64,000 nucleotides of DNA from Deltaproteobacteria bacterium (GTDB taxonomy: Bacteria; Myxococcota_A; UBA796; GCA-2862545). The stretch covers positions 1 to 64,000 of the forward strand of contig REDI01000047.1 of assembly GCA_007693595.1 (NCBI GenBank). The letters are read 5' to 3'. A program made the translations under genes and the position numbers. The notes below the pieces were generated by a model. It was not told where the DNA came from. It was given only the letters and a program-made list of their open reading frames with translations, and made no database searches. Shown in pieces: positions 1-64,000 of the stretch; the stretch's first letter is position 1, and every line of letters starts with the position of its first letter.

Positions 1-87
1 AGCACACGCCGCTCCCTCGGGGTCTCGTCGTTGGGAGCGCCTCGTCGTCGGCCTCTCTTGGGCCCCCTTGAGGCACGCTCGCGGTCT

Positions 88-1491
88 CTACAGGCCGCTG
101 GCGTGGTCGGGCTTGGCCGGGGGAGGGGTGGTGTTGCGCGGGTTCTTGCGGGTGTGTTTGGTCAGGATCCAGACCGCGCGAAGCCCGGTCGTCCAGCCGT
201 GAGATCGAAGTGTGCCGTTGCCTACGGTGCCGACGTTGACCGAGTCCGTGAGGACGGGCACGCCGACCTGCGTGACCTCGGAGTTCGTGATGTTCAGGGT
301 TGGCATGTGCAGGTAGCTCGCCATCCCGTCGAAGCGCAGCCGTCCCTCGACCAGCCAGAGGCTCGCGCCACTGCTGAACTGGAGCTTCCAAGGGTCGACC
401 AGCGCGACGCTGATCCGCTCGGGGGGGAGGGAGCCTCTCTCCCACATCACGCCGCCCCGAAGTTCGATCGCGTCGTTGGCGCGCCACTCGCCACCCAGCC
501 GAAGGCTGAAGTTGTCGCCGAAGCCGGCGGGCAGGGCGAGCGTTGGGGGGACATCGCGCTCGATCCCAAGTCGCGAGCTCCGCACGGTGATATCGATGTC
601 TTCGACCATGATGTCGGTGAGGCTGGACCAGCGCTCGTACACGGTGGCCAGCTCGATCTCGAGGTTGGGGCGGGGTCGTATCGCTACGCCTGCCCTCAGG
701 ACGATCGGCAGGTTGATGTTCAAGGTGACGCGCTCGTCTGTCCAGACGGACTGATCGAGGGAGTCATCGAGGCTGTGGCCGGTGAAGTCCAGGTTTGCTG
801 GCCCTCTGGCACGGAATCGTGCGGGAGGCGTCATCGAGAGGCCGATGCTTACCCTTGGGTCGGGATCGATGAGGACGCCGACGTTCCAGAAGGGCTTTCC
901 GTAGTCCCAGGTCTGGGCATCGACCAGCACGTCGCCGTTCTCGCGGTCGGAGCCATCGTCGCGGGGGCCGCTGGTCGTGACCTTGATGCGCTGGTCCACC
1001 CGTAGCATCTGCATCCCGATGCCCGCGCCGATGGTCAGCCAAGGCAGGGGCTTGTAGGCTCCCGAGGGTCCGAAGGAGAAGAGCCAGATGGTCGAGTCGA
1101 TGAGTCCGTAGCGCTGTGCGCCTTCGGGGTCGTAGTCGAAGGTCGGCGCGAAAGGCGAGGTCATGCCGAAGGCGATCGCCGCGTCGTCGCCGAGAGGGCT
1201 GGCGAAGCCGAGCTGGGGGACGGGGAATGCGGGGGCCCGGTTCCTGGCTGGGTCCAAGGCGTTTCCGGCGTCGTCGATGCGATCGAAGCGCACGCCCTGT
1301 CGGACGCCCGAAAGCCCCGCCGAGATGCTTGGGGCATCGACGCGGATCAGGCCGGCGGGGTTGTAGTATTGGGCGAACTGCGTGTCAGCGCCGGCGACCC
1401 AGGCGCCCGCGCGCCCCGAGGCGACGATGCCCGAGTCGCTGAAGTAGTAGCCGCCAGCCTGGGCGAGCGAGCCGAGAAGTAGAAGCAACAT
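88..1491 (-). CDS. FadL/TodX (OMPP1) family outer membrane transporter
   Basis: A 467-residue protein with a short hydrophobic signal (MLLLLLGSLAQAGG) and the early QYYNPAGL segment, which contains the NPAG signature of FadL-type porins. The rest alternates polar and hydrophobic residues as in a beta-barrel. FadL relatives carry long-chain fatty acids or other hydrophobic compounds across the outer membrane; the substrate here cannot be told. The ATG at 1491 is preferred over the in-frame start at 1536 because the signal peptide then begins at residue 1 and a GAGGG lies just upstream. It follows the sulfotransferase gene on the same strand after 66 bases and may share its transcript. The C-terminus is charged and lacks the usual final aromatic residue. 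Confidence 0.85.
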   Translation of the reverse strand: MLLLLLGSLAQAGGYYFSDSGIVASGRAGAWVAGADTQFAQYYNPAGLIRVDAPSISAGLSGVRQGVRFDRIDDAGNALDPARNRAPAFPVPQLGFASPLGDDAAIAFGMTSPFAPTFDYDPEGAQRYGLIDSTIWLFSFGPSGAYKPLPWLTIGAGIGMQMLRVDQRIKVTTSGPRDDGSDRENGDVLVDAQTWDYGKPFWNVGVLIDPDPRVSIGLSMTPPARFRARGPANLDFTGHSLDDSLDQSVWTDERVTLNINLPIVLRAGVAIRPRPNLEIELATVYERWSSLTDIMVEDIDITVRSSRLGIERDVPPTLALPAGFGDNFSLRLGGEWRANDAIELRGGVMWERGSLPPERISVALVDPWKLQFSSGASLWLVEGRLRFDGMASYLHMPTLNITNSEVTQVGVPVLTDSVNVGTVGNGTLRSHGWTTGLRAVWILTKHTRKNPRNTTPPPAKPDHASGL

Positions 1492-1557
1492 GAAGCCCTC
1501 ACTTGTGCGGCAGCATGCCATGGTCGACCGGCTCATGCACCTGGGTCGGCCGTCGTG

Positions 1558-2580
1558 CTAGGGGCCTCCGTTGTCTCGAAGCAGCACATCGATGGCGAAC
1601 CGGGCGCGGTCCAGCGCGCGGGCGGCCCGACTCCCGCGGAGCCGACGCCGGAGCATCAGCAACGCCTTTCGTTCGATCAGGTGCCGGTCGATGGAGGGGC
1701 GGGGTGGACGGCTCGGTTGGGTCTTCAACGGGGCCCAGAGCTGGTCTCGGGGGGTGCCCCAGGCGCGGAGGTCTTCCTCGTCGAGGTGGCGGACCATGCG
1801 TTCGAGCATCGCCCGCCGCGCAGGACGGTCCCGCAGCGTCTCTGCCCAGGCGGTGGCATGCGTTGGGATGGGCTCGACCTCCCGGCGAACGGTCGAAGGA
1901 TCTCCGAGCCCGGCCGGGGGGGGGCTCGACTCGCCGTAGCGCTGCATGGTCGGCGGATGATCAAGCCCGAGCCAGTCACAGATCCGTCGTAGCTCCGAGC
2001 TCGGATCGGCGAGCAAGGCTTCGTAGGTGAGGGCATGGATATCGGTGCTTGGTGGTGGGGCGCGGAGGAGGTTCGCGATCGCGGGAACGTAGCGCTCGAT
2101 AACCGGGTTGTGAGCGTGGGCGAAGGCCCAGTCGTCGTCGAAGAAGGTCCTGGCGTAGCTGCACCAGACGGCGAAGGGGTGGCGGGTGAGCACCAAGTAC
2201 CGAGCTCGGGGGTAGAGCCGAAGGAGGGTCGGAAGAACGAGCGCGTAGGCAGGGGTCTTGTCGACGAGGAAGGTGCGGCCACTGTTCTGGAGCAGCCGGC
2301 CGTAGAGGGTGTCGGGCATCGCGCGCATCGCGTCGAGGTAGTCCTGCTCCCCACCCGGCAGGCTCGCCACGAGGGCGCGGTGGGCCCGTGCGGTCTGCAC
2401 GGGATCGTAGGGAGCCTTCTGAACCCTGCCGAAGTATCCCAGGTGCACCAGCGGAGTGATGAGGTGGGGCTCGGGTCCCGCGTAGATCTGCGGGTGGGCG
2501 TGGAGCATGCGGCTGAGCAGGGTCGTACCGCCACGGGGGGGACCGATGAGGAAGATCAAGCGCCGAGGGTCGAAGCTCAA
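1558..2580 (-). CDS. Sulfotransferase family protein (TTG start)
   Basis: A 340-residue P-loop sulfotransferase. The N-terminal FLIGPPRGGTTLLSRML is the 5'-phosphosulfate loop that binds PAPS, and LTRHPFAVWCSYART (about residue 120) matches the 3'-phosphate-binding segment. The family moves sulfate from PAPS to hydroxyl or amino groups of carbohydrates, lipids or peptides; the acceptor is unknown. The frame stays open far upstream (to 3210), but that part is low-complexity Arg/Pro/Ser sequence opposite another gene. The PAPS loop sits close to a TTG at 2580 that overlaps the stop of the upstream ATL gene as TTGA, so I place the start there. No ATG lies before the P-loop. The arrangement implies translational coupling to the ATL gene. 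Confidence 0.82.
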   Translation of the reverse strand: MSFDPRRLIFLIGPPRGGTTLLSRMLHAHPQIYAGPEPHLITPLVHLGYFGRVQKAPYDPVQTARAHRALVASLPGGEQDYLDAMRAMPDTLYGRLLQNSGRTFLVDKTPAYALVLPTLLRLYPRARYLVLTRHPFAVWCSYARTFFDDDWAFAHAHNPVIERYVPAIANLLRAPPPSTDIHALTYEALLADPSSELRRICDWLGLDHPPTMQRYGESSPPPAGLGDPSTVRREVEPIPTHATAWAETLRDRPARRAMLERMVRHLDEEDLRAWGTPRDQLWAPLKTQPSRPPRPSIDRHLIERKALLMLRRRLRGSRAARALDRARFAIDVLLRDNGGP

Positions 2581-2930
2581 GGGTCGAGGTCCTCGGGCAG
2601 GCAGCGTAGGGACGGCAGGTCGCAGCGCCCGCGCTCGTCGAAGCGGATCCCCTCCTGCTCGAGCAAGCGGCGCTGGAGAGGGCCACGGACGGGGTCGTCG
2701 CGGAGCGAGATCATCCCTTGCGCGTTGATGACCCGCTGCCATGGGATCTGCACGGACCGCTCGGGCGAGAGCCGAGAGAGCGCCCAGCCCACCCTGCGTG
2801 CTGCGCGAGGATGCCCCAGCGCTGCCGCCACGTCGCCGTAGGTCGCGACGCAGCCTGAAGGTATGCGGCGCACCACTCGGTAAACGGCCTCGCAGAAGGG
2901 GCTGGTGTCGGGGGGGCAGAAGTCTGACAT
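2577..2930 (-). CDS. Alkyltransferase-like (ATL) DNA-lesion binding protein
   Basis: A 117-residue single-domain protein of the MGMT/Ogt C-terminal fold. In alkyltransferases the active site reads PCHR; here it is IPWQRVINAQG, with Trp64 replacing the acceptor cysteine. That substitution defines ATL proteins, which bind O6-alkylguanine, flip the base and flag it for nucleotide excision repair rather than repairing it themselves. The Tyr31 (VATYGDVA) and Arg pair (ARRVGWAL) positions used for base flipping are present. The gene starts at an ATG with AAGGAAG just upstream, and its stop overlaps the sulfotransferase start by four bases. Direct repair activity is not expected without the cysteine. 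Confidence 0.85.
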   Translation of the reverse strand: MSDFCPPDTSPFCEAVYRVVRRIPSGCVATYGDVAAALGHPRAARRVGWALSRLSPERSVQIPWQRVINAQGMISLRDDPVRGPLQRRLLEQEGIRFDERGRCDLPSLRCLPEDLDP

Positions 2931-3100
2931 CTTCCTTTCGGGGAGGGCACTTAGGCGGTGGGAAGGGATCCGATGGAGCCTTCCTCGTCGACCCTAGCCC
3001 GTCGGTCCCCTGGGGTCGAAGCGCCCTCCAGCGGCCAGGTGATGCGATGGCCCCGTGCACGGTGAGCCCGCCTGCGCTACCATCCCGCCGCGGAGGACAC

Positions 3101-4213
3101 GTGCAGCGAATCTTGGCGGTATCGCTCCTGTTCATGGGGTGCCACGGGGTCGGCCAGACCGGCCCGCGCGGGATCAAGGGGGTGCTCGTGACCGCCGACG
3201 GCGCCCCCATCGCTCGTCAACGGATCTCCTCCGAAGAGCACGGCATGCTCACCGACGAAGATGGCCGATTCGAAGTCCGTTGGAAGGATCCTGCCACCTT
3301 CGTGGACTTCAACCGAGGGGGGCTTAAGTGGCGCCGGGCTTGGCAGCGGGACACCGACGCGGGTGAGGTCCGGGTCGAGCTCCCGCCCTTGCGGGAAGGC
3401 GAGCTGGTCTGTCGCACCGAGCTCGAGTGCATGGCCGACGTCTCGTGGACCTTCGGTGACGGCCTCAAGGCCGAGACCCGTATCCAGTGTGGCGAGAAGG
3501 TCCCTGCTTCGGTCTTTCGTGGGCTTCCTCGTCAGCTCCCGACGGTGCGCTGCAGCACGATTCTCGGGGATCTCGATCTAGACGTTCGAGAGGATCGCGG
3601 CCGCGTCTTGATCAAGAGCCGGCCCCAGCCCCTCCCGGTCGAGTTCGAAGGCGCGGATGAGGCGACCTGCCAGCCAGCGATCCTGCACGGCGACGTCGTG
3701 GAGGGGGTCGGGGTCGTCGGGCTCCGTCCAACCCAGAGTACCTACGCCTGGGCTGTGTGTGATGGCCGGGCGGGGACCCCCGTCCCCGCGGCGCCGATGG
3801 AGCGGATCGGCTCCACGTCCGAGGCCACCATCGAGCTCCCTGCCTCGCTCGACGGGGTGGATCTCGTGCTCGATCCTCCGCTCGACAAGCCGCGAACCCT
3901 CACCCTCGTCCACCAGCGGGAGTCGGGCTCGATCGCCTGGGAGATCCGGGTGGATCCCGTCGATGGGGGCACCTACAAGCTCCCGCCGCTGCCTCGCGGA
4001 GACTATCGGTTGGGCTGGGGCTCCAAGGATGTCTTCAGTCAGGTCAACCCGCCGGACCCCGAGATCCCAGGCACGGTGGTGATCGTTGCCCGCTCCGGGC
4101 CTTGGGGCCAGCGGGGGGGCTACGTAGGCGCCTTGCGCCTCGAAGAAGACACCCCCAAGGGCACGCTGAAGGTCGATGGGCATCCCCCCGAAGCCTACCT
4201 TGGCGATCGGTAG
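3101..4213 (+). CDS. Predicted lipoprotein with N-terminal carboxypeptidase-regulatory-like domain
   Basis: A 370-residue exported protein starting at GTG 3101, preceded by GGAGG at 3092-3096. The first residues form a short signal ending in FMGC (Cys14), a weak lipobox. Residues about 20-60 (IKGVLVTADGAPI...HGMLTDEDGRFEV) look like the transthyretin-like or carboxypeptidase-regulatory beta-sandwich common in secreted proteins. The remainder is acidic, beta-rich and unrecognised, with CRTELEC and further scattered cysteines. The next gene starts 138 bases downstream, beyond a hairpin at 4331-4353. An envelope location is inferred from the signal; no activity can be assigned. Confidence 0.6.
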   Translation: MQRILAVSLLFMGCHGVGQTGPRGIKGVLVTADGAPIARQRISSEEHGMLTDEDGRFEVRWKDPATFVDFNRGGLKWRRAWQRDTDAGEVRVELPPLREGELVCRTELECMADVSWTFGDGLKAETRIQCGEKVPASVFRGLPRQLPTVRCSTILGDLDLDVREDRGRVLIKSRPQPLPVEFEGADEATCQPAILHGDVVEGVGVVGLRPTQSTYAWAVCDGRAGTPVPAAPMERIGSTSEATIELPASLDGVDLVLDPPLDKPRTLTLVHQRESGSIAWEIRVDPVDGGTYKLPPLPRGDYRLGWGSKDVFSQVNPPDPEIPGTVVIVARSGPWGQRGGYVGALRLEEDTPKGTLKVDGHPPEAYLGDR

Positions 4214-4330
4214 CGTCCCTGTCGCACCCTTCGTTTCGTGGCCCCACGGCCTCTCGCTCGCGTCGAAGAGTTGGGGGCTGGGGCTGGCGGTGCGCGAGCC
4301 GATGGTGCGAGTCGCGCGCGCTGACGATAC

Positions 4331-4353
4331 ACGGCTCCATCGCTTGGAGCCGT
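4331..4353 (+). terminator. Perfect 9-bp hairpin overlapping a GTG start
   Basis: ACGGCTCCA (4331-4339) and TGGAGCCGT (4345-4353) form a perfect stem with a 5-base loop. There is no T-run. The 3' arm covers the first bases of the GTG at 4352, so the structure could end the upstream transcript or hide the first of two possible starts of the next gene. Confidence 0.35.
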
Positions 4354-6574
4354 GCCCGTGACCCGATTGCTCGCCCTCCTGACCCTGTTCTTCTGGACGT
4401 CGGCCTTCGCCAACGACAGGGACACCGATCCTTCCGCCCAGGCCGAAGACTCCCAGGAGGAAGAAGAGGTTGTCGAGTCCGATGCCATCTCCTTCGTCGA
4501 CGTCATGCCCGCCATCTCCAGGCTGACCAAGGGCTTGGAGCTCGACAGGCACGCAGCGCCGGCCCTCGAGCGTGAGGCCCGGATCCGGCTCTCGCTCTTT
4601 ACGACCCATCCGCTCGACACCCCCACCGACTCCGCGGACCAGGTGGTCGAGCTCTTTCTCATCATCAGTATGCTACGCGAGCTTCATCGCCGTGGTCTCC
4701 TTGGGCGGGACCTGCGCCCCATCGAAGTGCAGGCCGCCTTTCATCTTCATCAGATCGGGCAACAGGCGCAGTCCGACCCCCTCTTTGATCGTCGTCTCAA
4801 GCGGTGGCTCGCCGACGAACAGGATCGGGAGCGCGCCGCCCTGCTCCGCCAGATCCGGATCTCGCTCCAGGCAGCCACCGAGGTCGCAGGACGGTGGTTC
4901 CCCGAGGCGATCATGGCGGCGCAGCGCGAGGCCCAGCAAGACGAGCGCATGTCGATCTACATCGGCCTGTGGCTCATCGACGCGGGCAACGCACGTCGTG
5001 GCGTCGAGGTCTTGGATTCGGTGTACTCCTTCGGTCAGATCCCGATCCGTGCCGAGGCTTACTACCGTGGTCTTCGTCTCGCGGGGCACGACGAGAAGGC
5101 CGAAGCCCTCCTGAAGGACCTCGCGGAGCCAGCCCCGCATTACCTCCGAGCCTTTCAGAGCTTCGATCGTCGGCTGGCCGAACGCAAGGCCGAGGTCTCG
5201 TTCCGGATCTCGGCTCGGCCTCGTCCGATCGACGCCTGGATGGATCACATCGATCGGAGGGTGCGCGATCCGTCCACCACGTCTCAGGAGCTCCGCGATG
5301 CGGTGGCCCTGATGCTCGAAGACCAGCCCGAGCATCCCGAGGCTTGGCGGCTCGCGGTGGGCTTTCGCCTTTCGGAGTTCGACATCGAAGGCATGGAGGA
5401 TCTCATCGCCCAAGCCGAGGCCGCCGGGATCCCCGAGGAGCATCTCGTCGACCTCCGCTTGGCCAAGACCGTTTCCACCGCCGTGCTTCCCGACTACGAC
5501 GCATCCAGACTCGAGGCCGAGCTCGGAGCCTTCGAAGCTCAGGTGGGGCGCGAGGGGCGTTCGACGGTGGAAGGGGTCGCGCTGTACGTCGAGGTCATGC
5601 GCCACCTCCAGGGGCACGAGGGGGCGCGTGAGGCCCGTTGGCTGACCCGTCGCGCCCGGCGGCATGCGCGGCGGCATCGCTCCGAGCCCGAGGCCATCCG
5701 GCTCGCGGCGGCTGCCCTCACGATGCTCGACGAGATCGTCCCTGCGACCAAGGTGCTACGCCGGAGAGCGCGGCGGCTGCCGCAGGGCGATAAGGGCCGT
5801 CTCTACCTCGAAGGTGCTCGCTTATGGTCCATGGCTTACCAGATCGACGGCGCACCCCAGGGGCTCGAGCGGTCCGAGGAGCTCCTGAGCTTGGCCCTCG
5901 AGGGCGGGGCTCCTCCGCCGCTGGTGATGGTAGAGCGCGTGGCGAACGATCAGATCGCCTCCTCTCCTACGGTCGATCCCGCTTCGGTTCATCCCTTGCT
6001 CAGAGGTTGGTTCGACGAGCTCGACCGCGCGGACCGGCGGCTCGGTTCCGATCCTGAGGGCGAGCGCGCACGGCTCGCCATCGCGCTGGGTCTGAGCCAG
6101 GTGGCGGTGTTGCTCGACCGGGGCGAGGGTATCGCCCAACCGCTCAACGTGGCCCGCTCCATCGCGTCCGAGCATCCGCTGACCCGTCTGGTGCTCGGTC
6201 AGTACCTCATGGTCGCGGGTGAGCCTCAGCGCGCGAATGAAGTCTTCTCCGCGATCGAGCCGGAGCTCTCCTTCCCCTCCGAGCAGTGGTCCCTCGCCCG
6301 CTGGCAGCTGCTCGCGTGCGCTCAGGTCGGGGATCTATCTTGCGTTCAGGCGCAGCGTGATCGGCTCGCGGAGCTTTGGGACGAAGCTCGGATCCCCTCT
6401 CAGCGCGAGGCGATCTGGGCCCACATCGTCTACGCCGGAGGAGTGAACATCACCTTGAAGATCCCGCGCGACGCTCCACTTCAGATCCGAGCGGAACTCG
6501 ATCCGCGGCCGGTCCTCCTCGCTCATCCGCCCCACGACCGGCAGGAGCTTCTGCCAGCCGGTCCGGCCCCCTGA
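4352..6574 (+). CDS. Exported alpha-helical (TPR-like) protein of unknown function
   Basis: A 740-residue protein with a clear signal peptide (LLALLTLFFWTSAFA, cleavage near residue 20) and then an acidic linker (QEEEEVVESD). The body is Ala/Leu/Glu/Arg-rich helix throughout, with repeating helix pairs such as EAYYRGLRLAGHDEKAEALL and REARWLTRRARRHARRHRSE that resemble TPR or SEL1-type solenoids; no strict repeat is kept. I know of no family it clearly belongs to. Two in-frame GTG starts exist, 4352 and 4358; the first lies in the 3' arm of the hairpin at 4331-4353, so 4358 may be the real one. The lipoprotein gene starts 9 bases after its stop, suggesting one operon. A periplasmic scaffold role is a guess from the repeat-like build. 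Confidence 0.65.
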   Translation: MPVTRLLALLTLFFWTSAFANDRDTDPSAQAEDSQEEEEVVESDAISFVDVMPAISRLTKGLELDRHAAPALEREARIRLSLFTTHPLDTPTDSADQVVELFLIISMLRELHRRGLLGRDLRPIEVQAAFHLHQIGQQAQSDPLFDRRLKRWLADEQDRERAALLRQIRISLQAATEVAGRWFPEAIMAAQREAQQDERMSIYIGLWLIDAGNARRGVEVLDSVYSFGQIPIRAEAYYRGLRLAGHDEKAEALLKDLAEPAPHYLRAFQSFDRRLAERKAEVSFRISARPRPIDAWMDHIDRRVRDPSTTSQELRDAVALMLEDQPEHPEAWRLAVGFRLSEFDIEGMEDLIAQAEAAGIPEEHLVDLRLAKTVSTAVLPDYDASRLEAELGAFEAQVGREGRSTVEGVALYVEVMRHLQGHEGAREARWLTRRARRHARRHRSEPEAIRLAAAALTMLDEIVPATKVLRRRARRLPQGDKGRLYLEGARLWSMAYQIDGAPQGLERSEELLSLALEGGAPPPLVMVERVANDQIASSPTVDPASVHPLLRGWFDELDRADRRLGSDPEGERARLAIALGLSQVAVLLDRGEGIAQPLNVARSIASEHPLTRLVLGQYLMVAGEPQRANEVFSAIEPELSFPSEQWSLARWQLLACAQVGDLSCVQAQRDRLAELWDEARIPSQREAIWAHIVYAGGVNITLKIPRDAPLQIRAELDPRPVLLAHPPHDRQELLPAGPAP

Positions 6575-6583
6575 GGTCAAGCC

Positions 6584-7306
6584 ATGCCCCTCCTGCTTCT
6601 CGCCCTGCTCCTGGGAGCATGCACCCCGACCCCTCCTCCGCCCGAGAGCTCCGAGAGGCCCGGAGCGTCAGCGAAGGGAGGGCCGGCGACCTCCGCCCCC
6701 GTGGTGCCACCGCGCGGAGCGCCTTCGGACGGCGCGGAGGGATCGGTCCCTTCGGCGAGGGATCCTGAAGCGGAGCAGCCCGACACGGGTGAGGACGATC
6801 CCGAGGCTGGCGATCCGGGGCTGGAGATCTCAGAGGATGTCTTACCCGAAGACGAAGACGAAGACGAAGACGAAGACGATCTCTCGCTCCCCGATCTGCT
6901 GGACATGCCTCCGAGGCGCCCTGCGGATCGCCTTGGGGACGAGACGGAGCTGGAGGAGGGTAGCGATGAGCTCCCCGACAAGCTGACCCTCCCCCCCCTT
7001 AGACCGGCCGATGCGTACGATCCGGGCGTGGTGATCAAGCCCGATCTGACGACCTCGGCCGCGCGCCAATGCGAGACCGACGAAGACTGTGTGATCTCGT
7101 GCGCGATGGACTGCTGTGTGGCCCCTGAGGCCTGCCGGACGGCGGTGTCCAAGTCGTGGCTGCCAGCGATCGAGGCGTGGGGGAAGAGGGACTGTCCCGA
7201 CTCGGCTTGCCCCGAGGTCGACGAGCCCCCAGCGCCGGGCGTGGAGCGCGCGGAGTGCCATCAGGGCCAGTGCGTACCCGCTCTCGGCGCAGATCCAGCC
7301 CCCTGA
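6584..7306 (+). CDS. Predicted lipoprotein with acidic repeat and Cys-rich C-terminal domain
   Basis: A 240-residue protein whose N-terminus (MPLLLLALLLGACTP) is a textbook lipobox with Cys13. A Pro/Ser/Gly/Glu-rich linker follows, containing five Glu-Asp pairs encoded by a GAAGAC hexanucleotide repeat (6848-6880). The C-terminal 80 residues hold about ten cysteines (CETDEDC, CAMDCC, CRTA, CPDSAC, CHQGQC), which suggests a small disulfide-stabilised domain outside the cytoplasm. It starts 9 bases after the preceding gene and ends 27 bases before the convergent stop at 7334. Function unknown; the Cys pattern resembles small Cys-rich modules in secreted myxobacterial proteins, but I cannot name the family. 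Confidence 0.65.
   Translation: MPLLLLALLLGACTPTPPPPESSERPGASAKGGPATSAPVVPPRGAPSDGAEGSVPSARDPEAEQPDTGEDDPEAGDPGLEISEDVLPEDEDEDEDEDDLSLPDLLDMPPRRPADRLGDETELEEGSDELPDKLTLPPLRPADAYDPGVVIKPDLTTSAARQCETDEDCVISCAMDCCVAPEACRTAVSKSWLPAIEAWGKRDCPDSACPEVDEPPAPGVERAECHQGQCVPALGADPAP
6848..6880 (+). repeat. GAAGAC hexanucleotide repeat, five copies
   Basis: Five exact tandem GAAGAC units followed by GAT, in frame inside the lipoprotein gene and coding for alternating Glu-Asp. Slippage would add or remove Glu-Asp pairs without a frameshift. Confidence 0.9.
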
Positions 7307-7333
7307 CCGACCAGCCCAGGGCTGACGTTCGGA

Positions 7334-9649
7334 TCAGAAGGCTTGTCCGAAGCGTACCATGACCTGTACCCTCTCGGTCGAAGGCAGCCCCGACAGCACG
7401 ACGGGTCGGCCCAGGGTGACCCCGACGAGGCTCGGGCTCGCTCCTAAGAGATCAAAGACCAGGCTGCCGCCCGCAGTGAGGCCGACAGCCCCGACTCTTT
7501 CGCGCTGAAGGGTGGTCGCGCCGCCCGCTTCGGCGCCGATCGAGAGCTGGACCTCCGAGAGCCAGGCGAGGCCCAGCAGGGGCAGGCTCGCGTGTCGAAC
7601 GGGCGCGTAGCGGATCTCGCCGCCGGTCACCGCTCGGGTGCGTCCGATGGCGTAGGCGGGCGGGAGGCTCATGATCGCGCCCGGACCTCCCAACCAAAGC
7701 AGCCGTTGCTCGGTGTCTCCCATGGCTCCAGCGGCGTTCGCGTAGCCTGCCAGGGCCCATCTCGGGTGGGGTGAGGTCACGCCCGCTGCGTGGAGTCGAG
7801 CCGTGCCCCACCGCGTCGACTCAGCCGGGAGCACCCCTCCGCTCAGGCTCACCGAGAGGCGGCGACCACGGAGAGGAAAAAGGCCGCTCACTCGGGTATC
7901 CCAGGCGTAGGCCACCCCACCTCCCAGGGTGAGCAGGGGTCGGTCCCCCCCAGCGAAGCGCGGGTTGGTCCAGGCTGGCTCGGCCCAGATCGAGAAGCGG
8001 TGAGGACGGTTGAGTCCATCCTGCAGGGGGCCGCGGCGGTGCAGCCAGCTCACCGAGAGCGACGGGAGGGTCTGTTGGTTGGCGCTCGCGCCAACACCCC
8101 AGACGTTGCGGGTGTCGTCTCGACCCCTTGCCCAGACGCTCGCGAAGCCGCTGGCCCAGCCCTCGGTCAGGTTGACGGCGTCCAGCCACGCCGCGGAGGT
8201 GATGGCGAACCTGGGTGGCCAGGCGTCGCCGCGCCGGGTGCGCTGCTCGATGAGGCCGACCGGGTCCACCACCACCCGGCGAGGCGCCTCGTCGAGCACG
8301 ACCTCGATCTGGTCGGGCCCGGGTCCCAGAAGAAAGGTCCGACGATCCTGGTCGATCTGTAGCTCTAACACCTCGGCCGGGGCGTCACGGGGCGCCTCGC
8401 GGTCGACCTGAATGGAGCGTTCGCTACGATCGACGGAGAGCCGTAGGTCCTGAGAGGGGTACGGGCGCCGCCAGCCCTCGACCAGCGCGGGATCGATCTC
8501 GGCGACCTCCGCGGCTTCGCGCGGGCTCAGGCCCTGCGTGAGCCCTGTGCCCAGGGCGTAGGGGGGCAGGGCGCCATAGTGGGCGCGCAGCTGGGCGGCC
8601 AATGCGGTCGCGGGGCTGCGGCCACCGTAGATCTCTCGAAGATCGTCTCGCAGGGGGTCGTCGGGGTGAGGTCGATCGAAGACGTCCGCCCAGAATGGGA
8701 GGGTCCGGTCGTTGAGGATCGCGTCGATGACCGGGTTCCACGAGAGCCAGCGGAGCACGCCTTGCGCCCCGACACGAGCGCTCATGTGGTGCTGGGTGAG
8801 GGTGGCGGCGGCCAGCTCCCGCGCGAGCGGGTCGGGGAGCTCCAGCCCGGCCTCCAGCCCGGCACGGCTGATGGCGGGGTCATGGTATCGGCGCAGTCCA
8901 GGTGTGAGCCGCCATGCGCGGTCCGAGAGGAAGAGGCTCCCCGCGCCGGGGCGCGCGAGGCGGCGGCGCAAGGGGGCGCGCACGACGCTGATCGCCAAGG
9001 GCACCTCGGGGGGGCGGACCTCAGCGAGGGTGGGGAGCAGACGCTTGCGCCAGGACCGGGGTGGGCGTCTGCGGGACAGGATGTGAACGGTGAGATCGTC
9101 CTGTTCGAGGGTGGTGATTCGACCTCGTTGGATCACGGCGAGGCTGACGCGATCCCCGAGCCCGAGCCAGGCCAGCTCCTCTTGTCCTGCGCTGTGTCCG
9201 AGCGTGCCAGCGGTGCCCTGGGGCAGCTTGACGGACACCGCCCACAAGGCCTCGACCGGCCGGCCGTCCTTGAGCGGCTGGGGGTACCAGCCTCCGTTGG
9301 CGAAGAGCCGCTTCCCAGGCTGGACGCCGATGTCGCCCCATCGCTTGGGGAGCAGGGCGAAGAAGCTCCATGTGTTCTCTGCGGTGCGACGGAATCGTAC
9401 GGTTCCCCGCTCGGTGGCGCCAGGCTGGGTCCGCAGTGCGGTACGATCATCGGGCGGGTCCGGGAGATCGGCGAGCGGATCGACCAGGTAGACTCCCCCG
9501 CTCTGATCCAGGGTCATCGTGCCTGTGATCGCCTGGAGGCTCGGATCGACCTCGGCCTCGATTAGGATGGTGGGCTGCGCGGCCAGGGAGGTGGCGATGA
9601 AAAGGGATCCCAAGACCAACCACAGGCGCCAGAGGGGCGACCTGCTCAA
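7334..9649 (-). CDS. Large exported protein with predicted C-terminal outer membrane barrel
   Basis: A 771-residue protein with a signal peptide (LWLVLGSLFIATSLAA). The N-terminal half contains a GGWYPQP segment and beta-rich stretches faintly like the N-terminal domain of M1 (gluzincin) peptidases, but no HEXXH motif occurs anywhere. From about residue 500 on, short alternating strands (RFSIWAEPAW, LLTLGGGVAYAW, RLSVSLSGGVL) lead to a final VQVMVRFGQAF with a terminal Phe, typical of barrels folded by BamA. The start is a TTG at 9649 overlapping the stop of the upstream gene (TTGA), so it is probably translated by coupling. A surface-displayed, enzymatically inactive peptidase-like module is one reading; the family is not recognised. 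Confidence 0.6.
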   Translation of the reverse strand: MSRSPLWRLWLVLGSLFIATSLAAQPTILIEAEVDPSLQAITGTMTLDQSGGVYLVDPLADLPDPPDDRTALRTQPGATERGTVRFRRTAENTWSFFALLPKRWGDIGVQPGKRLFANGGWYPQPLKDGRPVEALWAVSVKLPQGTAGTLGHSAGQEELAWLGLGDRVSLAVIQRGRITTLEQDDLTVHILSRRRPPRSWRKRLLPTLAEVRPPEVPLAISVVRAPLRRRLARPGAGSLFLSDRAWRLTPGLRRYHDPAISRAGLEAGLELPDPLARELAAATLTQHHMSARVGAQGVLRWLSWNPVIDAILNDRTLPFWADVFDRPHPDDPLRDDLREIYGGRSPATALAAQLRAHYGALPPYALGTGLTQGLSPREAAEVAEIDPALVEGWRRPYPSQDLRLSVDRSERSIQVDREAPRDAPAEVLELQIDQDRRTFLLGPGPDQIEVVLDEAPRRVVVDPVGLIEQRTRRGDAWPPRFAITSAAWLDAVNLTEGWASGFASVWARGRDDTRNVWGVGASANQQTLPSLSVSWLHRRGPLQDGLNRPHRFSIWAEPAWTNPRFAGGDRPLLTLGGGVAYAWDTRVSGLFPLRGRRLSVSLSGGVLPAESTRWGTARLHAAGVTSPHPRWALAGYANAAGAMGDTEQRLLWLGGPGAIMSLPPAYAIGRTRAVTGGEIRYAPVRHASLPLLGLAWLSEVQLSIGAEAGGATTLQRERVGAVGLTAGGSLVFDLLGASPSLVGVTLGRPVVLSGLPSTERVQVMVRFGQAF

Positions 9650-10494
9650 TACGCGAACCCCATGCCTGCATGGGCCGAAGGCCCGACGGTCGCGGTGTAG
9701 CTCACCGCGAGACGGACCAGGACGGAGTGGTTGGTGATCTGAAAGCCCCCCTGGATCGTTGGGAGCGGCGTGAGAGGAAGGGTCGCGGGATCGTCGCGCG
9801 AAGAGGTGCCCAACAGGGCGTCGCGCAGGCTGGGCTCAAGGTGGGCCCGCGCGTGGAAGAGGAGCAGGCCTCCGCCCAAGTAGGGGCTGAACGTACCGGC
9901 CGCGATCTCGTCGTCGGAGGCGAAGGGAAAGGTTCCCCCCAAGGTTGCGGTGAGGTCGAAGGTCCCGAGGCTGAGCTCGGGGTTGCCGATATAGGTCGCG
10001 TAGCCGAGCTGAAAGGCCAGATCAGGACCCTTTTCGTAGCCTTCGAGGGGAGCGGCGCGCGCGAAGGTCGAGAACACGCCCTGCCGCGTCCCCGCGATCC
10101 AGCCGCCCGCTGCACCGACCTCGACGCTTCCGGGGAGCCCCTTGCGCAGGCTGAGGGTCGGGATGGCGAGGAAGGGAGGGGCGTCTCCGTCGATACGGGC
10201 GAGATCCCAGCCGCTCGGGTCGCCGTCGGTAGGCGAGCCGCGGTCGAGCAGCGCGGTGGTGAGCCCGAAGGAGACGTCGAAACCCGCGGCCCCGAGGGTG
10301 CGGGCGGGGGCGACCGGCTTGTTCGCGACAGTCGCGGCGAGGCCGCGGGCGATCTGCTCGAAGCCGGCCACGGTGACCTCGGGCGCCACGGGAGCGCCGT
10401 CGTGCTCGCCCATGCGCGACACCGCGAGATCGCCCGGCCAGGACGCGAAGGCGGGGCTTGCCAGGAAGCAGAGCAGGGGGAGGCACAGACGCAT
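9646..10494 (-). CDS. Exported protein, predicted outer membrane beta-barrel
   Basis: A 282-residue protein starting at ATG 10494, with signal peptide MRLCLPLLCFLASPAFA. The rest is Gly/Ala/Thr-rich with many amphipathic strands (FSPYLGGGLLLFHAR, SVLVRLAVSYTATV) and ends in GMGFAY, whose aromatic last residue fits an outer membrane barrel. It is the first gene of a two-gene unit: its TGA overlaps the TTG of the 771-residue protein. The frame stays open to 11154, but that part lies opposite the slyD-like gene and has no coding character. Exact family unknown. Confidence 0.6.
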   Translation of the reverse strand: MRLCLPLLCFLASPAFASWPGDLAVSRMGEHDGAPVAPEVTVAGFEQIARGLAATVANKPVAPARTLGAAGFDVSFGLTTALLDRGSPTDGDPSGWDLARIDGDAPPFLAIPTLSLRKGLPGSVEVGAAGGWIAGTRQGVFSTFARAAPLEGYEKGPDLAFQLGYATYIGNPELSLGTFDLTATLGGTFPFASDDEIAAGTFSPYLGGGLLLFHARAHLEPSLRDALLGTSSRDDPATLPLTPLPTIQGGFQITNHSVLVRLAVSYTATVGPSAHAGMGFAY

Positions 10495-10549
10495 GACGGC
10501 GATGTTACCAGCGGGGCCCACTCGGGAGCAACGCCGCAGTCGTCCCGAG

Positions 10550-10577
10550 TTGCCCTGACGCCTAGACCGGCTACGGT
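10550..10577 (+). promoter_or_regulatory. Possible sigma-70 promoter for the slyD-like gene
   Basis: TTGCCC (10550-10555), 16 bases, then TACGGT (10572-10577), inside the 114-base divergent region. It would give a leader of about 25 bases before the AGGAG and ATG of the FKBP gene. Found by eye. Confidence 0.35.
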
Positions 10578-10608
10578 GCGCCGAGAACCCGACCCTTAGG
10601 AGAGAGTC

Positions 10609-11103
10609 ATGAGCCAAACCATTCAAGACGGCATGGTGGGTATGTTCCACTACACGCTGACCAACGACGCCGGAGAGACCCTCGACTCCTCGGACGGCGG
10701 CGATCCCCTCGCGTATCTCCACGGGACCAACAGCATCGTGCCGGGGCTGGAGCGTCAACTCGAAGGCCGCAGCGTCGGCGACGCATTCGTCGCGCATGTG
10801 CCTCCTGCCGAAGGTTACGGTGAGCGCCGGGGACCAGGTCCTCAGCGCATGGAGCGCTCCGCCTTTCCCGCCGACTTTCCCGTTCAGGTCGGTCGCCCCT
10901 TCGGCGCCCAGACCGAAGACGGCCAGCAGATCATGCTCTGGATCGTCGGTATCGATGGCGACGAGGTCTTGATCGACATCGACCATCCCCTCGCGGGGCA
11001 GACCTTGCACTTCGACGTGTCGATCGTCGGTGTGCGCGACGCGACCGAAGCCGAGAAGCAGCACGGTCACGCCCACGGCGTCGATGGGGCCGCAACCCAC
11101 TGA
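10609..11103 (+). CDS. slyD: FKBP-type peptidyl-prolyl isomerase, SlyD-like
   Basis: A 164-residue protein of the SlyD subgroup of FKBPs: FHYTLTNDAGETLDSS begins the split FKBP domain, VPGLERQLEGRSVGD precedes the inserted IF chaperone domain (about residues 70-125), and DIDHPLAGQTLHFDVSIVGV is the conserved C-terminal strand. The family speeds proline isomerisation and chaperones folding in the cytosol, and in some species delivers nickel to hydrogenase. The metal-binding His/Cys-rich tail of E. coli SlyD is reduced here to KQHGHAHG, so nickel handling is probably weak. An AGGAG lies 6 bases before the ATG. It stands alone between a divergent gene and the mrp operon. Confidence 0.93.
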   Translation: MSQTIQDGMVGMFHYTLTNDAGETLDSSDGGDPLAYLHGTNSIVPGLERQLEGRSVGDAFVAHVPPAEGYGERRGPGPQRMERSAFPADFPVQVGRPFGAQTEDGQQIMLWIVGIDGDEVLIDIDHPLAGQTLHFDVSIVGVRDATEAEKQHGHAHGVDGAATH

Positions 11104-11199
11104 CCTTGCAACCCAGCGAGCGGGTCGGATCCGTGGTGAACATCGTAGCCCCACGGTCGCTCCGGATCGGATATGCGCTCGGCTTCATTAGGAGTCGCG

Positions 11200-12342
11200 A
11201 TGTCCGATGCGCCCGATCCGCTTCTCTATGTGCAGCCCGCAGCCACCCGAGTGCGCGACCCGGTGACGGGTCGCAGCGTGTGGCTCGCCGGCATGGTCAG
11301 AAACGCGCGCTCCGAACTAGATAAGCTGAGCTTTGAGCTCTGGTTCGGTGAGGAGCACCCCAAGGCGGATCGACGCGCCATCGAAGAAGCCCTCGTGGCC
11401 AATGTGCGGCAGGAGGGCTTCGACGGCGAGGTGGTCGTCATCGCCCGCATGGCCGAGGCCACCGAGACCTCCGCCCCCGCGGCCAAGCCCTCCAAGGGGC
11501 TGCCCGGCATGCACGGTGGGGGTGGGGTGCAGCCGCACGGGGGCCCGATCTCCAAGCGTGCGCTCGACGGAGTTCGCCACATCGTGTGTGTGGCTTCGGG
11601 CAAGGGAGGGGTCGGGAAGAGCACCGTAGCGGTCAACCTCGCCATCGCGCTCGCTCGGCTCGGTCAGCGCGTGGGCTTGCTCGACGCCGACATCTATGGG
11701 CCCAGCCTGCCGACCATGCTCAACATCTCCTCTCGGCCCCTGGCGGACGCGGATCGAAAGATCTTGCCGGTCGTCGCCTACGGAGTTCGGTGCCTGTCTA
11801 TCGGGATGCTCGTTCCGGCCGATGAGGCAGTGATTTGGCGGGGCCCTATGGTCATGGGTGCGCTGCGGCAGTTCCTCCAAGACACGCGTTGGGGCGACCT
11901 CGATGTCTTGGTGGTCGACCTTCCCCCTGGCACGGGGGATGCCCAGCTCAGCCTGATTCAGGCGGTCCCGATCTCGGGAGCGGTGATCGTCACGACCCCA
12001 CAAAAGGTCGCGCTAGACGATGCGATCCGTGGGATCGCCATGTTCCGCAAGCTCGAGGTCCCCATCCTCGGCCTCGTCGAGAATATGGCCTGGTACGAGC
12101 TCCCCGACGGTCAGCGCGACTATGTCTTTGGCGAGGGGGGAGGTCTGGCGGTGGCTCAGGAACACGGAGCGCCCGTCCTGGGCCAGATCCCCCTGCAGAC
12201 CAAGCTGCGCGCCTCGGCCGACGCGGGCGTCCCTGCTGCCCTCTCCGACGATCCTCTCGGCGAGGCTTTCCGCGATGTCGCGGGGCAGGTCCTCTCGAGC
12301 CTAGCGACCCTCGATTCCCCCCAAACCGAGAGCGAGGCATGA
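11200..12342 (+). CDS. mrp: Mrp/ApbC-family P-loop ATPase (Fe-S carrier type)
   Basis: A 380-residue protein. Residues about 1-80 form a divergent N-terminal domain that sits where the MIP18/DUF59 domain of Mrp proteins normally is. The ATPase follows: CVASGKGGVGKSTVAVNLA (deviant Walker A of the MinD/Mrp group), LLDADIYGPS and VDLPPGTGDAQ. Family members carry Fe-S clusters to apo-proteins. The CPxC pair that usually follows ENMSYF and binds the bridging cluster is absent: this protein reads ENMAWYELPDGQRDYVFG. The start is ATG 11200 with AGGAG 6 bases upstream, rather than 11173. Its stop overlaps the next ATG (ATGA). Confidence 0.9.
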   Translation: MSDAPDPLLYVQPAATRVRDPVTGRSVWLAGMVRNARSELDKLSFELWFGEEHPKADRRAIEEALVANVRQEGFDGEVVVIARMAEATETSAPAAKPSKGLPGMHGGGGVQPHGGPISKRALDGVRHIVCVASGKGGVGKSTVAVNLAIALARLGQRVGLLDADIYGPSLPTMLNISSRPLADADRKILPVVAYGVRCLSIGMLVPADEAVIWRGPMVMGALRQFLQDTRWGDLDVLVVDLPPGTGDAQLSLIQAVPISGAVIVTTPQKVALDDAIRGIAMFRKLEVPILGLVENMAWYELPDGQRDYVFGEGGGLAVAQEHGAPVLGQIPLQTKLRASADAGVPAALSDDPLGEAFRDVAGQVLSSLATLDSPQTESEA

Positions 12343-13760
12343 TCTCCCTGCTCCTCCTTGCCAGCGCCCTCGCGGCAGAAGGCGATGAGCCTACGCCCCA
12401 GCCGACGTCCACCGGCTCGGCGATCCAGAGCTCCGAGGATCTGACGCCGGTTCGACCTCAGCCCTTCACCGGCTCGTATGGGCGCGTCCAGGCCTCGACC
12501 GACTTTCGAGGGGGCCGAGGTTCCGGCTCGCAGATCGCCACCTGGGGCCCTCGGCTTCAGCTCGGCCCTTACCTCGAACTCGACGTCGGCTGGGACGCGA
12601 CCCTCGACGACGGCACGGAGCTGACCATCCTCGTCACACCCGCGGTGACCGGCGATGTCTTTCACTACACGGGCAACTTCGACTCGATCATTGCCTTGCG
12701 CAACCTCTACGCCGAGCTCCGCCAGATCTCGGGCACGAACTTCAGCGCGTGGGTCGGCAGCCGCATGTATCGGGGCGACGACATCTACCTCCTCGACTTC
12801 TGGCCTCTCGACAACCTCAACACCTACGGGGGTGGCGGCGCGCTCGACATCGATCGGACCCGCATCGCGGCCCAGGTGGGGGTGAACCGGCTCGTCGAGG
12901 GCGAGTGGCAGGTTCAAGACGCGCTGGTGGCCCGCCTGGGTCGAGTCGAGGGCGAGCGCGTGCTCGTGCTCGATCGGCAGCGCTCGGTGGCCTCGCTCAC
13001 CGCGGAGCAGCGGATCCCTATCGGAGACATGACCCTACGGCTCAAGGCCTATGGGGAGTACCACGCCATGCCCTCCGGAACGCGCCTGGTCGACGATGGC
13101 GTCGGGCAACGCACGCCCCAGGATCTCCCTTCGGACCGTGGCATGCTGGTCGGTGGGCAGATCTCGCTCTGGGGTTGGGCTCAGCAGTCCTTCGTGCATC
13201 TCTGGGTCCGCCACTCCACGGGGCTGGCGGCGATCGGTGAGCTCACCGTGCCCGAGTCGGGCTTCGACTCCGACCTTCGGGTTCGATCCGAGCGCCGCAC
13301 TCTGTTGGCGCTCACCGGCAACACCGAGCACGGCTGGTTCGGCTTCCAGTGGGCGGGCTACACGAACAACGTCTACAACGCCGAGGCCTCAGGAACGCGC
13401 TTCGACGATCGCTTCGAGGCGGTGGGGGTGCTTCGGCCGAACCTCTGGATCGGCAAGCACGGGGCTCTGTCCGTCGAGCTGAGCCAGCAGTTTGTGCGTC
13501 CGCGTGGGCTCAACCCTCGAACGGGGCGGCACGATCAAGGGGGCATCACCCAAGTGAGCCTCATCCCGGCGATCCAGGCCGCTCCGGGGGCTTATACGCG
13601 GCCGCGCCTCCAGGTCGTCTACACGTATTCACGCTGGTCAGAGGGGGCGCTGAACTTTCTCAACCCTCAGGACGTGCGCTTCGGGTCGCCGACACAGCAT
13701 TATGTAGGTCTAGGCGCCGAGTGGTGGATCCACAGCCGCCGCGTCGTCGTCCCGGAGTAG
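12339..13760 (+). CDS. LamB/maltoporin-like outer membrane porin
   Basis: A 473-residue protein with a short signal (MISLLLLASALAAEG). The segment RMYRGDDIYLLDFWPLDN matches the region of LamB-type porins reading roughly R-x-Y-x3-D-x-H-x2-D-[FY]-[FY]-W, and amphipathic strands run through the whole chain (LRLKAYGEYHAM, FVHLWVRHST, RLQVVYTYSRW). LamB forms trimers that pass maltodextrins or other sugars across the outer membrane. An alpha-amylase-family lipoprotein 4 kb downstream is a possible partner, but the two are not in one operon. The gene overlaps mrp by four bases. The C-terminus (RRVVVPE) lacks the terminal aromatic residue, so the last strand probably ends at GLGAEWWIH. Confidence 0.75.
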   Translation: MISLLLLASALAAEGDEPTPQPTSTGSAIQSSEDLTPVRPQPFTGSYGRVQASTDFRGGRGSGSQIATWGPRLQLGPYLELDVGWDATLDDGTELTILVTPAVTGDVFHYTGNFDSIIALRNLYAELRQISGTNFSAWVGSRMYRGDDIYLLDFWPLDNLNTYGGGGALDIDRTRIAAQVGVNRLVEGEWQVQDALVARLGRVEGERVLVLDRQRSVASLTAEQRIPIGDMTLRLKAYGEYHAMPSGTRLVDDGVGQRTPQDLPSDRGMLVGGQISLWGWAQQSFVHLWVRHSTGLAAIGELTVPESGFDSDLRVRSERRTLLALTGNTEHGWFGFQWAGYTNNVYNAEASGTRFDDRFEAVGVLRPNLWIGKHGALSVELSQQFVRPRGLNPRTGRHDQGGITQVSLIPAIQAAPGAYTRPRLQVVYTYSRWSEGALNFLNPQDVRFGSPTQHYVGLGAEWWIHSRRVVVPE

Positions 13761-13762
13761 CG

Positions 13763-14326
13763 TTGAAGTATCCCAAGCTCGTCCCTTCCCTCGTCGGCTC
13801 TGGCCTCTTTGTGGGCTCCCTCGCGGGCTTTCTGATCCCTCAGGGCTTGACACCCGGCGCCTCGGGGCCCTCGGAGGCCCAGCGCACGCAGGCCTGTGAG
13901 AAGGACGTGCAGATCCGCGCCCAGTCCTTGGTCGAGGTCAAGGAGGAGGTGCTCGAGGTGCGCGCGCACTGGAACCAGATCGAGCTGCAGCTTGCGCCCA
14001 TCGGCGGGGTGCCCTCTTGGTGGTCCTCTAAAGACACCCTCGAAGGTCAGCAGGCCCGTGCAAAGGCGCGCTCCGAGAGCCTACCTGGGGGCCTTCTCGA
14101 GGCGAGCTGCGAGGAAGATCCCTGCATGCTGCTGTTCTCGCTGAAGGACGAGGAGGAGCTCGATCTCCCTCACGGCGAGCACCTCTTCCGCCATGAGGAC
14201 CGGGCGGTGCTCGCCCTCGCGCCGGCTGCCGGTGCGACCCCCAAGAGGCTGGCGCGAATGCAGGTCCGCGCCACGCGGCTCCTCCGGGGCCAGGCCGCCG
14301 CCGGAGAGCTCGAGGAGAAGCCGTGA
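13763..14326 (+). CDS. Membrane-anchored protein with Cys-x3-Pro-Cys motif (TTG start)
   Basis: A 187-residue protein beginning at TTG 13763 with GGAG at 13754-13757 inside the end of the porin gene. One N-terminal hydrophobic helix (LVPSLVGSGLFVGSLAGFLI) is followed by a helix likely to form a coiled coil (residues 35-65) and a small domain containing CEEDPCMLLF. The next gene has the same architecture with CPEHPCVVGA, so the two look like diverged tandem duplicates. Their GTGA overlap implies coupled translation. The Cys pair could form a disulfide in the periplasm. I do not recognise the family. Confidence 0.6.
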   Translation: MKYPKLVPSLVGSGLFVGSLAGFLIPQGLTPGASGPSEAQRTQACEKDVQIRAQSLVEVKEEVLEVRAHWNQIELQLAPIGGVPSWWSSKDTLEGQQARAKARSESLPGGLLEASCEEDPCMLLFSLKDEEELDLPHGEHLFRHEDRAVLALAPAAGATPKRLARMQVRATRLLRGQAAAGELEEKP

Positions 14327-14931
14327 AGGCTACCGACGCAGTCTCGGTCTTCATGCTCTCGGCGGTCTGTGCCGGGGCCCTGGTGGCCTGGCTGAGCTGG
14401 CCCCAGCCCAGCCCGGCCGAAGAGCCCGAGGCCTGTGTGGAGGCGGCGGCGCTCCAGGAGCGGCTGCTCGTGGCGCGCTCGAAGCTCGCGCAGGAGCGTG
14501 CTCGGCTCCAAGCCCTCCTGCTCGAAGACGCGCGCCTGGTCGGGCAGCCGGTCCCCACACCGCCCGATCTGCCCGTGGAGCTCCGCCTCGAGGGCCTCCG
14601 GGAGCGGCTCGAGGCGGCGCTTCGCGGTAGCGGCATCGAGGTGATCGATATCCGGTGCCCCGAGCACCCCTGCGTGGTTGGCGCATCTTGGCGTGGGCCC
14701 CTCGACAGGCCGGCGCCGGATCCTGCCGCCATGCTCGCCGATGCGAACCTGGGCGCACCGAAGATGGTCAAGACCATCCGAGGCAAGGAAGGGGAGCGGA
14801 TCGCGGTCTACGCCCTGGCTCTGCTCCCGGCCGACCCCTCTCTCGAGCCGGCCCAAGAGCTGAGGGTCTCTCGCCGAGCCGCCGACGCCTTGGAGCGTCT
14901 GGAGCGACGGGTGGAGCGTGATCCAGGCTGA
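14323..14931 (+). CDS. Membrane-anchored protein, paralogue of the preceding gene
   Basis: A 202-residue protein starting at GTG 14323, overlapping the previous stop (GTGA). It has an N-terminal membrane helix (VFMLSAVCAGALVAWLSW), a Leu/Ala/Arg/Glu-rich coiled-coil stretch (residues 45-75) and a C-terminal domain with IEVIDIRCPEHPCVVGASW. Order, size and the Cys-x3-Pro-Cys motif match the upstream gene. This suggests a heterodimer of inner-membrane-anchored periplasmic coiled-coil proteins serving the LamB-like porin or another envelope process encoded nearby. That is inference from position only. Confidence 0.6.
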   Translation: MKATDAVSVFMLSAVCAGALVAWLSWPQPSPAEEPEACVEAAALQERLLVARSKLAQERARLQALLLEDARLVGQPVPTPPDLPVELRLEGLRERLEAALRGSGIEVIDIRCPEHPCVVGASWRGPLDRPAPDPAAMLADANLGAPKMVKTIRGKEGERIAVYALALLPADPSLEPAQELRVSRRAADALERLERRVERDPG

Positions 14932-14972
14932 CCTCGGCCCCGTGCCTGGCCCGGGTGTGGTATCCAAGGGTA

Positions 14973-14999
14973 GCGAGACGGAGGTGTCTCGCCTGGAGG
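14973..14999 (+). promoter_or_regulatory. Hairpin with GGAGG in its loop, then the true RBS
   Basis: GCGAGAC (14973-14979) and GTCTCGC (14986-14992) form a perfect 7-bp stem whose 6-base loop is GGAGGT. A second GGAGG at 14995-14999 lies 4 bases before the SDR ATG. The first SD-like sequence is displayed in a loop just upstream of the second, which could recruit ribosomes or act in control. Confidence 0.4.
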
Positions 15000-15003
15000 C
15001 CTC

Positions 15004-15744
15004 ATGCAACAGCGCGCCATCGTCGTCGGCGCTAGCAGTGGGATCGGAGCAGCGCTCGTCGAAGGTCTGGTCAGGCGGGGCGCTCGCGTGACCGCGGTCG
15101 CGCGTCGGGGCGAGCTCCTGGTCGAGGTCTGTGCGCGAGCCAACGCGGAGCAACATGAGGCGAGGGCGACCGCCTACGTCCACGACGTCACCGATGTCGA
15201 GGGAACGGCGGCAGCCTTCCAGGCGATCGTGCAGGAGCTCGACGGGCTAGACATCCTGATCTACTGCGCGGGCATCATGCCCGAGATCGGGCCCGACCAA
15301 TACGACCCACTCCTCGACCAGCAGATCGTTCAGGTGAACCTGATCGGTGCGATGGCCTGGCTCAACCTGGCGGCGGAGCGCTTCCGGCTCCAGGGCTCCG
15401 GCAGCCTGGTCGGCGTCGGCTCGGTGGCGGGCGATCGAGGTCGCATCGGTAATCCCGCGTACTGCGCCTCCAAGGCGGGTCTTCATACCTTCATGGAGTC
15501 CTTGCGCAACCGCTTGGATCGCCACGGTGTGAAGGTCGTCACCGTCAAACCGGGGCCGGTCGACACCCCCATGACCGCCGGGCGGGACAAGCTGCCGCTG
15601 CTCATCGATGCGGAGCGATGTGCCCGCGACATCCTCTCCTCCCTCGAGGCCTCAGGTACGGTCTACGTACCGGGGACCTGGCGTCCGATTATGGCGGCGA
15701 TCCAGACCATCCCCTCGGTCTTCTTTCGAAGGATGGACGTCTGA
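15004..15744 (+). CDS. Short-chain dehydrogenase/reductase (DprE2-like)
   Basis: A 246-residue classical SDR: VVGASSGIGAALVEGL is the NAD(P)-binding glycine motif, IYCAGIMPE the adenine-pocket NAG-like segment, and Tyr153-x3-Lys157 (YCASK) the catalytic pair, with the Ser in GVGSVAG. Its stop overlaps the start of a DprE1-like flavoenzyme. That pairing is the one used in mycobacteria to epimerise decaprenyl-phospho-ribose to arabinose: DprE1 oxidises C2 and DprE2 reduces the keto product. Here the same two-step epimerisation of a polyprenyl-linked sugar is plausible but unproven. Expression may be set by the hairpin just upstream. Confidence 0.85.
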   Translation: MQQRAIVVGASSGIGAALVEGLVRRGARVTAVARRGELLVEVCARANAEQHEARATAYVHDVTDVEGTAAAFQAIVQELDGLDILIYCAGIMPEIGPDQYDPLLDQQIVQVNLIGAMAWLNLAAERFRLQGSGSLVGVGSVAGDRGRIGNPAYCASKAGLHTFMESLRNRLDRHGVKVVTVKPGPVDTPMTAGRDKLPLLIDAERCARDILSSLEASGTVYVPGTWRPIMAAIQTIPSVFFRRMDV

Positions 15745-17435
15745 TGAGCACCGAAGAGAGCCTCGAGCCACGAGAGTCGTGGGGCATGAACACGCGGGCG
15801 CTCACCACAGTGGTGCGACCCGAGAGCGCCGAAGACGTCGCGGCCGCCTTTGGGCTGGCCAAGGAGCGGCGCGCGAGCGTCTGTGCATGGGGGCAGGGCC
15901 GATCCTACGGCGACGCGGCCCTCAACGACGGGCAGATCACCCTCGACATGCGGTCGATGCGAAGCATCGAAGACTTCGACGCAGAGAGCGGCACGGTCAC
16001 GGTCCAGCCAGGTCTCACCCTCGGGGAGCTCTGGCAGCACGTGCTGCCGCGAGGGTACTGGCCTCCGGTCGTCTCCGGCACCATGACCACCACGATCGGG
16101 GGCTGCACGGCGGCCAATGTTCACGGGAAAAACAACGTCGCACACGGGCCTTTTGGAGAGCACGTGGTCGCGTTCACCCTCGTCACCCCCGATGGGCAGA
16201 TCCGACGGGTCACGCGCGAGAGTGAACCCAACCTCTTTCACGCGGCGATCGGTGGTTTTGGCGCCTTGGGGGTCTTCACCTCGATCACCTTGCGACTCAA
16301 GAAGGTCCACGGTGGCCGGCTTGAGGTCCAGCCCGAGACCTTGCGGGATCTCGACGCGATGTTCTTGGCTTTCGAGCGCTATACCGACGCGGGCTGGGAC
16401 TATGTGGTGGGCTGGATCGATGCCTTCGGTCGCGGTCCAGCGCTGGGGCGGGGCAACCTGCACGCCGCGCGCTACACCAAGCCCGGTCAGGATCCCGATG
16501 GTCGGACCTGGCTCGATCCATCCAAGCAGGCGCTCCCCGACACGATCTTCGGAGTGCCCAAGCGATGGCTCTGGCGGCTCCTGCGTCCACTCGCGAACCG
16601 TCCAGGTATGCGCTTGGTCAACGCTTTGCGCTACGCTTGGGCTTCGCGTCAGGCCTCTCAGGAGCGCCACCTGCAGGGTCACGCTCCGTTCAACTTCCTG
16701 CTCGACTACGTGCCCGGCTGGAAGAAGATCTACCTTCCTCACGGCTTGGTCCAGATCCAGATCTTCATCCCCCGCGACGTCGCCCGCAGGGTCTTTCGGC
16801 GAGTGCTCGAGATCCAGCAGGGAGCGCGCTACGAGTCCTGGCTCGTCGTCATGAAGCGCCACCGGCCCGACGCCTTCTGGCTCTCTCACGCGCTCGATGG
16901 CTACAGCCTCGCGATGGACTTCCCGGTCCGCTCTAAGCGCCGTGCAGAGCTCCTCGCGATGTCGCGGCAGATCGAGCGCGTGGTCGTCGAGGCGGGGGGG
17001 CGGTTCTACCTCGCCAAGGACTCCTTAATCTCGCCCGACACCTTTCGAGCGACCTTAGGGGACCCCATCCTCGGCCACTTCTTTGGCCTGAAGGAGCGCT
17101 ACGACCCGGATGGCCTCCTCGGAGGCAACCTCTATCGCCGCATCTTCAAGCCCTTGGCCCGAGAGGTCGAGCCCATCGTGCTGGAGCCAGGGCAGGTCTT
17201 CGAGGTTCGGTCTGCACCGGAGCTGCCCGAGCCCGCCGAGCCGCTCTCCTCCCCCGTCCCCGACGAGGAGCCCATGGCCGAGCTCGTGGGGCCTGGCGCC
17301 GACGCGCCCCCTCGGTCTCCCCACGCGCTGGACGAGCCCGTCACGCCATCCCCCGAGCGTTCGGACGAGATCGGCAACACCGATCCAGACGACCCGACCA
17401 GGGCTACACCCCAGGAAGGCCAGGGGGGCGGTTGA
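15744..17435 (+). CDS. FAD-linked oxidoreductase, DprE1-like
   Basis: A 563-residue flavoprotein of the PCMH/VAO fold. WGQGRSYGDAALN (about residue 50) matches the DprE1 FAD-binding loop, SGTMTTTIGGCTAANVHGKN the second, and FYLAKDSLISPDTF carries the Lys that corresponds to the catalytic Lys of DprE1. It probably oxidises the C2 hydroxyl of a lipid-linked sugar, with the upstream SDR completing epimerisation. The C-terminal 75 residues are a Pro/Glu/Asp/Ser-rich disordered tail (SSPVPDEEPMAEL and on) absent from DprE1. The start at 15744 shares one base with the SDR stop. A hairpin follows the stop directly. Confidence 0.82.
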   Translation: MSTEESLEPRESWGMNTRALTTVVRPESAEDVAAAFGLAKERRASVCAWGQGRSYGDAALNDGQITLDMRSMRSIEDFDAESGTVTVQPGLTLGELWQHVLPRGYWPPVVSGTMTTTIGGCTAANVHGKNNVAHGPFGEHVVAFTLVTPDGQIRRVTRESEPNLFHAAIGGFGALGVFTSITLRLKKVHGGRLEVQPETLRDLDAMFLAFERYTDAGWDYVVGWIDAFGRGPALGRGNLHAARYTKPGQDPDGRTWLDPSKQALPDTIFGVPKRWLWRLLRPLANRPGMRLVNALRYAWASRQASQERHLQGHAPFNFLLDYVPGWKKIYLPHGLVQIQIFIPRDVARRVFRRVLEIQQGARYESWLVVMKRHRPDAFWLSHALDGYSLAMDFPVRSKRRAELLAMSRQIERVVVEAGGRFYLAKDSLISPDTFRATLGDPILGHFFGLKERYDPDGLLGGNLYRRIFKPLAREVEPIVLEPGQVFEVRSAPELPEPAEPLSSPVPDEEPMAELVGPGADAPPRSPHALDEPVTPSPERSDEIGNTDPDDPTRATPQEGQGGG

Positions 17436-17465
17436 GGTCACGGGGGGCCTCAGATCTCCGTGACC
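17436..17465 (+). terminator. Strong hairpin after the DprE1-like gene
   Basis: GGTCACGGGG (17436-17445) pairs with CTCCGTGACC (17456-17465): a 10-bp stem with one G-U, starting at the base after the TGA. There is no T-run, so it may be a Rho-assisted end or a 3' stabiliser. The remaining 211 bases to the amylase start show only a small GCCTG/CAGGC hairpin near 17634. Confidence 0.45.
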
Positions 17466-17676
17466 GACCGCGTCCGATGGGCTAGCAGGCTGTAGGGCAT
17501 CGTCCTGTCGCTTGGCTTGCCCGTGAGCTTTCCAGCGTGGACTCGTCGTCGGTCTCGTGCTTCAACATGCTCCCGACCCGTTCCTAGCTGGAGAACCCGC
17601 GGCCTGCCCGCTACTCGGTCCCCGCTCCCATCAGCCTGCTCGTCAGGCGGAAGCGTCGTAGCTCCCGGAGAACTCC

Positions 17677-19470
17677 ATGCGCCCGCTCCTCGTGATCAGC
17701 CTGCTCTCAGCCTGTGCTCCGGTCGATCCGTTCACCGAGCCGCCGCCGATCACCAACCATGTCGACGACTGGCGCGACGAGATCATCTACCAGATCTTGG
17801 TCGATCGGTTCGCCAATGGGGATCGGAACAATGACTACAACGTCACCCTCAATGACAACGTGCTCGCGCGCTATCAAGGGGGTGACTACCAGGGCGTGAT
17901 CGATCGGGCCGACTACCTCGAGGCGCTCGGCGTGACCGCCGTCTGGGTCAGCCCCATCGTGGTCAACGTGGAAGAAGATGCGGGGATATCCAGCTACCAT
18001 GGCTATTGGGCGCAGGACTTCAAAAACGTGAACCCCCACTTCGGCGACATCGCCGTCTTCCGCCGTATGGTCGACGAGCTCCATGAGCGCGACATCAAGG
18101 TCATCCTCGACATCGTGACCAACCATGTAGGCCAGCTCTTCTATTACGACATCAACCGGAATGGTCGGCCCGACACCACGATCTTCGGCTCCGGCTCTCA
18201 GTTCGACGAAGGGGAGTTCTGGCAGGATCCCATCGAGGTCATCTCGGAGTGGGACCCTCCCTACGATCCACGAGGGGTCCAGGGGTGGACGAGTCTGGGC
18301 GAGTCGGGGCCCGCGCCGATCGAGTGGGTCTACATGCCTGAGATCAATCGGATCCCGCCCTCTCCCCCCGAGTTTCATAACGACGACTGGTATAACCGGC
18401 GCGGTCGGGTCACCGACTGGAACGTCGCGGAGCAGGTCGAGCGTGGGGACTTTCCAGGGGGCCTGAAGGACCTTGACACGACCAACCCCGAGGTCCGCGA
18501 TGCCCTCATCGACGTCTTCCAGTTCTGGATGACTCAGACCAACATCGACGGGTTCCGAATCGACACCGTCAAGCACGTCGATCACGCCTTCTGGCAGCAG
18601 TTTGGCCCGGCCATGAGGCAGCACGCGGCGGACATCGGCAAGGAGCAGTTCTTGATGTTCGGCGAGATCTTCGATGGAGACGATCAGCGGATCGGGAGCT
18701 ACACCTTCGATGAAGAACTCGACAGCGCCTTCTGGTTCTCGCAGAAGTTCCAGGTCTTCGACGACATCTTCAAGTGGGGGCGCAGCACCGACCGGGTCGA
18801 GGCCCTCTTCGCAAGCCGCGAGGTCCACTACGCCTCCAGACCCCACCCCGGCGGGCTCAACATCTCCCCCCAAGAGGCGCTGGTTACCTTCATCGATAAC
18901 CACGATGTGGAGCGCTTCCTCTTCGACGCGCCAGGTGGCCACGAGGCGCTCAAGGCCGCGCTGGTCTTCCTCTTGACCGAAGACGGTATCCCCTGCATCT
19001 ACTACGGGACAGAGCAAGGCTTTGATGGGGGGAACGACCCCGCCAACCGCGAGCCGCTCTGGTGGTCCGACTTCAGCACGGAGGGCGAGCTCTTCCGACA
19101 CACGGCGACCTTGAACCGGGTGCGCCGCTCCTATCCAGCGCTCACGCGCGGTTCGCTGGCCTTTCGTTGGACCTCCGATCGGGTCGATGATCAAGAGGAC
19201 GCGCACATCCTTGCCTTCGAGCGGGAGCACGCCGATGGCCATGCCCTCGTGGTGATCAACACCGCGGGCCGAGGCACGGCCCACACGCAGTATCAGGGCA
19301 CGGCCATGTCCGTGTCGTTCGAGCCGGGAACCGTTCTTGCTCCTGCGTTTCCCGTGGGCGACGAGCGTCGCTTCACGGTGCGCGAACAGCGCCGCGTGCG
19401 GGTCGAAGTCGGCCCTTATGAGGGCCTGGTCCTCGTGCCCGAACAAGAACTTCGACCGCTCATCGACTGA
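17677..19470 (+). CDS. Alpha-amylase family (GH13) glycoside hydrolase, lipoprotein
   Basis: A 597-residue GH13 enzyme. The N-terminus MRPLLVISLLSACAP is a lipoprotein signal with Cys13. The TIM barrel starts at IIYQILVDRFANGD; catalytic residues are visible as Asp296 (GFRIDTVKH, nucleophile), Glu330 (FGEIF, acid/base) and Asp410 (FIDNHDVERF), and DIVTNHVG is conserved region I. A beta domain closes the C-terminus. It should hydrolyse or transfer alpha-1,4-glucan outside the cytoplasm, probably anchored to the outer membrane, and could feed maltodextrins to the LamB-like porin at 12339. The linkage preference cannot be read. The ATG has CCCGGAG 8 bases upstream. The UspA gene begins 48 bases after the stop. 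Confidence 0.92.
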   Translation: MRPLLVISLLSACAPVDPFTEPPPITNHVDDWRDEIIYQILVDRFANGDRNNDYNVTLNDNVLARYQGGDYQGVIDRADYLEALGVTAVWVSPIVVNVEEDAGISSYHGYWAQDFKNVNPHFGDIAVFRRMVDELHERDIKVILDIVTNHVGQLFYYDINRNGRPDTTIFGSGSQFDEGEFWQDPIEVISEWDPPYDPRGVQGWTSLGESGPAPIEWVYMPEINRIPPSPPEFHNDDWYNRRGRVTDWNVAEQVERGDFPGGLKDLDTTNPEVRDALIDVFQFWMTQTNIDGFRIDTVKHVDHAFWQQFGPAMRQHAADIGKEQFLMFGEIFDGDDQRIGSYTFDEELDSAFWFSQKFQVFDDIFKWGRSTDRVEALFASREVHYASRPHPGGLNISPQEALVTFIDNHDVERFLFDAPGGHEALKAALVFLLTEDGIPCIYYGTEQGFDGGNDPANREPLWWSDFSTEGELFRHTATLNRVRRSYPALTRGSLAFRWTSDRVDDQEDAHILAFEREHADGHALVVINTAGRGTAHTQYQGTAMSVSFEPGTVLAPAFPVGDERRFTVREQRRVRVEVGPYEGLVLVPEQELRPLID

Positions 19471-19518
19471 TCGGCGGCCGGCCCGTTTCGGTTATGGAGC
19501 CTGCGTCGGGAGGTGAGC

Positions 19519-19980
19519 ATGAGCGTCGAGCGCATCTTGGTCGCGGTAGATCTCAGGGGGGCGACCACCGAGATCGTCAAGGCTTCGCTCGCGCTCGCGG
19601 CTCCATTGGGGGCCGAGATCGTTCTCTTCACCGTGGTCTCGGTGGCGGCGGGGGTCAACCCCTTCGCGGAGTCGGCGGAGGGTCGAACGAACGAACAGGT
19701 GCTCGACGCCGACGCCTTCGTCGATCTCGAGCCGTACGTTGCCCTCATCGAGCGCGAGGGCGTGCGAGTCACGCGCGACATCGGCCACGGAGAGCCCAGC
19801 GTGGGGATCGCCAGCGCCATCGAGCGGCACCGTCCCGATCTGGTGGTGGTCGGCACTCACGCGCGTACCGGGCTGGCGCGTCTCCTGCTCGGGAGCGTCG
19901 CCGAGGCCGTGCTGCGCAGCTCCCCCGTCCCTGTCATGGTGGTACGGTCGCCCGCCACCGGCCTCGATCCCGGAGAGTGA
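19519..19980 (+). CDS. Universal stress protein, UspA family
   Basis: A 153-residue single-domain Usp. It begins VERILVAVDL and contains VVVGTHARTGLARLLLGSV, which matches the G-2x-G-9x-G[ST] ATP-binding motif of the nucleotide-binding Usp subclass. Start ATG 19519 is chosen over GTG 19513 because GGGAGG (19508-19513) then sits 5 bases upstream. Usp proteins bind ATP and adjust stress responses, often acting on neighbours in the same operon. It opens a five-gene cluster in which the next start follows its stop by one base. In a cluster that also contains a P-loop ATPase and cyclic-nucleotide-binding domains, a nucleotide-sensing role is likely. Confidence 0.9.
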   Translation: MSVERILVAVDLRGATTEIVKASLALAAPLGAEIVLFTVVSVAAGVNPFAESAEGRTNEQVLDADAFVDLEPYVALIEREGVRVTRDIGHGEPSVGIASAIERHRPDLVVVGTHARTGLARLLLGSVAEAVLRSSPVPVMVVRSPATGLDPGE

Positions 19981-19981
19981 C

Positions 19982-21019
19982 ATGAAGCCACACCCCAATC
20001 CAGGAGGCCTCTCGCCTCTCGATGTTGACGATGAGCGCTACATTCCGCCGCCTGGCCTCGACGGTGCTTCGATCGTGGACCGGGTACGTCGTGGACTCAC
20101 ACCGATCCTGCTCTCGGGTCATGGCGGCCTGGGGAAGACCTCGCTGCTCCGGCGGGTGTATCACGAGCTCCGCGAGCAGGACTACGCGGTGCTCTTCGAC
20201 CTTCGCAGCCTCCGGCGGATCGATCCCGATCGTGTGCTCTACGATCTCGCGGTCGAGACCGTGCAGGCCTGGGTGCGCGATGGGCCCGAGCGTCAGCCCT
20301 CTCCCTTCCTCGTTCAAGACCTGCGCGCGAGCGACCCCTCCTTTCCCCAGGGGCAGGGGCGTACCCTCTCTCCGACCGAGATCGCCATCGCCGCGTGGGA
20401 CGAGCTGACGGGCGCGGCGGATCTGGCGGACTCACTTCCTCTGTTGGTCGACGGCGTCGATGCACTCGAGCCCGAGCTCGCTCGAGCGATCCTCGCCCAG
20501 CTCCTTCACCTGCGTCCCCGCGCCGACCTCGTGGTGACCGCCGCCCCGAGCGTCTCCTACGGCCCCGAGAACGTCGGCGTGCTCGATGCTTGGCGGGTGT
20601 TGAACGTCGCGCCTGCGGATCCCGAGACCCCCGAGGGCGCCGCCTTTCTGCGGTCGGTGGTCAAGGCCCACGGGGGGCAGCTCCCCGACGAGGTCGTCGA
20701 CGAGGTGGTGCGCGCGAGCGGGGGTGTGCTGCGCGACCTGGTCTTTCTGCTTCTCGATGCTCACTCTTACGCCGACGAAGAGATCGACATGCCATCCGTC
20801 CAGTCGGCGATCGCCGATCGCATGGATCGCATGCGTCGGCTGCTCATCGCGGGCGATCGAGAGGCCCTGGCCAACGCCGATGGGACCAGCGGGCTCGAGA
20901 TCGCGGCCGACCGAAAGACTCGGCTGCTGGAGCATGGCTTGTTGCTAGAGTATGGTCGGGGTGCGAGTTCAACCACCCGCTTGCATCCGCTCCTGCGGCC
21001 CCTGCTCGATCTCACCTGA
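19982..21019 (+). CDS. AAA/STAND-type P-loop ATPase
   Basis: A 345-residue ATPase. The Walker A is GHGGLGKT (Gly46-Thr53), set in PILLSGHGGLGKTSLLRRVY as in AAA/STAND (ORC/MalT-like) ATPases; LPLLVDGVDAL is the Walker B; the C-terminal half (ASGGVLRDLVFLLLDAH, then a small helical region) resembles the lid and winged-helix part. No sensor repeats or effector domain are fused, so it is far smaller than typical STAND defence proteins. It probably switches the activity of a partner from the same cluster in response to ATP. The ATG at 19982 follows the Usp stop by one base. Family beyond P-loop ATPase is not firm. Confidence 0.75.
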   Translation: MKPHPNPGGLSPLDVDDERYIPPPGLDGASIVDRVRRGLTPILLSGHGGLGKTSLLRRVYHELREQDYAVLFDLRSLRRIDPDRVLYDLAVETVQAWVRDGPERQPSPFLVQDLRASDPSFPQGQGRTLSPTEIAIAAWDELTGAADLADSLPLLVDGVDALEPELARAILAQLLHLRPRADLVVTAAPSVSYGPENVGVLDAWRVLNVAPADPETPEGAAFLRSVVKAHGGQLPDEVVDEVVRASGGVLRDLVFLLLDAHSYADEEIDMPSVQSAIADRMDRMRRLLIAGDREALANADGTSGLEIAADRKTRLLEHGLLLEYGRGASSTTRLHPLLRPLLDLT

Positions 21020-21036
21020 GACGCCGAGGTATCACC

Positions 21037-22077
21037 ATGCCCGATCCGCTCGCTCCACTCATCGAAGGTTTCACCCCGCGCCAAGTCGAACAGGCCTTGG
21101 ACTGCTTCGACACCAGGGTGGTGCACCACGGCACGCCCGTGATGATGGAGGGTGACGAGGGAGGATCGCTCATCGTCGTCGTCGATGGCGAGCTCGAGAT
21201 CCGAACGGGCGACCTCGAGCTGTGGACCGCCCGTGCGGGCGAGATGGTGGGTGAGATCGGCTTGTTCACCCGAGGGCTCCGAACCGCCACGGTCGAGACG
21301 AACACCGAGGCGGAGCTGCTGGTACTCACGCCCGAAGGCTACGCCGAGCTCCTCGCGCGGCGCAACCCCGTCGCGGCGCGCATCGAAGAGATGGCGCTGC
21401 AGCGCCTCACCCATCACCTGCGTCGGGTGGATACCCGCATCGCCGAGCTCGCCGAGGGCACGGTCGTTGCCCATCATCGCCCCACCTCGGGTTTCTTTGG
21501 TCAGGTCGCTCGCCTGCTCGGTCGCGGAGCGCCGACCCGCCCTCCCCAGGTCGATGTGGTCTCGGCTCTCAGCAGCTCCCGGCTCTTCTCGGACTCCGAG
21601 CCTGGGGCACTGGTCCAGGTTGCGCCTGCCTTTCAGGTTGAGGCGTGGACGGGTGGGGCCTTCCTGTGCACCGAAGGCGAGGTGGGCGATAGTCTCTTTT
21701 TGATCGTTGACGGCACCGTCGATGTGCTCATCGAGACCCACGCCGACAAGGTCGAGCCCGTGGCTGTGCTCGGGCCCGGGGATGCCTTCGGCATGGCGGG
21801 GATCATCGACAATCGCCCCCGCACCGCCTCCTGCGTGACCCACGACACGACCGTCGTGCTCAAGCTCGATCGCGCAGGTTGGACTCAGGTCATCGCCGAT
21901 CCCCACGACGCGGGACGGGCGCTCAGGGTCGCGATGATCCGGTCCCTGGCCGACTCCTTGTCCTACGCGAACGCCCAGATCGCACTGCTGGACCTCACCA
22001 GCCAGGCTGAAGATCTCACGCCGCTGCTCATGGCGAGCGCGGCGGTTGAGGCTGCACCGCGCGCCGGGGGGCTCTGA
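21037..22077 (+). CDS. Protein with two cyclic-nucleotide-binding domains
   Basis: A 346-residue protein with two CAP_ED-type domains and no helix-turn-helix. Domain 1 (about residues 25-125) has GEMVGEIGLFTRGLRTATV, keeping Gly-Glu and Arg-Thr-Ala of the phosphate-binding cassette. Domain 2 (about 185-290) has GDAFGMAGIIDNRPRTAS, which keeps Arg-Thr-Ala-Ser but has Met where Glu contacts the ribose, so its ligand affinity may differ. A helical linker (about 130-175) joins them. It looks like a signal sensor or allosteric subunit rather than a transcription factor. It starts 17 bases after the ATPase gene and ends 2 bases before the carbamoyltransferase homologue. Confidence 0.85.
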   Translation: MPDPLAPLIEGFTPRQVEQALDCFDTRVVHHGTPVMMEGDEGGSLIVVVDGELEIRTGDLELWTARAGEMVGEIGLFTRGLRTATVETNTEAELLVLTPEGYAELLARRNPVAARIEEMALQRLTHHLRRVDTRIAELAEGTVVAHHRPTSGFFGQVARLLGRGAPTRPPQVDVVSALSSSRLFSDSEPGALVQVAPAFQVEAWTGGAFLCTEGEVGDSLFLIVDGTVDVLIETHADKVEPVAVLGPGDAFGMAGIIDNRPRTASCVTHDTTVVLKLDRAGWTQVIADPHDAGRALRVAMIRSLADSLSYANAQIALLDLTSQAEDLTPLLMASAAVEAAPRAGGL

Positions 22078-22079
22078 GC

Positions 22080-23765
22080 TTGGTCATCCTGGGGATCGCC
22101 GATGGGCTTGATAGTGGCGCTGCGCTGGTCATCAACGGAGAGATCGTCGCGACGACGACCCAGGCCTCCCTGGACCGCGCCTCGCACTCACGGGTCTTCC
22201 CTTGGGGTGCCATGGCCGACGTGCTCGAGGCGGCGGGGCTCGGCCGGGCCGATGTCGACCAGGTCGCGGTCGCGGGCCGCTTCACGCCTCCGCTCGTACT
22301 GCGTCGCTACCCTGGGCTGCGCCGACTCGCGGGTGACGATCCCTTCTCGCCGGCCCTCGATGCCCACGTCGCGTATCAAGCCGCGTTGCGCTGGACCGGC
22401 TTTGGTTCCTTTCAAGAGGACATGACGGCAGAGTGGTTCTCGAAACAGCTCGACCGAAGGGGCTATCGCCCGCGACGGGTGCTCATGGTCGACATGCACC
22501 GCGCCCTCGCCGATGCCGCCTACCGTTGCCAGCCCCACGACGACGTGCTCGCTATCACGGCGCATCCCAAGGCCGACGGGGCGAGTGTGGCGGTCTTTCG
22601 AGGGAAGAGCGGTATGCTCGTGCCCCAGTTCCGGGACTCGGCGCTCTCGGTCCTGCATACGCACCTCCAGCGCTGCGCCGGTGCCCTCGGCTACGAGCCT
22701 GTGGCGGGCTTGCCAATGCTGTGGGCCGAGGCAGGTCGGGGGCGTCCTTCTCCCGACTTGGTCGAGCGTCTGGCCCGGCGATTGAGCTCGGTGGGACGGC
22801 GTCTCAGCCGACGGGCCTACCCCGTGCCCGACGATCTCCCTCTGGGACCCAGCGTTTACGATCGCCTGCGCGAGGCCGATCCCGCCATCGCCGCGGCCTC
22901 GGTTCTCGAAAACCTGGTCGATGCCCTGGGGGGTATGGTTCGGACGCACAGCCTTCGACACGGCGTCCGGCGCGTCGTGTTGGGGGGGGCCCTGTTCGAG
23001 AACGCACGCCTCGTCGCGCGCATCGCCGAGGGCCTCGATCTCGACGAGGTCTTCGTCCTGCCCGAGCCTGGATCTCGCTCCCTGCCCTTGGGGGCGGCGA
23101 GCGCCCCCGCAGGGCTCGCTCCCCGTCGGACCCGGGCGCCTGGGCATGGGCGCGCCTTTCAAGATGATCAGGCAGGCCTGGCCCTCGAGGCGGCGGGGAT
23201 CCGATCGAGCCTCTCGCTCGACAACCTCAAGGAAGCGGCCGGGATCCTTCACCAAGGTGGAGTGCTCGGCTGGTTTGTCGGCCGTGGCGGCGGCGGTCGA
23301 TGGGGCGGAGGCTCCCGCTCGGTGCTCGTCCGCGCGGATGATCGACGAGCGGTCGCCCAGGCGCGGGTCTGGCTTCAGCGCGATCCCCGCGAAGAGCCGG
23401 GCTGTGTCTGGGATGGGATCGACGGCTCGCTGCGCGGCGCGGAGCGGGTCGTCGATGCCCTCCGCCTCGGCGCGGTCGCGCTGCGGGCCGACGCCGACTT
23501 CGTGGAGCGATACCCGGCGGTCGTCGCACCTGACGGTCGCGTCTTGGCCAAGCGGCTCGACGCCTCCGATGAGCCGGAGCTCTTCGCCCTGGTCGCCGAG
23601 CTCCGCCGCCTTGGGGGGCCGGGTGCGTTGGCTTGCTGGCCTCTCGGTCTCGGCTATGAGCCGCCCGCCGCTCGCCCGGGCGATGCCGTTCGTGTCTGGC
23701 GGAATACCTCGATCAACGCCATGGTCCTCGGGGGGCACCTGGTCGTGCGTGGGCCCAAGAGGTGA
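22080..23765 (+). CDS. Carbamoyltransferase (NodU/CmcH) homologue lacking metal ligands
   Basis: A 561-residue protein with both domains of the O-carbamoyltransferase family: an ASKHA-type N-terminal part (ILGIADGLDSGAALVINGEIV, VVLGGALFENARL) and a YrdC-like C-terminal part (GWFVGRGGGGRWGGGSRSVL in place of GWx-GR-xEFGPRALGxRS). The Fe-binding residues of the family are missing: the HxxxH of DHHLAHAA is replaced by Asp138-Met-His-Arg-Ala-Leu-Ala, and the Asp in GDDGLALGAA by Ser332/Arg333 (PGSRSLPLGAA). Carbamoyl transfer is therefore doubtful. The start is TTG 22080, 2 bases after the preceding stop; no suitable ATG lies before the conserved beginning. It overlaps the protease start (GTGA). 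Confidence 0.8.
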   Translation: MVILGIADGLDSGAALVINGEIVATTTQASLDRASHSRVFPWGAMADVLEAAGLGRADVDQVAVAGRFTPPLVLRRYPGLRRLAGDDPFSPALDAHVAYQAALRWTGFGSFQEDMTAEWFSKQLDRRGYRPRRVLMVDMHRALADAAYRCQPHDDVLAITAHPKADGASVAVFRGKSGMLVPQFRDSALSVLHTHLQRCAGALGYEPVAGLPMLWAEAGRGRPSPDLVERLARRLSSVGRRLSRRAYPVPDDLPLGPSVYDRLREADPAIAAASVLENLVDALGGMVRTHSLRHGVRRVVLGGALFENARLVARIAEGLDLDEVFVLPEPGSRSLPLGAASAPAGLAPRRTRAPGHGRAFQDDQAGLALEAAGIRSSLSLDNLKEAAGILHQGGVLGWFVGRGGGGRWGGGSRSVLVRADDRRAVAQARVWLQRDPREEPGCVWDGIDGSLRGAERVVDALRLGAVALRADADFVERYPAVVAPDGRVLAKRLDASDEPELFALVAELRRLGGPGALACWPLGLGYEPPAARPGDAVRVWRNTSINAMVLGGHLVVRGPKR

Positions 23766-24505
23766 CCGGGTCCGCGCCCGAGGCTGGTGAGCCCACCGGG
23801 GAGTCCATCCCCAAGATCGGGCTCGAGATCCTCGTGCTGTGGCTGGTGGTCAACCTGATTATTCGAGGCGTTCGAGTGGTCTGGGAAGCGACGGGCTTCG
23901 AGCTGATCCTGGTCGCGGCGCCGATCCTCTTTCTGTACGCGCCAGTCTTGATGTGTCGTCTGCGGGGGGTGGACTCCTGGAGCTACCCCCTCGCCATCCC
24001 TCCGCTTCGGGACGGCCGCTTCTGGCTGCGCACGCTGGGGCTCTTTGGCGTGGTTGTGCTCGCGACGACAGCGCCATTCATCCTCGGCTATCACGCATGG
24101 CATCTCTATGTGCTCGGATCGGTAGCTCCCACGGTCGAGCTGCCCGTCGCCTTCCCGAGCAACCTCTTGCTCCTCATGGGCTACCACCTCTTCTTCGTCG
24201 CGATCCCCGAAGAGATCTTCTACCGCGGCTACCTCCAGACCCGCATCGACGAGGCCTTCTCGCCACGCATGAAGCTCCTGGGCGCTACCGTAGGGCCAGG
24301 CTTGATCCTCGCGACGATCCTCTTTGCCTTCGGACATTCGATCGTCGTCTTCCGTCCTTGGCATGTGGCGATCATCTTCCCAGGGCTCCTCTTTGCTTGG
24401 ATGCGCGCGCGCACGGGCGAGGTCATGGCGGGCGCCTTCTTCCACGCCTGGTGCAACGTCATGGTCACGACCCTCGATGTGATGTACGGTCTGCAAGAAC
24501 CCTGA
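23762..24505 (+). CDS. CPBP-family intramembrane glutamic protease (Abi/Rce1 type)
   Basis: A 247-residue polytopic membrane protein (about seven helices). Motif 1 is IPEEIFYRGYLQ with Glu150, Glu151 and Arg155; motif 2 is FAFGHS with His192; motif 3 is FFHAWCN with His228 and Asn232. All catalytic positions of the CPBP family are thus kept. The family cleaves substrates within the membrane: CAAX proteins, bacteriocin leaders, or MYXO-CTERM sorting tails (myxosortase). The start is GTG 23762, overlapping the previous stop. It is the last gene of the five-gene cluster. A MYXO-CTERM-like segment occurs in the 813-residue protein at 43009, which makes a sorting role worth testing. Confidence 0.9.
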   Translation: MTGSAPEAGEPTGESIPKIGLEILVLWLVVNLIIRGVRVVWEATGFELILVAAPILFLYAPVLMCRLRGVDSWSYPLAIPPLRDGRFWLRTLGLFGVVVLATTAPFILGYHAWHLYVLGSVAPTVELPVAFPSNLLLLMGYHLFFVAIPEEIFYRGYLQTRIDEAFSPRMKLLGATVGPGLILATILFAFGHSIVVFRPWHVAIIFPGLLFAWMRARTGEVMAGAFFHAWCNVMVTTLDVMYGLQEP

Positions 24506-24586
24506 GGGCGGGCCGGGTGTCGACCCTCCGACGGCCATCCTCGTCGCGGGGTGCCCGCCAGGTGGGCGCTCCGAATCCCTTGGCTC

Positions 24587-24615
24587 TTGGTCGAGGGGTC
24601 CGTCTGAGCTATAGT
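24587..24615 (+). promoter_or_regulatory. Possible sigma-70 promoter for the AgmX-like gene
   Basis: TTGGTC (24587-24592), a 17-base spacer, then TATAGT (24610-24615) in the 157-base gap. The predicted start near 24622 gives a 40-base leader. Recognised by eye from consensus and spacing. Confidence 0.5.
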
Positions 24616-24662
24616 TTGGAGCCGAGGGGGGCACGGGCCGCGGTGGTGATCCCGCCGTAGTC

Positions 24663-25658
24663 ATGGCGCTCTCAGCTATTTCGGTTCAAGGAGCACCCAT
24701 CGTGGGCGAGTGTCCCTTCTGTGCAGGCTCGGTAGATGAGCAGATCATCCTCTACGGGGGGACTTGCCCCCACTGCTTCGCCGCCATTCCCGGCGAAGAA
24801 GAGCCGACCGATCCTGGCGAAGAGGTCGAGCAAGGCCTAGAGGTCGCCGCGAAGAAGCGCGCTCAGCGTCGCGCCCTCCTCCCCCTAGTGATCGCCTTTC
24901 CCTTGGTCATTGGGGTACTCGGCGGCGCGATCTGGTACGCCATCCAGCCAGCGCCGGAGCTTGCGATTCTCGATTTCGACGATAGCGACTCCTACACGTT
25001 CGACTACGAGTTTCTCGCTGAGGTGGCCGCGGGCGAGGAGGAGGCGGAGGAGGGCCAGGCCGAGCCCGAAGACTCGGCACAGGGCGCTTCGGATCCGATC
25101 GAGAAGCGTGCGCCCTCGGGCACCCCTCCCAAGATCGTCAAGCCTCAGGTCACTCCCCCTTCCACCGAGGTCGATGGCGATGCGCTGGCCAGCCTCCGCG
25201 ACGACACCGACTCCGTCGAGGATCCGGGGCGCCGAACCCAAGGTCAAGCTAGCGCGGAGTCGGACGAAGGCGATGCGCAGCCCTCCTTCGGCGTCCCCGC
25301 TCCGGTGAGCGCACCGTCTTCGGGGCCGGCTCCGCTGCAGGTCAACCTCGACCTTCCGCCGCTCACCAACGACGCCGAGATCCGGCAGATGGTCACCCGC
25401 ACCCTTCGCCGCAACCTCCCTCGGCTGAGTCATTGCTACTCCACCGCTCGGAACGCACGACCCGATCTCGAAGGAGACTGGGTGCTCATGGCCACAGTCC
25501 AGACCGACGGAAGCGTCTCGGGCGTCAGCCTGACGGCCACCGACGCGGCCGACGACGTGCTGGAGTCCTGCGTTGTTCGCCAGGTCGAGCGGTGGCGCTT
25601 TCAGCGGATCACGCGTCCCCTTCCGATCAAAAAGACCCTTCCTTTCCGTCGAACCTGA
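24663..25658 (+). CDS. Zinc-ribbon, single-TM protein with AgmX/PglI C-terminal domain
   Basis: A 331-residue protein in four parts: an N-terminal zinc ribbon (CPFC, 14 residues, CPHC; residues about 18-38), one membrane helix (LPLVIAFPLVIGVLGGAIWYAI, about 77-98), an acidic Pro/Ser/Glu-rich linker (about 100-225), and a TonB-C/AgmX-like domain (LPRLSHCYSTARNARP, then VERWRF) that spans the periplasm. In Myxococcus, AgmX and relatives take part in gliding and envelope complexes; the family is typical of Myxococcota. The cytosolic ribbon suggests it reads a cytoplasmic partner or metal state. It is preceded by a good sigma-70-like promoter and its 3' end overlaps the convergent rimI by 32 bases. 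Confidence 0.82.
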   Translation: MALSAISVQGAPIVGECPFCAGSVDEQIILYGGTCPHCFAAIPGEEEPTDPGEEVEQGLEVAAKKRAQRRALLPLVIAFPLVIGVLGGAIWYAIQPAPELAILDFDDSDSYTFDYEFLAEVAAGEEEAEEGQAEPEDSAQGASDPIEKRAPSGTPPKIVKPQVTPPSTEVDGDALASLRDDTDSVEDPGRRTQGQASAESDEGDAQPSFGVPAPVSAPSSGPAPLQVNLDLPPLTNDAEIRQMVTRTLRRNLPRLSHCYSTARNARPDLEGDWVLMATVQTDGSVSGVSLTATDAADDVLESCVVRQVERWRFQRITRPLPIKKTLPFRRT

Positions 25659-26115
25659 TCTCGGTCGCGGCGGATGCCGCGGCCCCGGGCACCCACTCCA
25701 TCACCATCGCGTCGGTGCCGTCCGCGTAGTAGCCAGGTCGGACCCCGAGGAGTGCCCACCCGGCCCGGACGTAGAGGCGCCTGGCTGGCTCGTTATCGGC
25801 CCGAACCTCAAGGAAGGCTCGCTGGACCCGCCCTTCGGTCCAGCGCGCCGCGGCGTGCGCCAGGAGCGTGAGCCCGACCCGCTGTCTTCGGAACGTGGGA
25901 TCGACAGAGAGGATCAAGATCTCGGCCTCGCCGGCGACGAGGGTGCTGAGCAGGTGCCCAACGACCCGGCCATCCTCGGTCGCGACCCAGCCGGCGGTGG
26001 TGGGGCGAGACAGGGTCGCGAGGATCTCACCTTGGGTCCAAGAGGGTGTCGGACCCAGGGCCTCGAGTGCCGCGACCTGCTCGGCGTGGCTCGGGAGCAA
26101 CTCGCCGAGCCTCAC
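25627..26115 (-). CDS. rimI: GNAT N-acetyltransferase, RimI-like
   Basis: A 162-residue GNAT protein. The acetyl-CoA loop is VDPTFRRQRVGLTLL and the C-terminal signature is ADNEPARRLYVRAGW, followed by GYYADGTDAMVMEW, all typical of RimI, which acetylates the N-terminal Ala of ribosomal protein S18 (and other targets). The start is GTG 26115, overlapping the upstream stop as GTGA; the frame is open further upstream but without coding character. In many bacteria rimI adjoins tsaB or tsaD; here tsaD lies nearby but divergent. Its 3' end runs 32 bases into the AgmX-like gene on the other strand. Confidence 0.85.
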   Translation of the reverse strand: MRLGELLPSHAEQVAALEALGPTPSWTQGEILATLSRPTTAGWVATEDGRVVGHLLSTLVAGEAEILILSVDPTFRRQRVGLTLLAHAAARWTEGRVQRAFLEVRADNEPARRLYVRAGWALLGVRPGYYADGTDAMVMEWVPGAAASAATEIRFDGKEGSF

Positions 26116-26642
26116 AGGGGCCCACGCTGAGCGATGTGACGGACCCGAAGCCGAGGACGGACCTCGTCGAGCAGATCGCGGCAGGCGGTCAGCCAGACCT
26201 CGCGATCTGAAGGGTCCTCTGCGAGGTTTCTGCTCAGGTAGCGCTCGACGAGCAGGCGTCGCCGGACGATGCGGGTCATGCTGCGCTGGTCCAGGCCCCA
26301 GAGCTGCTTGAAGGCGCTCCAGCTCTCGGGTCGACCGAATCGTTCGCGAAGTCGCGCGAGGCGCTCCTCGATCTCTTGGGATGGAGGGTCGTAGAGGTCG
26401 ACCCCCGCTGCCAGGGCTCGCACGATAGCGGCTTGCTCCATACGCTCGAGCGAAGTGCCGTTGTCCAGGGTCCAGAAGGGCAAAGAAGGAGAATCCAGCC
26501 CTGTCAACACCGCTTCGAGGCGGACCTCGGACGCGAGCACCAGCTCCTCGTCGACGACGACGACCACCCGGTCGGCCACCACCTCGCGGGAGAGGGCTGG
26601 GGACTGAAGCAGCGTGAGGGTGATGACGAGAAGCGCTCTCAT
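26112..26642 (-). CDS. SurA N-terminal-like exported protein without PPIase domain
   Basis: A 176-residue protein with signal peptide MRALLVITLTLLQSPALS. The mature start VADRVVVVVDEELVLASEV is like the first strand and helix of SurA/PpiD-type chaperones (V-x-D-x-V-I-T-x-S-E-V). The helical middle (SQEIEERLARLRERFG, WGLDQRSMTRIVRRRLLVERYL) fits the SurA N-terminal domain. The chain stops where the parvulin domain would begin, so no isomerase activity is expected. It is translationally coupled on both sides (ATGA with the flavoprotein, GTGA with rimI). A periplasmic chaperone for outer membrane proteins is likely but unproven. Confidence 0.65.
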   Translation of the reverse strand: MRALLVITLTLLQSPALSREVVADRVVVVVDEELVLASEVRLEAVLTGLDSPSLPFWTLDNGTSLERMEQAAIVRALAAGVDLYDPPSQEIEERLARLRERFGRPESWSAFKQLWGLDQRSMTRIVRRRLLVERYLSRNLAEDPSDREVWLTACRDLLDEVRPRLRVRHIAQRGPL

Positions 26643-27703
26643 AGGCTATCGAGGACGGCTTGGATCTGCGCGTGGCCTTGGGCGAGGACGAAGTCTTCGC
26701 GTCGACCAGCGCTCTTTCGACCCAGGACGAAGAAGCGGTGTTCGCTGGTGAAGGGTGCGGTGGGCTCCGCCCGGCCTGGACGCTCGGTGCGTGGGCAGGA
26801 CGCCACGTGCAGCTCCCGGTAGAGGCTGAGATCGGGGTGGTAGCCCGTACACCCGAAGACCCGATCCACTTCGAGCACCTCACCGGAGGCCAGGTGGACC
26901 TCGACGGTGCGGCCGACGGGGCGGAGGGCATCGATCTGCGCGCCGGGGCGGTGATCGACGCGCGTGACGGCGCTCTTGGCGAAGTCGCGGAGCGCTGCTC
27001 GGGCGGGGAGGGGATCGTCGAGGGGGCCGTCGAAGCTCGGGCCGCGCGGGTGGCGGCTGATCCAGAGGACCTCGGGGTGGTTCGGCCCCTCGAGCAGATC
27101 CCGAAGCATCATCGCGGCATCGGGTCCGTCGCCCACGAGCAGGACCCGGCGGTCGCGGAGGGTGTCGGTGGGCTGTGGTCCATGTCGAAGGCGACCGGCT
27201 GCGACGGCGGCGAGCTCGCCGGGGGTGGGGAGGCCTCCGCGTCCGACGGGCTTGGGTTGATTCCAGACCCCGGAGCAGTCGAGTACGGCGTCGGCCTGAG
27301 TGGCGGCGTCGCCGGTCGTGACGTGAAGGAGGAGCCGGAAGGGATCGGAGGATCGACGGTTGGACTGGAGGTCCTGCTCTTTGCAGGAGTTCTGGCGCGC
27401 GATGCCCACGACGCGGGTCTGAAGGTGGATGGTGAGGTGCGCGGCGAGGGGTCGGAGGTAGCGCTCGATGAGCGCTTCAGCGGTAGGGTAGGCCAGAAGG
27501 TCGACGTCGAGCCCCGCCCGGTCGCGCCCTCGTCGGGTCGTGCTCTGGCGCCAGTTGGTGTAGAGCGGAAGGTGCTGCCAGCTCGCCATGGTGTGGGCTG
27601 GCGCGTCGCCCGCCTCGAAGAGCGTGACGTCGTGCCCGCGATCCGAGGCGGCGAGCGCCGCCTCGATCCCGATGGGTCCGGCCCCGATGACCGCGATGTC
27701 CAT
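26639..27703 (-). CDS. FAD/NAD(P)-dependent oxidoreductase
   Basis: A 354-residue flavoprotein: N-terminal FAD motif IAVIGAGPIGIEAALAA, a second dinucleotide motif VLLVGDGPDAAMMLRDL near the middle, and FGCTGYHPDLS close to the C-terminus, the ATG-like motif of flavin monooxygenase and thioredoxin-reductase-like proteins. Cysteines in a redox-active CxxC are absent, so it is not a thioredoxin reductase. The substrate is unknown. First gene of a minus-strand trio with the SurA-like gene and rimI, separated from divergent tsaD by 100 bases containing a palindrome. Confidence 0.8.
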   Translation of the reverse strand: MDIAVIGAGPIGIEAALAASDRGHDVTLFEAGDAPAHTMASWQHLPLYTNWRQSTTRRGRDRAGLDVDLLAYPTAEALIERYLRPLAAHLTIHLQTRVVGIARQNSCKEQDLQSNRRSSDPFRLLLHVTTGDAATQADAVLDCSGVWNQPKPVGRGGLPTPGELAAVAAGRLRHGPQPTDTLRDRRVLLVGDGPDAAMMLRDLLEGPNHPEVLWISRHPRGPSFDGPLDDPLPARAALRDFAKSAVTRVDHRPGAQIDALRPVGRTVEVHLASGEVLEVDRVFGCTGYHPDLSLYRELHVASCPRTERPGRAEPTAPFTSEHRFFVLGRKSAGRREDFVLAQGHAQIQAVLDSL

Positions 27704-27730
27704 GGCACCTCCGTACCCATCATAGCGCGT

Positions 27731-27749
27731 CGTCTCGGGTGACGAGACG
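27731..27749. promoter_or_regulatory. Palindrome in the tsaD divergent region
   Basis: CGTCTCG (27731-27737) and CGAGACG (27743-27749) are perfect 7-base inverted arms around GGTGA. It lies between the divergent flavoprotein and tsaD starts and could be an operator or a hairpin in the tsaD leader. Confidence 0.35.
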
Positions 27750-27803
27750 CGGAGGATCGGCTACCTGCGCCGGGCAGCGGGGCTGAAGCCCTCCGGAGGC
27801 AGG

Positions 27804-28769
27804 TTGCGCGTATTGGGCATCGAGACGAGCTGCGACGAGACAGCGGCGGCCATCGTCGGGCCAGATGGCATCGAGAGCGACGTGGTCCACACCCAAGAGG
27901 TTCATGCTCGCTTTGGAGGTGTCGTACCGGAGTTGGCCTCGCGAGCTCACGTCGAGAAGCTCGGGGTGGTCGTGCGGGCTGCCCTCGAGCAAGCGGGCGG
28001 CGCGCCCCCCGACGCGGTCGCAGCGACCGCGGGGCCGGGCTTGATCGGGGCGGTCTTGGTGGGGTTGTCTTGGGGAAAGGCCCTCGCGGCCGGCTGGGCT
28101 GTACCCTTCGTCGGCGTCCATCACCTCGAGGGGCACCTGCTCTCGGCCCTCCTCGAGCCCTCGGCGCCGGACTTCCCCTTTTTGGGGCTCGTGGTGAGCG
28201 GGGGGCACACCACCCTGTACCTGGCTCGCGGGCTGGGTGACTACCAAGTCCTCGCCCAGACCGTCGACGACGCCGCTGGCGAAGCCTTCGATAAGTCGGC
28301 GCGCCTCCTGGGGCTCGGCTATCCCGGAGGGCCGCGCATCGACGCCCTCGCGGCGCACGGAGATCCGCGCGCCGTCTCCTTCCCTCGGCCAGCTCCAGGG
28401 GGCCTGGACTGGTCCTTCTCGGGGCTGAAGACCGCGGTTCGGACCCATGTGCTCTCGTCGAGCCGCGCCTCCGATGAGGATGTCTGTGCCTCCTTCCAGG
28501 CCGCCGTCGTAGACTGCCTCCTGGATCGGGTCCAGCGCGCGGCGGAGCAGACCGGGGTGCGTCGCGTCGCCCTGTGCGGGGGCGTCGCCGCAAACCGCGA
28601 GCTACGCGAGCGGGCCGCTGCGCTCCCGAAGCTCCAAGTCTACCTCCCCGCGCGATCGCGTTGTACCGACAACGCCGCGATGATCGCTGGTGCGGGCCGC
28701 CTCCGCCTGCTTCGGGGCGAACGGCACGACCTGGATGGGGTGGCTAGACCCTCCTGGGGGCTGGCATGA
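27804..28769 (+). CDS. tsaD: tRNA N6-adenosine threonylcarbamoyltransferase TsaD
   Basis: A 321-residue Kae1/TsaD protein that, with TsaB and TsaE, transfers threonylcarbamoyl-AMP to A37 of ANN-decoding tRNAs. Conserved parts are VLGIETSCDETAAAIV, the metal site HHLEGH (His107 and His111), VSGGHTTLY, and CTDNAAMIA with the third metal ligand Asp. The start is TTG 27804 with GGAGG at 27795-27799, since the family begins M-x-V-L-G-I-E-T-S. The downstream rsmA overlaps by four bases. tsaB lies 12 kb away at 41092; tsaE and tsaC are not in the window. Confidence 0.97.
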   Translation: MRVLGIETSCDETAAAIVGPDGIESDVVHTQEVHARFGGVVPELASRAHVEKLGVVVRAALEQAGGAPPDAVAATAGPGLIGAVLVGLSWGKALAAGWAVPFVGVHHLEGHLLSALLEPSAPDFPFLGLVVSGGHTTLYLARGLGDYQVLAQTVDDAAGEAFDKSARLLGLGYPGGPRIDALAAHGDPRAVSFPRPAPGGLDWSFSGLKTAVRTHVLSSSRASDEDVCASFQAAVVDCLLDRVQRAAEQTGVRRVALCGGVAANRELRERAAALPKLQVYLPARSRCTDNAAMIAGAGRLRLLRGERHDLDGVARPSWGLA

Positions 28770-29599
28770 GTGGTGGCTTCGACGATCCCCGCGCCGTGCT
28801 GCGGCTGCTGGAGCAGCGAGCGCGCCGTCGCTTCGGGCAGCACTTCCTCTGCGAGCAAGGCGTGGTCGACCGTATCGTCCGACGTGCGGGCATCTCGCCA
28901 GGCGACAAGGTGCTCGAGATCGGACCCGGTCTTGGCATTCTCACCCATGCGCTCACCCGAGCGGGCGCCGAGCTGACCGCGGTGGAGCTCGATCGCGATC
29001 TCGCCGACCACATCGAGCGAGTCTTTCCGGGCGTGCGCCTTGTGCGGGGCGACGCGCTCGACCAGCGATGGCCGGAGCTCTTGGGGGGTGTACCGCACAA
29101 GGTGGTGGCGAACCTTCCCTATAACGTGGGCACCCGCGTCGTCATGGACCTGATCGATCACCCTGGGCTCTTCCCGAGCGTCGTCGTGATGCTCCAGAAA
29201 GAGGTGGTCGATCGGCTGCTCGCTCCGCCGGGCAGCCGAACGTATGGCGCGCTCTCGGTGGTAGCGCAGGCCCGCGCCCGCCTCGCCTTTCTGCTCGCCG
29301 TGCCTCCCCGCAGCTTCTACCCTCCACCCAAGGTCGACTCCTCGGTGATTCGCCTTGAGCCCTTGCCCGAGCCCGACACCGGCGGGGTCCCGGTCCGCGA
29401 CTTCGATCGGGTGGTGAAGGCCGCCTTCTCGCAGCGACGCAAGGTCATCGCGAACAGCCTGGGGGCGCTCTTTGGCCGCGACGAGGCCCGGACCGCCCTC
29501 GAGCGTGCGGGCGTCGATCCCCGGACCCGCGCGGAGCAGGTTGATCTTGCCGGCTTTCAGCGAATCGCACGAGCCCTGTACCCCTCACACCAGGCCTGA
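28766..29599 (+). CDS. rsmA: 16S rRNA adenine dimethyltransferase RsmA (KsgA)
   Basis: A 277-residue SAM-dependent methyltransferase that dimethylates A1518 and A1519 of 16S rRNA during 30S maturation. FGQHFLCEQGVVDRIV is the typical N-terminus (FGQNFL in most), VLEIGPGLGILT the SAM motif I, and NLPYNVGT the catalytic motif IV. The C-terminal small domain carries FYPPPKVDSSVIRLEP and FSQRRKVIANSL. Full length for the family. Coupled to tsaD by an ATGA overlap. Confidence 0.97.
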   Translation: MSGGFDDPRAVLRLLEQRARRRFGQHFLCEQGVVDRIVRRAGISPGDKVLEIGPGLGILTHALTRAGAELTAVELDRDLADHIERVFPGVRLVRGDALDQRWPELLGGVPHKVVANLPYNVGTRVVMDLIDHPGLFPSVVVMLQKEVVDRLLAPPGSRTYGALSVVAQARARLAFLLAVPPRSFYPPPKVDSSVIRLEPLPEPDTGGVPVRDFDRVVKAAFSQRRKVIANSLGALFGRDEARTALERAGVDPRTRAEQVDLAGFQRIARALYPSHQA

Positions 29600-29670
29600 G
29601 GTCGAGCGCGACCCCCTCGCAGCCGGTTATTCCCCCAACGCGCCCTGCGGCGCCTGACTGGAGACATCCC

Positions 29671-30429
29671 ATGCGCGTCACGTCCTGCGGTATCACCGAT
29701 GTTGGGCTCAAGCGGAGCCATAACGAAGATAATCTGCTGATTAACGAGGAGCTCAACCTCTTTGTCGTCGCCGATGGCATGGGGGGACACAACGGCGGTG
29801 AGTTCGCGAGTGCCATCTGTGTCAACACCGTCGAGGAGATCGTTGAGAACATGGAGATCGGGGATCAGCTCTCGGTCGACCAAGACGATCCGGTCGAGCT
29901 GGTGCGCGAGAAGCTTCGCTACGCCCTGAGGCTCGCGGGTCGGCGCATCTTCGAGAAGGCCAGCGAATCCCCAGAGTTTCACGGCATGGGCACGACCGCG
30001 GTGTCCATGCTGATCGACGGCGGGAACGCCTTCATCGCCCACGTCGGCGACAGCCGACTGTACCTGGTACGCGACGACCGGGTCGAACAGGTGACCGAAG
30101 ATCACAGCTTCGTCGCGCGGCAGATTAAGGCGGGCGTCCTCACCGCCGAAGAGGCGCGCAGCCACCGGATGCGCAACGTGATCTATCGCTCTCTGGGCTA
30201 CCAGGAAGACGTCGAGGTCGACGTGGAGGTCCGGGCGATTCGACGGGGGGATCAGTTCCTTCTCTGCTCCGACGGGCTGTCGGGCCATGTGGAGCCGTTC
30301 GAGCTCTTCGATCACGTCACCCAGTACGGCCCCCAAGAGGCGGCGCGCCGGTTGGTGGACCTCGCCTGTGAGCGCGGCGGCGACGACAACATCACGGTCG
30401 TCATCGCCTCGGTCGACGAGCTGTCTTGA
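29671..30429 (+). CDS. PP2C-family serine/threonine protein phosphatase
   Basis: A 252-residue metal-dependent phosphatase. The metal-binding motifs are all visible: VADGMGGHNGG, HVGDSRLYLV, LLCSDGLSGHV and DDNITVVI. It starts DVGLKRSHNEDNLLIN, the usual bacterial PP2C opening (R-x3-N-E-D). It removes phosphate from Ser/Thr of proteins in the cytosol and in myxobacteria works against many eukaryotic-like kinases, though no kinase gene is nearby. An M23 peptidase overlaps its 3' end (TTGA), suggesting it controls an envelope process. GGAG lies 9 bases before the ATG. Confidence 0.96.
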   Translation: MRVTSCGITDVGLKRSHNEDNLLINEELNLFVVADGMGGHNGGEFASAICVNTVEEIVENMEIGDQLSVDQDDPVELVREKLRYALRLAGRRIFEKASESPEFHGMGTTAVSMLIDGGNAFIAHVGDSRLYLVRDDRVEQVTEDHSFVARQIKAGVLTAEEARSHRMRNVIYRSLGYQEDVEVDVEVRAIRRGDQFLLCSDGLSGHVEPFELFDHVTQYGPQEAARRLVDLACERGGDDNITVVIASVDELS

Positions 30430-31367
30430 CCCCTGAAGAGTCCGGCGACCGAGGGCCCGAGGCGCGGCCGGAGTCTCCGCCACGGGGCTCGGGTCTGTGG
30501 CGAGTGGCCGCGGTCCTCGGCTGGGCCGGGGTGATCGGGCTCTCGGTGGCGCTGATTGCGGTGCTACCAAAGGCCCTCTCCTACGATGATCTCCTTGACG
30601 AAAACCTGTCGATGCGCGGTCGGGTTCAAGAGTTGGACCGGCGCATGGCCGAAGTCGACCGGATCTTGATGCGCCTACGGATCTACGATGCCCAGATGCG
30701 CGGGCTCGGAGACATCCCCGAAGGCGATCATGGCCCCACCGAGGACATCGACGATCCTCCGCCCGACGCGCAGGTCGATCCCGATCCCGATCCTGGCGAT
30801 GATGGGCCTTATGATCAGGTCGAGGTCGGCGAGATCGGGCAGGAGCTGCGCCCATCGGGTGCCTGGGCCGATGCGATCATCGCCCGGGCCGACAGTTTTC
30901 TGGCGGTCTTCGAAGAGGCAGAGCCCGACCTCAACGCCCTGGTCGAAGAGCTGGAGGGGCTGAGGGCCCTCGAGGAGGCCTTGCCGAGCCACTGGCCTAC
31001 AACGGGCACCCTCACCTCTGGCTTCGGTTACCGTCGCTCACCTTTTGGTCGAAAGGCGCAGTTCCACAAGGGGCTCGACATCAGTAATGCGCGGGGCACT
31101 CCGGTGGTGGCGTCGGGGCCGGGCACCGTGCGAAGCGCGTTCTACAACGGTGGGTATGGGCGATTCATCGAGGTGGACCATGGCTACGGGATCACCACCC
31201 GCTACGCCCACCTGCACCGCCTCCTCGTCAAGGAGGGTGACGAGGTCGAGCGTGGACAGCTCATCGGCACGGTCGGGCGCACCGGCCGCGTGACCGGGCC
31301 TCACCTTCACTTCGAGGTGCGCATCGATGGGCACGCTGTCGATCCCCTCGACTACCTCCCGCGCTGA
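30426..31367 (+). CDS. M23 (LytM-type) peptidase with membrane anchor and coiled coil (TTG start)
   Basis: A 313-residue protein: cytosolic Pro/Arg-rich start, one membrane helix (VAAVLGWAGVIGLSVALIAVL, about 24-44), a coiled coil (MRGRVQELDRRMAEVDRILMRL), an acidic linker, and a C-terminal LytM domain from about residue 190. Zinc ligands are His214 and Asp218 (HKGLD) and His295 in the PHLHFEV motif (His293-x-His295), so the endopeptidase appears active on peptidoglycan cross-links. The architecture is that of MepM/NlpD-like or sporulation SpoIIQ-like hydrolases. The start is TTG 30426, overlapping the phosphatase stop. Confidence 0.9.
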   Translation: MTPEESGDRGPEARPESPPRGSGLWRVAAVLGWAGVIGLSVALIAVLPKALSYDDLLDENLSMRGRVQELDRRMAEVDRILMRLRIYDAQMRGLGDIPEGDHGPTEDIDDPPPDAQVDPDPDPGDDGPYDQVEVGEIGQELRPSGAWADAIIARADSFLAVFEEAEPDLNALVEELEGLRALEEALPSHWPTTGTLTSGFGYRRSPFGRKAQFHKGLDISNARGTPVVASGPGTVRSAFYNGGYGRFIEVDHGYGITTRYAHLHRLLVKEGDEVERGQLIGTVGRTGRVTGPHLHFEVRIDGHAVDPLDYLPR

Positions 31368-31427
31368 GTGGCGGGTGCCCGATCCGGGCCTGTGCCAAGG
31401 ATCCTCGCAAGGATCCGCGTCTGGAGG

Positions 31428-31455
31428 TTGCCTGGGTGGGTCAGGTGGGCATATT
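31428..31455 (+). promoter_or_regulatory. Possible sigma-70 promoter for secA
   Basis: TTGCCT (31428-31433), a 16-base spacer and CATATT (31450-31455). It gives a leader near 75 bases. Upstream, at 31397-31416, two AAGGATCC copies lie 4 bases apart, and GCCCG/CGGGC (31377-31389) can form a small hairpin after the peptidase stop. Confidence 0.4.
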
Positions 31456-31537
31456 GGGGGGCCCTGTGCGTGCCCCTTAGCGGGAGCGCGCGTGACGCCC
31501 TCCCTGAACGCCGCGTCGATCGGCACGCGAGAAGCCC

Positions 31538-34729
<3,192 letters not shown>

Positions 34730-34756
34730 GCGAGCCGGCTCCCTCGCCATCTGTGG

Positions 34757-34785
34757 TTGATCAGTCTGTGGGTGCGTGCTAACCC
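34757..34785 (+). promoter_or_regulatory. Possible promoter for rpsB
   Basis: TTGATC (34757-34762), 17 bases, then TAACCC (34780-34785) preceded by TGC as in an extended -10. The leader of about 130 bases to the rpsB ATG is long enough for an S2 autoregulatory structure, which I could not confirm. Confidence 0.35.
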
Positions 34786-34923
34786 GGCTCCGGCCCGTGG
34801 CGTCAGCTCGGGCTTAGCTCGCACGTCGGAGCTCCAGGCCGTCCTCGGTGCCCTGTGAAGGGTCGGTCGCGCCTGCCGACGGACGTTCAACCAAACCAGG
34901 GCCCGAGGCCCATCGGAGACATC

Positions 34924-35712
34924 ATGAACATCTCGCTGCGCGACCTGCTCCAGGCAGGCGTCCACTTCGGCCACCAGACCCGTCGTTGGAACCCCAAGAT
35001 GAAGCCGTATATCTACGGCGCCAAGAACGGGATCCACATCATCGATCTTCAGCGCACCGCGCGCGGACTCGTCGATGCCACCCGCTTCGTCCAGACCCTC
35101 GCCGTCGGGGGAGGTCAGGTCGTCTTCGTGGGCACCAAGCGCTCCGCCCGCGAGGTCATCGCCGAAGAAGCGACCCGCGCCGAGCAGTTCTACGTGAACC
35201 ACCGCTGGCTCGGTGGCACCATGACCAACTGGCAGACGGTCAAGAAGTCGATCGATCGTCTCAACAAGCTCGAAGAGGCTCGGTCCGAAGGCCGCTTCGA
35301 CATCCTCACCAAGAAGGAAGCGCTCGAGCTCACCCGCGACATCGAGCGCATGGATCGCAACCTCGGGGGCATCAAGACCCTCCGTGGTCTGCCGGCTGCC
35401 CTCTTCGTGGTCGATCCGAAGCGCGAGCACATCGCGGTCGCCGAGGCGAACACTCTGGGGATCCCGGTCATCGCTCTGTGCGACACCAACTGCGATCCCT
35501 CCGGTATCGACTACGTGATCCCTGGTAACGACGACGCGATCAAGTCCATCCGCCTCTTCACCGGCGCCATCGCCGACGCGATCATCGAGGGGCGCCAGTC
35601 CTCTCGGCGCACGTCGGGTGCCTACAGCACCGAAGACGAAGCGGCGCCGGTCGATGATGGCGGCGTCGAGGTTGTCACCCGCCGCGCGCCCGACGCCCCT
35701 GCCGAGGCCTGA
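34924..35712 (+). CDS. rpsB: 30S ribosomal protein S2
   Basis: A 262-residue S2. [26 protein letters not shown] is the conserved opening (quoted in part: [19 protein letters not shown]), and [11 protein letters not shown]-like and [12 protein letters not shown] segments are in place. S2 binds late to the 30S head and helps recruit S1. The start is ATG 34924 with GGAG at 34915-34918 rather than the upstream in-frame start at 34855. It heads the rpsB-tsf-pyrH-frr-uppS-cdsA-rseP-tsaB run. The C-terminal 25 residues are acidic and poorly conserved, as usual. Confidence 0.98.
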
Positions 35713-35780
35713 GCGCGCGTCGGTTCTCTCCCTTCCCCGCGGGGCGTGCGTGGCGCGCCCTCCCATCATCATCAAGTATC

Positions 35781-35798
35781 GGGCCGCGCAGACGGCCC
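35781..35798 (+). promoter_or_regulatory. Hairpin in the rpsB-tsf gap
   Basis: GGGCCG (35781-35786) and CGGCCC (35793-35798) form a perfect 6-bp stem 5 bases before the GGAG of tsf. It may tune S2 to EF-Ts expression. No T-run. Confidence 0.35.
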
Positions 35799-35813
35799 AA
35801 ACGGAGACTTCCA

Positions 35814-36461
35814 ATGGGTATGAGCGAGATCAAGGAGCTGCGTCAGCGCACCGGCGCCGGCATCCTCGACTGCAAGAAGGCACTCAGCGAGTCCGGCGGT
35901 GACGTCGAGAAGGCCATCGACTGGCTCCGCTCCAAGGGTGTGGCCAAGGCTGCCAAGAAGAGCGGCCGCGCAGCCACCGAAGGCCTCGTGCACGCCTACA
36001 TCCACGGCACCGGCAAGATCGGCGTCTTGGTCGAGGTCAACGCCGAGACCGACTTCGTGGCGCGCAACGACCAGTTCCAGGACCTCTGCAACGACATCGC
36101 GATGCACATCGCGGCCTCTGCTCCCGAGTACGTGCGGGTTGAGGACGTGCCTGAGGCGGTGGTCGCCAAGGAGCGTAAGGTCCAAAAGCAGCTCGTCATC
36201 GAAGAGGGCAAGCCCGAGCACATCGCCGACAAGATCGTCGATGGCCGCATGAAGAAGTTCTTCCAGGACCTCTGCCTGCTAGAGCAGCCCTTCGTCAAGG
36301 ACGACAAGAAGACCGTTAACCAGGTTCTTACCGAGGCGGTCGGCCGTATCGGCGAGAACATTCAGGTGCGGCGCTTCTCGCGCTTCGTGCTTGGCGAGGG
36401 CCTTGAGAAGCGGGCCGACGACTTCGCCTCCGAGGTCGCCAAGACCGTAGGCGTGGCCTGA
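35814..36461 (+). CDS. tsf: Elongation factor Ts
   Basis: A 215-residue EF-Ts of the short type. The N-terminal UBA module ELRQRTGAGILDCKKAL and the core VEVNAETDFVARNDQF, which contacts EF-Tu and displaces magnesium and GDP, are both intact. The second subdomain of longer EF-Ts proteins is shortened. GGAG at 35803-35806 supports ATG 35814; ATG 35820 is an alternative. Second gene of the translation and envelope operon, as in most bacteria. Confidence 0.98.
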   Translation: MGMSEIKELRQRTGAGILDCKKALSESGGDVEKAIDWLRSKGVAKAAKKSGRAATEGLVHAYIHGTGKIGVLVEVNAETDFVARNDQFQDLCNDIAMHIAASAPEYVRVEDVPEAVVAKERKVQKQLVIEEGKPEHIADKIVDGRMKKFFQDLCLLEQPFVKDDKKTVNQVLTEAVGRIGENIQVRRFSRFVLGEGLEKRADDFASEVAKTVGVA

Positions 36462-36533
36462 TCCTCTAGACCCCTTGGCCCGTTGCGGGTCCAGGGGTCA
36501 CTCCCTTGTCCTCTCTGTCTGGAGCATCCCGCC

Positions 36534-37253
36534 GTGACTCACCCCAAGTACCAGAGTGTGCTCATCAAGGTCTCGGGGGAGATGCTCGGTGGTGCGGAGG
36601 GCACCGGGGTCAACCCTGACACGCTCCGTCGCTTCGCCACCGAGATTAAGGCGGTTCGAGGGCTCGGGGTGCGGACCTCCGTCGTCATCGGCGGCGGCAA
36701 CATTTTTCGCGGGATCCGAGGTGCGGCCGAGGGCATGGATCGCGCGAGCGCGGACTACATGGGCATGCTCGCGACGGTGATCAACGGCATCGCCCTACAA
36801 GATGCCCTCGAGCGGGTCGAGTGCGAGACTCGGCTGCTCACCGCCATCGGCATGTCCGAGATCTGCGAGCCCTACATTCGGCGGCGAGCCATCCGTCACC
36901 AGGACAAGGGGCGGGTGGTGATCTTTGTGGCGGGCACCGGCAACCCCTACTTCACGACGGACACCGCCGCGGCTCTCCGCGCGGCCGAGATCGGCGCCGA
37001 GGTCATCCTCAAGGCCACCAAGGTCGACGGAATCTACGATAAAGACCCTTGTAAACACGACGACGCGGTGCGGTTCGACCGGATCACCCACCTCGACGCC
37101 TTGGCGCGTGGACTGAAGGTCATGGATGCCACCGCCCTGAGTCTTTGCATGGATAACCAGCTTCCCATTGTGGTCTTTGACCTGAACGTCGAGGGAAACA
37201 TCGCGCGGGCGGTCCGTGGCGAGCCCATCGGCACGGTCGTCGCGCCTCGTTGA
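36534..37253 (+). CDS. pyrH: UMP kinase
   Basis: A 239-residue hexameric bacterial UMP kinase of the amino-acid-kinase fold, making UDP for RNA, UDP-sugars and, through CTP synthase (pyrG at 49577), [26 protein letters not shown] and [17 protein letters not shown] are the family landmarks. The start is GTG 36534 with GGAG at 36521-36524; a longer frame to 36483 has no support. The last region [19 protein letters not shown] is typical. Confidence 0.98.
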
Positions 37254-37294
37254 ACCCCCCATGGCCCCCAGCGGGCCCTCGCGGAGCTTGAACC

Positions 37295-37855
37295 ATGGAA
37301 GAATATCTGGAGTCGCTCGCAGAGGACATGGCCAAGGCGCTCGAGTCGTTGAGTCAGAGTCTCGCGACGGTTCGTACCGGCCGGGCCACACCGAAGCTCG
37401 TCGATGGAGTGCAGGTACAGGTGCAGTCTTATGGGGCGGTCATGCCGCTGAACCAGCTCGCCACGGTGCAGGCCCCCGACGCCCGACTGCTCGTGATCAC
37501 CCCCTGGGACAAGTCGACCCTCTCCGACGTTGAGCGAGGGATCGTCGCGGCGGGCCTGGGCCTCAACCCCTCGAGCGACGGTCAGGTCATCAGGGTGCCT
37601 GTGCCCCCCCTCACCGCGGAGCGACGGCAAGACCTGGTCAAGCAGGTACGCAAGTTCGGCGAAGAGGCCAAGATCCGCGTTAGGCACGTTCGTCGAGAGT
37701 ATAACGACATCTTCAAGAGCGCCGAGGACGACGGCGACATCTCGGAAGATCAGCTTCATCGCTATCTGACGAAGGTTCAGGAGCAGACCGACCAGAACGT
37801 GGCCCGGGTCGACGAGCTCGTCGGCGCCAAAGAGGCTGAGGTGCTCGAGGTCTGA
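37295..37855 (+). CDS. frr: Ribosome recycling factor
   Basis: A 186-residue RRF of standard length. The three-helix bundle is recognisable: SLATVRTGRATPKLVDGVQV, then the beta domain with YGAVMPLNQLATV, and the C-terminal helix VRHVRREYNDIFKSAEDDGDISED. With EF-G it splits post-termination ribosomes. GCGGAG lies 9 bases before the ATG. It sits between pyrH and uppS as in most proteobacteria. Confidence 0.98.
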   Translation: MEEYLESLAEDMAKALESLSQSLATVRTGRATPKLVDGVQVQVQSYGAVMPLNQLATVQAPDARLLVITPWDKSTLSDVERGIVAAGLGLNPSSDGQVIRVPVPPLTAERRQDLVKQVRKFGEEAKIRVRHVRREYNDIFKSAEDDGDISEDQLHRYLTKVQEQTDQNVARVDELVGAKEAEVLEV

Positions 37856-37883
37856 GCCGACGCGACGTCGCGAGGGAGCAGGG

Positions 37884-38618
37884 ATGGATTGGGACGGACC
37901 GGTGCCGCGGCACCTCGCCATCATCATGGATGGCAACGGGCGCTGGGCCTCAGCGCGAGGCTTGCCGAGGGTGGCGGGTCACGAGGCAGGAGCCGACTCG
38001 GTCCGGGCGATCGTGCGTGCTTGCGGTCGGCTAGGGGTCGAGGTGCTGACGCTCTACAGCTTCTCGACCGAGAACTGGTCCCGACCGGACGACGAGGTGC
38101 AGACCCTCATGACCTTGCTCGAGCGGTACCTTCGTGAGGAGCAGGACGATCTGCAACAGAACAACGTGCGACTGAGCGCCATCGGTCACCTTCACCGGCT
38201 CCCCGAGCCCGTTCGCCTAGGGCTGGAGGCCGTCAGCGCGTCGACCGCCAAGAACACGGGGCTTCGCCTGGTCCTCGCGTTGTCGTATGGGGGGCGGGCC
38301 GAGATCGTCGACGCGGTGCGCCGTCTGGCCACCCGAGTCCAGGAAGGTGAGCTCGCACCGCAGGCTGTCGATGAAGCGGCGATCAGCGCGCACCTCTACA
38401 CGGAGGGACTCCCGGATCCCGACCTGCTCATTCGAACGAGCGGCGAGCTTCGCCTGTCGAACTTCCTCCTCTGGCAGGTGGCTTACGCCGAGATCTACGT
38501 CACGGACGTGCTCTGGCCTGACTTCCGTGAGCCCGGCCTGATCGAGGCCTTCCGCTCCTTCGCGGACCGCGAGCGTCGCTTTGGCAAGACCGGCGCGCAG
38601 ATACAGGCAGAGGCATGA
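37884..38618 (+). CDS. uppS: Undecaprenyl diphosphate synthase (cis-prenyltransferase)
   Basis: A 244-residue cis-prenyltransferase that makes the C55 carrier lipid for peptidoglycan and O-antigen. HLAIIMDGNGRWA holds the catalytic Asp and phosphate-binding residues, LYSFSTENWSRP the substrate tunnel start, and LIRTSGELRLSNFLLWQ plus the final E-I-Y-V-T-D segment the C-terminal signature. Coupled to cdsA by an ATGA overlap. Confidence 0.97.
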   Translation: MDWDGPVPRHLAIIMDGNGRWASARGLPRVAGHEAGADSVRAIVRACGRLGVEVLTLYSFSTENWSRPDDEVQTLMTLLERYLREEQDDLQQNNVRLSAIGHLHRLPEPVRLGLEAVSASTAKNTGLRLVLALSYGGRAEIVDAVRRLATRVQEGELAPQAVDEAAISAHLYTEGLPDPDLLIRTSGELRLSNFLLWQVAYAEIYVTDVLWPDFREPGLIEAFRSFADRERRFGKTGAQIQAEA

Positions 38619-39418
38619 TCGTTCGCGTACTGGCCGCGTTGGTTGGGCTGGCTGTGCTCGTGCCTGCGCTGATCTTCGGGGGCTCCCTCGCCGTGCACCT
38701 GCTCGTGCCGCCCGCCTTGGCTCTGTGTTGCTACGAGTACGCGCGCATGGCTTTTCCCGATCGCTGGAAGGTGGCGCTAGCCTGGATGTTTCCCGCGATG
38801 GGCGTCATCTACGGCACCGCCCTGTACCTGCCCGAGCTCGCTTGGCTCGGTTATGGGCTCACCCTGGTTGCGACGGCGGTCTTCGTCGTGTTGCGTCCCG
38901 GTCCGTCGCTAGAACTGGCCTTCGCCTGGCTGGGCCGCTACGCCTTCGGAATGTCTTGGCTTGGCCTCTTGGCGTTTCTTCCTATGATCCGTGATCTACC
39001 CCACGGCCTCGCCTGGGTGTTCATCGCGCTCGGGGCGGCATGGTTCGCCGACACCGGGGCGTACTTTGCCGGTCGCCTCTTCGGTCGACGCAAGCTTCAT
39101 GAGCAGCTCTCGCCCAAGAAGACGGTCGAGGGCTTTGTGGGCGGGCTCGTGACGTGTGTGGCGGGCGTGATGCTCATCGCCCACTTCTTCATCCCCGATC
39201 TACCCCTGCTCGAGGCCGCGGCCCTAGCCCTCATCGCCGGAACTTTGGGGGTCTTGGGCGACCTCGCCGAGAGCTTGGTCAAGCGCGCCACCGGGGTCAA
39301 GGATGCAGGATCGATCATGCCGGGCCATGGCGGGCTGCTCGATCGCATCGACAGCCTGCTCTTCGTCGCGCCCGCGGTCTATGGCTTCGCGGTGATCGTG
39401 GTACGGAGCGCGCCATGA
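38615..39418 (+). CDS. cdsA: Phosphatidate cytidylyltransferase
   Basis: A 267-residue polytopic membrane enzyme that makes CDP-diacylglycerol from phosphatidic acid and CTP. SPKKTVEGFVGG and the C-terminal signature KRATGVKDAGSIMPGHGGLL with LDRIDSLLF are intact. It overlaps uppS and rseP by four bases each. In many bacteria dxr sits between cdsA and rseP; it is missing here. Confidence 0.97.
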   Translation: MIVRVLAALVGLAVLVPALIFGGSLAVHLLVPPALALCCYEYARMAFPDRWKVALAWMFPAMGVIYGTALYLPELAWLGYGLTLVATAVFVVLRPGPSLELAFAWLGRYAFGMSWLGLLAFLPMIRDLPHGLAWVFIALGAAWFADTGAYFAGRLFGRRKLHEQLSPKKTVEGFVGGLVTCVAGVMLIAHFFIPDLPLLEAAALALIAGTLGVLGDLAESLVKRATGVKDAGSIMPGHGGLLDRIDSLLFVAPAVYGFAVIVVRSAP

Positions 39419-41091
39419 TCTACCTCATCGGGGGTGCCGCCGCGCTGCTCGCCATCGGGATCCTGGTTGTCGTCCACGAGTTCGGGCACTTCTTAGCGGC
39501 GAAGATGTTTAATATTGGAGTTCCGGTCTTCAGCGTCGGGATGGGCCCGAGGATCGGCGGCTTCTCCTTCAAGGGCACGGACTACCGCTTCTCTGCCTTG
39601 CCCATAGGCGGCTACGTTCAGCTAGCGGGCGCGGATCCCTTCGGTGAAGAAGACTTCGAGGGCCCTCCGACCCCGCCCGAGAATGACTTCATGCAGAAGC
39701 CCGTCTGGCAGCGCTTGATCGTGCTCTTGGCGGGCCCAGCGGCGAACATCGTGCTGCCGATCGTGATCTTCTCGGTGCTCTTCCTGGCAGGATTCCCGGA
39801 ATATCCTGCCCAGTTCGGGATGATCAGCTACGACAGCCCCGCGTGGCACGCGGGGCTTCGCGACGGCGACACGGTTACGGCGGTCGATGGCTACGCTGTG
39901 GGCTCTTGGCGGGAGCTCGAGTCGCTGCTGGCCCGGAGGGCGGGAGAGCGGGTGCAGCTCACCATCGCGCGCGAGGGGGCCGAGCAGGTCGTGGCGCTTC
40001 CCGCCGGATCATTCGAGCGACGGGCGGTCAATCGGATCAACGTCGAGAGTCTGGGCGCCGATCTCGTGCGTCGCTCGTCGCGGGTGGGCGTCAACGATCC
40101 GCAGAGCCCCGCGGCCCAGGCGGGCATACTGAGCTTTGATGGGATTGTGGCGGTAGACGGGCGGGCGGTCGAGGACTGGCATGAGCTGATGGGCCTCCTC
40201 GAGCCCAAGACCTCGGCCCGGCTCGATCTCGTCCGTCACGACCGCGAGACCGACGAGATCACGGAACTATCCGTCTCGATTCAGCGCTCGAGCTGGCAGC
40301 CGCTCTCCGACGATCCTTGGTCCAACCCCTGGGGCTTCGCCCCGGCCGATGTGGTGGCAGGCACGGTCTACGAAGGAAAGCCTGCGGCTGAAGCCGGCAT
40401 GATCGAAGGCGATCGCCTCTATGCGGTCGATGGCACTCCGGTCCGTGACTTTCTGCACCTCAAGGCCCTGATCGGGAGCTCCGCTGTCGATCGCATTGAT
40501 CGTAGCGCAGGAACGCGTGAGATCGAGCTCACCCTGCTCCGCGACGGCGAGCTGCTCCAGCGAACCTTCCGTCCGGAGCTCATCGACGACTCTACGGTCG
40601 ACGGTACTCGCTACCGTCCGGTGATCGGAGTGATGCTCGTTCCCGACGCGAGGCTCGTGCCGGAGAGGGTGCTCCGGCGGTATCCGCCTCACACGGCGCT
40701 GGCGCTCGGAGTGGAGAGCACCTGGCAAGCCGTCGAGAACGTCTTTACGGTTCTGGGCTCCATTCTGCGCCTACGAACCGATCCTTCCAAGGCTGTGGGT
40801 GGTCCGGTCGCCATCTTGACCATCACGGGGCAGAGCGCTCTGATGGGCATCCACTTCTACGCGGGGGTCGTCGCCTCGATCAGTGTGTCGCTGGCGATCG
40901 TGAACCTGCTCCCCGTGCCCGCCCTAGACGGCGGACAGATCACCGTCTTTCTCATCGAGTGGATCCGCGGCCGGCCGTTGTCGGCCGAGATGCGGGTACG
41001 GATCCAGATGTTTGGCGTGTTCATCCTCTTTGCGCTGATCATCCTCGTCACGATCTCCGATGTCTACAAACTTATCTTCCGCGAGTTCTGA
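39415..41091 (+). CDS. rseP: RIP-type zinc metalloprotease RseP
   Basis: A 558-residue site-2 protease, longer than the usual 450. The active site VVHEFGHFLAAKMF (HEXXH) lies in the first membrane helix, and the second zinc ligand is in VPALDGGQITVFLIEW (LDG) near the C-terminus. Two or more PDZ-like domains lie between (WHAGLRDGDTVTAVDG, PAAQAGILSFDGIVAVDG, AEAGMIEGDRLYAVDG); three such repeats are visible, which accounts for the extra length. It cuts anti-sigma factors and signal peptide remnants in the inner membrane. The start ATG 39415 overlaps the cdsA stop. Confidence 0.96.
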   Translation: MIYLIGGAAALLAIGILVVVHEFGHFLAAKMFNIGVPVFSVGMGPRIGGFSFKGTDYRFSALPIGGYVQLAGADPFGEEDFEGPPTPPENDFMQKPVWQRLIVLLAGPAANIVLPIVIFSVLFLAGFPEYPAQFGMISYDSPAWHAGLRDGDTVTAVDGYAVGSWRELESLLARRAGERVQLTIAREGAEQVVALPAGSFERRAVNRINVESLGADLVRRSSRVGVNDPQSPAAQAGILSFDGIVAVDGRAVEDWHELMGLLEPKTSARLDLVRHDRETDEITELSVSIQRSSWQPLSDDPWSNPWGFAPADVVAGTVYEGKPAAEAGMIEGDRLYAVDGTPVRDFLHLKALIGSSAVDRIDRSAGTREIELTLLRDGELLQRTFRPELIDDSTVDGTRYRPVIGVMLVPDARLVPERVLRRYPPHTALALGVESTWQAVENVFTVLGSILRLRTDPSKAVGGPVAILTITGQSALMGIHFYAGVVASISVSLAIVNLLPVPALDGGQITVFLIEWIRGRPLSAEMRVRIQMFGVFILFALIILVTISDVYKLIFREF

Positions 41092-41751
41092 GTGCGGATC
41101 CTCGCTTTCGACACCGTAGGCCCAGTGATCGGGGTCGGGGCTGGCTCCCCGAAGGGCGAGCGGGTTCGAACGGAGCGGATCACCCGCAAGGCGGAGTCTC
41201 GTCTGCTGCCCTGGGCCCAAGACCTCGCGCGGGAGCTCGGCTTCGAGCCCTCTCAGATCGATGGTGTGGGGGTGGCGATCGGCCCAGGGGCCTTCACGGG
41301 GCTGCGGGTGGGGGTCGCGACGGCCTGTGGTCTCGCCCAAGCGGTCGGCTGCCCGGTCTGGGGAGCCTGCTCCCTGCGGACCCGAGCGACGCCGCACCTC
41401 GGCTCAGGTCGCCCGGTCCTCAGCCTGCTCGATGCCCGGAAAGGTAGAGTATACGCGGCTATCTTTGACTCTGACGGTCAAGTGCGCGTCCCCCCGGCCG
41501 ACGTGGAGCCGGCGGTCGCGCTCTCGTGGTCTTCGCCGGGCATGATGGCGGTGGGGGAGGGGGCGATCGTCTATCGGGAGCGGGTCGAGGCTGCCGGACT
41601 CGTGCTGGTCGAGCCCGCCGACGATCCTGGTGTGACAGCGCTGCTTCGACTCGCCCGGTCCGGTCTGGACCGAGACGAGGGGGTGTCCCCCACGGAGCTG
41701 CGACCAGTCTATCTTCGCGCTCCCGACGCCAAGCCGCCCGCCGGTCGTTGA
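41092..41751 (+). CDS. tsaB: tRNA threonylcarbamoyladenosine biosynthesis protein TsaB
   Basis: A 219-residue TsaB, the non-catalytic partner that dimerises with TsaD. ILAFDTVGPVIGVGA and VGVAIGPGAFTGLRVGVATACGLA are the family signatures; the metal-binding residues of TsaD are absent, as expected. The start is GTG 41092, directly after the rseP TGA with no gap. Its placement at the end of the rseP operon rather than next to tsaD (27804) splits the pathway over two loci. Confidence 0.94.
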   Translation: MRILAFDTVGPVIGVGAGSPKGERVRTERITRKAESRLLPWAQDLARELGFEPSQIDGVGVAIGPGAFTGLRVGVATACGLAQAVGCPVWGACSLRTRATPHLGSGRPVLSLLDARKGRVYAAIFDSDGQVRVPPADVEPAVALSWSSPGMMAVGEGAIVYRERVEAAGLVLVEPADDPGVTALLRLARSGLDRDEGVSPTELRPVYLRAPDAKPPAGR

Positions 41752-41819
41752 CCTCGACTCTCGCGCTCGATAGGTCGCGCCTTCGAGCTGAACCATCCTT
41801 CCACCCCCCAAGGAGTCTC

Positions 41820-42845
41820 ATGGGTTCATCATTGAGCATCGCGATCGCTGGAGCGACGGGAGCCATCGGCCAAGAGCTGATTCAGGTCCTCGATCGGGTG
41901 CCATGGCGCCCCGCGGAGCTCCTGCTCGCGGCCTCGCCGAGGACCACTGTGCCCAGCCTGGAGTTCGGCGACGAGCGCCTTTCGGTCGAAGATGCGGAGC
42001 ACCTGGATCTCGCGGCGGCTGACGCGGTGCTGCTCGCGGTGCCTCCGGCGGTTGCAAAGGAGCTTGGGGAGCGCGCGCTGGCCGAGGGGATCCTGACCAT
42101 CGATCTCTCGGGAGCTTTCGCAGAGGACTCCGATGTGCCGACCATCGTACCCTGGGTGAACCCCGAGCAGATCGCGGCCGTCGGGGCGCGTCAGGTCGTC
42201 GCGGTACCCTCTGCGGTGGCCTTGATGCTCGCCTCAGCCCTGGGTCCTTTGGCCCGAGCCGGCTTGCGAGGGCAGATCCATGCCACCGTGCTCCTCCCGG
42301 CCTCGGATCGAGGCAAGGGAGGTATCGAAGAACTCTCGCAGCAGGTCGTGAGCCTCTTCAACGCAGGGACGCCCCCCCGTCGGATCTTTCCTCAAGGACT
42401 GGCCTTCGACGTGCTTCCTGCGGTGGGGGCGATCCAAGACGATGGATGGACCTCCCGCGAACGCACCATCGCCACCCAGACTCAAGAGATGGTCGGAAGG
42501 GCCTTTCAGGTTCACCTCTCTCTCCTTCAGGTGCCTGTGTTCAGCGGCATCGGAGCCGACGTGCATTTGCGGCTAGATCGTCGGGTCTTGCCCGATCTGG
42601 TCGGGAAGCTGCTCTCGGACGGGGGCGTGAGGCTGATCGAGTCCGCCGAGGCCAGGTCTATGCCTAGGCTTCGGAAGGTCGAGGGGGAGCCCTTCGTGCA
42701 CGCAGCCAGGGTGCGGGCCGTCGGCAGCACGGGTCAGGAGCTCCAGCTCTGGCTCGGCATGGACAACCTCCGTGCCACCGCCACCTGTGCGGTGAGCTTG
42801 ACCGCCGCCCTCTTACGAGATCGGCTGCGAGCCCCTTCGCACTGA
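41820..42845 (+). CDS. Aspartate-semialdehyde dehydrogenase homologue without catalytic Cys (Usg-like)
   Basis: A 341-residue protein of the Asd fold: SIAIAGATGAIGQELIQVL is the NADP motif and the core AILTIDLSGAFA-like and LPASDRGKGGIEEL segments follow. In Asd the active-site Cys lies in NCT or NCS; the equivalent here is VPSAVALM with Ser131. Such Cys-less paralogues (Usg-1 in gammaproteobacteria) accompany but do not replace Asd, and their role is unclear. It could bind NADP and act structurally. AAGGAG lies 4 bases before the ATG. Its stop overlaps the first of two upstream repeats of the next promoter. Confidence 0.75.
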   Translation: MGSSLSIAIAGATGAIGQELIQVLDRVPWRPAELLLAASPRTTVPSLEFGDERLSVEDAEHLDLAAADAVLLAVPPAVAKELGERALAEGILTIDLSGAFAEDSDVPTIVPWVNPEQIAAVGARQVVAVPSAVALMLASALGPLARAGLRGQIHATVLLPASDRGKGGIEELSQQVVSLFNAGTPPRRIFPQGLAFDVLPAVGAIQDDGWTSRERTIATQTQEMVGRAFQVHLSLLQVPVFSGIGADVHLRLDRRVLPDLVGKLLSDGGVRLIESAEARSMPRLRKVEGEPFVHAARVRAVGSTGQELQLWLGMDNLRATATCAVSLTAALLRDRLRAPSH

Positions 42846-42895
42846 CAGCTTGTCCAGCCGCCGCAGGTCCATCGGCGGACGCTGACATCTTGTCC
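42842..42895 (+). promoter_or_regulatory. Tandem repeats resembling an enhancer (bEBP) site
   Basis: CTGACAGCTTGTCC (42842-42855) and CTGACATCTTGTCC (42882-42895) match at 13 of 14 bases and lie exactly 40 bases apart, about four helical turns. Each holds a GACA-N3-TGTC dyad. Their centres are about 146 and 106 bases upstream of the inferred start of the sigma-54 promoter at 42969, the usual range for activator binding. A CCGCCG/CGGCGG hairpin (42858-42878) lies between them and may end the upstream transcript. Confidence 0.55.
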
Positions 42896-42968
42896 CGTCG
42901 ATGCAGCTCCCCGAGCGATCGAGTCCGCGATGAGGCAAGATCGGTCGACCTGAGGCGCCCTCGCGAGA

Positions 42969-42984
42969 CGGCATCCTTCTTGCA
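42969..42984 (+). promoter_or_regulatory. Sigma-54 (-24/-12) promoter
   Basis: The sequence CGGCATCCTTCTTGCA has GG and GC separated by exactly 10 bases and matches the TGGCAC-N5-TTGC consensus at all but two positions. It lies 25 bases before the ATG at 43009. The inferred start near 42995 leaves a 14-base leader with only a weak ribosome site. Confidence 0.6.
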
Positions 42985-43008
42985 TGTGGCCTCTCGTCCC
43001 GGTGCACC

Positions 43009-45450
43009 ATGATTTCTACGCTGATGCTCACGATGTCGATCGCCTTCGCTGCTGGCCCCGAGCGCCACGCGGCCACCGTCGACGTGGGCTCGTCGATCGT
43101 CCGCAACCTCTCGTCAGATTCCTCAGGCGAGGTGCTGGCCATGGTCGTGGGCTCTTCCGCGGTGGTGCTCGACGTCCGAACCTGGCAGCAGACACGGTTG
43201 AACCCCTGTACGGTCGCAGGGGCGACCGTGGTCGAAGGCGTCGGCCAGGAGCTCGAGGTCTGGGTCGGCTGCAACGACGGCACCGTTCGGGCCTTCGCCT
43301 ACGTCGAGGGTAGCATGGTCCCGATCGACGCGGTGGGGGAAGAAGGGGTGGTGCAGGCGCTCAACCGGCGGGTGCTCGCCATGCATTCTGCGCCGATCGG
43401 CACCGGCGATCGCCGAGTCTTCGCCGTAGGCCAAGAAGAGGGGGTCGACCAGCTCCGGGTGGCGATGATCGATCCCGAAGACGGCGCGATCGCGCAGACT
43501 CTCTTCATCGGGCTCGAGGGATACCACTCGAGCACGGTTGGGCCGGCCTTCATCTACATCACGCATGGAAACGCCTTCATCAGTACCATCAACCTCCAGA
43601 GTCTCCTTCCCCAGTTCAACCTGGGCGGCGCCGGAGTGGAGTTCACCAGCGTCTCGGCGACCGCGCGACAGACCGCGCTGGTCGTGAGTCGCCTCGATGA
43701 GGGCATGGTGGCCGAGCACAACGGCTTCACCTCGATGTATACGCCGGTGCTCACCCCCGCCCGGAACATCCGGGCGGTCGGGACTTTTCTGGCGGATTCC
43801 GAGGACGATGGCTACGTCATGCTCGCCTACGACGATCGGATGGTGGTCTACCGCAGCCCGGATGGTGGGCTGCCGGAGTCTTCGGCGCGGACCTTTTCCA
43901 TCGAGGGTTCGATCCGTGAGCTCCACACCACGGTCGGTGGCTATGCCTTCGGCTCCACCAATACGGGGAGCTTGCTCGTGTTCACCGACCGACCCTGGGT
44001 CGATGACCTGATGCTCTCGGCGGAACGGGTGATCACGGGTGATATCTTGGAGCTGTCCTTCACGACCGACACGGAGGGCACCTATGAAGTCGCCCTCGGC
44101 GGCACCTACCGGCAAGGGGGTGAGATCCTGGCCTCCGGGAGTGCGGCGCCGGGATCCGTAGAGATCGAGCTCCCCGTCACCGAGTGGAGCGAGGGTTTTC
44201 AACGGGTCTTCGTCCGGCTCACCGACAGCCGCGGCCGGATCGGCCACGCTGGTGCGGAGCTCCTGGTCGACTCCCGGCCGCGCGCGCCCGCGCTGAGCCA
44301 GAGTTCCGTCACCTTCGATGATCGGCGCCTGCGGCTCGCCTTTCCTGCGCTCGCCGCGACCGACATCGAGCGGTACACCCTCTATGTGACCACCGAGCCC
44401 TTTTCGCCTCAAGACTATGAAGAGGGCGGACCGAGCTATGTTGGCCCCGACGATCTCGATGCCCCCATCGAGGTCCCTGCGCCCGACTCGGCCACCGTCT
44501 CTGTGGAGATCGCGCCTGTGACGAACGACTTGACCTATTATCTTGCGGTGAGGGCGACGGATGAAGCCGGCCTGGAGGGAGCGATGAGCGATGTAGTACA
44601 AGGCCGGCCTCGACCGACCCAGAGCGCCTCTCAGCTGGCTGGCGAGGGCGGCGGCTTCGACTGCGACGGCACGGGCGGCGTGCGCGGAGCGACCGCCCTG
44701 GGGCTGGGGCTCGGCGCGCTGTTGCTCAGGACCCGTCGTCGCGGAGGGGCGATCCTCGCCCTAGGGTTGGCGGTGGGTCTGGCCTTCTCGGTTCCGGTGG
44801 CCCACGCCGCCGACGAAGATGGCGACGGCGTCGACGACCGCCTTCAGCTCACCGATGACTTCAAGGGGGATCTGACCGAAGCGTGGGCGAACATCCAGGT
44901 GCGGTACGGGATCATCACCCTCCGCGACGAGAGCCTTACCCAGGTCTATGGCGCGGGGGGGAACAACGTCCTCCACGTCGAGTTCGGCCCCCAGATCTAT
45001 CGCTTTCTCGAACTGAACTTCGGTGCGGGGCTCTTTCAGGAGCTCGGCTTCACCGTCGACAGCCAGGGCAACCCCGGCAGCCGTCGCACCATGATCACCG
45101 CCGTGCCCCTCGCGGTCTCGCCGACCCTCCGGCTCCACTTCATCGATGAACAGTTCATCGTTCCTTACGCGAGCGCGGGGCTCGACTGGTGGCTGTGGAA
45201 CGAGCAGGTCGACAGCATCGCCGGCGGAAAAGATGGCATCTCTGGGTCGAAGTTCGGCTACCACTGGTCGCTGGGCGCGAACCTGCTGCTCGACACCTTC
45301 TCGCGTGACCGTGCCAGCATGCTCGAAGCTCAGACCGGCATCAACGACACCTGGCTCACCTTCGAGTATCGACGCCAGTTCATCGAGGGCGAACAAGGCT
45401 TCTCCTTCTCGGGTGACATCTTCACCGCCGGGCTCAAGATCGACTTCTGA
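43009..45450 (+). CDS. Secreted beta-propeller/Fn3-like protein with internal MYXO-CTERM-like segment fused to outer membrane barrel
   Basis: An 813-residue protein that reads as two exported proteins in one frame. Residues 1-15 are a signal peptide. Residues 20-350 are beta-rich repeats (ARHAATV-, MVVGSSAVVLDV, VFAVGQEEG) suggesting a propeller, and 340-540 contain Fn3-like strands. At 545-578 GEGGGFDCDGTGG (Cys552), a short hydrophobic stretch and RTRRR form a MYXO-CTERM-like sorting tail. Directly after it, ILALGLAVGLAFSVPVAHA looks like a second signal peptide, then DEDGDGVDD and a barrel domain ending FTAGLKIDF (terminal Phe). A TTG or GTG at codons 587 or 589 could start the second part separately. 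A sigma-54 promoter precedes the gene. Confidence 0.75.
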   Translation: MISTLMLTMSIAFAAGPERHAATVDVGSSIVRNLSSDSSGEVLAMVVGSSAVVLDVRTWQQTRLNPCTVAGATVVEGVGQELEVWVGCNDGTVRAFAYVEGSMVPIDAVGEEGVVQALNRRVLAMHSAPIGTGDRRVFAVGQEEGVDQLRVAMIDPEDGAIAQTLFIGLEGYHSSTVGPAFIYITHGNAFISTINLQSLLPQFNLGGAGVEFTSVSATARQTALVVSRLDEGMVAEHNGFTSMYTPVLTPARNIRAVGTFLADSEDDGYVMLAYDDRMVVYRSPDGGLPESSARTFSIEGSIRELHTTVGGYAFGSTNTGSLLVFTDRPWVDDLMLSAERVITGDILELSFTTDTEGTYEVALGGTYRQGGEILASGSAAPGSVEIELPVTEWSEGFQRVFVRLTDSRGRIGHAGAELLVDSRPRAPALSQSSVTFDDRRLRLAFPALAATDIERYTLYVTTEPFSPQDYEEGGPSYVGPDDLDAPIEVPAPDSATVSVEIAPVTNDLTYYLAVRATDEAGLEGAMSDVVQGRPRPTQSASQLAGEGGGFDCDGTGGVRGATALGLGLGALLLRTRRRGGAILALGLAVGLAFSVPVAHAADEDGDGVDDRLQLTDDFKGDLTEAWANIQVRYGIITLRDESLTQVYGAGGNNVLHVEFGPQIYRFLELNFGAGLFQELGFTVDSQGNPGSRRTMITAVPLAVSPTLRLHFIDEQFIVPYASAGLDWWLWNEQVDSIAGGKDGISGSKFGYHWSLGANLLLDTFSRDRASMLEAQTGINDTWLTFEYRRQFIEGEQGFSFSGDIFTAGLKIDF

Positions 45451-45467
45451 TCTGCCAGGAGTCTTGG

Positions 45468-46232
45468 ATGGAGCGTCGCTTCAAGCTGGTTCTCGAGTAT
45501 GACGGGGCTGACTTTGTGGGCTGGGAGGTCCAGCGGTCGGGGCGGTCGGTTCAGAGCGAGATCGAGGGGGCGCTGGCCCGGATCCTCCAGCATCCGGTTC
45601 GAGTGGAGGTGAGTGGGCGAACCGATGCGGGGGTGCACGCCGAGGGGCAAGTGGCGGCGTTCACGACCCGAGTGCACCGCAGCACGGCGCGGATCCGTGA
45701 TGGGTTGAACGCGGTGCTACCCCTCGATGTGGCGTGTCGCGAGGTGCAGCAGGTTCCGCTCGACTTCGACCCGCGCCGACAAGCGAGAACCAAGCACTAT
45801 CGTTATCGCTGGCTCGACAGCAGGGTGAGGAGTCCACTACGCCGAGGGCGAGTCTGGCAGGTCCGAAGGCCACTCGATGCCGAAGCCATGGCTGTGGCCT
45901 GTGGCGCATTCGAAGGAACCCACGACTTCTCTGCGTTTCGGGCGTCGGGCTGCGGAGCTCGGACGACCGTTCGGACCTTTCCGGCGTGGAGCGTGCGGCG
46001 GGTCGATGACGAGATCTGGCTCGACGCTCATGGCCACGGCTTTCTGCGTCACACCATCCGAATCGTGGCGGGGACCTTGGTCGAGGTGGGCAGGGGCGCG
46101 CGTGAGGCTGCGTGGGTGAGCGAGGTCTTGCGATCGGGGTCCAGGGCCATGGCCGGGCCGACCGCGCCGGCCCATGGGCTGACGCTGTTGGGGGTTCGCT
46201 ACGACGGCTCGGTGGCTTCAGAACCGTCGTAG
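45468..46232 (+). CDS. truA: tRNA pseudouridine(38-40) synthase
   Basis: A 254-residue TruA. The catalytic Asp53 lies in SGRTDAGVHAEG, and LEYDGADFVGW is the conserved opening, although the usual GWQ reads GWE here. HDFSAFRASGC and GHGFLRHTIRIVAGTLVEVG are the further TruA motifs. It modifies U38-U40 of tRNA anticodon arms. AGGAG lies about 7 bases before the ATG; the gene ends 80 bases before the convergent FYDLN-acid gene. Confidence 0.96.
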   Translation: MERRFKLVLEYDGADFVGWEVQRSGRSVQSEIEGALARILQHPVRVEVSGRTDAGVHAEGQVAAFTTRVHRSTARIRDGLNAVLPLDVACREVQQVPLDFDPRRQARTKHYRYRWLDSRVRSPLRRGRVWQVRRPLDAEAMAVACGAFEGTHDFSAFRASGCGARTTVRTFPAWSVRRVDDEIWLDAHGHGFLRHTIRIVAGTLVEVGRGAREAAWVSEVLRSGSRAMAGPTAPAHGLTLLGVRYDGSVASEPS

Positions 46233-46275
46233 GAGAAGTTCGGAGTGGTGGCGCCCGTCGGCTCGTCGAGGTGGG

Positions 46276-46290
46276 GCCCTCACCGAGGGC
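46276..46290 (+). terminator. Hairpin between convergent truA and FYDLN genes
   Basis: GCCCTC (46276-46281) and GAGGGC (46285-46290) form a perfect 6-bp stem with a 3-base loop in the 80-base convergent gap. It may serve as a bidirectional terminator, without T-runs. Confidence 0.35.
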
Positions 46291-46312
46291 ATGAGGGGGC
46301 GGGCAGGGGGCC

Positions 46313-46612
46313 TCAGTCGTCGTCCTCGTCGTCATCATCGTCGTCGACGCCGAACATGTCGTCGTCGTCATCGTCGAGGTCGTCGAGATCATCGTCGTCG
46401 GAGACCACGGGCACGTCCTCTTCGTCATCCTTCTCCTCGCGACGCTTCCGACGAGAACCCTTTCCGGTCAACGTGGCCTTGATGTCGAAAACCGGCGCTT
46501 CGCGCTGATCCGCGCCGCACTCGGGGCACAGCGGCTCCGGACGGTTCAGATCGTAGAACTTGATTCCGCACTTGAAGCACGTGTATCGAATTCCGAGCTT
46601 GGACTTGTCCAT
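46313..46612 (-). CDS. FYDLN-acid family zinc-ribbon protein
   Basis: A 99-residue protein of the TIGR02300/FYDLN-acid family. IRYTCFKCGIKFYDLNRPEP gives the family name; the second pair CPECG completes a four-Cys zinc ribbon (CFKC and CPEC). The C-terminal half is a very acidic tail, nearly all Asp and Glu (VPVVSDDDDLDDLDDDDDDM onward), coded by GAC/GAT-rich low-complexity DNA. The function of the family is unknown. It starts at 46612 on the minus strand, divergent from the eight-repeat lipoprotein over 206 bases. Confidence 0.93.
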   Translation of the reverse strand: MDKSKLGIRYTCFKCGIKFYDLNRPEPLCPECGADQREAPVFDIKATLTGKGSRRKRREEKDDEEDVPVVSDDDDLDDLDDDDDDMFGVDDDDDDEDDD

Positions 46613-46818
46613 GGCAGACTCTCCGTGCCGGCGATCCGGCGACTGCGCATGCCCGCGACCCCTGGCCCCGAGCGAAGGTGGACCCCCGCCGCGACGCGTC
46701 GAGGGATGGCGCGTTTACCACGCAGGTCGGGGGCGTCAAGCGGTTCCCCGCAGGTGGTGCCATCGGGTTATACGCCAGCGGTCGCGCGCGGGTCCACGCG
46801 CCTGACGACGGAGGCGCG

Positions 46819-48303
46819 ATGCGGCCCTTATCTCTCTTATTCCTTGTGTCCTTCCTTGCCTGCGGTGACGGTGGCGAGGACGCAGGCTGGCGATCCAGCG
46901 ACCTCCGGCTCGATGGGACCGGCGCGGCCGACGCCTTCGATGCCGCGAGTGTGCGCATCTGTCGGAGCACGGGCGAGGACGTCTTCGTGGTCTGGGAAGA
47001 TGACCGCACAGGGGTTCCGGCGATCTGGCTTCAACATTCCCCGGATGGGGGCCAGAGCTGGCGCGAAGCTCCGGTGCGGGTCAACCGTGGCGAAGCGGCT
47101 GCGACTCGCCCAGATGTCGCCTGCATTGGGCAAAACGTCTTCGTCGTGTGGGAAGACCTCCGCGACGGCGAGCTCGACAATAAGAACATCTACTTCAACC
47201 GATCGGGAACGGCAGGGGAGTCTTGGTCGGGCAGCGATCGCCGCCTGAACCCCGACCCCGACGGTCGAGCGATGAGCCTCATGCCGCAGATCGTAGCGAA
47301 GGGATGGGAGATTCACGTCGTCTGGTCCGACAATCGTGGCGGGACCTTCGACATCTTCAGCTCTTCGTCTGACGATGGTGGGGCGAACTTCACCGAACCG
47401 CAGCGGGTTAACAGCAACCCGCCAGGCAGCGCGTTCTCGGCCTTCCCTGCTGTTGCGACCGATGGCGACGGCCTGGTGGTTGTCGTGTGGGAAGACGCCC
47501 GCGATGGCCTCAACGACATCTACGTGGCGATCTCCTCGGACAAGGGGGTCAGCTACTCGTCCGACGTTCGGCTGGATACCGGCGACTCGCCCGGCTTCGC
47601 GAACAGCTTCAGGCCCCAGGTCGCCCTCGATGATGGCGAGATCTACGTCGTGTGGCAAGACGAGCGGAGCGGCGGCGATCGCGACATCTACTTCAACTAC
47701 TCGGGGGACTCGGGCATGACCTGGCTCGAGAGCTCCCTACAGGTCGAGAGCAACGGTCCCGGCAGCAGTGACAGCGCGTCCCCTGCGGTGGCCCTGTCCG
47801 CGGGCGTAGGGCACGTCGTCTGGCAGGATCGGCGCGCGGGTGGGTTCGACATCTTCTATCGGTCCTTTATCGAAGGCCATCCTCGACCGCTCGATGTCGA
47901 GCGGAATGGCGGCGAGGCGCGCGACGCGGAGTTCCGCTTGAACTTGGGGGATCGCGCGGGGGCGAACAACTCTCTCGAGGCGGTCGTCGTCGCTCAGGGC
48001 GAGAACGTGGCGGTCCTCTGGGAAGATCATCGCTTCGACGGGGTCACGACGGGGGGCACTCCCCAAGGCTTCAACGAGGTCTACTACAACTTCTCATCCC
48101 AGGCGGGCCTGACCTGGGAGCCCGTCGACCTCCGGCTCGACAGCTTTTGTGCGGGTCGCAAGTACGTCAGTGACCTAGGGGCCGTCTTGCACGGCGACTC
48201 TGTGCTGGCGACCTGGGTCGACGGCCGGCGCGGGTTCGCCAACATCATGTTCTCGCGACGTCCGCTCGGCGAAGAAGGCGAGCCTCCGCCCGCCTGCAAC
48301 TAG
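46819..48303 (+). CDS. Predicted lipoprotein with eight sialidase-like (BNR/Asp-box-type) repeats
   Basis: A 494-residue exported protein. MRPLSLLFLVSFLACGD has a lipobox with Cys15. The chain is a run of about eight repeats, each 50-60 residues and marked by VVWEDxRxG: FVVWEDDRTG, FVVWEDLRDG, VVWSDNRGG, VVWEDARDG, VVWQDERSG, VVWQDRRAG, VLWEDHRFD and TWVDGRRG, with Asp-box-like SPDGGQSW and SGDSGMTW turns between. This predicts a closed beta-propeller as in sialidase-like proteins. Catalytic residues of real sialidases cannot be identified, so ligand binding is more likely than hydrolysis. GGAGG lies just before the ATG at 46819; the frame is open to 46678 without support. Confidence 0.8.
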   Translation: MRPLSLLFLVSFLACGDGGEDAGWRSSDLRLDGTGAADAFDAASVRICRSTGEDVFVVWEDDRTGVPAIWLQHSPDGGQSWREAPVRVNRGEAAATRPDVACIGQNVFVVWEDLRDGELDNKNIYFNRSGTAGESWSGSDRRLNPDPDGRAMSLMPQIVAKGWEIHVVWSDNRGGTFDIFSSSSDDGGANFTEPQRVNSNPPGSAFSAFPAVATDGDGLVVVVWEDARDGLNDIYVAISSDKGVSYSSDVRLDTGDSPGFANSFRPQVALDDGEIYVVWQDERSGGDRDIYFNYSGDSGMTWLESSLQVESNGPGSSDSASPAVALSAGVGHVVWQDRRAGGFDIFYRSFIEGHPRPLDVERNGGEARDAEFRLNLGDRAGANNSLEAVVVAQGENVAVLWEDHRFDGVTTGGTPQGFNEVYYNFSSQAGLTWEPVDLRLDSFCAGRKYVSDLGAVLHGDSVLATWVDGRRGFANIMFSRRPLGEEGEPPPACN

Positions 48304-48464
48304 CCGGCCGCAGCGTATGTTCTCGTCGTTTGCCCGCGCTTTCCAGCCTTGTCTCGTCGCCGGTCGCCGGGCTCCCCACTCGGTCTTTGCCTTAAAAGTC
48401 ACCGTCGGCGCCCGGCTTGCGCGCAAGACTCGGCAGCCTGCCCAGCAGCCTTTCCTGTGCGGCC

Positions 48465-48493
48465 TTGACAGGGTGACGGCCTCCCGATAAGCG
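48465..48493 (+). promoter_or_regulatory. Sigma-70 promoter for rplM-rpsI
   Basis: A perfect TTGACA (48465-48470), a 17-base spacer and TAAGCG (48488-48493), in the 290-base gap before rplM. The leader of roughly 95 bases could contain an L13 autoregulatory structure. The rest of the gap shows nothing else. Confidence 0.5.
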
Positions 48494-48593
48494 CGGCGGG
48501 CTCTACGGGCGTGGCCCGTTTCGCTTCCACTTCATTCGGGCTGTCGCGCCGCCGCTGAGCGGCTCGGGCCCTAACCGAAAGCCTGGTGATTCG

Positions 48594-49028
48594 ATGCGCA
48601 CTATCTCTGCCAAGCCGGGAGAGGTCGAGCACGACTGGTATGTGATCGACGCCTCGGGGTACAACCTCGGCCGTCTCGCAACCCGTGTCGCGACCGTGCT
48701 CCGCGGCAAGCACAAGCCAATCTTCACGCCTCACGTCGACACCGGCGATTTCGTGATCGTGATCAACGCCTCCGAGGTCAACCTGACGGGGCGTAAGCTT
48801 CAGCACAACCACTATCACCGCTACTCCGGCTACCCCGGTGGGCTCAAGTCCATCGACGCCGAGACCGTTCGCGCCGAAGACCCGGAGCGCATGATCCAGC
48901 AGGCGGTGAAGGGCATGCTCCCCAAGAATAAGCTGTCCCGCCACATCATCAAGAAGCTCAAGGTCTATGGGGGCAGCGAGCATCCCCACGCCGCGCAGCA
49001 GCCCAAGCCCTTCCCCGAGGTGATCTGA
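48594..49028 (+). CDS. rplM: 50S ribosomal protein L13
   Basis: A 144-residue L13 of standard length. [22 protein letters not shown] and [16 protein letters not shown] are conserved, and [21 protein letters not shown] with the final [11 protein letters not shown] is the L13 C-terminus. It is an early 50S assembly protein. The stop shares one base with the rpsI ATG, so the two are co-translated in the universal rplM-rpsI operon. Confidence 0.99.
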
Positions 49029-49426
49029 TGGTCCGCAACAAGGTTCAATACTACGGCACTGGCCGTCGCAAGACCGCCACCGCCCGCGTCTACCTTCGTC
49101 CAGGCAATGGTCGCATCTTCATCAACAAGCGGCCGGTCGAGCAGTACTTCCCGCGCGCGACCCACCGCATGGATCTCTCGCAGCCCCTCGACCTCACGCA
49201 GACCAACCAAGACTTCGACATCTTCGTTAACGTCCGTGGTGGTGGTCACACCGGGCAGGCTGGAGCGGTCCGCTTGGGGATCGCACGCGCCTTGCTTCAG
49301 GCCAACCCCGATTTCCGGGGCTCTCTCAAGAAGGCCGGGTTCCTCACCCGCGACGCCCGGAAGGTCGAGCGTAAGAAGTACGGTCGCGCAGGGGCACGCC
49401 GAAGCTTCCAGTTCTCCAAGCGCTAG
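49028..49426 (+). CDS. rpsI: 30S ribosomal protein S9
   Basis: A 132-residue S9. [19 protein letters not shown] is the classic N-terminus and [16 protein letters not shown] the C-terminal tail reaching the P-site tRNA. Start ATG 49028 overlaps the rplM stop by one base. A strong hairpin follows 44 bases after the stop. Confidence 0.99.
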
Positions 49427-51776
<2,350 letters not shown>

Positions 51777-51780
<4 letters not shown>

Positions 51781-52409
51781 CCGCCCTGCGCGCCGAGGGT
51801 CTGCGCCGTGTTTATCTCAGCGGGTCTGGAGTCCATGAGGTTTCGTTTACCCTGGAGCCTGGCCGGATCGTGGCGCTGAAGGGGGCGAACGGAGCGGGAA
51901 AGAGCACACTCTTTCGATTGTTGTCCGGCGAGGAGCGAGCCGATGCCGGGCAGGTCTGGCTTCGGGAACAGGACGTCACCAGGCTGCCGTTACACCTCCG
52001 GGTGCGGCGAGGCCTGGGAGTGCTGCCCCAAGAACCCAGCGTGCTCCCTCGGCTGTCGGTCCTGCGGAACGTGATGCTCGGTCAGCCCAGGAGCCGGCTC
52101 GAGCTGGCGATAGCGTCGCTCGAAGAAGCAGGCCTGTCCCCGCTGCGCGACCGTGCCGCTGGAAGTCTCTCGGGAGGGGAGCGACGGCGGGTCGAGCTGG
52201 TGCGCACCCTCCTGCGCGACCCGCGAGTGCTCCTGCTTGATGAGCCCTTCGTAGGGGTTGAGCTGCCCGCCGTGGAGCAGCTTCGCGCCGCCTTGAGTCG
52301 AGCGCGTGCGCGAGGGGTGGCCGTGCTCTGGTCGGGCCACGTCGGCAGCGAGGCCCTGGAGGGCTGTGATGAGGTGTGGTGCCTCGAGCGGGGACGACTC
52401 GTCGGGTAG
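51777..52409 (+). CDS. lptB: LPS export ABC transporter ATP-binding protein LptB
   Basis: A 210-residue ABC ATPase. Walker A is LKGANGAGKST, the Q-loop reads VLPQEPSVLPRLSV (LptB-like LPQEPSVFRKL), the signature is LSGGERRRVEL and Walker B LLLDEPFVGVE. The position between an LptA/C-like gene and rpoN-hpf is the classic lptB context. It drives extraction of LPS from the inner membrane with LptF/LptG. It is about 30 residues shorter than E. coli LptB at the C-terminus. ATGA overlap with the preceding gene. Confidence 0.9.
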
Positions 52410-52498
52410 CGTGCGCCCGCCGTGGCTAAAGGGCGAGTGCGAGGGGACGGGTCAGGACCCCTGCCGGGTCGTCAGATGCAAGAATCACGCCGACCCCC

Positions 52499-52527
52499 TT
52501 TACACCACGCTCCTCCGCCCTTATGAT
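52499..52527 (+). promoter_or_regulatory. Sigma-70 promoter for rpoN
   Basis: TTTACA (52499-52504), a 17-base spacer and TATGAT (52522-52527); each hexamer matches consensus at five of six positions. The inferred start is near 52534, with a leader of about 70 bases. A GACAAGATTGTC palindrome (52537-52548) lies just after the start. Confidence 0.6.
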
Positions 52528-52555
52528 CGAGGTGTAGACAAGATTGTCGGCAGAG

Positions 52556-52575
52556 GACGAGCCATTTGGCTCGTC
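52556..52575 (+). promoter_or_regulatory. Hairpin in the rpoN leader
   Basis: GACGAGCC (52556-52563) and GGCTCGTC (52568-52575) form a perfect 8-bp stem with an ATTT loop, 29 bases before the rpoN ATG and 15 before its GGAG. It may limit or stabilise the mRNA. Confidence 0.45.
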
Positions 52576-52604
52576 TCCCCTCGCTGCCCCGGAGTGCGTG
52601 CGTA

Positions 52605-54041
52605 ATGGCCATGGAGTTTCGCCTCAATCAAGGATTGTCGCAGACTCTAAGTCAGAAGATGACCCCTCGCATGCAGCAGGCGATCAAGCTGCTGCAGTAC
52701 AATCGCATCGAGCTGACGAGCCATATCGAGCAGGAGCTCCTCGAGAACCCAACCCTCGAGGTCAATCCCTCCGACGATCCGATGTCGGAGCGCGAGCAGC
52801 GACTCGAAGACCAGCGTCGAAAGGAGGCGTCCGAGACGAAAGAGACCCCGGGCGAGACCGACTTCGATTGGGAGGGCTTCATCCGCGAGATGAACGATCG
52901 ACCGCGCACGTCCTCAGGAGGGAGCTCGGGCTTCGACGAGCTCCCTCCCATCGAGGCCAACCTGACCTATGAGCGTTCCTTGACCGACCACCTGCTCGAT
53001 CAGCTCGCGACGGTCCGCTGCGCGGAGGATGAGCGCGTCGCAGCCGAAGCGCTCATCCGTAACCTGAACACCAAGGGCTTTCTCGATGTCGACATCCAGG
53101 TGCTGGCCGAGGATCTTGGGCAGCCGCCTGAAGACGTGGACTTCGTCCGTATCGACATCGTGGCGGGGCTCGATCCTATCGGCTGTGGGGCGCGTGATCT
53201 GGTCGAGAGCCTGGTGATCCAGGCACGGCAGGCCTACCCCGAGGATCCCAACTTTCAGACGATCTTGCAGCATCACCTCCAAGATCTAGCCCACAGTCGC
53301 TATGGCGCGATCGCGCGCGCGCTCGACCTCCACGAAGAAGACGTGCTCGCCTACCACGAAGACATCAAGCGACTGGAGCCCAACCCAGGCCGCGCCTTCT
53401 CGACGGGCGACGACCGCTACATCACCCCCGATGTCTACGTCTTTCGGGTCTCGGGGGAGTGGATGATCCAGCTCAACGAGGAAGGGATCCCCGACCTCAA
53501 GGTGGGCCGGCAGTACGAGTCTCTGCTGCGAAAGGGCAAGCCCGAAGAGAAGAAGTACATCAAAGAACGCCTCGAGAGTGCTCGTTTCCTGATCCAGTCC
53601 ATCGACAAGCGCCGGAGCACCATCCGTCGTGTCATGGAGAGCATCCTGAAGTTTCAGCGAGACTTCTTCGAGGGGGGGGTCCAGCACCTTCGCCCGCTGA
53701 TCCTCGAGGACGTCGCCGGTGACATCGGGGTCCACATGAGCACGGTCTCGCGCGTCACAAGCAATAAGTACGCTCACACACCTCATGGGATCTTCGAGCT
53801 CAAGTTCTTCTTTAGCACCGCGGTCAAGCAGGCCGACGGCGGCGCCGACGTCGCCGCAGCCTCGATCAAGGCGAAGATCAAGCAGCTCATCGACGCCGAG
53901 GATCGTGCGAAACCTCTCTCGGACTCCGCCATCGAGAAGAAGCTCAAAGCCGAGGGCGTGCAGGTCGCGCGCCGCACGGTCGCCAAGTACCGGGAACAGC
54001 TCGGTTACCTTTCATCAAAGCTGCGAAAGCAGCGTTTCTGA
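52605..54041 (+). CDS. rpoN: RNA polymerase sigma-54 factor
   Basis: A 478-residue sigma-54. Region I is the Gln/Leu-rich LNQGLSQTLSQKMTPRMQQA, region II is acidic (residues about 60-110), and region III ends with the HTH and the RpoN box ARRTVAKYREQL, which is perfect. Sigma-54 directs transcription from -24/-12 promoters only with ATP-driven activators; a candidate target is the promoter at 42969 in this window. The start ATG 52605 is the first that gives region I; a GGAG lies 10 bases upstream. It is followed by hpf as in most proteobacteria. Confidence 0.98.
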   Translation: MAMEFRLNQGLSQTLSQKMTPRMQQAIKLLQYNRIELTSHIEQELLENPTLEVNPSDDPMSEREQRLEDQRRKEASETKETPGETDFDWEGFIREMNDRPRTSSGGSSGFDELPPIEANLTYERSLTDHLLDQLATVRCAEDERVAAEALIRNLNTKGFLDVDIQVLAEDLGQPPEDVDFVRIDIVAGLDPIGCGARDLVESLVIQARQAYPEDPNFQTILQHHLQDLAHSRYGAIARALDLHEEDVLAYHEDIKRLEPNPGRAFSTGDDRYITPDVYVFRVSGEWMIQLNEEGIPDLKVGRQYESLLRKGKPEEKKYIKERLESARFLIQSIDKRRSTIRRVMESILKFQRDFFEGGVQHLRPLILEDVAGDIGVHMSTVSRVTSNKYAHTPHGIFELKFFFSTAVKQADGGADVAAASIKAKIKQLIDAEDRAKPLSDSAIEKKLKAEGVQVARRTVAKYREQLGYLSSKLRKQRF

Positions 54042-54096
54042 CCCTACCGCGTTCAGCGGGCCCGTGTCATGCGGGCGATAAACCAAGGAGATGCGC

Positions 54097-54483
54097 ATGC
54101 AACTCGAGGTCACCTTCCGACGGCTCAACCCCCGCGACGAGATCCGCAAGCGAGCTGAGGCTTTGTTCGCCAAGTTCGATCGCTTTCTGGATCCCGCAGC
54201 CGAGGGGCAGCTCGTCGTCAGTGTCGAGCATCAGCAGGCCATCTGCGAGCTCGTGATCACCTCACGCGGCCAGACCTTCAAGGCCGAGAACACCGACGAG
54301 CAGCTCCGCGCCTCCATGGACAAGGTCTTTCACAACATGGAAGAGCAGCTCCGGCGCTTCAAGGACAAGCGAACGGATCGTCGGGGACGTGGTCCGGATC
54401 CCGTGGAGCGTCTCGCACGCGAGGTCGTCACGTCGGAGCCCGACTGGGAAGAGGAAGACGACGAGGTGGTCGAGCGCGTCTGA
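54097..54483 (+). CDS. hpf: Ribosome hibernation-promoting factor (short HPF/RaiA family)
   Basis: A 128-residue S30AE-type protein: MQLEVTFRRLNPRDEIRKRA, VVSVEHQQAICELVI and MDKVFHNMEEQLRRFKDKR follow the family pattern. It binds the 30S tRNA and mRNA sites to protect idle ribosomes. AAGGAG directly abuts ATG 54091, so ATG 54097 with 6 bases spacing is the likely start. The last 30 residues are acidic and variable. It sits after rpoN, the usual place. Confidence 0.9.
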   Translation: MQLEVTFRRLNPRDEIRKRAEALFAKFDRFLDPAAEGQLVVSVEHQQAICELVITSRGQTFKAENTDEQLRASMDKVFHNMEEQLRRFKDKRTDRRGRGPDPVERLAREVVTSEPDWEEEDDEVVERV

Positions 54484-54554
54484 GTCGACGCGGTCTTTGC
54501 CGCGCCGATAGTCGTCATAAAAGGAAGAGAATATCTGCTCTGACCGCACCATGG

Positions 54555-54583
54555 TTGACGGGATCCTCGCCATCGGCATAGGG
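54555..54583 (+). promoter_or_regulatory. Possible metK promoter
   Basis: TTGACG (54555-54560), 16-17 bases, and CATAGG/ATAGGG (54577-54583). A start near 54590 would place two hairpins in a leader of about 90 bases. Weak by itself. Confidence 0.3.
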
Positions 54584-54670
54584 CGGCCCGCTGCGTCGCT
54601 CCATTCGGGGGCAGCGCGTCGCCCGCCCTGATGGCTGGCGTTGACGAGGCGGCGGCGCCGCCTGGGAGGA
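54580..54670 (+). promoter_or_regulatory. Structured metK leader (two hairpins)
   Basis: A GGGCGG/CCGCCC outer stem with an inner GCTGC/GCAGC stem (about 54581-54629), then AGGCGGC (54648-54654) pairing with GCCGCCT (54658-54664), a 7-bp stem with a 3-base loop touching the GGGAGGA of metK. Control of ribosome access, perhaps by SAM, is possible. I do not recognise a known SAM riboswitch consensus. Confidence 0.4.
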
Positions 54671-54679
54671 TCCGAGAGC

Positions 54680-55840
54680 ATGACCCTCAAGAACTACCTC
54701 TTCACGTCCGAGTCGGTGACCGAGGGTCACCCCGACAAGATGTGTGACAACATCTCCGATGCAGTGCTCGATGCCCACCTGGCGCTCGATCCCACCTCGC
54801 GCGTGGCCTGCGAGACGGCCGTGAAGACTGGGGTCGTCATGCTGCTCGGAGAGATCACCTCCTCGGGCAAGGTCGACTACCCGACCCTCGTGCGCGATGT
54901 CGTCAAAGACATCGGCTACACCCACTCCGACATGGGTTTCGATGGCGCGACCTGCTCCGTGCTGGTCGCGGTCGAGCAGCAGAGCCCCGACATTGCCCAG
55001 GGCGTCGATGAGGGCGAGGGCCTCTACCAAGAGCAGGGCGCGGGCGACCAGGGCATGATGTTCGGCTACGCTTGCGACGAGACCGAAGCGCTGCTGCCCA
55101 TGAGCATCTACTACAGCCACCGCCTCACCGAGCGCCTCTCGGCGGTGCGTCGCAACGGCACGCTGCCCTGGCTGCGCCCCGATGGCAAGGCTCAGGTCAC
55201 CATTGAGTACCGCGAAGGAAAGCCTGCGCGCGTCGATGCGGTCGTGCTCTCCACTCAGCACGCCGAAGAGATCGCCTACGATGACCTGCGCGAAGCGATT
55301 ATCAAGCAGGTGGTCGAACAGACCATCCCCGCGGAGCTGCGCGACTCCAACACCCGCTACTTCATCAACCCGACCGGGCGCTTCGTGATCGGTGGGCCCA
55401 TGGGCGATGCAGGACTCACAGGGCGCAAGATCATCGTCGACACCTACGGGGGCCACGGTCACCACGGCGGCGGTGCTTTTTCGGGCAAGGATCCCTCCAA
55501 GGTCGATCGCTCAGCGGCTTACATGACCCGATATATCGCCAAGAACCTGGTCGCGGCCGGGGTGGCGGAGCGTGCCTCGGTCCAGGTGGCTTACGCGATT
55601 GGGGTCGCCGATCCGGTCTCGCTCGTCGTCCACACCTACGGCACGGGTCGCTACTCCGATGAGCAGCTCACCGCGTGTGTGCGCGAGCTCTTCCCGCTCA
55701 AGCCCGCGGGGCTGATCACGCACCTCGACCTGCTCCGTCCGATCTACCGGCCCTCCGCGGCTCACGGCCACTTCGGTCGCGATATCTTCCCGTGGGAGCG
55801 CGTCGACATGGTGGATTCCATCCGGTCCTTCCTGGCGTGA
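54680..55840 (+). CDS. metK: S-adenosylmethionine synthetase
   Basis: A 386-residue MetK making SAM from ATP and methionine. [20 protein letters not shown] is the N-terminal ATP site, [14 protein letters not shown] the C-terminal glycine loop, and [16 protein letters not shown] the K+/substrate segment. Standard length (E. coli 384). The start ATG 54680 has GGGAGGA upstream; an earlier in-frame start at 54641 would fall inside the leader hairpins and is not needed. Confidence 0.99.
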
Positions 55841-56096
55841 GCCGAGGCTGAGCGGCTGCTCGCGGCCGGGAGCCTCCCTCTCGGCCCGCGCTTCTGCTAC
55901 AGTGCGCCTCGTGGCGGGCCAGGAGGGTTCGCCTGTGCCGATGGGTCCGCGACCTCGCGGTGTCAGCCTTCTTACCATCGGGCCGGTTACACCGGCGCAT
56001 CCTCGCCACGGCTTGTTGCGCTACATGGTGCAGGGGCCGTCGGTGGTTAGCCAATGTCCTGGGCCCGGGGTCGGGCCGTCGACCAGCGGAGACATC

Positions 56097-56876
56097 ATGA
56101 ACGCGGTCCTCACGCTCTACCGTACGACGATCGGCAAGAAGGTCGCCATGGCGATCTCGGGCGCGGTCTACGTCGGTTGGGTCTTGTTCCATATGCTGGG
56201 CAACCTCAACTTCCACTTGGGGCCGCAGGTCCTCAACGATTACGCGCACAAGCTACAAGACTTGGCGCCCGTGGTCTGGGGGGGGCGGGCGTTGCTACTG
56301 GCGGCGCTCGTCGTGCACGTCTACTCGGCGTTCTCGCTCATCGCCCACAACCAGAAGGCCCGCCGGACGGGCTACCAGGGTCCGATGCGCTCGCAGCAGA
56401 CCAACGCGGCTGCCAAGTCCATGCGGTATGGCGGGGTCGCGCTCCTCCTCTTCATCCTGTGGCACATCGCGGATCTGACCCTCGGGGTCCTGGGGCCCCT
56501 GCATGGTCTGGTGAACTTTTATGAAGGCGCCGAGCATGGCTTCATTCGTGGCGAGGTCTACCACGACATGCTGCTGAGCTTCGGCAGCCCGATCAGTCTG
56601 GCCATCTACGTCGGAGCGGTCGCGGCCTTGAGCTTACACCTCTTCCACGGCGTGTGGTCGGCCGTGCAGACCCTCGGCTTCGATCAGGCTTCGACGGCGA
56701 CCCTCTGGCGGAGCATCGCCGCCTTCATCGCAGGCCTGGTGCTCGTGGGCAACCTCTCCTTCCCCTTGGCGGGCTTCGCCTACGCGCTGAGCGGGGTCCA
56801 GTCCCAAGACGTCATCACCGGGCACGGGGTCAAGTACTACAACGCGCGACCTATCGCGCCATCGTCACCTTCCTAG
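56097..56876 (+). CDS. sdhC: Succinate dehydrogenase cytochrome b subunit (type B)
   Basis: A 259-residue integral membrane cytochrome b with five helices, the single-subunit type B anchor of Bacillus, Wolinella and deltaproteobacterial enzymes. Heme-ligand candidates are the His in LFHMLGNLNFH, LVVHVYSAF, LLFILWHIADL and LHLFHGVW. It holds two b hemes and passes electrons to quinone; type B enzymes often use menaquinone. ATG 56097 follows GCGGAG by 7 bases. The 256-base gap upstream has hairpins but no clear promoter. Gene order sdhC-sdhA-sdhB. Confidence 0.95.
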   Translation: MNAVLTLYRTTIGKKVAMAISGAVYVGWVLFHMLGNLNFHLGPQVLNDYAHKLQDLAPVVWGGRALLLAALVVHVYSAFSLIAHNQKARRTGYQGPMRSQQTNAAAKSMRYGGVALLLFILWHIADLTLGVLGPLHGLVNFYEGAEHGFIRGEVYHDMLLSFGSPISLAIYVGAVAALSLHLFHGVWSAVQTLGFDQASTATLWRSIAAFIAGLVLVGNLSFPLAGFAYALSGVQSQDVITGHGVKYYNARPIAPSSPS

Positions 56877-56927
56877 TAGCGCTTCTGTGTATCTTACCTC
56901 CCCATCTGCTCGCGCTCCGGAGACCAC

Positions 56928-58841
56928 ATGAACCTCGACGCCAAGCTACCTCAGGGCCCCATCGAACAGGCCTGGGACGCGCACCGCAAGGACATTCGGG
57001 TCGTCAATCCTACCAATAAACGCCGCTACAATGTGATCGTCGTCGGCACCGGGCTGGCGGGTGCCTCCGCGGCGGCCACCCTCTCGGAGCTCGGCTACAA
57101 CGTGCAGGCCTTCAGCTTTCACGACAGCCCTCGCCGGGCGCACTCCATCGCGGCACAAGGCGGGATCAACGCGGCCAAGAACTATCAGAACGACGGGGAT
57201 TCGGTCTGGCGGCTCTTCTACGACACGGTCAAGGGCGGCGACTTTCGGGCGCGAGAGGCGAACGTCTACCGACTCGCGCAGGTGAGCGTGGACATCATCG
57301 ATCACTGCGTAGCCCAAGGCGTGCCCTTCGCGCGAGACTACGGTGGTTTGCTCCAGAACCGCTCCTTTGGCGGCGCGCTCGTCTCTCGCACCTTCTACGC
57401 TCAGGGGCAGACCGGGCAGCAGCTCCTGCTCGGGGCCTATCAGGCCCTCTCCAAAGAGATCCGCAGCGGTGGTGTCACCATGCACAACCGCCGGGAGCTG
57501 CTCGACGTGGTGCTCATCGACGGCCACGCCAAGGGCATCGTCGTGCGCGACCTCCTGACCGGCAAGATCGAGCGGCACGCGGCCGACGCGGTGGTGCTCG
57601 CCACCGGAGGCTACGGCAACGTCTTCTTTCTGTCGACCAACGCGCGTGCCTCGAACGTCACGGCGACCTACCGGGCGTATCGTCGTGGTGCAGGCTTCGC
57701 GAACCCTTGCTTCACCCAGATCCACCCCACCTGCGTGCCGGTCGCCGGGGAGCACCAGTCCAAGCTCACCCTCATGAGCGAGTCCCTCCGCAACCACGGT
57801 CGGGTGTGGGTCCCCCTGAAGCCTGGCGATACCCGCCCACCCTCCAAGATCCCTGAGTCGGAGCGCGACTACTACCTCGAGCGGATCTACCCGACCTTCG
57901 GCAACCTCGTCCCGCGAGACGTCGCGAGCCGCGCCGCCAAGCGCATGGTCGACGAGGGCAGGAGCGTGCTCCCGGGTGGGCAGGCGGTCTACCTCGACTT
58001 CGCCGAGTCCATCGACCGTCTCGGCGAGGCGGCCATCAAGGATCGCTACGGCAACCTCTTCGACATGTATGAGAGGATCACTGGCGACAGTCCTTATAAG
58101 ACCCCCATGAAGATCTATCCCGCTTCTCACTACACCATGGGCGGACTTTGGGTTGACTACAACCTCATGACCACGATCCCGGGCCTCTATGCCATCGGCG
58201 AGGCGAACTTCTCGGACCACGGCGCCAACCGCCTCGGCGCCTCGGCGCTCATGCAGGGCCTCGCGGACGGGTACTTCGTGCTGCCCTACACCATCGGGGA
58301 CTACCTTGCGCAGACCAAGCCCGGCTTCGACGATACGCAGCACAGCGCCTTCGCCGACGTCGAGGCCGAGGTCCACTCGCGGGTCGAGCGGCTGTTGAAC
58401 ACGTCGGGTAAGCGCAGCGCGACCTACTTCCATCGCAAGCTCGGCCTGCTCATTTGGAAGCACTGTGGCATGGCGCGCAATAAAGAAGGACTCACCGAAG
58501 CGCTTGAAGAGATCCCGAAGATCCGCGAGCAGTTCTGGGCCGAGGTCAATGTCCCGGGCTCCGCGGGCGATCTGAACCAGGCCCTCGAGCGAGCTGGACG
58601 GGTCGCGGACTTCATCGAGTTCGGCGAGATCATGGTCCGCGACGCGCTGACCCGCGAAGAGTCCTGCGGTGGACACTTCCGCGAAGAGCACAAGACCCCC
58701 GAGGGCGAGGCCCTGCGCGACGACGAGAACTTCCAGCACGGGGCGGTGTGGGAGTTTACGGGCGATGGGAACGAACCCCGTCGGCATCGCGAAGAGCTCG
58801 ACTTTAAGTACGTTCTACCTAGCCAGCGGAGCTATAAGTGA
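56928..58841 (+). CDS. sdhA: Succinate dehydrogenase/fumarate reductase flavoprotein subunit
   Basis: A 637-residue flavoprotein that oxidises succinate. [20 protein letters not shown] binds [20 protein letters not shown] contains His72, the covalent FAD-linking residue; [18 protein letters not shown] and SESLRN and [13 protein letters not shown] belong to the dicarboxylate site. Length and motifs match type B SdhA/FrdA. It lies 51 bases after sdhC and shares one base with sdhB. Confidence 0.98.
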
Positions 58842-59602
58842 TGAAAGTGACCCTGCGCGTGTGGCGTCAGGCCGGGGCCGGTGGCTCAGGCTCGTTCAAG
58901 GACTACCCGGTCGAGGTCGTTCCCGAGATGTCTTTTCTCGAGGTCCTCGACGTGATCAACGACGAGCTCGTGGCCAAGGCCGAAGAGCCGATCGCCTTCG
59001 AGCACGACTGTCGTGAAGGGATCTGTGGATCTTGCGGGGCGATGGTGAATGGCCGCGCGCACGGGCCAGGCGATCAGAGCACCCTATGTCAGGTCCATAT
59101 GCGGCAGTTCAGCGATGGGGATCTCATCGTCGTCGAGCCTTGGCGAGCCGAGGCCTTTCCCGTGATCAAGGATCTCGTCGTCGACCGGGCCTCGCTCGAT
59201 CGGATCATCCAAGCTGGGGGCTACATCTCGGTTCGCACGGGCTCCGCCCCCGATGCGAACGCGCTGCCCATCGGTAAGCCCCTGGCCGACTTGGCCTTCG
59301 ACTACGCGGCCTGCATCGGCTGCGGAGCCTGCGTAGCGGCCTGTCCGAACGCCTCGGCGAGCCTGTTTACCGCGGCCAAGGCCAGTCAACTCAACCTCTT
59401 GCCCCAAGGCCAGGTCGAGCGCACGTCGCGAGCCATCGCCTTGGTCGAGACCATGGACGCTGAGGGTTTTGGGTCGTGCACGAACCATGGGGAGTGCGCA
59501 GCGATCTGCCCCAAGGGCATCCCGCTGAAGGCCATCGCTCAGCTCAACCGCGACCTCGTGCGCGCACGGGTGGTCGGCTCTCCCTCTAAGGACCCGAGCT
59601 AG
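58841..59602 (+). CDS. sdhB: Succinate dehydrogenase iron-sulfur subunit
   Basis: A 253-residue Fe-S subunit passing electrons from FAD to heme b. Three cluster motifs are seen in order: [19 protein letters not shown] with a fourth Cys in STLC ([2Fe-2S]), [12 protein letters not shown] ([4Fe-4S]), and [16 protein letters not shown] ([3Fe-4S]). The start is ATG 58841 (a GTG three bases earlier is possible), overlapping the sdhA stop. Complete. Confidence 0.98.
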
Positions 59603-59903
59603 CGTCGGTAGGGCATGGGCCTTAGCGCAGCGCGGCTCGCCTCCGTTGCCTCCCTCGTCGTCGCTCATCCTCGCTGCGGCCGAGCGATGGGGGCGAGGGC
59701 GATGCGGGGTTGGTTACGCTTGTTCCGTGGGGGTGGATCCGGGGCGCTGTACCCGGTTGACCGGACTGCCTCGCGAGACTACAACCCGACTCCGGGCTGC
59801 TCGCTCGGTCGTGCGGCCTCAGGTCGATTTACGAAGGGAGCGAGCGCTTGCATCATGCTCAACGCAGGCACCGTCCCCGGTGGCGCCTGGATAGGAAAGG
59901 TCA
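59603..59903. other. Non-coding gap sdhB-gltA
   Basis: About 300 bases without a supported gene. The only signals are the promoter at 59757-59785 and, before gltA, AGGAAAGG as a ribosome site. Short open frames here have no coding character. Confidence 0.6.
59757..59785 (+). promoter_or_regulatory. Sigma-70 promoter for gltA
   Basis: TTGACC (59757-59762), a 17-base spacer and TACAAC (59780-59785). The start near 59792 gives a leader of about 112 bases. By eye. Confidence 0.5.
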
Positions 59904-61067
59904 ATGGCAGATCGCGTTCTCTTCGAACTCACCGAGGCTCACCTCAACACTGGCCTGCGGGGCGTCCCGGTCGGCACGTGCCGAACCTCTCGTGTCGACC
60001 CGCAAGAAGGGGTCAGCTACGTAGGATATCCCATCGCGCAGCTCGCCCATCGCGATCCCGAAGAGATCGTCTATCTCCTCCTCCACCGCGACCTGCCGTC
60101 CGCAGACGAGCTTCAGGCCTTCAAGGCCGATCTCGCGGCGCGTTCGGGCGTGCCGGCCAAGGTCTTCGACGTCCTCCGCGCGCTTCCCGCCGAAGGGCAC
60201 CCCATGGAGTGGTTCGAGACCGGGCTGCTCGCCTTGGGCATGACCTCCAAGGTCGGCGACTGGAAAGAAGACGCCCTCAACGCCATCGCGCGCATCCCGG
60301 AGCTCGTCGCGGCCGTCTTTCGGCTGCGCTCGGGCTGGGGCGAGCCGATCCCTGGCAAGCCAGAGCTGGGCCTCATCGAGAACTTCGTACATATGCTCGG
60401 CGTTCCCAACGCGGACCCTGCGCGACTCGCCCGTATGCTCCGCGTCTTCTACGTGCTGCACATGGATCACGGTGGAGGCAACCTCTCGACCTTCACGGGC
60501 AAGGCGGTGGCGAGCGGTCACGCGGACCTCTACGGCAGCCTCACCGCCGCCATGGCCGGCCTCTCGGGCCCCCTCCACGGGCGCGCCAACCAAGACTGCT
60601 TGAACTTCGTGCGCTCGGTCGGTAGCTCCGATCCCCAGGTGATCCGCACCTTCATTCAGAACGCGCTCGACAACCGGCAGAAGATCTACGGCTTTGGCCA
60701 CGCCGTCCTCCGGGCCGAAGACCCGCGCGCCACCATCCAGTACGCCCTGGGCCAAGAGATCTGTCCCGACGATGAGCTCTTCAAGACCGCGCTCAACATG
60801 CGGAGCGTGGCGGTCGAGATCCTCTCGTCCATCCAAAAGATCTCGAACCCTTACCCCAACGTCGATGCCGTCTCGGGCACCCTGCTCAACGCCTCGGGTC
60901 TCACCGACAGCGACTACTACACGGTCCTCTTCGGGCTCTCCCGCTGCTCGGGTATCGCGGCGCAGATCGTCGACGAGCGCGTCCACTTCCGGGGCGGGAA
61001 GGGCGCGCCGATCTATCGGCCCAAGTACGTGGCCGAAGATCAATCGCCCCGCTCGGTCGACGGCTGA
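59904..61067 (+). CDS. gltA: Citrate synthase (mitochondrial-like type)
   Basis: A 387-residue citrate synthase that condenses acetyl-CoA and oxaloacetate. Catalytic residues are His189 (DHGGGNLSTF), His225 (SGPLHGRANQD) and Asp321 (PNVDAVSG). The sequence YYTVLFGLSRCSGIAAQI and the GPLHGRANQ core resemble the eukaryotic mitochondrial type, rather than the NADH-inhibited hexameric E. coli GltA. Start ATG 59904 with AGGAAAGG upstream. It is followed by sucCD and preceded by sdhCAB, forming a TCA block. Confidence 0.96.
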   Translation: MADRVLFELTEAHLNTGLRGVPVGTCRTSRVDPQEGVSYVGYPIAQLAHRDPEEIVYLLLHRDLPSADELQAFKADLAARSGVPAKVFDVLRALPAEGHPMEWFETGLLALGMTSKVGDWKEDALNAIARIPELVAAVFRLRSGWGEPIPGKPELGLIENFVHMLGVPNADPARLARMLRVFYVLHMDHGGGNLSTFTGKAVASGHADLYGSLTAAMAGLSGPLHGRANQDCLNFVRSVGSSDPQVIRTFIQNALDNRQKIYGFGHAVLRAEDPRATIQYALGQEICPDDELFKTALNMRSVAVEILSSIQKISNPYPNVDAVSGTLLNASGLTDSDYYTVLFGLSRCSGIAAQIVDERVHFRGGKGAPIYRPKYVAEDQSPRSVDG

Positions 61068-61071
61068 GTCC

Positions 61072-61123
61072 GCCGCGGGGGCGCGGCTGCGGCCCCTCTT
61101 TGCCTCCGAGGTCTCGTCCTCGG
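61072..61123 (+). terminator. Two tandem hairpins after gltA
   Basis: GCCGCG/CGCGGC (61072-61087) and CCGAGG/CCTCGG (61106-61123), the second followed by TCCCTTT. They lie in the 101-base gltA-sucC gap and could reduce read-through or process the mRNA. Confidence 0.4.
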
Positions 61124-61168
61124 TCCCTTTGATGATCCGGCGCGGATCCTACGCGCCTTGGAGTGTGC

Positions 61169-62404
61169 ATGAAAGTCCACGAGTATCAAGCCAAGGAGAT
61201 CCTTCGGCGCTTCGGCGTCCCGGTCCCCCCCGGTCAGCCCGCGTTCTCGGTCGAAGACGCGGTCTCGGCCGCCGAGCAGATCGGCGGCCCGATCTGGGTC
61301 GTCAAGTCTCAGATCCACGCAGGGGGCCGTGGCAAGGGCCGCTTCGTCGAGCTGTCCAGCGACGCGCAGATCGCAGCCGCCGCCGAGGGCCACCCCGAAG
61401 AAGGCTTCGGCGGGGTCCAGCTCTGCCGCTCACTCGACGAAGTGCGCGAGGCCGCGACCAAGATCCTCGGCCATACCCTGGTCACCAAGCAGACGGGTCC
61501 CGAGGGCAAGCTGGTCAACCGCCTCTACATCGAAGGCGGCGCGGACATCGCGCAGGAGCTCTACTGTTCGGTCATGCTCGATCGCTCCAACCACCGGGTC
61601 ATGATCATGGCCTCGGCACAGGGGGGCACTGACATCGAGGACGTCGCCGAAGCCGACCCCACCGCGATCAAGACCGTGCATATCGATCCCGCCATCGGGC
61701 TCGGCGGGTGGCAGGGCCGCACCTTGGCCCTGGAGCTGGGCCTGAGCGGCAAGGCCGTTCGCCACGCGACGTCCTTCTTTCAGAAGTTGGTTCGAACCTA
61801 CGTCGAGATGGACTGCGACATGCTCGAGATCAACCCGCTCGTCGTCACGGGCGGCGGGGAGCTCATCGCGCTGGACTGCAAGATGAGCTTTGACGGCAAC
61901 GCCTTGTACCGGCACAAGGACGTGTCGGAGCTGCGTGACCTCTCCGAAGAAGACGCTGCCGAGGTCGAAGCCAGCGAGTACGGGTTGTCCTTCGTGAACC
62001 TCGACGGCACCATCGGCTGCCTGGTCAATGGGGCCGGTCTGGCCATGTCGACCATGGACATCATCAAGTACAAGGGCGGTGAGCCCGCGAACTTCCTCGA
62101 TGTGGGCGGCGGCGCCAAGAAGGAACAGGTGGTGGCAGCCTTCAAGCTGATCACTAAGGATCCGCGAGTTAACGCTATCCTCGTCAACATCTTCGGCGGG
62201 ATCATGAAGTGCGATGTCATCGCCGAGGGCGTGCTCGCCGCGGTCGAAGAGGTCGGGCTCGAGGTGCCGCTGGTCGTCCGGCTGTCCGGCACGAACGCGG
62301 AGCTCGGTCGCAAGATCATCGACGCTTCCGACCTCAATGTCATCACTGCAACCGACCTCAACGAGGCCGGCGAGAAGGCGGTCCAAGCCGCCAAGGGGGC
62401 CTGA
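61169..62404 (+). CDS. sucC: Succinyl-CoA synthetase beta subunit
   Basis: A 411-residue ATP-grasp subunit that makes ATP or GTP in the succinyl-CoA to succinate step. [19 protein letters not shown] opens the ATP-grasp domain, [12 protein letters not shown] binds nucleotide, and [20 protein letters not shown] and [15 protein letters not shown] belong to the CoA-ligase domain. Some 20 residues longer than E. coli SucC, close to family range. GGAG lies 5 bases before ATG 61169, favouring it over GTG 61163. sucD starts 2 bases after its stop. Confidence 0.98.
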
Positions 62405-62406
62405 GT

Positions 62407-63279
62407 ATGGCGATCCTCATCGACAAGAACACGCGCGTACTAGTCCAGGGCATCACCGGGAAGTCCGGGGCCTTTCACACCCAGCAGATGATGGCTTATG
62501 GCTCCAACATCGTCGCGGGTGCCGTCCCGGGCAAGGGCGGGCAGCGCTTCGAAGACAAGGTCGCCGTCTTCGACGGTGTGGCCGAGGCAATGGCCGAGAC
62601 CGGCGCCAACGTCAGCGTCATCTTCGTGCCGCCGCCCTTCGCGGCCGACTCCATCATGGAGGCGGTGGACGCCGGCATCGAGCTGGTCATCTGCATCACC
62701 GAGGGCATCCCTGTCGCCGACATGGTCAAGGTCTGGCGCTTTATGGATGGAAAGGAGACCCGCCTGATCGGGCCCAACTGTCCTGGCGTCATCACCCCCG
62801 AGCAGTGCAAGATCGGCATCATGCCCGGTCACATCCACCGTCCGGGACGGGTGGGGGTGCTGTCGCGTTCCGGCACGCTCACCTACGAGGCGGTCGCTCA
62901 GCTCTCGGCCGTTGGCTATGGCCAGTCCACGGCGGTCGGCATCGGTGGCGACCCGATCATCGGTACCAAGTTCATTGACGTGCTCGAGCTCTTCAACGCC
63001 GACGACGACACCGACGCGGTGATCATGATCGGCGAGATCGGGGGCACCGCCGAAGAAGAGGCGGCGGCTTGGATCAAGGAGCACATGAGTAAGCCCGTGG
63101 TGAGCTTCATCGCGGGCGCGACCGCCCCTCCGGGCCGACGGATGGGGCACGCGGGCGCGATCGTCAGCGGCGGGCAGGGCACGGCGGAGTCCAAGTTCAA
63201 GGCCCTCTCCGAAGCCGGGGTGCACATCGTCCGCAGCCCGGCGGAGATGGGTGTCATGATGCGTGAGGTCCTCGGCTGA
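62407..63279 (+). CDS. sucD: Succinyl-CoA synthetase alpha subunit
   Basis: A 290-residue subunit carrying the phospho-His: His248 in [34 protein letters not shown] is the CoA-binding N-terminus and NCPGVITP is conserved. The start ATG 62407 follows the sucC stop by two bases, so both are made in equal amounts. The gene ends directly against the convergent HAD gene with no gap. Confidence 0.98.
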
Positions 63280-63948
63280 TCAGCCGGGGCCGATGGGCCT
63301 GTCCGCGTCGAGGAGCGCCCACAGGGTGTCCAGCGTGGGCAGGACCACATCGGCGTGCGTTAGGCGGCTCGGCTCGTAGGAGGTCGTCACCGCGGCGGTA
63401 AAGCAGCCAGCCGCCACCGCGGCTTGGATGCCGCTCGGGCTGTCTTCGACAGCGATGCAGGAGCTGGGGGTCAGCCCGAGCGCCTCGGCCGCTGCGAGGT
63501 AGACGTCCGGGGCGGGCTTGCCCCGTGCCACGTTGCCCCGGTGCCTCACGACCGGCAGCCGCTCCGAGAGACCTGCAGAGGCCAGGAAGGGGTAGGGCAT
63601 GAGGCTGGCGGTTGCGACGGCGATGGGGAGCTTGCGCGCGTCGGCCTCGTCGAGAAAATCGACGACGCCTGGCAGCGGCTCGCAGCCACCCGTGGCGAGC
63701 AGCTCGTAGACCAGCTCGGCCTTACGGCGCATCAAGGTCTCTCGATCGGACCGCTCCCCGAGGATCCTGCGAAGGACCGCCTCACGGGAGAGGCCGACGA
63801 CCTCGTCCTCGAAGCGCTCCGGCTCGAGGTGGATCCCTTGCTCGGCGAAGAGTTGCTGCCAGGCCTCGAAGTGAACCTCTTGGGAGTCGACGAGCACGCC
63901 GTCCATGTCGAGGAGCAGGCCACGGAGGGGGTGGGGTAGGGCGGTCAT
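63280..63948 (-). CDS. HAD superfamily phosphatase/beta-phosphoglucomutase-like
   Basis: A 222-residue subfamily IA HAD protein. Motif I is LLLDMDGVLVDS with nucleophile Asp14 and acid/base Asp16, motif II TASL, motif III GKPAPDVYLAA and motif IV AVEDSPSGIQAA. The helical cap (about residues 20-90) is present. It dephosphorylates small sugar phosphates or isomerises beta-glucose-1-phosphate; the substrate cannot be read. Convergent with sucD, whose stop it touches. Its start at 63948 lies 52 bases from the window end, so no upstream context is visible. Confidence 0.9.
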   Translation of the reverse strand: MTALPHPLRGLLLDMDGVLVDSQEVHFEAWQQLFAEQGIHLEPERFEDEVVGLSREAVLRRILGERSDRETLMRRKAELVYELLATGGCEPLPGVVDFLDEADARKLPIAVATASLMPYPFLASAGLSERLPVVRHRGNVARGKPAPDVYLAAAEALGLTPSSCIAVEDSPSGIQAAVAAGCFTAAVTTSYEPSRLTHADVVLPTLDTLWALLDADRPIGPG

Positions 63949-64000
63949 GGGTGCCCGTAGCCCGCGGCGGCAGGGGTGTCAGGTCGGGGCGTCGCGAGGT

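Follow-up and report, generated by a model that had tools for sequence, protein, structure and literature searches.

The open reading frame at 43009..45450 (+) in the window, the 64,000-nucleotide stretch of DNA analysed here, encodes a protein of 813 amino acids (P0001) that probably represents a polyprotein, one precursor that is cut into two cell-envelope proteins. The probability of this reading is put at about 0.7. It is based on the single frame, on the conservation of its parts, on the occurrence of fused and separate homologues at one conserved locus, and on the lack of a restart signal in the fused forms. Of the three marks of such a polyprotein (one frame, an internal signal peptide and two mature products), the first two were seen in the sequence of P0001, the signal peptide as a prediction. 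Its parts are arranged in the order signal peptide 1, propeller, FN3-like domains, a segment consisting of Cys552, a helix and RTRRR, signal peptide 2 and a barrel ending in Phe813.

Architecture of the protein and its junction

The initial annotation described two exported proteins joined in one frame, and its map of P0001 holds: translation is uninterrupted across all 813 codons, and Cys552, the short hydrophobic helix, RTRRR (574-578), the signal-like segment (579-600) and the barrel with Phe813 at its end are at the positions first noted. The first signal peptide (aa 1-15, MISTLMLTMSIAFAA followed by G; 43009..43053, +) was recognized from the sequence and from relatives. It is short and contains no Lys or Arg, and this absence of positive charge counts against the export model. 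In this family signal peptide 1 is generally very short and often devoid of Lys/Arg, and the second signal peptide has a strong Arg cluster. The next part is a WD40/YncE-like beta-propeller (approximately aa 17-330; 43057..43998, +), modelled by AlphaFold2 with pLDDT values mostly of 85-95; Foldseek matched this N-terminal part to WD40/YncE propellers with target TM-scores of ~0.6-0.69. It is followed by beta domains (approximately aa 331-540; 43999..44628, +) that, from their strand pattern in the AlphaFold2 model and the alignment, may be read as FN3-like and that form the best-conserved stretch of the N-terminal half. Residues 424-578 showed a weak match to NF045522, the MXAN_2561 family (29.2 bits, cut-off 150).

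The C-terminal part is a predicted 8-stranded outer-membrane beta-barrel ending in Phe (aa 601-813; 44809..45447, +), as indicated by NF040596, AlphaFold2 and Foldseek. NF040596 (MXAN_2562 family) matched the C-terminal part alone with E=1.6e-23 and 83.5 bits, below the cut-off of 100, and aa 642-813 of the whole protein with 79.8 bits. By these scores the barrel is an NF040596 homologue below the formal cut-off. Modelled alone, it showed 8 strands with a pLDDT of 88.4 and a pTM of 0.80, and the predicted structure resembles OmpA, NspA, Ail and OmpX (Foldseek). No significant hit was obtained when PDB sequences were searched with the barrel profile. The barrel region of one homologue (L029) carries an insertion of DxDGDGI-type acidic repeats. 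Since the two halves of P0001 match NF045522 and NF040596 respectively in NCBIfam, they correspond to two families with consecutive Myxococcus locus tags. Neither half was matched in a Pfam search, and a plasmid search gave no match.

AlphaFold2, run on an alignment of 25 fused proteins (A1), yielded two confident bodies (~17-551 and 623-813) and a region of low confidence at 552-622 holding two helices (561-574 and 582-592). Each half thus folds alone and only the junction is disordered, which supports a precursor of two products. The model and the separate-gene homologues described below exclude one continuous fold, an outcome that the initial annotation had considered.

The first helix of the junction belongs to an internal MYXO-CTERM-like tag (aa 545-578; 44641..44742, +), recognized from the sequence, the alignment and the AlphaFold2 model and consisting of GEGGGFDC552, helix 561-574 and RTRRR. 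G548, G549 and C552 are invariant in alignment A1 and R577-R578 are conserved in at least 90 % of its proteins. The Cys, helix and Arg cluster plan noted at the outset is therefore present, with an invariant C552. The tag of P0001 itself scored only 9.0 bits against TIGR03901, below the cut-off of 20, so that it was filed as MYXO-CTERM-like, related by alignment, and not as a formal member; the aligned tag segments of relatives scored up to 25.6 bits (L009) and 28.2 bits (L037). Arg558 is located close to the start of the short tag helix and counts against the model. Furthermore, 235 residues follow the tag in P0001, so it does not occupy the C-terminal position that characterizes MYXO-CTERM. 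The 29 other MYXO-CTERM matches in the source genome have 0-49 residues behind them, 27 of them 0-9; with these matches at or near the C-terminus, the internal tag is an exception in this genome. Two MYXO-CTERM proteins of the source genome, C88:38418-38498 (L148) and C92:5018-5110 (L163), have 49 and 22 residues, respectively, after the Arg cluster.

Directly behind the tag are the h- and c-regions of the second signal peptide (aa 579-600, GGAILALGLAVGLAFSVPVAHA followed by AD; 44743..44808, +), assigned by a sequence rule and seen as helix 582-592 in the AlphaFold2 model. Its putative signal peptidase site is located after Ala600, between VAHA and AD. The Arg cluster of the tag would serve as the n-region of this second signal peptide. 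A hydrophobic, uncharged stretch with a signal-peptidase-like site, called by a simple rule and not by a trained predictor, follows the Arg/Lys cluster in all 68 fused homologues; the same pattern was found in 53 of 1360 control windows (3.9 %) drawn from their own N-terminal parts. In one fused homologue (L065) the second signal peptide is separated from the barrel by a long Asp/Ser/Gly-rich repeat (GDSAGDDSAGDD...).

The tag in front of signal peptide 2 is not always of the MYXO-CTERM type. A CFI-box-type tag was found at this place in families f11, f25, f30, f33, f35 and f38, in frame with the second signal peptide and barrel at loci L069, L076, L083, L086, L088, L093, L094, L096, L099 and L102. 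The L102 tag scored 104.8 bits against NF041770 (CFI-box-CTERM; cut-off 40), and the other CFI-box tags were assigned by motif. In the barrel tree, CFI-box (L088, L096) and MYXO-like (L107, L109) fused tags of f30 occur within one clade, some members having the CFI-box and others a short MYXO/GGIII-like tag; the short tag may be a CFI-box with a deletion. This replacement of MYXO-CTERM by CFI-box in some fused lineages indicates that the junction conserves a sorting tag and not a particular linker. None of the papers in the literature collection searched mentions CFI-box-CTERM, MXAN_2561 or Bd0486 by name.

Fused and separate forms of the gene

The protein was found in all 38 genomes of the same order, including the source genome, and is encoded by a single fused frame in 36 of them, representing 6 families and 26 genera (34 junctions were read directly, and those of G017 and G034 were taken from search coordinates). 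The length of an open frame by itself was never taken as evidence of fusion, since these genomes are GC-rich and contain many long frames that are spurious. The two remaining loci, L027 and L061 of one genus of this order, have an in-frame TAA at the junction. They appear to represent a natural fission, the barrel being translated from a start of its own and carrying its own signal peptide. A genome-contig search with P0001 gave no match, and one with the barrel alignment found nine MAG records; these records (L126-L134), which represent some of the same genomes, originate from several metagenome projects run by different groups.

NF040596 was found in 211 of the 286 genomes of the phylum. Junctions were read for loci L001-L120 (119 different loci), revealing 68 fused forms with an in-frame tag, 47 separate genes and 4 unassigned cases; the ambiguous loci L098 and L113 were kept out of the fused count and L063 and L066 were included manually. 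The homologues with the two parts as separate genes for which the initial annotation advised looking thus make up 47 of the 119 loci. Fused forms outside the source order were found in 13 families (f11, f13, f16, f23, f24, f25, f30, f33, f35, f38, f39, f46 and f47). In separate pairs the tag is carried by the upstream gene. The upstream stop overlaps the barrel start by 4 nt in 38 separate pairs with an identified upstream partner (36 when a hydrophobic stretch is also required), and 28 of these 38 have a Shine-Dalgarno sequence of at least 5 nt. On the barrel tree, a quick tree with 67 rows for fused and 47 for separate forms that does not tell gains from losses, the fewest changes between the fused and separate states amounted to 10. 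L029, one of the 68 fused rows, was left out of this tree for its insertion.

The neighbourhood of the gene is also conserved. The upstream neighbour (41820..42845, +), presumably an asd-like gene, was found, by tblastn of its frame against the loci, to be conserved at this place in front of both fused genes and gene pairs. The downstream neighbour (45468..46232, +), which we take to be truA-like, lies close by throughout the phylum, whether the gene is fused or a pair (tblastn, 90 loci). Most likely the fusion does the job of the 4-nt stop/start overlap of its relatives, namely to ensure that a surface protein and its barrel partner are made one to one. We are inclined to go further and regard the family as a phylum-wide polyprotein that shuttles repeatedly between two one-to-one modes, overlapping genes and precursor, in which the Arg tail of the tag would double as n-region and either MYXO-CTERM or CFI-box-CTERM would fill the slot.

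Processing of the precursor

The proposal that cleavage of the precursor yields a propeller at the surface and a barrel in the outer membrane gains support from the separate-gene homologues and from the presence of a tag and a predicted signal peptide 2 in every fused copy. Signal peptide 1 would take the propeller/FN3 part through Sec. Judged from topology, the tag helix would then stop transfer and the Arg cluster would stay in the cytoplasm. The sequence features are in place for this cluster to act as n-region, with the second signal peptide (579-600) re-entering Sec as a hairpin. Signal peptidase I would cut after Ala600, and the freed barrel would insert into the outer membrane. Cys552 may be lipidated, and a myxosortase may cut behind or near it. 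The propeller part would be left lipid-anchored and be transported to the cell surface, and a hairpin peptide of ~48 residues would be discarded. In the published MYXO-CTERM model the tag is located at a free C-terminus, whereas in P0001 it is followed by a second membrane segment.

Myxosortase is known to cut MYXO-CTERM proteins in a Cys-dependent manner, and their lipidation and transport by the type II secretion system (T2SS) have been proposed (PMC11980579). A candidate processing enzyme, a myxosortase-family CPBP protease of 247 aa (23762..24505, +), is encoded in the same window ~19 kb upstream of the fused gene. It scored 120.2 bits against Mrt_core (NF040914; cut-off 100), and 159.5 and 122.6 bits against MrtP and MrtX; the MrtP, MrtX and MrtC models all remained below their cut-offs. 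The source genome also harbours GspD of a T2SS (474.9 bits).

Should neither cut, or just one of the two, take place, P0001 would stay a single chain in which propeller and barrel are joined by the hairpin. The conserved open frame, the divergent tag of P0001 (9.0 bits) and the status of both cuts as predictions from sequence speak for such a chain, which we nevertheless regard as unlikely. A barrel held by an inner-membrane hairpin cannot easily reach BAM, and all 68 fused homologues have kept a signal-peptidase-like site. Moreover, the homologues work as two genes, even where an in-frame TAA separates the parts, and the region of low confidence at 552-622 lies between two confident bodies in the AlphaFold2 model.

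The initial annotation also raised a restart of translation at TTG587 or GTG589, by which the barrel would be made by re-initiation and the upstream product would read on or be trimmed. Codon 587 is indeed TTG and codon 589 GTG (44767..44775, +), so that start-like codons are present, and separate-gene relatives do use stop/start coupling with a strong Shine-Dalgarno sequence. However, no Shine-Dalgarno site was found before codons 587/589, and the protein made from codon 587 (MAVGLAFSVPVAHA) would lack a basic n-region. Nor is there a stop codon ahead of them, and hence no terminating ribosome to restart. A 5-nt Shine-Dalgarno sequence ahead of any in-frame junction start codon was found in 3 of the 68 fused homologues, compared to 28 of the 38 separate pairs. 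In 60 of the 68 no ATG is placed such that the second signal peptide is kept, and 36 of the 68 have no ATG, GTG or TTG so placed, a number to be read as about half because the script misplaced a few junction sites (L010, L017, L018, L076 and L096). Restart at these codons is therefore disfavoured and appears quite improbable.

A passenger at the front, a barrel at the end and a C-terminal Phe are also what a type V autotransporter-like protein would have, its barrel carrying the N-terminal domain to the surface. A 12-stranded translocator (or equivalent) and a single signal peptide would be expected for such a protein. The barrel has 8 strands and is OmpA/OmpX-like, the parts are predicted to be separated by a cytoplasmic loop rich in Arg and by a second signal peptide, and relatives encode these parts as separate genes; the autotransporter reading was rejected as highly improbable. 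Finally, an artefact near 44740 may be dismissed, be it a missed stop or a frameshift, which the initial annotation had named as possible errors, or a false assembly join: the source genome is a draft of 97 contigs and a false join would fall at the tag end, where its other MYXO-CTERM genes stop, but the same single frame, with conserved protein sequence across the junction, was found in 35 other, separately assembled genomes.

Related systems and significance

Polyproteins that contain an export signal in their interior are rarely found in bacteria. The classical example of a bacterial protein that is cleaved at such a signal is the cytochrome b/c1 precursor encoded by fbcH of Bradyrhizobium. 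Like the proposed precursor it is cut into two envelope proteins, the cut in P0001 being predicted; its products differ in being inner-membrane respiratory subunits, with no C-terminal sorting tag and no outer-membrane barrel.

The closest counterparts of the two halves are MXAN_2561 and MXAN_2562, which have consecutive locus tags and belong to a MYXO-CTERM-anchored family (NF045522) and an outer-membrane barrel family (NF040596). Both halves of P0001 match these families, which share the conserved neighbourhood of the fused gene across the phylum. P0001 differs from them in being one open reading frame with a much longer N-terminal part that includes an added propeller, and neither of its matches reaches the curated cut-off (29 against 150 bits and 83.5 against 100 bits). 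In CFI-box-CTERM proteins (NF041770) of several families the tag stands at the place of MYXO-CTERM and is fused to the same barrel, whereas P0001 has the MYXO-CTERM-like type.

Open reading frames with internal MYXO-CTERM motifs are rare; MXAN_5598 of Myxococcus xanthus has such a motif between an adhesin-like part and a barrel plus OmpA domain, and a fusion of two genes with processing of the N-terminal part was suggested by the authors (PMC11980579). As in P0001, the tag stands between a surface part and an outer-membrane barrel. MXAN_5598 however belongs to another family (adhesin, barrel plus OmpA domain, near ftsA/ftsZ), and it is presented as one case in a discussion, which does not describe a phylum-wide alternation of fused and separate genes (PMC11980579). 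The open reading frames of TraA and TraB have a four-base overlap (PMC3325183), like most separate pairs of the present family, and likewise encode a MYXO-CTERM surface protein and an envelope partner, in that case with an OmpA domain. TraA and TraB form an outer-membrane exchange pair, and differ in being unfused and in having unrelated domains (PA14, Cys-rich repeats).

One published precedent, MXAN_5598, was thus already known. From the sequences compared, the new aspects appear to be another family, conservation over a whole order, many changes between fused and separate forms, and a second kind of tag. The fused form is conserved over the order and appears to have been gained or lost at least 10 times in the phylum, and the separate-gene relatives are natural controls. 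With this family it can be tested directly whether enzymes of the myxosortase type process internal tags, and the CFI-box fusions are a possible handle and substrate set for the processing of the CFI-box-CTERM tag. The fusion itself suggests that a surface protein and a small outer-membrane barrel are tightly coupled one-to-one partners.
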